A stretch of DNA of 19,899 nt from Lentisphaeria bacterium. GTDB lineage: Bacteria; Verrucomicrobiota; Lentisphaeria; Oligosphaerales; PUNB01. Shown here piece after piece: positions 1 through 19,899 of this stretch; the stretch's first letter is position 1; each line of letters starts with the position of its first letter. Both the position numbers and the translations under genes were made by a program. The notes under the pieces are model-generated. The model ran no database searches. It was not told the DNA's origin and worked only from the letters and a program-made list of their open reading frames with translations. The stretch is taken from contig SLNM01000087.1 of assembly GCA_007133055.1 (NCBI GenBank), forward strand, positions 1-19,899, read 5' to 3'.

Positions 1-133
1 CTGAAATCTGAAACCTGAAACCTGACACCTGACACCTGACACCTGACACCTGACACCTGACACCTGACACCTGAAACCTGAAACCTGACACCTGAAACCT
101 GAAACCTGAAACCTGAAACCTGAAACCTGAAAC
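1..133. repeat. Heptamer tandem repeat (19 units)
   Basis: Nineteen seven-base units run in perfect register from the first base of the window. Two main unit types are interspersed, CTGAAAC and CTGACAC, and the first unit is CTGAAAT. The array starts at the window edge, so it probably extends further left. It has no coding signal and no spacer sequences, so it is a simple minisatellite and not a CRISPR. Confidence 0.95.
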
Positions 134-787
134 CAAGCTGTTAACCACAAAATCTAAGAAAAAAATATTAGCAACCCATTCGTTTTGAGAAAGAGCCTCT
201 TTTTGTCGCCAATTTTCACGGATTCAGGTACAAGTTATTATCGATCACGCAAACTTCAGCGGGAACACGCTTAATATTTACGTTAAAGCCGCTCTGTCAA
301 CCCGGTGTCCCGGCACGGTGCAGGCCGTCAGTGCAAGGTGCAAGGTGGAAATTTCGTAGCCGTTCACGGCTCCGCCGTTTGGACTTGGCTGTGTCTCCAC
401 TCGACGCCCCGAACGTCCGACGAAGCAGTTCGACGAAGGCCGACGACGCAGTGTTGGGACAACGCTTGATCGACATTTCGTGCCGGCTGGCGCATTGCGC
501 ACGGTCGCCGCCAAATGACGCGCAGCGATTACGGATTCGCAGGAGTTGGAGTTGCGGGCAAAAAAAAAAGGAAGTAGAAGTTTTATCTCTGCTAAATCTA
601 AACAGTGAAGCCTTGCGGCTTCGTAGCAGAGTAAGGTCAGAGATTAATAACTTCTACTTCCAATAAAATCTGCGAATCAGTCCGCCTCGCCGAAACCGTT
701 GACTTTCGGTTACCCTCGGACTTCTTCACGAACGCGGGAAACCCACGCTTTGTCTGATGTCATGGTCACTATAGCTCTTTTTTCGGA
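134..787. other. Non-coding stretch of 650 bp
   Basis: I see no convincing gene here. The open frames of about 80-110 codons have no ribosome binding site, no recognisable domain, and one runs straight through a large palindrome. The stretch holds the palindromic element at 531-684 and a homopurine A-run at 561-569. It lies downstream of the aldolase gene, which is read toward it. Confidence 0.6.
531..684. repeat. Nested palindromic element (MITE-like or structured RNA)
   Basis: Several inverted repeats are nested around one centre. The outermost arms are GATTCGCA (534-541) and TGCGAATC (671-678), extendable with a small gap to CGGA/TCCG. Inside these are 13-bp perfect arms, GGAAGTAGAAGTT (570-582) and its complement (649-661), then ATCTCTG (585-591) and CAGAGAT (638-644). 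At the centre is a 6-bp stem, GAAGCC/GGCTTC, with a TTGC loop (607-622). The nesting suggests a small non-autonomous mobile element or a long RNA hairpin; which of these is not decidable from one copy. Confidence 0.6.
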
Positions 788-1735
788 TTATGCAAGCTGC
801 TTGCGCACATTGGGCAGAGTGCCGGCGCTGCCGAGCTTTTCATTTTTGCCGGCAATGAACTTGGCATACTCGCTCATGAACACCTTGCCTGGCGGGCGCA
901 GGTCGAAGTTTTCCGGGTGTTCGACAAAGTACTCGCGATGGACCCTGGTCCAGACCAGTCTTCCATCGGTGTCGATGTTGACCTTGACCACGCCGGTTCT
1001 GGCCGCCTGCTTGAATTGATCGGCGTCCACTCCTTTGGCTCCCTGAAGGTTGCCGCCGGCTTGGTTGATGCGCTCGACCTCCTCCTGCGGCACCGAGCTG
1101 CTGCCGTGCATCACCAGAGGGAATTCGGGAAGGCGCTTCTGGATTTCCTGCAGGACATCGAAATGCAGTCCCTGGGTGCCGCTGAATTTGAAGGCGCCGT
1201 GGCTGGTGCCGATGGCGCAGGCCAGGGAGTCGCAGCCGGAACGCTCGACGAACTCCCTGGCCTGTGCGGGGTCGGTGAGCTTGGCATCGGCTTCGCTGAC
1301 CGAAACATGCTCCTCGACTCCGCCGAGCTGCCCCAGTTCCGCTTCCACGGAAATATTTTTGGGGTGGGCCGCCTCGACCACCCGACGGGTGACGGCGATG
1401 TTGGTATCGAAGTCTTCGTGGCTGGCGTCGATCATGACCGAGCTGTAGAAGCCGCTGTCAATGCAGTCGTAGCAGGTTTCTTCGTCTCCGTGATCCAAAT
1501 GGACCGCGAAAATCGCTTCCGGAAAAACCTGCTCGGCCGACCGGATCAAGCCCTCGAGCATGGTCTTATGGGTGTACGACCGGGCGCCTTTGCTGATCTG
1601 AATGATAAACGGAGCCTGGCTGTCCAGGTTGCCACGGAACAAGCCCATGCACTGTTCGAGATTGTTGATGTTGTAGGCGCCGATGGCAAACTTGCCGTAG
1701 GCGATCTTAAAGAGTTCGTTGGTGGGTACGATCAT
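788..1735 (-). CDS. fba: Fructose-bisphosphate aldolase, class II
   Basis: Cytoplasmic zinc-dependent aldolase that interconverts fructose-1,6-bisphosphate with glyceraldehyde-3-phosphate and dihydroxyacetone phosphate, in glycolysis and gluconeogenesis. The 315-residue product has the family signatures in order: HLDHG (79-83, catalytic D81 and zinc ligand H82), YSSVMIDAS (98-105), EAELG (131-135), GTSHGAFK (176-183, zinc ligand H179), MHGSSSVP (209-216, zinc ligand H210) and the phosphate-binding NIDTD (253-257). The HGSSS form is typical of the CbbA/Fba subgroup. I chose the ATG at 1735 because AAAGGAA lies about nine bases upstream; the frame remains open for 55 more codons upstream, but that stretch is not family sequence. 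The gene diverges from the kinase gene across 278 bp. It is complete with no unusual residues. A tagatose-bisphosphate aldolase is possible but less likely. Confidence 0.93.
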   Translation of the reverse strand: MIVPTNELFKIAYGKFAIGAYNINNLEQCMGLFRGNLDSQAPFIIQISKGARSYTHKTMLEGLIRSAEQVFPEAIFAVHLDHGDEETCYDCIDSGFYSSVMIDASHEDFDTNIAVTRRVVEAAHPKNISVEAELGQLGGVEEHVSVSEADAKLTDPAQAREFVERSGCDSLACAIGTSHGAFKFSGTQGLHFDVLQEIQKRLPEFPLVMHGSSSVPQEEVERINQAGGNLQGAKGVDADQFKQAARTGVVKVNIDTDGRLVWTRVHREYFVEHPENFDLRPPGKVFMSEYAKFIAGKNEKLGSAGTLPNVRKQLA

Positions 1736-2013
1736 GACACGATTCCTTTTGCTGGTGGCTGCATTTTGTATCTGCGTTGACAGAAGTCTTAATATGAACG
1801 CGCTCGGCGAGAATGCAACTAGAACCGATTTGCCGTGGTCGAACATCATCCAATGGTCTTGGATAGTATTTCCCGGTCGCTGACGCATTACGGCCAACAA
1901 AGAAACAGTGAGTTGCCGAAATCGAAAAACCGGCTATTGTAGAGCAGTTGTGCCGAGACACCTGTGGCTGGGTGTGATTTGGCGACAATTAATGCGAGGG
2001 GCGTAATCAAGAT

Positions 2014-4482
2014 ATGCGTTTTCAATGTAACAATTGTATGAGCGTGGTAGCGATTGAAGACTCTGAAATGGGTCAGCCTGTGGCCTGCGGCAATTGCAGC
2101 AAGGTGGTGGTGGTTCCTTCGGGCCGCCTGGACAGCGGTTCGGTAATCGGGGACTTTGTCGTTGAGCGCCCGCTTGGCGAGGGGGGGCTGGCTTCGGTGT
2201 ACCTGGCCCATCAGTTGTCTCTTGACCGGCCGGCGGCGCTGAAGATATTGCATGACCGCTTTGCGAAGGATGCCAATTTCATCAAGAGCTTTGTTCAGGA
2301 AGCTCGCGCCGCTGCTCAGTTGAACCATCCCAACATTGTTCAGGCCTATGCCGTGGGCGAAGAGGAGGGGGTGTGCTATTTCGCCATGGAGTACGTGCAG
2401 GGGAACACGCTTAAAACGGTGATCTCGCACAGCGGCAGGTTTGTCGCCGAGCATGCGTTGCGCATTGTGCAGGAAATCTGCGCCGCCCTGGATTTTGCCT
2501 GGAACAACAAGCGGCTGGTGCATCGCGACATCAAGCCGGACAACATAATCATCACCGCGAAGCGCCAGGTTAAGCTGGCCGACTTGGGATTGGCCCGGGT
2601 TCGCGATGACATTATGGAGGATCATTCCGGGGAGATTTTCGGCACTCCTCAGTACGTGGCGCCGGAACAGTTGTTAGGCTATACGGCGGACAATCGGTCC
2701 GACATCTACAGTTTGGGCGCCACGCTTTTTCATCTGATCACGGGGCAATGTCCGTACAGCGGCCAGACTCCGGCCGAGACTGCTCGCAAGCATATATCCG
2801 AAGTGCTTCCGTCTCCGAAGTCGATTGTGGATGATCTGCCGGAACCAATATGTCAGTTGATTCGCGTGATGATGGCCAAGCGTCCGGGGCACCGGTATCA
2901 ATCGGCGGCCGAGCTGTTGAGCGATATCGCCCTGGTGCAGAATGGCGAGTTCCCGGAGCGACGGCCGTTGAAGGAATATGAAATTCCGATTGACCTGGAA
3001 AGAGTCGAGGAGGAGATGGCGGCGGTGGTCACTCCTGAGCAGGAACAGGAGGAGGAAAGTTTCAAGAAGCGGCAAATGATCTTCCGCCAGGTTCAGGGCC
3101 TTCGGGTTCGCGGCGGGGAGGCAGGGACGGAGAAGCAGCCATCCCGCAAAAAGCTCAAGTTAAGCAAGACTTCTTCCTCGGGCTCTACGCAGGCGAATTC
3201 CGGAGGAACTCAGTCTTCCGTTTCGAAAACTGCCGCCGCCTCGGCCGAGGAATCGTCGGAGCAGGCGCCGCCGTTGACGGAGGGCGGCGACGGTTCCTCC
3301 CGGCGCCGGCTGAAATTCAGCGGTGGTAGCAGCAATCGCTTTGCAGCCAATGCCTCGAGTCGGCGGGTGCATCAAAGTCGCCGGGCCCGCAAGAGGAAGG
3401 CAAAGGATTCCGACGGGGCGAAATCTCGGCGCTGGATAATCCTGATTGTACTACCATTGTTCCTGCTGGCCGCAGTTGGTGCAGGCGGTTACTATTACTT
3501 TCAGCAGCGTGGCCCGGTGGTCGAGCCACGCTTCGGGATGAGTCCCGAACAGACTTTGCAATTCAATGAATTGGAGAATGATGTGGCGGAAATGCCCCGA
3601 GGGCAGGCACTCAGCGCTCTGCGTGCGGCGGTACAAGAATATTCCGACTATCCGGAGGCCGTCGAGCATTTGCGCACACTGGCCGCGCCCCGATTGGAGG
3701 CGCAGGCCCGGGAATTGCGGGCCGAGCAGTGGGACCAGGAATTGGAAAGATGGCGGGGGCGGTCCCGCCAGTTAATCGCACAGGAGCAGGAAAGGCAGGC
3801 TCGCCTGGAGGAGCAGGCCAGGCAGGATGCGCTGGCAGCGGAAAGAGAGGAGCGGGAAAGAATAGAGAGAGAACTTCGGCAGCGTCGGCGGGAAAGATTG
3901 GAGCGTGAGCAGGAGCGACTGCGAAGGGAAACCGTCCGGCGGTCCCGGCAGAATAACTTCGCCCAGGCACGCATTGAATACGCTGTCATGGCTTCCTCTG
4001 AAGAAGCCGACTTCAGGGACTGGGCCGGCAATCAAATTGCCATGCTGGCAAAGGCGGAGCAGGCTTTGAACACTTTCCGGGGCACCGGGGATGCGCTGCA
4101 AGGAATGCGCTTCGTCGCGCCTGGTCAGATTCGACCCGGACAGATTGTTTCCATCGACCGGGTTATGATCTCCGCGGAAATAATCGAGCCGGTTTACCGG
4201 GCTGGCGAGCTGGTTGGCGAACGTCGGCAGCCAATCACCGTCAGTATCGACTCCCTGGAACCGCGCCGGGTGGTCAGCTTGATTGATTCGGCATGGCATC
4301 ATCGGGAAGGCGCTGATTCCGACCAGTCCGAGCGGGATCTGATGGTCGGTGCCTACCTACTGTCTCGGGGGGAAATGCTGGATACCGCCGAACAGCGTTT
4401 GCGCAATGCCGGGGGCAGTTTGGCCAGAGCCTGGCTCGAGGAACTGCCCAGGGTCAGGGAAGTGATCGTTGATCTGCGATAA
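2014..4482 (+). CDS. Zinc-ribbon, membrane-anchored Ser/Thr protein kinase
   Basis: Hanks-type (PknB-like) kinase of 822 residues that phosphorylates unknown protein targets. Residues 1-35 form a zinc ribbon with CxxC pairs at C5/C8 and C25/C28. The kinase domain (about 47-310) has the glycine loop GEGGLASV (55-62), ATP lysine K77, helix-C glutamate E96, HRDIKPDN (170-177, catalytic D172), DLG in place of DFG (190-192) and GTPQYVAPE (210-218), so it should be active. A basic, Ser-rich linker (about 365-470) leads to one transmembrane helix (about 472-495). An Arg/Glu-rich coiled coil (about 555-650) and a C-terminal domain of about 170 residues that I do not recognise follow. The topology implies a cytoplasmic kinase and periplasmic C-terminal part. 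GAGGGG lies 12 bases before the ATG. The gene stands alone; its output is unknown. Confidence 0.9.
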   Translation: MRFQCNNCMSVVAIEDSEMGQPVACGNCSKVVVVPSGRLDSGSVIGDFVVERPLGEGGLASVYLAHQLSLDRPAALKILHDRFAKDANFIKSFVQEARAAAQLNHPNIVQAYAVGEEEGVCYFAMEYVQGNTLKTVISHSGRFVAEHALRIVQEICAALDFAWNNKRLVHRDIKPDNIIITAKRQVKLADLGLARVRDDIMEDHSGEIFGTPQYVAPEQLLGYTADNRSDIYSLGATLFHLITGQCPYSGQTPAETARKHISEVLPSPKSIVDDLPEPICQLIRVMMAKRPGHRYQSAAELLSDIALVQNGEFPERRPLKEYEIPIDLERVEEEMAAVVTPEQEQEEESFKKRQMIFRQVQGLRVRGGEAGTEKQPSRKKLKLSKTSSSGSTQANSGGTQSSVSKTAAASAEESSEQAPPLTEGGDGSSRRRLKFSGGSSNRFAANASSRRVHQSRRARKRKAKDSDGAKSRRWIILIVLPLFLLAAVGAGGYYYFQQRGPVVEPRFGMSPEQTLQFNELENDVAEMPRGQALSALRAAVQEYSDYPEAVEHLRTLAAPRLEAQARELRAEQWDQELERWRGRSRQLIAQEQERQARLEEQARQDALAAEREERERIERELRQRRRERLEREQERLRRETVRRSRQNNFAQARIEYAVMASSEEADFRDWAGNQIAMLAKAEQALNTFRGTGDALQGMRFVAPGQIRPGQIVSIDRVMISAEIIEPVYRAGELVGERRQPITVSIDSLEPRRVVSLIDSAWHHREGADSDQSERDLMVGAYLLSRGEMLDTAEQRLRNAGGSLARAWLEELPRVREVIVDLR

Positions 4483-4661
4483 AGGAACCGTATCCGCGGG
4501 GCGGCGGAGCCGCAAGCCGGCAGCGCGCCCGCTTCTTTGTCGCGGGGCGGCTCCGGTCGCATCGGTCGTGAGCGCCCGGCCGGAGCGGCAACCACCGCCG
4601 CGGGCGGCGTTGTCTGGCGCGTCGGATTCCCCTCGGCTCCGCCTGGTGCGGAGAGGCGGAG
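4483..4661 (+). other. GC-rich structured spacer, possible 3' UTR or small RNA
   Basis: About 180 bp of very GC-rich, non-coding DNA between the kinase stop codon and the phosphoesterase gene. It contains several stems: GCGGC/GCCGC around 4501-4513, ten-base arms with one mismatch at 4547-4556 and 4580-4589, and the terminator hairpin at 4637-4661. Its composition differs from both neighbours. It could be a structured kinase 3' UTR, or an independent small RNA ending at the terminator. I found no match to a known RNA family by eye. Confidence 0.35.
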
Positions 4662-4674
4662 TTTTGTTTGGTTT
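4637..4674 (+). terminator. Intrinsic terminator
   Basis: Perfect 8-bp GC-rich stem, CTCCGCCT (4637-4644) and AGGCGGAG (4654-4661), with a 9-base loop, followed at once by TTTTGTTTGGTTT. This is a canonical Rho-independent terminator for the plus strand. It separates the kinase transcript from the phosphoesterase gene. Confidence 0.85.
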
Positions 4675-4705
4675 AACCGTGAGTTGATGAGGCGATCCTG
4701 ACAGC

Positions 4706-5524
4706 ATGCGAGTGGTTCATTTTTCCGACATACATCTGTGTCTTTGGCCGGAACAATTTTATCGGGCTCTCTTTGACAAGCGCATTCTTGGTTTGATCAA
4801 CTACGCTCTGCGTCGGCGCGGACAGATGCACCGGGAATTTCTCGGACGGGCATTGGAGACGATTGCCGGGCTGCGTCCGCAACTGGTGGTTTGCACCGGC
4901 GACATTGCCAGCGTTGGTTCCGAGCGGGAATTCAAGCGGGCTGAGCAATCTCTGCAGCCTTTGATCGACAATCCGCAGTTTGATTTTATTTATGTTCCCG
5001 GCAATCATGATCATTATGTCCGGGATCACCATTGTCAGAGGTTTTTCCACGACACGTTTAAGCGACTGAATCGCAATCGCTGGCAGATCGGGGATCTGCC
5101 GTTGACGGTAACCATCGATCATCATGAGTTTATGTTATGCGACGAATGCCGGCCCACCAACATTTATCTGTCCTCCGGTGATTTTGCGCCCTGCGCAGAC
5201 TTCTTCCGTCGATGGCTGGATCAGCCACGCGATGTTGGCGTTCGGCGGATTCTACTCGGTCATTATCCGACTCGGGATCGGCTGCGTCGGCCGCTGTCGC
5301 GGCGGAGGCGGCTGAACCATGGTGTTATGGTATTGGATGCGTTGCGTGACGGCCGCCTGGATGTCTCACTGTGCGGGCATATTCATAGCCCGTTCGTGCA
5401 TCGCGAGGCAAGTGGTGGGTGGGAGATTTGCGCCGGATCGCTGACGGTCAAAGGTATGGTCAATGTTCTGGACATTCCCGATCCTGGCAAGGGGGAAATC
5501 CGGCAGCAATGGATAAGTGTGTAG
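4706..5524 (+). CDS. Calcineurin-like metallophosphoesterase
   Basis: Predicted cytoplasmic binuclear-metal phosphoesterase of 272 residues, the usual size for the CpdA/YkuE-like group. The metal-binding motifs appear in order: DIH (D8, H10), GD (65-66), GNHD (99-102), GH (H186 in LLGHYP) and GHIH (224-227). All expected ligands are present, so it should be active. The substrate cannot be read from sequence; related proteins act on cyclic nucleotides, lipid A precursors or other phosphodiesters. There is no signal peptide. A GAGG lies about 13 bases before the ATG. The gene follows an intrinsic terminator, so it needs its own promoter, which I could not pinpoint. Rhamnulokinase follows 55 bp downstream on the same strand and may be co-transcribed. 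Confidence 0.88.
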   Translation: MRVVHFSDIHLCLWPEQFYRALFDKRILGLINYALRRRGQMHREFLGRALETIAGLRPQLVVCTGDIASVGSEREFKRAEQSLQPLIDNPQFDFIYVPGNHDHYVRDHHCQRFFHDTFKRLNRNRWQIGDLPLTVTIDHHEFMLCDECRPTNIYLSSGDFAPCADFFRRWLDQPRDVGVRRILLGHYPTRDRLRRPLSRRRRLNHGVMVLDALRDGRLDVSLCGHIHSPFVHREASGGWEICAGSLTVKGMVNVLDIPDPGKGEIRQQWISV

Positions 5525-5552
5525 CTTCATGTGAAAATACGTATGTGAAGCT
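5523..5552. other. Short inverted repeat before rhamnulokinase
   Basis: AGCTTCA (5523-5529) and TGAAGCT (5546-5552) form a 7-bp perfect inverted repeat with a 16-base centre, overlapping the phosphoesterase stop codon and ending 27 bases before the rhamnulokinase ATG. There is no T-run, so it is not a standard terminator. It could be an mRNA hairpin or an operator. Confidence 0.4.
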
Positions 5553-5579
5553 GTGGACAAGACATGGGAGATGCATGAA

Positions 5580-7049
5580 ATGAAGAATTTTCTGGCGATA
5601 GACCTGGGCGCTTCGAGTGGCCGGGCCATTCTGGGGCGGTTGCAGGATGACAAGCTGAATCTGGAGGAAGTTCACCGCTTCGAGAATGGTGGCGTCAAAG
5701 TATGCGGCAATTTGCATTGGAATCTGCTGGGGCTGCTGGAGGAAATCAAGAAGGGCATCGCCAAAGTGGCGGCCCGGGACATCCCTCTGTCCGGCCTGGC
5801 GATTGATACCTGGGGCGTTGATTTTTCCCTGCTCGACCGCCATGGCAGCTTTCTTGGCTTCCCCTATCACTACCGAGACACCCGCACCGACAATGTCTTC
5901 GACTATGCCTTTGCAGAAATTTCCCGCTTTGAATACTACCAGGCCACCGGCATTCAGTTCCTGCCGTTCAACACCATCTTTCAATTGCTGGCGATGCGTC
6001 ACAACGACGATCCGGCGCTCACTATAGCCGACCGCATGTTATTGACTCCCAATGCCTTGACATATATGCTCTGCGGCGACATTTCGGCTGAGCTGACGAT
6101 TGCCAGCACTACTCAGGCCTACAACCCGGTAACCCGGGGATGGGCCTGGGACTTGATCGAGAAACTGAACCTGCCAACCGATATTTTTCCAGATATAAAA
6201 CCATCCGGCACCGTCGTCGGCACCCTGCATGAATCAATTTGCCAGGAGCTGCAGTGTGCGCCGTTCCCGGTGATTCTGGTAGGTTCGCACGATAGCGCTT
6301 CGGCGGTGGCGGCCGTGCCGGCCCGCGCCGACCAGTCATGGGCCTATCTGAGCAGTGGAACCTGGAGCCTGCTGGGTAAAGAGCTGGACAGCCCTTTGTT
6401 GAACGAAGAGGCGATGCAGGCCCAGTTCACCAACGAGTGCGGCATTGAGGGACGTATTCGCTTCCTTACCAATATTATGGGAATGTGGCTGGTGCAGGAG
6501 TCCCGGAACACCTGGAAACGGCAGGGGAAAAATTATAGCTTTGATGAGCTGAGTAAATCTGCCGCCGCCGCCGAGCCTTTCCGTTCCCTGGTCAATCCCA
6601 ATCACGCATCCTTCATGGCTCCAGGCGACATGCCGCAGCGCATTCGGCAGTTCTGCCGGGATCATCGGCAGGCGGCACCGGAAACCCCCGGCCAGATTGT
6701 TCGTTGCGCCATTGATTCTCTGGTGTTCCGCTATCGTCAGGCGGTCGAGAACCTGGAACAGGTTACCGATGACCCGGTGGAGGTTCTTCACTTGGTCGGG
6801 GGCGGCACCAAGGACAGACTGGTCAACCAGTATGTCGCCAACGCCATCGGGCGCAAGGTGATAACCGGACCGGTCGAGGCTACCGCCACCGGCAATCTTC
6901 TCACTCAAGCCATGGCGGTCAGAGAAGTCACCGACCTCGAGCACTTGCGACAGGTGGTGCGTAATTCCTTTGACACACAGGAATATGAACCTCAGGACAA
7001 GATCGTTTGGGACGAAGGATATAAGAAATATTGCGACCTCTGCAGCTAG
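5580..7049 (+). CDS. rhaB: Rhamnulokinase
   Basis: FGGY-family sugar kinase that phosphorylates L-rhamnulose to rhamnulose-1-phosphate in the cytoplasm. From the ATG at 5580 the product is 489 residues, matching the usual RhaB length. Family motifs visible: DLGASSGRAILG (8-19, ATP phosphate binding), AIDTWGVDF (74-82, catalytic aspartate region), PYHYRDTRTD (95-104), then TNECG, SSGTWSLLG and, near the C terminus, the adenosine-binding stretch HLVGGGTKDRLVNQ. I chose 5580 because GGGAG (5566-5570) is nine bases upstream; an ATG at 5571 sits directly against that site, and a GTG at 5553 has none. No rhamnose isomerase, aldolase, mutarotase or regulator is nearby, which is unusual because these normally form an operon. 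A kinase for a related deoxy sugar such as fuculose cannot be excluded. Confidence 0.93.
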   Translation: MKNFLAIDLGASSGRAILGRLQDDKLNLEEVHRFENGGVKVCGNLHWNLLGLLEEIKKGIAKVAARDIPLSGLAIDTWGVDFSLLDRHGSFLGFPYHYRDTRTDNVFDYAFAEISRFEYYQATGIQFLPFNTIFQLLAMRHNDDPALTIADRMLLTPNALTYMLCGDISAELTIASTTQAYNPVTRGWAWDLIEKLNLPTDIFPDIKPSGTVVGTLHESICQELQCAPFPVILVGSHDSASAVAAVPARADQSWAYLSSGTWSLLGKELDSPLLNEEAMQAQFTNECGIEGRIRFLTNIMGMWLVQESRNTWKRQGKNYSFDELSKSAAAAEPFRSLVNPNHASFMAPGDMPQRIRQFCRDHRQAAPETPGQIVRCAIDSLVFRYRQAVENLEQVTDDPVEVLHLVGGGTKDRLVNQYVANAIGRKVITGPVEATATGNLLTQAMAVREVTDLEHLRQVVRNSFDTQEYEPQDKIVWDEGYKKYCDLCS

Positions 7050-7243
7050 CCTGAATAATTCACGAGCCATCTACTGCGAGTCGCCATTGCACGCAATCTC
7101 AACAGCTTGCAGCCGATACCCGGGGTGGCGAAGCTTCGCGTTTCTGGTTGCGGGTTGCCAGTTGCTGGTTTGTCGCAGCGGCCTTTTCACGCCAATAATT
7201 AGTCTAATAGCGGTTATCGTACGAATGATCAGGAGTCAGTCTG
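7050..7243. other. Spacer with degenerate repeats and a 12-bp palindrome
   Basis: Non-coding. It holds a perfect palindrome GCGAAGCTTCGC (7128-7139) and a degenerate run of TGGTTGC/GGGTTGC-like units (about 7140-7172) that resembles the heptamer arrays seen elsewhere in the window. An AGGAG ribosome binding site for the next gene is at 7231-7235. Confidence 0.5.
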
Positions 7244-7942
7244 ATGAATGAGTTCAAAGTAGCCTGGAATGCGTTGCTGCGCTGGCCTTTGCCGGTGGAA
7301 AACGAACCCCGCGATCAAACCAGGGTTCTGTGGGCGATGCCACTGGTGGGGTTGATTGTCGGCCTGGCCTGCTGGTTGCTGGCCGGGCTGTTGCAACTGT
7401 TGATCGCCAGGACTTTGCTGGCTGGGTTGATCGGCGGCGTGGTGATTGTTTTTTTCTATGTGTGGTCAATGCGCGGTCGTAGGTTGAAGGCGCTGGCCGA
7501 GGCCGGCACCGCCTGGGAGATCAGCCGGGAGAAGAGCGGGCAGCCCTGGTTGCAAGGGGTGGCGCGCCTGCCACAGATTCTCTGCATGGGTTGGTTGCTG
7601 GCGATGACGGCAGGCGTTTTCGGCTTGATTGTATATTCAGGAACGATCTGGTTGATTATCCCCCCCGTACTGGCAACCACTGCCCTGGCCGAGTCCAGCC
7701 GCCGTCAAAGCGGAGCGGGCGAGGGTGCCTGGCAGTATTGGCTGGTGGCGCTGTTGATTGTATTGCCGGTGGGCGTGGCGCTCAGCCGAATCGCCGCGGC
7801 GCTGCTCGGATTGCTGGCGGCCTGGATGGTCGGCTCCGGCAGTGTGCGCTGGTCCTGGCTGGACAACCAGGACGCTGAACCATGGTTCGTCATTGCGCTA
7901 CTGGAGGCGGCGGTGCTGTGGATCGGACTGCTGGTTTTGTAG
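7244..7942 (+). CDS. CobS-like integral membrane protein lacking the catalytic motifs
   Basis: A 232-residue, very hydrophobic protein with about six membrane segments. Its N terminus reads like cobalamin synthase (CobS, adenosylcobinamide-GDP ribazoletransferase): LLRWPLPV (11-18) corresponds to the family's FLTRLPLP, and MPLVGLIVGL (32-41) to its FPLxGLxxG. The length is also close to CobS (about 250). However, the Asp-rich DGLADTxDG motif that should follow near residue 75-90 is replaced by a basic stretch around RGRRLKALAEAG, and the C-terminal GGxTGDxxGA motif is replaced by DNQDAEPW. I infer a diverged or repurposed paralogue that no longer catalyses the CobS reaction; I have no function for it. 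AGGAG precedes the ATG by eight bases. The MenA-like gene follows 90 bp downstream and may be in the same transcript. Confidence 0.6.
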   Translation: MNEFKVAWNALLRWPLPVENEPRDQTRVLWAMPLVGLIVGLACWLLAGLLQLLIARTLLAGLIGGVVIVFFYVWSMRGRRLKALAEAGTAWEISREKSGQPWLQGVARLPQILCMGWLLAMTAGVFGLIVYSGTIWLIIPPVLATTALAESSRRQSGAGEGAWQYWLVALLIVLPVGVALSRIAAALLGLLAAWMVGSGSVRWSWLDNQDAEPWFVIALLEAAVLWIGLLVL

Positions 7943-8032
7943 TCCAGGCCTCGCTTTTATGAGCACAGAATACGTTTTTTCGACAAACTTTTGCCGGGCG
8001 CTCCAATGGCGCTTGCAAGCGAGGGCCATTCA

Positions 8033-8938
8033 ATGGAGCGGCTGAAAATTTGGATTGTCGCCGTGCGCCCATGGGCCTATGGCGCTTCCTTGCTTTCGGT
8101 TGTGCTTGGCTTCGTTTTGGCCCGGCATCAGGGGTTTGGCTGGCACTGGCCGTGGTTCGCTTTGACTGTTACGACGGTGCTTTGTCTGCACACCGGCGGC
8201 AACCTGATCAACGATGCCTTCGACTACCGGCAAGGACTGGACCGGATCGCCGGCCCGGGCAGCGGTGCGGTAGTGCGCGGAGATATTTCACCTTCGCAGG
8301 CGCTGCGAGCCGCTCTGGTTTTTCTGGCTTTGGGTATGGGCTGCGCGGCCTGGTTGTTTGTGGAGCACGGTTTGATGGTCCTGGTTCTGGGCGCGGCCGG
8401 CGCCTTTTTCGCGGTGGCCTACACGGTTCCATCCATCCACCTCAAGGGGAGAGGGCTTGGGGATTTGGCGGTGTTCTTGTCCTTCGGCCCTCTGCCGACC
8501 CTGGGCGGGTACTGGATACAGTCCGGCGCTTTTTCCTGGATTCCCGCTTACTGGAGCCTGCCGACGGCTCTGCTTGCCGCGGGTATTCTTCATGCCAACA
8601 ATTGGCGCGACATGGCAACTGACACCCGGGGACAATGCCGCACATTCGCCTGCCGGCTTGGCCATCGATGGTCGGGCCAATATTACCGGGTTCTTGTTCT
8701 CGGCTCCTTTTTACTGGTGGGAATCTACGTGGCGCTGGGAACTGTTCCCGGAAGCCCGCTGATCGCTCCGGCCTGGAGCGGCTTGACATGGCTCCTGCTG
8801 CCGACGGCTATCTCCTTGTCTCGTACTGCCTCCGGTCGAAAGTCGGAGGATCATGGACAATTTCAGCGGCTGGACATACTGACGGCAAGACTGCAGATGC
8901 TTTTCGGCCTCCTGCTGCTGGGTGCTTTCCTGCTCTAG
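8033..8938 (+). CDS. UbiA-family prenyltransferase, MenA-like
   Basis: Integral membrane prenyltransferase of 301 residues that would attach a polyprenyl chain to an aromatic acceptor, most likely 1,4-dihydroxy-2-naphthoate in menaquinone synthesis. The first Asp-rich motif is NLINDAFDYRQGLD (57-70). The second is NNWRDMATD (189-197), followed by an RTFACRLG stretch that matches the MenA pattern RTLAVRLG. About eight or nine hydrophobic segments are visible. I chose the ATG at 8033 because GAGGG lies seven bases upstream and the protein then begins with the typical IxxxRPWA helix; ATG 8006 and TTG 7991 have no site. No other menaquinone genes are present, and UbiA enzymes also act on heme, tocopherol or chlorophyll precursors, so the substrate is inferred. 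It pairs with the CobS-like membrane gene upstream. Confidence 0.82.
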   Translation: MERLKIWIVAVRPWAYGASLLSVVLGFVLARHQGFGWHWPWFALTVTTVLCLHTGGNLINDAFDYRQGLDRIAGPGSGAVVRGDISPSQALRAALVFLALGMGCAAWLFVEHGLMVLVLGAAGAFFAVAYTVPSIHLKGRGLGDLAVFLSFGPLPTLGGYWIQSGAFSWIPAYWSLPTALLAAGILHANNWRDMATDTRGQCRTFACRLGHRWSGQYYRVLVLGSFLLVGIYVALGTVPGSPLIAPAWSGLTWLLLPTAISLSRTASGRKSEDHGQFQRLDILTARLQMLFGLLLLGAFLL

Positions 8939-8952
8939 CCTGATTCATTCAT

Positions 8953-9050
8953 GCGAATTCGGCCATGCGTCATTATATATTTATATTCAACTCGATAGAG
9001 GATTTGTCATGAAAAATCACATTGGTGCAGAATTCATGGCCGAATTTCGC
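8953..9050. repeat. Inverted repeat enclosing an AT-rich core
   Basis: A 15-base arm, GCGAATTCGGCCATG (8953-8967), is repeated inverted as CATGGCCGAATTTCGC (9035-9050) with one extra T. The enclosed 67 bp are AT-rich and include a run of TATATTTATATT. The layout resembles a very small non-autonomous element or a structured transcript. A short open frame starts inside it at 9009 with an AGAGGA site, but it then runs into the antisense of the CDF gene and is probably not real. Confidence 0.5.
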
Positions 9051-9118
9051 ACCCTCCGGGCGAAGCCATTGTGGCGCATCTGTTTTGTTCTAAGAGATTA
9101 TAAGGGGTCAAATTTAAA

Positions 9119-10021
9119 TCAGGACTTGCCGCCTTCATGGTCGCAGAGAATGTCGATGGTGATATGGGCGAAGTGGTTGGTTGCACGCAGTTTGTCGAGC
9201 ATCGGCTCCTTCTCTATGCAGCCACCTTGCACAGTAGCCATCAGAAAGCGCTGTTGGGTAGAAACACGCCATGCATGCAAATCGAGGATGTGCTCGACCC
9301 CGCTGTCCCGGAATATCCCCTTGGTTTCCTCGATCAAATCATTGTCCTCGTTGTAATCCAACAGAATTCGACCGGTGCTGGTGAGAAGGCTCCAGGCCCA
9401 GCGCAGAATCACTGCGGCTCCGACGATGCCTACGGCCGGGTCAAGCCAGACCATGCCCAGCAACATCCCCGCCAGCAGCGCGATGATGGCCAGCACCGCC
9501 GTGAGCGCATCGGTCAGCACATGCAGATAGGCCGCGCGCAGGTTGTGGTCGTGATGGTGATTATGGCCACGATCATGCTGGCGCTGATGTTTGTCGGACA
9601 GGATTAGAGCACAAAAGACGTTGATGATGAGACTTATGGCCGCGACGATCAACGCATCGCGGAACCGGATATCTGTGGGTGAGATCAGGCGAAGAATGGA
9701 TTCTCTGACCATGAATCCGGCGGTGATGACCAGGCCGATGGCGGAAGTGTAACCCGCCAGAACACCGACCTTCCCGGTGCCGAACGTGAACCGCTTGTTC
9801 CTGGCATGACGTTCCGCGAAGGCATAGGCGATCAGCGTAAAGAGAAATGCCAGGGTATGCGTTCCCGTATGAATGCCGTCAGACAGCAAAGCCATCGAGC
9901 CGGAGACCATTCCCATGTTAATCTCGACCACCGCAGTTATAGCCGTAATCGACATGACCACAGTGGTTCGTCGCTTGTTACGCCGGTTTTCCGGCAGGGT
10001 ATGGACAGTTTCGCAGAGCAT
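9119..10021 (-). CDS. Cation diffusion facilitator, DmeF-like
   Basis: Inner-membrane proton-coupled efflux protein for divalent metals such as Co, Ni or Zn. The 300-residue product has six hydrophobic segments. The TM2 metal site is SDGIHTGTH (47-55, D48 and H51), and the TM5 site is HVLTD (H167, D171), so the binding residues are present. A His-rich cytoplasmic loop follows TM4 (about 145-159, with HNHHHDHN), a typical metal sensor loop of the DmeF subgroup. The C-terminal soluble domain is intact. The start is uncertain: I took the ATG at 10021, but a TTG at 10063 in the same frame would add 14 residues; neither has a strong ribosome binding site. The ZIP gene lies upstream on the same strand, giving an export/import pair. 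Confidence 0.88.
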   Translation of the reverse strand: MLCETVHTLPENRRNKRRTTVVMSITAITAVVEINMGMVSGSMALLSDGIHTGTHTLAFLFTLIAYAFAERHARNKRFTFGTGKVGVLAGYTSAIGLVITAGFMVRESILRLISPTDIRFRDALIVAAISLIINVFCALILSDKHQRQHDRGHNHHHDHNLRAAYLHVLTDALTAVLAIIALLAGMLLGMVWLDPAVGIVGAAVILRWAWSLLTSTGRILLDYNEDNDLIEETKGIFRDSGVEHILDLHAWRVSTQQRFLMATVQGGCIEKEPMLDKLRATNHFAHITIDILCDHEGGKS

Positions 10022-10077
10022 TGTTTCCGGGCTAATGGCTTGGTCGGTTCTAGTTGCATTCAAGATGATTGAATCGA

Positions 10078-10157
10078 TTAAGGCGAAAGATTAAGGCAAA
10101 AGATAAAGGTTGTGCTGATTTTTCCTAATCTTTCACCCTAAACTTTCGCCCTAATCT
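10078..10157. repeat. Imperfect inverted repeat of short AT-rich units
   Basis: The left side (about 10078-10107) carries units of the form TTAAGGCGAAAGA and TTAAGGCAAAAGA; the right side (about 10124-10157) carries their complements, CCTAATCTTTCACCC and CTTTCGCCCTAAT. The two sides can pair into a long imperfect hairpin. It lies between the ZIP and CDF genes (both minus strand) and could end the ZIP transcript, though it lacks a clean T-run. Confidence 0.5.
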
Positions 10158-10221
10158 CGATCACTTTGATTGCGAAACGGAATCAGATCCCCTTGTTAAA
10201 GTGCAAATGGTATGCCCTGCT

Positions 10222-10974
10222 TTATAGCAAGAACAATATAAACCCGAGTAGAATTGCGAAATTAATGCCGATGTTGGCCCAGTGCGGATGCAGTTTGTTG
10301 GCGTTGGGCACCAGCTCGTCGAGCACAATATAGATCATAGCGCCGGCGGCAAAAGCCAGGGCGCCGCCGACAAAGGCCTCCGAAATATTGAAAAACAACT
10401 GGCCGATAATGGCGCCCACGGGGGTCATCAGCCCGGCCGCCAATGTCAGCAGAATAATTCTACCTATGCCCAGTCCGCCGGAACGCAATGGTCCCCCGAT
10501 CGCCAGTCCTTCCGGAATATTGTGCAGAGCAATCGCCACCGCCACGGCCAGTCCAAGCTTAGGGCTGGACTCCAGCCCAGCTCCGATCGCCACCCCCTCG
10601 GGAAGGTTGTGCAGAGCAATCCCGAAAAGCACCAGATAGCCGGTGCGCATCAAAGGATTCCTGGACGCGGGCGCATGCGCAGGATTCTCCACCTCCAAAG
10701 ACTCGGGGGAATAAACATGCGCGTGCGGCGCCGTGCGATCGACAGTGAACATCAACGCCACTCCCAGGACAAAACCCAATGCCGCGCCTGGTACGCCGGC
10801 AAAATCCACAGATTCAGGAATCAGCTCAAAAAGCGAAATCGCGATCATGATACCGCCGGCAAACCCAAGCAAACCCGCCAGAACCCGCTTGCTGGGCCTG
10901 CCGAACAGCAGCAGTACAAAAACTCCGAGCACCGTCGAAACACCAGCCAAAAAGCTAAAAAGAACACTTTGCAT
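10222..10974 (-). CDS. ZIP-family metal transporter (GufA/ZupT-like)
   Basis: Inner-membrane divalent metal transporter of 250 residues, most likely for zinc uptake. It has about eight hydrophobic segments. The hallmark metal-binding motifs are both present and close together: HNLPEGVAIG in TM4 and HNIPEGLAIG in TM5. A short loop after TM3 contains HAHVYSPE, the position of the variable His-bearing loop of the family. I chose the ATG at 10974 because AAGGAAAAG lies about seven bases upstream; the frame is open for another 39 codons, but those are hydrophilic, Lys/Asn-rich and overlap the 52-bp repeat. It sits directly upstream of the CDF exporter on the same strand. Metal specificity and direction are inferred from the family. 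Confidence 0.88.
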   Translation of the reverse strand: MQSVLFSFLAGVSTVLGVFVLLLFGRPSKRVLAGLLGFAGGIMIAISLFELIPESVDFAGVPGAALGFVLGVALMFTVDRTAPHAHVYSPESLEVENPAHAPASRNPLMRTGYLVLFGIALHNLPEGVAIGAGLESSPKLGLAVAVAIALHNIPEGLAIGGPLRSGGLGIGRIILLTLAAGLMTPVGAIIGQLFFNISEAFVGGALAFAAGAMIYIVLDELVPNANKLHPHWANIGINFAILLGFILFLL

Positions 10975-11082
10975 AATTAACTTTTCCTTATTTTTGTTTC
11001 TGTGTTGAACATACTTCTTAAACTTCTGCAACCTTCCCGTTTTCAGCGTCGCCCCATGGGTCGCCGCCCGCCAGTTTGAAGA

Positions 11083-11134
11083 CTCCAACATAATGCGGTT
11101 TTGATACTATGCAAGCCGGGAAGGAAATTCCGAA
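11083..11134. repeat. Outer direct repeat, copy 1 (52 bp)
   Basis: This 52-bp stretch recurs at 12718-12769 in the same orientation with 50 of 52 bases identical; the only differences are the two bases at 11108-11109. It begins CTCCAACATAATGCGG and ends GGAAGGAAATTCCGAA. The two copies bound 1.58 kb that includes the DUF4160/DUF2442 genes. What the repeat is I do not know. Confidence 0.9.
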
Positions 11135-11217
11135 TAGATAAGTTGCTATGACCACTCCATCAAACCATCTTATGGTAGATCGACACCGATTCCTCTGCCT
11201 GCTCCCGCGTGGGTTGC

Positions 11218-11230
11218 GGGGTCTGACCCC
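11218..11230. repeat. Palindrome GGGGTCTGACCCC
   Basis: Palindrome with 6-bp arms and a single central base, followed by TTAAAAA. A related half, AAGGGGTCAAATTT, occurs at about 9104-9117 at the end of the CDF gene. Motifs of this form are common remnants around REP-associated transposases in environmental genomes (family knowledge); no transposase is visible here. Confidence 0.5.
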
Positions 11231-11242
11231 TTAAAAACTTCA

Positions 11243-11301
11243 CCTGACCACATCCGAAGTGGTCAGGCCGGGGACGACCGTATTACCGGCGGTTCGCGGC
11301 G
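11243..11301. repeat. Inner composite repeat, copy 1
   Basis: The palindrome CCTGACCAC/GTGGTCAGG (11243-11251 and 11259-11267) is joined directly to the unit GGCCGGGGACGACCGT and then ATTACCGGCGGTTCGCGG. The same order and orientation recur at 12335-12391. Additional copies of the second unit, without the palindrome, are at 11306-11321 and 11381-11396, the latter also followed by ATTACTGGCGGTTTGCGG. Confidence 0.85.
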
Positions 11302-11336
11302 GCACGGCCGGGGACGACCGTGCATACCCATTGTAC

Positions 11337-11358
11337 CTACGGGCGTCCCCGCCCGTAG
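11337..11358. other. Hairpin between repeat units
   Basis: CTACGGGC (11337-11344) and GCCCGTAG (11351-11358) form a perfect 8-bp stem with a 6-base GTCCCC loop. It lies between the second and third copies of the GGCCGGGGACGACCGT unit and looks like part of the same REP-like cluster. Confidence 0.6.
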
Positions 11359-11524
11359 AACGCACCCCGAACACCTATACGGCCGGGGACGACCGTATTA
11401 CTGGCGGTTTGCGGCCGCCGCGTCCCTGCAGGCATGTGTTTTTGTGCGAAGCCTCAACTTGCAACCCCGTAAATCCGCTATAGATTGTTTTTGTTCAAAA
11501 CGGAAACCGATTGTGGAGATTGCT

Positions 11525-11797
11525 ATGCCGACCATATCGATGTTCTACGGGGTTCTGATCAGGATGTTTTTCCATGACACGGACAAGCATCATATTCCGC
11601 ACATCCATGCAGACTACCAAGGGAAAGTGGCAGTATATTCCATACAAGATGGCGCAGTGTTGGCGGGAGGTCTTCCGCCAAATAAACATAAACTTGTAGT
11701 GGCTTGGATTGAGATTCACCAGGAAGACCTGATGGCCGACTGGGAACTGGCCGTCAACGGCCAGCAGCCACTCCCAATCCGAGGGTTGGATCAATGA
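11525..11797 (+). CDS. DUF4160 protein, first gene of a two-gene module
   Basis: Small 90-residue protein that begins MPTISMFYGVLIRMF and contains HHIPHIHADYQGK (about 22-34), the diagnostic core of the DUF4160 family. Biochemical function is unknown to me. The family is commonly found next to DUF2442, as here, and the pair behaves genomically like a toxin-antitoxin module (small, overlapping, accessory location), but which partner would be the toxin is not established from this sequence. The His-rich HxPHIHA core could bind metal or nucleic acid; that is inference. GGAG lies six bases before the ATG. The stop codon overlaps the next gene's start (ATGA), showing translational coupling. The pair lies between nested direct repeats. 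Confidence 0.85.
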   Translation: MPTISMFYGVLIRMFFHDTDKHHIPHIHADYQGKVAVYSIQDGAVLAGGLPPNKHKLVVAWIEIHQEDLMADWELAVNGQQPLPIRGLDQ

Positions 11798-12060
11798 TGA
11801 TAACTGAAGTGAAAGCTACATCTCCGGGACGGCTGGCAATTGTCTCCGATGACGGTCGTCATGGGACATTTGATGTGCGTCCCTATTTCGATTCCCCGGC
11901 CTTTCGCCCATTGACCGAATGGTCGGAGTTTTCCCGCGTTCGCAACGGAGGTTACTTCATCGAATGGAGCTGCGGCGCGGACTTGTCAGCAGACACAATC
12001 GAGGCCAAGTGGCAAGTCAGGCAAGAACAGCAAGCCCAACCAATGGATGCTGGGCTATAA
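11794..12060 (+). CDS. DUF2442 protein, second gene of a two-gene module
   Basis: Small 88-residue protein. It has the DUF2442 pattern: an N-terminal strand with LAIVSDDGRHGTFDVRPYFD (about 13-32), a central stretch FRPLTEWSEFSRVR (about 37-50) and the C-terminal WSCGADLSADTIEAKW (about 58-73). DUF2442 proteins are small and often paired with DUF4160 or with predicted toxin-antitoxin partners; no reaction is known to me. Its ATG overlaps the DUF4160 stop by four bases, so the two are one transcript and are translationally coupled. No transmembrane segment or signal peptide. It may act as the antitoxin or regulatory partner, which is inference from pairing alone. Confidence 0.83.
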   Translation: MMITEVKATSPGRLAIVSDDGRHGTFDVRPYFDSPAFRPLTEWSEFSRVRNGGYFIEWSCGADLSADTIEAKWQVRQEQQAQPMDAGL

Positions 12061-12152
12061 AAGGCACGCTCAATCCGCCGTGCCGTCCCCGTCCCCGTCC
12101 CCGCGCCTGGGTTTGCATTGGGGACGTACGTTTACAAGCCATTTATTGTCTT

Positions 12153-12222
12153 CGGGGTCTGCGTAGGTTTAGTTCTGTATCCCCGGGGTCTGTGTATCCC
12201 CGGGGTCTGCGTAGGTTTAGTT
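12153..12222. repeat. 22-bp direct repeat pair with a partial third copy
   Basis: The 22-base unit starting CGGGGTCTGCGTAGG and ending TTTAGTT occurs at 12153-12174 and 12201-12222. Between them a shortened version, CGGGGTCTGTGTATCCC (12184-12200), gives a third partial unit. Spacing suggests local duplication by slippage. Confidence 0.75.
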
Positions 12223-12334
12223 GTTGTTAGGAATACACTTAAGTTTTTCGCTCCTGCTGGAGAATTTTCTTAGAGTGAATATCCTTCTGCCTGACGATTC
12301 GCGCTAAGCGTGTCAAAGGGCAATACTCCGCTCA

Positions 12335-12391
12335 CCTGACCACTTCGGAAGTGGTCAGGCAGGACGACCGTATTACCGACGGTTCGCGGCC
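12335..12391. repeat. Inner composite repeat, copy 2
   Basis: A palindrome with 12-bp perfect arms, CCTGACCACTTC (12335-12346) and GAAGTGGTCAGG (12348-12359), is followed by AGGACGACCGT, ATTACCGACGG and TTCGCGG. This is the same palindrome-plus-unit composite as at 11243-11301, in the same orientation, with a few differences. Confidence 0.85.
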
Positions 12392-12623
12392 GCTCCAAGC
12401 GGCTACGCCATGTTTTTGCGCTTTCTTTAGCTATAATAACGAGGCAGACCCGGATGCGGCTTATGCCTAGTCCGGGCTATCGGTTGACAACAACTATAAT
12501 AAAATTATTGCAACTGCCAATGAAGGCAAATGATCCTAATTCCCCAGTTTCCCCTTTCTTTGCGTGATTTCCCAAGGGTTTGCTCTGCCCCGAACACAGA
12601 AATTTTCCTGTTTCCTGTTTCAC

Positions 12624-12651
12624 TTGACATCCACCGGTGCAGGACTATCTT
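12624..12651 (+). promoter_or_regulatory. Weak sigma70-type promoter candidate
   Basis: TTGACA (12624-12629), a 16-base spacer, then TATCTT (12646-12651). The -35 is perfect and the -10 matches four of six consensus bases. It would read through the second outer repeat toward the ATPase fragment. Confidence 0.3.
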
Positions 12652-12717
12652 TCCTTTGTTGATCAGCGTTCCGGCCATTCTTCCATCGCCCCTCCGCCTC
12701 CGCCGTTTGTTTGATGG

Positions 12718-12769
12718 CTCCAACATAATGCGGTTTTGATACCGTGCAAGCCGGGAAGGAAATTCCGAA
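12718..12769. repeat. Outer direct repeat, copy 2 (52 bp)
   Basis: Second copy of the 52-bp repeat at 11083-11134, with two mismatches (12743-12744). It ends 54 bases before the first codon of the truncated ATPase. Confidence 0.9.
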
Positions 12770-12823
12770 GGGCCAGTCAGAGAATGGTAAGAGATAGACG
12801 ACGCTTATTCAAGGGAAATCCCG

Positions 12824-13324
12824 ATGGTGACGGCGGTAACCCTGGCTTTGGCATTGGCCTTCGAACCGTCCGAAGTCCAGGTTATGCAGCGTCCTCCCAA
12901 GCCGCCGGAGCAGCCGATTCTCACTAGTTTCCTGATCTGGCGCGTAGTCCTGGTTTCGCTGGTCATAGGAGGTGCTGCTCTGGCCATGTTTCTACGCTAT
13001 CGGGACACGGTGGCGATCGAAACGGCGCGCTCGATCACCGTCAATACAATTGTCTGCGGCCAGATTTTCTATCTGTTAAGCACTCGTTTCTTCGAGCGCT
13101 CCTCGATTTCCCTGGACGGCATTCTGGGCAACCGGAAAGTTCTCCTGATGATCGGTGTGCTGGCTTTTCTCCAGGCGATCTTCACCTACTGGGAGCCGGG
13201 ACAAAGACTGTTCGGAACCGGCCCGGTAGAGCTGCGTCAGTGGCTGTGGATCGGGTTGGCGGGACTGGCCGTATTCGGCGTGGTGGAACTGGAAAAGGCG
13301 GTCTTTCGCTGGCGGCGCCGGTAA
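12824..13324 (+). pseudogene. C-terminal fragment of a P-type cation ATPase
   Basis: The 166-residue product matches only the C-terminal membrane part of a P2-type cation-transporting ATPase. It opens with MVTAVTLALALAFEP and then xVMQRPPKPPEQPIL, which in intact family members lies at the end of M6 and the following loop. Four hydrophobic segments follow (about 38-58, 69-88, 104-121 and 138-155), corresponding to M7-M10. The phosphorylation motif DKTGT, the ATP-binding domain and M1-M6 are absent; an in-frame stop lies at 12788-12790, so the rest is not upstream. AAGGGA eight bases before the ATG means the piece could still be translated. Intact relatives are about 900 residues. It starts 54 bp beyond the outer 52-bp repeat, suggesting loss by rearrangement. 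I treat it as a remnant, although an orphan four-helix protein is possible. Confidence 0.8.
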
Positions 13325-13439
13325 AAGACGGTGCCGGCGATCCCCGAACCCGGCTATTCAATGGGGGGTCGTTGCGGGACAGGTTTTGACCTCTGCCTTC
13401 AGCCATTGCCCCGCGGGCGCACTGGCGCTTTGTCGGAGG

Positions 13440-13465
13440 TTCCGGCGAAAATGTCTTCGCCGGAA
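13440..13465. terminator. Strong hairpin between convergent genes
   Basis: TTCCGGCGAA (13440-13449) and TTCGCCGGAA (13456-13465) form a perfect 10-bp stem with a 6-base loop, 11 bases past the stop of the SpoIIAA-like gene and between two convergent genes. There is no T-run on either strand, so it is a non-canonical terminator or 3' stabiliser. Confidence 0.5.
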
Positions 13466-13476
13466 GGTATGCCTCA

Positions 13477-13839
13477 TCAAAGCGTTTCGGCCAGCCACTT
13501 TTTAGCTGAGTTCAGTTCTCCCTTCTCGAAATAGCGGATCTCAGCGGTGGTGAAAGGTTTGCAGAACACGGCCATGCCCTTCTGCCATTTCTTTTCACCT
13601 ACCATGGCCAGCCGGTCGATATCCCGGAAATGCCTCACGGCGAACTTGGTGTCCTCCCAAAGCGCCCCGGCCCCCCAGCCATGAAAATCCTCCATTTCCA
13701 CCAGCAGGCGCACCTTGTCATGCTGTTCGATCAATCGTTCCAGCTCAGGGACAAATTCCAAATAGCCCTGCCTGCCGAGCCTGCCGGAAATTTTCACCTC
13801 AACAACGTTGCTCTGCTTGTCTGTCTTCAATTCGATCAT
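13477..13839 (-). CDS. SpoIIAA/STAS-like protein
   Basis: Cytoplasmic protein of 120 residues resembling the SpoIIAA-like family (the group related to STAS domains). It starts MIELKTDKQSNVVEVKISGR with the early strand pattern of that fold, followed by LLVEMEDFHGWGAGALWED (about 46-64), a conserved feature of these proteins, and ends with a helical region containing FEKGELNSAKKWL. Family members have been linked to lipid or small-molecule binding and to regulation; the actual role here is unknown. I chose the ATG at 13839 because AAGGAG lies seven bases upstream, an unusually clear site. The SDR gene lies 175 bp upstream on the same strand, separated by hairpins at 13894-13969, so separate transcription or processing is likely. 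Confidence 0.78.
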   Translation of the reverse strand: MIELKTDKQSNVVEVKISGRLGRQGYLEFVPELERLIEQHDKVRLLVEMEDFHGWGAGALWEDTKFAVRHFRDIDRLAMVGEKKWQKGMAVFCKPFTTAEIRYFEKGELNSAKKWLAETL

Positions 13840-13893
13840 ATCGCAACTCCTTGTTTTTTTCGACGGAGACAATTGCGAAATGCGCTTTCCGTA

Positions 13894-13969
13894 GGTCGAC
13901 TATCCGAGTCGACCATGCGAATCGAGCCTGGTCGGGACAGATTCCCAACCTACAATTGGCTCGATTCGC
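13894..13969. repeat. Two adjacent hairpins (REP-like element)
   Basis: First hairpin: GGTCGAC (13894-13900) and GTCGACC (13908-13914). Second: perfect 12-bp arms GCGAATCGAGCC (13917-13928) and GGCTCGATTCGC (13958-13969), with an inner imperfect stem GGTCGGGA/TCCCAACC. It lies between two minus-strand genes. It may be a palindromic interspersed element or an mRNA processing or attenuation structure. Confidence 0.65.
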
Positions 13970-14014
13970 CTATTTGGCAACTCCCTGTACCCGTCGGCCT
14001 GGCATCTCGGCCTT

Positions 14015-14776
14015 TTACTGGGCGACGAAGCCGCCGTCCGCCGGCAGCGCGACCCCGGTGATGAAGGCGGCTCTGTCCGAGCACAGCCAGACTGTGGTTT
14101 CGGCAATTTCCTCCGGCTCGCCCAGCCGGCCGATCGGTTGCAGGGCGACAAACTGCCTCTCGATCTCCGGGTCGTTGCCAGAGACCCGGTCGACCATTGG
14201 AGTGCGGATCACGCCGGGGCAGATGGCATTGACCCTGACTCCCCGCTCGCTGTATTCCAGCGCCGCTGTTTTGGTCAGCCCCAGCATACCGTGCTTGCTG
14301 GCCGAGTAGGCGGCCAGTCCGCGAAAACCAACCAGCCCGGCGACCGACGAACAGTTGACTATGCTGCCGCCGCCAGCCTGTAAAATACGTGGTATTTCAT
14401 ATTTCATGCAAAGCCAAACGCCTTTCAGGTTGATCGCCATGACCCGGTCCCAGTTATCCTCGGTGCATTCGGCGGCAACCGCATTCCTGCCCTCGATGCC
14501 GGCGTTGTTGAAGGCGCAGTGCAGGGCGCCAAAACGCCTGACCGTCTGTTCGACCAGGTTTTTGACTTGTTCAATCTCCGCTACATCGCACGGCAAAAAA
14601 ATGGCTTCGCCGCCCGCTTCCTCAACCAGCCGCACCGTTGCCTCACCGCCTTCCTCATCGATGTCCGAAACCGCCACCCGGGCCCCGTGTTTGGCAAAAG
14701 CCACGCAGGTTGCTCGGCCAATGCCGTTCGCTCCCCCCGTAACCAGAGCCACTTTTTCTTTTAAATCAGCATTCAT
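14015..14776 (-). CDS. Short-chain dehydrogenase/reductase (classical SDR)
   Basis: Cytoplasmic NAD(P)-dependent oxidoreductase of 253 residues, standard for classical SDRs. The Rossmann motif is TGGANGIG (13-20). D38, at the end of the second strand (VSDID), indicates preference for NAD over NADP. Also present are NNAG (90-93), catalytic N116 (INLKG), serine in NCSSVAG (141-147), YSASK (Y157, K161) and CPGVIRTPM. All catalytic residues are intact. The substrate is not readable; the closest-looking relatives are glucose 1-dehydrogenase and polyol dehydrogenase types. I chose the ATG at 14776, eight bases after AGGAG; an ATG two codons earlier is too close to that site. It follows transaldolase by 52 bp on the same strand, so both are probably one operon, which hints at a sugar or polyol substrate. 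Confidence 0.88.
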   Translation of the reverse strand: MNADLKEKVALVTGGANGIGRATCVAFAKHGARVAVSDIDEEGGEATVRLVEEAGGEAIFLPCDVAEIEQVKNLVEQTVRRFGALHCAFNNAGIEGRNAVAAECTEDNWDRVMAINLKGVWLCMKYEIPRILQAGGGSIVNCSSVAGLVGFRGLAAYSASKHGMLGLTKTAALEYSERGVRVNAICPGVIRTPMVDRVSGNDPEIERQFVALQPIGRLGEPEEIAETTVWLCSDRAAFITGVALPADGGFVAQ

Positions 14777-14828
14777 GAGCATCTCTCCTGTTTTTAAAAA
14801 GTCGGTTGTCACGAAACGGGGCTCTCCG

Positions 14829-16103
14829 TCAAGCCAGAAGCGATTTCACTCGCTGGTCCATGCTCTTCTGATCCGTGGCAAAGCTGTTGAGTCCGGCCAG
14901 GTTGATCAGCGCATCCAGTCCGATCTCGCCGGAATGCAAAAGGTCGGACCAGTTGTCAAGACGAGGAATTTTCCCCTCCTCGGCACTGGTCTGCCGGTGT
15001 TGTTTGGTCCAGCGGGGGAAGAGATCGGCGAAGCCGTGTTCGGCCATGAATTCAACCAGGTCGTCCGGGGTGAACTGATCGAGGTTCTCATCGCTCAGTC
15101 GTTCGACAGTCTGGACAAAATCCTCCGGCACCTCCCAGAGAGTCGGCAGGCGGATGGCCTGCGGATCGACCGTTTGCTTCAAGCCCGGCCGGTAGTCGCA
15201 GGCCATCCCGTCGACTATCTCCCCGGTGTTTTCGACCGTGTCCCGAAAGCCGCGCGCCACCTTGCCCGGCATGGTCAGCACATCAATGCCGGCCAGGTTG
15301 CTGACCTGATCGGGGGTGCGCAGGCTGGCGCCGATCTGGCGGGTGGACAGACCCTGGCTCTCGCGCAAGTGACGCACCATCCGCTGGGAGGCGACAGTGG
15401 CTCTTTCGCCAACATAGTCACCATCGCCGAGCTGGTTGTCGGCAACAAAACTGTTGAGACGTCCGAGAAAAACATTGACAAAGGCCGGGGCGGCAATGCG
15501 TGCGGCCAAATAATTTTGACGGGCCGAGAAGCCCAGCGTATGATTTACCGGCACTCCTTCCAGCGAGAGTTGGCGGGTGGCCAGAATTCCGGCCGGAGTC
15601 AGTGGAATCTTGACGTAGAAGCGACGCGGACAGATGCGATGATAGCGCCTGGCATAGACCACCGCCGCTTCAACCTGGTCGGCCAGGGCGGTATGTTCCT
15701 CCACCGAGACAAAGGCGTCGAATTGCTCGACCAGGTTCAAGGCGTGCCGGGCATTGAGTATAAAGGCCAGTTCCATGCTCATGGTTTCCTGGTTCAGCTG
15801 GCCCAGCTCGTTCAGCTTAGCCGCAGCCTGCGGGATCAGCCGGTCGTAGGCGCCTTTTTGTATTTCCTGGTTGAGCAGTGTGTTGTTGGTGGTGACGGCG
15901 CTGAAATCGCGGGTCCACAGCTTACTGATGGCATCGGAGTCTCCGGTGTCCAGCCATAATTGCGTTCCCATCTCGCACAGTCGCGCCCAGGCCGGATGTG
16001 ATTCGCGGGTGTTCGGCGCTTCCTCGTAGTGCGGTGTGAACTCCTCTAAAATATAATCTTTGATTGCCTGGGCCTGTGCTGAGTCTTCCTTGAAAGGCTG
16101 CAT
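14829..16103 (-). CDS. Transaldolase family protein
   Basis: Cytoplasmic transaldolase that moves a dihydroxyacetone unit between sugar phosphates in the non-oxidative pentose phosphate pathway. The product is 424 residues, longer than TalB (about 317). TTNNTLLNQEI (71-81) matches the TSNPT/TTNNT strand. FYVKIPLTPAG (162-172) holds the Schiff-base lysine, K165. VNHTLGFSARQ (about 184-194) and the barrel strands after it match the family, and the final 120 residues are an extension seen in the large transaldolase-like subgroup. The ATG at 16103 follows GGAGAGAC by about seven bases. It heads a minus-strand pair with the SDR gene and diverges from phosphoketolase over 514 bp, so both directions may respond to the same sugar signal. 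Activity has not been shown for many of this subgroup, so the exact reaction is inferred. Confidence 0.88.
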   Translation of the reverse strand: MQPFKEDSAQAQAIKDYILEEFTPHYEEAPNTRESHPAWARLCEMGTQLWLDTGDSDAISKLWTRDFSAVTTNNTLLNQEIQKGAYDRLIPQAAAKLNELGQLNQETMSMELAFILNARHALNLVEQFDAFVSVEEHTALADQVEAAVVYARRYHRICPRRFYVKIPLTPAGILATRQLSLEGVPVNHTLGFSARQNYLAARIAAPAFVNVFLGRLNSFVADNQLGDGDYVGERATVASQRMVRHLRESQGLSTRQIGASLRTPDQVSNLAGIDVLTMPGKVARGFRDTVENTGEIVDGMACDYRPGLKQTVDPQAIRLPTLWEVPEDFVQTVERLSDENLDQFTPDDLVEFMAEHGFADLFPRWTKQHRQTSAEEGKIPRLDNWSDLLHSGEIGLDALINLAGLNSFATDQKSMDQRVKSLLA

Positions 16104-16617
16104 AGTGTCTCTCCGCCTATGTTGTTTGGTTGCTTGAATAAAAGATGACATGATCCGGCGGCTCTGAGAATGCGCCTTTCCCTGATTTCCGGCTGCTTTT
16201 CCGCTTAATTTTCAAGTTGTCGGCAAAACAGCATCCAGATTGCCGCCGGGAAGGGCGAAGTGAATATCCCTGGCAGGCGAGAGTTTCCGGAGATCGGACA
16301 GATCGGACAGATCGGACAGATCGGGCGGATCGGGCGGATCATACCGATCAGGCAAATCGGGTGAACCGGGCACAGGCCGCAGGCCGAGCGAGCAAGTAGT
16401 GGCGTTTGTTTTCCGACTCATCTAAAAGCACCTATGAGAAATTCTGTGTATGCTTCAAAAGAATCCCTGGAAACAGGAAGGCAGCCCGTGTCTGCAATAT
16501 ATTCGAAGAAATAAGGGTTTGCGAGGGCGAGTTTCAGTTGGTCGCGCAGGGTGGCATGGGGCTTTTTCGGACATATTGAAGGGAGACGGAGAAAAAGCAA
16601 TGAAAGGATGACAGACG
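16104..16617. other. Divergent intergenic region, 514 bp
   Basis: Control region between transaldolase (minus) and phosphoketolase (plus). No clear promoter could be assigned. It contains the 9-bp tandem repeat at 16292-16336. A minus-strand frame over 16418-16645 gives protein-like sequence but overlaps the phosphoketolase start. The length leaves room for regulator binding. Confidence 0.5.
16292..16336. repeat. 9-bp tandem repeat (5 units)
   Basis: Three units of GATCGGACA (16292-16318) are followed by two of GATCGGGCG (16319-16336), then degenerate GATC-containing units to about 16360. Read on the minus strand it would give a SDL/PDP amino acid repeat, but there is no supporting gene context. 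Confidence 0.9.
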
Positions 16618-19020
16618 ATGACAAAAAAAGAAAACAACCCGCCATCCCCCCCTTCTCAGGCGGAGCTTGCGGAGCGGCAGTGGCAGTTGCTCGACGCCTA
16701 CTGGCGGGCCGCCAACTACCTGTCGGTCGGTCAGATTTATCTTTGCGACAATCCGCTGCTCGAGTCGCCCTTGCGGCCGGAGCACGTCAAGAAGCGTCTG
16801 CTGGGGCATTGGGGCACCTGTCCGGGCTTGAATTTTATCTACGCCCATTTGAACCGCGTGATCAGGCGGGACGATTTGAATGTCATTTATATTTGTGGTC
16901 CCGGCCATGGTGGCCCGGCCATGGTCGCCAACACCTGGCTGGAGGGTTCCTACAGCGAATTGTACCCCGATGTCAGCCGAGACCGGGAGGGCATGCGCAA
17001 GTTGTTTCGCCAATTCTCCTTTCCCGGCGGCGTGCCCAGCCACGCGGCGCCGGAAACGCCCGGCTCGATCCACGAGGGGGGGGAGCTGGGCTACGCGCTC
17101 TCCCACGCCTTTGGCGCGGCTTTCGACAACCCGGACTTACTGGTGGCCTGCGTGATCGGCGACGGCGAAGCGGAAACCGGCCCGCTCGCCGCGGCCTGGC
17201 ATTCGAACAAGTTTCTCAATCCCGCCCGCGACGGCGCGGTCCTGCCGATTCTGCATCTGAACGGCTACAAGATTGCCAATCCGACCATTTTAGGTCGTCT
17301 GCCGAAAGAGGAACTGACCAGCCTGCTGGTCGGCCTCGGCTACCAGCCGCACTGGGTGGAAGGCGCGGAACCAATGCCGATGCATCGGCAAATGGGCTTG
17401 ACCATGGATCGGATAATCGAGCGAATCAAGCTGATCCAGGCGAACGCCAGGGAACGGGGCCGGGTGCAGCGGCCGGCCTGGCCCATGCTGGTTCTGAAAA
17501 CCCCGAAGGGCTGGACCTGTCCGGCCGAGGTGGACGGCAAGAAAACCGAGGATTTCTGGCGATCCCACCAGGTGCCGGTGGCCGCCCCGCATGAGAAGTC
17601 CGAGCATTTGCGCCTGCTCCAGGGCTGGCTGTGCAGCTATCGGCCGGAGGAATTGTTCGACGGGCAGGGGTGTCTGCTTCCGGAACTGGCTGCCCTGGCG
17701 CCGACCGGCCGGCGGCGGATGGGAGCCAATCCCCATGCCAACGGCGGCATTCTGCTCAGAGACCTTAGGATGCCGGATTTTCGCGAGTACGCCGTCAAAG
17801 TGCCGGCTCCGGGGAGGGCGACCGCCGAGAACACCCGGGTCATGGGAAGCTTCTTGCGCGATGTCATGAAACTCAATGCCGAGCGGCGCAACTTCCGGGT
17901 GATGGGGCCGGACGAAACCTCCTCCAATCGCCTGGACGCGCTGTTCGAGGTCACCGACCGGGCCTGGATGGGGGAGCGTCTGGCCTGTGACGAGAATCTG
18001 TCCGCCGACGGCCGGGTGATGGAGATACTCAGCGAGCACACCTGCCAGGGCTGGCTCGAGGGCTACCTGCTGACCGGCCGGCACGGCCTGTTCAATTGCT
18101 ACGAGGCCTTCATTCATATTGTCGACTCAATGTTCAACCAGCACGCCAAGTGGCTGAAGGTGTGCAACCAGATCCCCTGGCGGCGCCCGGTTGCCTCGCT
18201 CAACTACCTGCTGTCCTCCCTGGTCTGGCGCCAGGACCACAACGGCTTCAGCCATCAGGACCCGGGCTTCATCGACCACGTGGTCAACAAAAAGGCGGAT
18301 GTCATTCGCGTCTACCTGCCGCCGGATGCCAACTGCCTGCTTTCGGTGACCGACCACTGTCTGCGCAGCCGCCACTACGTCAACGTGATCGTCGCCGGCA
18401 AGCAGCCGCAGCCGCAGTGGATGGACATGGATGCGGCGGTCAAGCACTGCACCGCCGGGATCGGCATCTGGGCCTGGGCAGGAAACGACCAGGGTGATGA
18501 GCCGGACGTGGTGATGGCCTGCGGCGGCGACATTCCAACCATCGAAACGCTGGCCGCAGCCGACTATCTGCGGCAACGTCTGCCGCAGTTGAAAGTGCGG
18601 GTGGTCAATGTCGTCGACCTGATGACCCTGCAGCCGGCCGAGGAACATCCGCACGGGTTGTCCGACCGCGAGTTCGACGCCATCTTCACCCTCGACAAGC
18701 CGATTATCTTCGCCTATCACGGTTACCCTTCGCTGATTCATCAACTTAGCTATCGGCGCGCCAACCATCGCAACCTGCATGTTCGCGGCTACAAGGAGGA
18801 AGGCACCACCACCACACCGTTTGACATGCTGGTGATGAATGACCTTGACCGGTTCAATCTAGTCAACGACGTGGCAGACCGGGTGCCGGCGATGGGGGCG
18901 GATGCCGCATATGTCAAACAGGAAATGCGCGACAAGCTGATCGAACACCATCATTATATTCGGCGGTACGGCCAGGACCTGCCGGAAATCCGCGACTGGC
19001 AGTGGCCGGCCCAGGAATAG
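16618..19020 (+). CDS. xfp: Phosphoketolase
   Basis: Thiamine-diphosphate enzyme that splits xylulose-5-phosphate, and in some members fructose-6-phosphate, into acetyl phosphate and a sugar phosphate. At 800 residues it has full family length. Visible motifs: [11 protein letters not shown] (63-73, with H64), GPGHGGP (94-100), GVPSH (138-142, catalytic His H142), [15 protein letters not shown] (154-168), the cofactor motif [15 protein letters not shown] (181-195) with NGYKIANPT (215-223), then SHQVP (316-320), [12 protein letters not shown] and [14 protein letters not shown] near the C terminus. AAGGA lies about ten bases before the ATG. It diverges from transaldolase and a BON-domain gene follows 76 bp downstream. 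Whether it uses one or both substrates cannot be told from sequence. The gene is intact and gives a strong indication of a phosphoketolase pathway. Confidence 0.97.
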
Positions 19021-19096
19021 AAAGGGGATTGCTCGACGCATCAGCCGACGCGCCAATCTATTTCAGGAGGGGCGCAGCATAGAATCGGAGCGCAAT

Positions 19097-19419
19097 ATGT
19101 CAGACCAGAAAGATCAGCGACCCGGGTCATCGAAGGACACATCCGGCCGGCCCACCGGCTCGAATCCCGGCGGCTCTCCGCCCCAGGGCTCTTTTATCTT
19201 CGGCGGGACTACAGCGAAGCGATTGCCGAGGATATTGTCGCGGCCTTGCGCCGGGATCCTTTGGTCGATCCGCAGGATGTCACGGTGGAAGTGACCAATG
19301 GCGTGTTTACCCTGACCGGAACCGTGCCTACCTGGTCCGCCCGTCAGGCTGCCGACAGCGCCGCCAGTTTTACCGACGGGGTGACCGAGGTTCACAATGA
19401 GCTGCGGATTGCCTTGTGA
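19097..19419 (+). pseudogene. BON-domain protein gene with a one-base frameshift
   Basis: The first part (ATG 19097) reads MSDQKDQRPGSSKDTSGRPT and continues Gly/Pro/Ser-rich to FIFGG. A clean BON domain then appears in the -1 frame from about 19208: DYSEAIAEDIVAALRRDP, VTVEVTNGVFTLTGTVPTW and FTDGVTEVHNELRIAL, ending at the TGA 19417-19419. The BON frame has no usable start of its own. Restoring one G in the run at 19205-19207 joins the parts as FGGDYSEA, giving about 107 residues. BON domains bind membranes or act in osmotic-stress and secretin proteins. No signal peptide is seen. GGAG lies six bases before the ATG. The deletion may be real or a consensus error in a homopolymer. It probably shares a transcript with phosphoketolase. 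Confidence 0.8.
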
Positions 19420-19716
19420 TCAGTACCCGGGAGGGCAGCAAGTTGCCGAAGGCCATTCATCATGCCAAGGCGGTGATGACGGTGGACAGGCGATTGCGGA
19501 TTGCGATTGGGTACGAAAATCGTCTGCCGCTATCGCCTGCCAAGCCGTAGGCCATGCGAAGGCTGGTCGCCCGCAATCGTTTTCCGATGGTTAGTTTCAA
19601 GTGATGCATCTTTGGCTGACGCATGACATAATCCGTTGCGACGGGGTTGACAAAATCCCGGCCACCGGTCATATTTGAAATACACTGATTCGATTTGCTC
19701 TGGAAAGGTATTTTCA
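19420..19716. other. Intergenic region before the KaiC-like gene
   Basis: No gene is convincing here. A short GTG-started frame (19416-19550, 44 codons) overlaps the BON stop but lacks a ribosome binding site and any known domain. The 3' end carries the promoter candidate at 19647-19675 and a GGAAAGG ribosome binding site. Confidence 0.5.
19647..19675 (+). promoter_or_regulatory. Sigma70-type promoter for the KaiC-like gene
   Basis: Perfect -35 TTGACA (19647-19652), 17-base spacer, -10 CATATT (19670-19675), four of six matches to consensus. It lies 41 bases before the ATG of the KaiC-like gene and is the best promoter seen in the window. Confidence 0.55.
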
Positions 19717-19899
19717 ATGAATCAATCCACCGATTATCAAGTTCGTCCGATTGACAAGGTATCGACTGGCGTAGCGGGTTTGGATGAAGTTATGCACGGC
19801 GGATTTCCGGCGGCTCGGAAGACTTTGCTCAAGGGCCAGGCGGGCACCGGCAAAACCGTTCTGGCCACGGAATGCTTCACCGAGGCATTGGCCGAAAAC
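19717..19899 (+). CDS. KaiC-like ATPase (partial, runs off the window)
   Basis: The first 61 residues of a RecA-superfamily ATPase of the KaiC/RadSAM-free two-domain type. STGVAGLDEVMHGGFP (about 16-31) is the conserved KaiC opening, and GQAGTGKT (about 40-47) is a complete Walker A motif with lysine and threonine for ATP binding. The rest is outside the window, so whether it has one or two KaiC domains is unknown. Non-cyanobacterial members often work in signal transduction and stress response next to histidine kinases or response regulators. The start is well supported: GGAAAGG lies about eight bases upstream and a promoter with a perfect -35 lies further upstream. Confidence 0.88.
   Translation, partial: MNQSTDYQVRPIDKVSTGVAGLDEVMHGGFPAARKTLLKGQAGTGKTVLATECFTEALAEN

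Follow-up and report, generated by a model that had tools for sequence, protein, structure and literature searches.

In the window analyzed here, a 19,899-nucleotide stretch of Lentisphaeria DNA (contig C322; the draft genome, G000, comprises 2.03 Mb in 384 contigs and is 68% complete), a two-gene toxin–antitoxin (TA) pair of the dhiTA type stands between two long direct repeats that are confined to this locus. Our best reading, which we hold at a little under an even chance, is that a bare dhiTA insertion came with a long target duplication and was later seeded with REP-like repeats. It draws on the locus confinement of the outer repeat, the enrichment of closely placed direct repeats (tight brackets) around dhiTA relatives, brackets made of host sequence at other loci, and a site in Nitrospira; against it stand the position of the window repeats outside the tight class, the weaker contrast at 700 and 1,000 bp, and the sparse brackets at order-level and plasmid loci. 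The travel of TA pairs without a linked recombinase is poorly explained, and host-sequence repeats around dhiTA hint that such a pair can enter a genome with no transposition enzyme of its own. The features of the locus are as follows.

11074–11134: left outer direct repeat, 61 bp, with no full copy elsewhere in the genomes searched
11240–11303, + strand: left inner composite, a 25-bp palindrome plus a GACGACCG... tail; a dispersed intergenic repeat
11300–11418: further dispersed stretch with many copies in the draft genome
11452–11520, + strand: upstream stretch, 91% identical to the 70 bp before a Fic gene (contig C358, locus L092, 1427–1496)
11525–11797, + strand: dhiT-like toxin gene (DUF4160, 90 aa; Pfam E 4.7e-23, above the curated cut-off)
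11794–12060, + strand: dhiA-like antitoxin gene (DUF2442, 88 aa; Pfam E 4.8e-12, above the curated cut-off)
12197–12334, + strand: element R1, dispersed, described by a 140-position sequence profile, with the tip GGGGTCTGCGTAGGTTTAGTT at 12202
12332–12393, + strand: right inner composite, the same dispersed repeat as 11240–11303
12709–12769: right outer direct repeat, 61 bp, matching the left copy at 57/61 positions
12818–13324, + strand: C-terminal remnant of a calcium P-type ATPase gene, its broken end 48 bp to the right of the right outer repeat

The two genes are co-directional and overlap by 4 bp. The preliminary description had likened them to a TA module, in agreement with the Pfam matches and with the activity of DhiT/DhiA as a type II TA system in Dickeya dadantii, whose toxin inhibits growth and whose antitoxin neutralizes it, and in Escherichia coli (PMC8198452, in the passages available); for Thermus, the available part of PMC12724237 gives plasmid-persistence and deletion data consistent with TA function of DUF4160/DUF2442. 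The window pair shares with these systems the order DUF4160 first, DUF2442 second, in adjacent or overlapping frames. It differs in that both proteins score below the NCBIfam cut-offs (DhiT, 89.2 of 100 bits; DhiA, 21.3 of 200 bits) and are thus homologues, not equivalogs, by that rule; the passages of the two papers at hand are silent on flanking direct repeats. All residues invariant in a 36-row DhiT alignment (D18, H22, H26, H28, W61, and W73) are kept, so the toxin looks intact, as does the dhiT–dhiA pair as a whole, and TA activity is predicted from family membership. A structure model of DhiT (pLDDT 84) finds no confident counterpart in the PDB, and that of DhiA resembles NE0471 (2auw, E 0.017); neither model settles an activity, and we set aside a toxin mechanism read from the fold. 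A consensus promoter scan of 11452–11520 was empty.

As the preliminary description had it, no transposase is visible: none of the seven ORFs between the outer repeats contains a transposase domain, the largest reaches at most 117 aa, and the five small ORFs other than dhiT and dhiA have zero Pfam matches. Terminal inverted repeats of the kind that bound a classical transposon are likewise missing, the outer repeats being direct. Beyond them, the ATPase remnant lies near a zupT-like gene and a gene for a DmeF-type CDF transporter.

The outer repeat had been described as a 52-bp element; this core is 50/52 identical, and the match extends to 61 nt in the same orientation with 4/61 positions differing. 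A chance match this good (57/61) in a 2.5 × 2.5 kb space has a negligible probability (∼5e-23). Long matches in the draft genome, 68% complete, are limited to these two sites. With the right copy as query against 98 genomes, the source genome included, no full copy was found among the 97 relatives; outside the locus the repeat is represented by pieces of at most 46 bp, with some match at E ≤ 1 in 65 of the 98 genomes. The exact 24-base core had zero matches in the genome_contigs and viral_contigs collections, which may omit the source genome and very near ones. Direct repeats thus flank the pair on both sides and, within the genome as assembled (68% complete), are not dispersed. The gaps to the genes are 390 and 648 bp, and still 211 and 402 bp once the dispersed stretches are subtracted; at 390 and 648 bp the repeats fall outside the tight class (within 300 bp).

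Several other origins of the outer repeat were considered and rejected. A minus-strand frame is open across both copies, and beyond these two copies its peptide gave weak, chance-level matches among the loci compared. Core motifs of an integron attC site were absent on inspection by eye, and a tRNA target is contradicted by zero tRNA genes in the window. Transfer on a plasmid or phage was also discarded: the segment DNA has zero plasmid matches, and none of the DhiT relatives from plasmids (28 records) or phages (3 records) reaches 60% identity. Among relatives that might display the site, the contig of the nearest with a close ZIP gene (G001) stops 202 bp upstream of that gene, and in G002 the calcium-ATPase match sits at contig edges.

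Under the favored insertion reading, a bare dhiTA unit without its own recombinase would enter the intergenic stretch between the zupT-like gene and the calcium-ATPase remains, leaving a 61-bp target duplication on either side, the present outer repeats. The most economical route would start from a short circle or fragment with the TA genes and a piece of the target, integrated by a single crossover (Campbell-type recombination) or by illegitimate insertion; addiction would then retain the pair at the site. At about even odds, we take the outer repeats to be such a duplication, aged by its four differences and since loaded with dispersed repeats. The model has a precedent in restriction-modification systems, for which insertion accompanied by a long target duplication has been described (Nobusato 2000 and Furuta 2010, via the review PMC3874152). 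There, too, the unit is of the addiction type, is unlinked to a mobile element, and is flanked by a direct duplication on the order of 100 bp; here, in contrast, the cargo is a two-gene TA pair, and the window is known from the occupied site alone. The dhiTA pattern looks like the restriction-modification insertion pattern with a TA cargo. No report of TA-pair insertion with long target duplication appeared among the titles and abstract openings of the open-license PMC papers listed.

To place the locus among its relatives, we scanned named genomes and confirmed at least 548 dhiTA relatives, of which the best 80 (61 to 84% identical), drawn from many phyla, were kept. A DUF2442-like tblastn match adjoins DhiT in 78 of these 80; partner ORFs called by script have the same start offset in 62/71, with none called at nine loci. 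DNA matches to the window segment never lie wholly outside genes (0/116), and the non-coding surroundings of the window pair recur at 0/80 loci; the relatives thus share the gene pair, not the window repeats.

Brackets, defined as direct repeats of ≥25 bp and ≥85% identity on both sides, were surveyed at the 68 of 80 loci with at least 600 bp on each side (12 loci were dropped), with 379 mock ORFs or ORF pairs from the same loci as the control. Tight brackets surround dhiTA at 9/68 loci vs 4/379 mock genes (Fisher 1.2e-5), and shifted sites in the same loci give an expectation of 0.47 at 300 bp; variable intergenic DNA probably harbors TA pairs more often than mock genes, which limits this control. 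The contrast is weaker within 700 bp (10/68 vs 13/379) and weak within 1,000 bp (12/68 vs 29/379, p 0.02). The enrichment also weakens with stricter subsets; host-type cases only, with Nitrospira collapsed to one, leave 4/67 vs 4/379 (p 0.02). Among the three single-ORF mock brackets listed, one itself belongs to DUF4160 and another is enclosed by a pair of dhiTA copies, so the control is strict, if anything. Brackets are sparse closer to home and on plasmids: a cruder check of same-order DUF4160 loci found any bracket at 1/16, not tight and on the same contig as L184, and L073 (order-level relative G004, Lentisphaerae bacterium RIFOXYA12_64_32) is identical to L184, so its bracket is not independent. 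Ten plasmid loci from the 28 records gave any bracket at three and a tight one at one, formed by multi-copy repeats.

These numbers bear on the chief alternative, coincidence in a repeat-rich, decaying stretch, in which dhiTA came by a separate route, the outer pair arose as an ordinary duplication in place, and the inner repeats count as dispersed elements. The dispersal of the inner repeats, the ATPase gene remnant in the same stretch, and the 13 mock ORFs bracketed within 700 bp are what such a history would leave. But the outer repeat is long, is found nowhere else, and brackets a TA pair, and tight brackets are enriched around dhiTA; we consider coincidence unlikely, if a serious contender.

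At several tightly bracketed loci the repeats are plainly host sequence. In L230, a 60-bp copy begins 2 bp after a radical-SAM/TRAM gene and is followed by 563 bp with dhiTA, the second copy, and a DUF3330 gene. In L202, a 115-bp piece of the 3′ end of a nuoF-like gene is repeated behind dhiTA; in L215, a 121-bp piece from close to the beginning of a PDDEXK_2 gene is repeated ahead of it; and in L175 and L183 the 3′ end of a DsbA-like gene (167 to 173 bp) is repeated behind it. The four host-type cases have 563 to 796 bp between the repeats and hold little beyond the two genes. The brackets of L208, which has a Y1_Tnp gene nearby, and of L212, where the repeat occurs a third time, look like dispersed repeats, not host targets; those of L164 and L166 are short and may be of either kind. 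In L228, a second DUF4160 ORF is bracketed by 68-bp direct repeats that are 96% identical (936–1682).

The DsbA-like site could be followed across 11 Nitrospira genomes, reached through dhiTA-relative loci and searched with the L175 region. A dsbA-like gene is present in eight. In three of these (G101, G103, and G104) it is followed by dhiTA with an orphan gene end; in G104 (L183, C131) dhiTA is in tandem, with 99% identity over 730 bp, each copy followed by a dsbA-like gene end. In G099 the same position holds a HicA gene and a partner ORF of 79 codons, again with an orphan gene end; the partner has no Pfam match, so that a HicB label would rest on position, and its full length speaks against a hicB remnant. 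G106 has the same kind of HicA pair behind its dsbA-like gene, the second gene end being absent from the fetched stretch. The gene has a single end, with neither dhiTA nor a hicA pair, in G098, G102, and G107. The orphan ends match the dsbA-like gene of their own genome at 76 to 86% identity, roughly the distance between the genes of different species, so duplication at insertion is not proven in Nitrospira and the second end may have come with donor DNA. Tentatively, and with the balance tipped against it, two-gene TA pairs may move as very small bare cargo through insertion with long target duplication, and the duplicated gene end may then serve as a re-usable slot in which unrelated pairs (dhiTA, a hicA pair) are swapped by homologous recombination. 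Host-sequence brackets, together with a Nitrospira gene end that holds differing TA pairs, make the question of travel testable by comparing, at base resolution, close genomes that have the pair with others that lack it.

The inner repeats have a different distribution. The preliminary description had reported a palindromic composite once per side in the same orientation, and both copies are present; both fold better than shuffles (DNA z −3.0 and −4.1). The palindrome occurs at six places in the draft genome with ≤3 mismatches, four of them outside the window (contigs C262, C358, C73, and C247), vs zero for a reversed-pattern control, and further copies of the composite, with serpin, Fic, and glycosidase genes among their neighbors, lie in C262 (two), C358, and, in part, C73. 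A search for relatives of the inner repeats and of the stretch at 11300–11418 scored 40 candidate places in the source genome. In the family-level relatives G001 and G002, stretches related to the inner repeats gave 11 and 6 matches; the nine order-level relatives searched had none. The outer repeat is thus confined to the locus and the inner one dispersed, and the two layers differ in origin. The symmetric nesting had been taken to suggest a segment acquired or duplicated as one unit, a view that fails with an inner repeat that also lies by serpin and glycosidase genes; because scatter across the genome had been named in advance as counting against a link to the module, the inner repeat is no cassette marker. 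What survives of the transposase-free mobile or addiction cassette is the TA family itself, its spread over many phyla, and bracketing above the mock level.

Element R1 belongs to the same dispersed layer, and a second tip of its type lies at 12154–12174. Across 59 genomes, under stricter filters, a sequence-only R1 model gave six matches at five places in G000, six at five in G001, and eight at seven in G002; weak matches (E 1e-4 to 0.05) occur in seven more genomes. R1 forms inverted pairs at G001:C246, G002:C188, and C265; pairs with GGGGTCTGCGTAG-type tips span L141 3015–3306, L147 3030–3382, and L090 681–1077, ∼290 to 400 bp overall. Such pairs are MITE-like, with no known transposase, and the inner palindromes and R1 together fit REP/MITE-like intergenic repeats. 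With the REP/RAYT-linked inverted-repeat elements described in PMC3733652, they share palindromic, dispersed, extragenic inner repeats and inverted R1 pairs; they differ in that the R1 tip or palindrome is found at 0/8 Y1_Tnp loci of the incomplete drafts G000 to G002, none of which thus holds a cognate RAYT flanked by the repeat. One Y1_Tnp locus (L085) contains a one-mismatch copy of the GGGGTCTGACCCC motif, which also sits at window position 11218. A structured-RNA reading was rejected, Rfam giving zero matches on the window and the outer repeats, upstream stretch, and R1 folding no better than shuffles. Under the insertion reading, the palindromes and R1 would form another layer, probably a later one, gathered in this non-coding stretch.

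Alternatively, the dispersed repeats could themselves be the vehicle, a partly conserved non-coding shell whose TA-type cargo is swapped by homologous recombination. Contig C358 carries the same element order around its Fic gene: composite (1603–1540), upstream stretch (1496–1427), fic, an R1-like tip (365–279), and part of the composite (178–141). Moreover, R1 stands at most ∼140 bp behind a TA-type gene at four of five places in the source genome: the window; C265, where a truncated DUF4160 ORF and a DUF2442 gene precede it; C247, where a BrnT-like pair (BrnT and CopG matches below the Pfam cut-offs) is followed by a reversed R1 and the palindrome; and C358. The fifth place, C213, is a fragment with no TA gene nearby in the stretch read. 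This association (p 0.03) is weak, as its counts were entered by hand after inspection. On the other side, R1 in G001 and G002 lies mostly beside ordinary genes, with a TA-like neighbor at no more than 2 of 12 places (called by hand, 11 fetched), R1 is reversed at C247, and the upstream stretch is common to two loci only, its one other site in 12 genomes searched being before the Fic gene of C358. We therefore regard a shell vehicle as distinctly improbable. As an observation in its own right, one ∼70-bp stretch immediately precedes both fic and dhiT, toxin-type genes unrelated to each other.

Least credible, and in our judgment very unlikely, is the remnant of a larger integrative element that lost its integrase and most genes and left the outer repeats as attachment sites: gene-3′-end duplications such as those in Nitrospira resemble the attachment sites of integrase-borne elements, but no integrase trace lies between the outer repeats, and from one host-type unit (563 to 796 bp) to the next the targets are unrelated and the repeat lengths differ, which leaves no shared attachment site.

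Elsewhere in the window, positions 1–126 form a tandem repeat of 7-bp CTGAMAC units, and positions 16291–16335 form another of 9-bp AGATCGGAC units.
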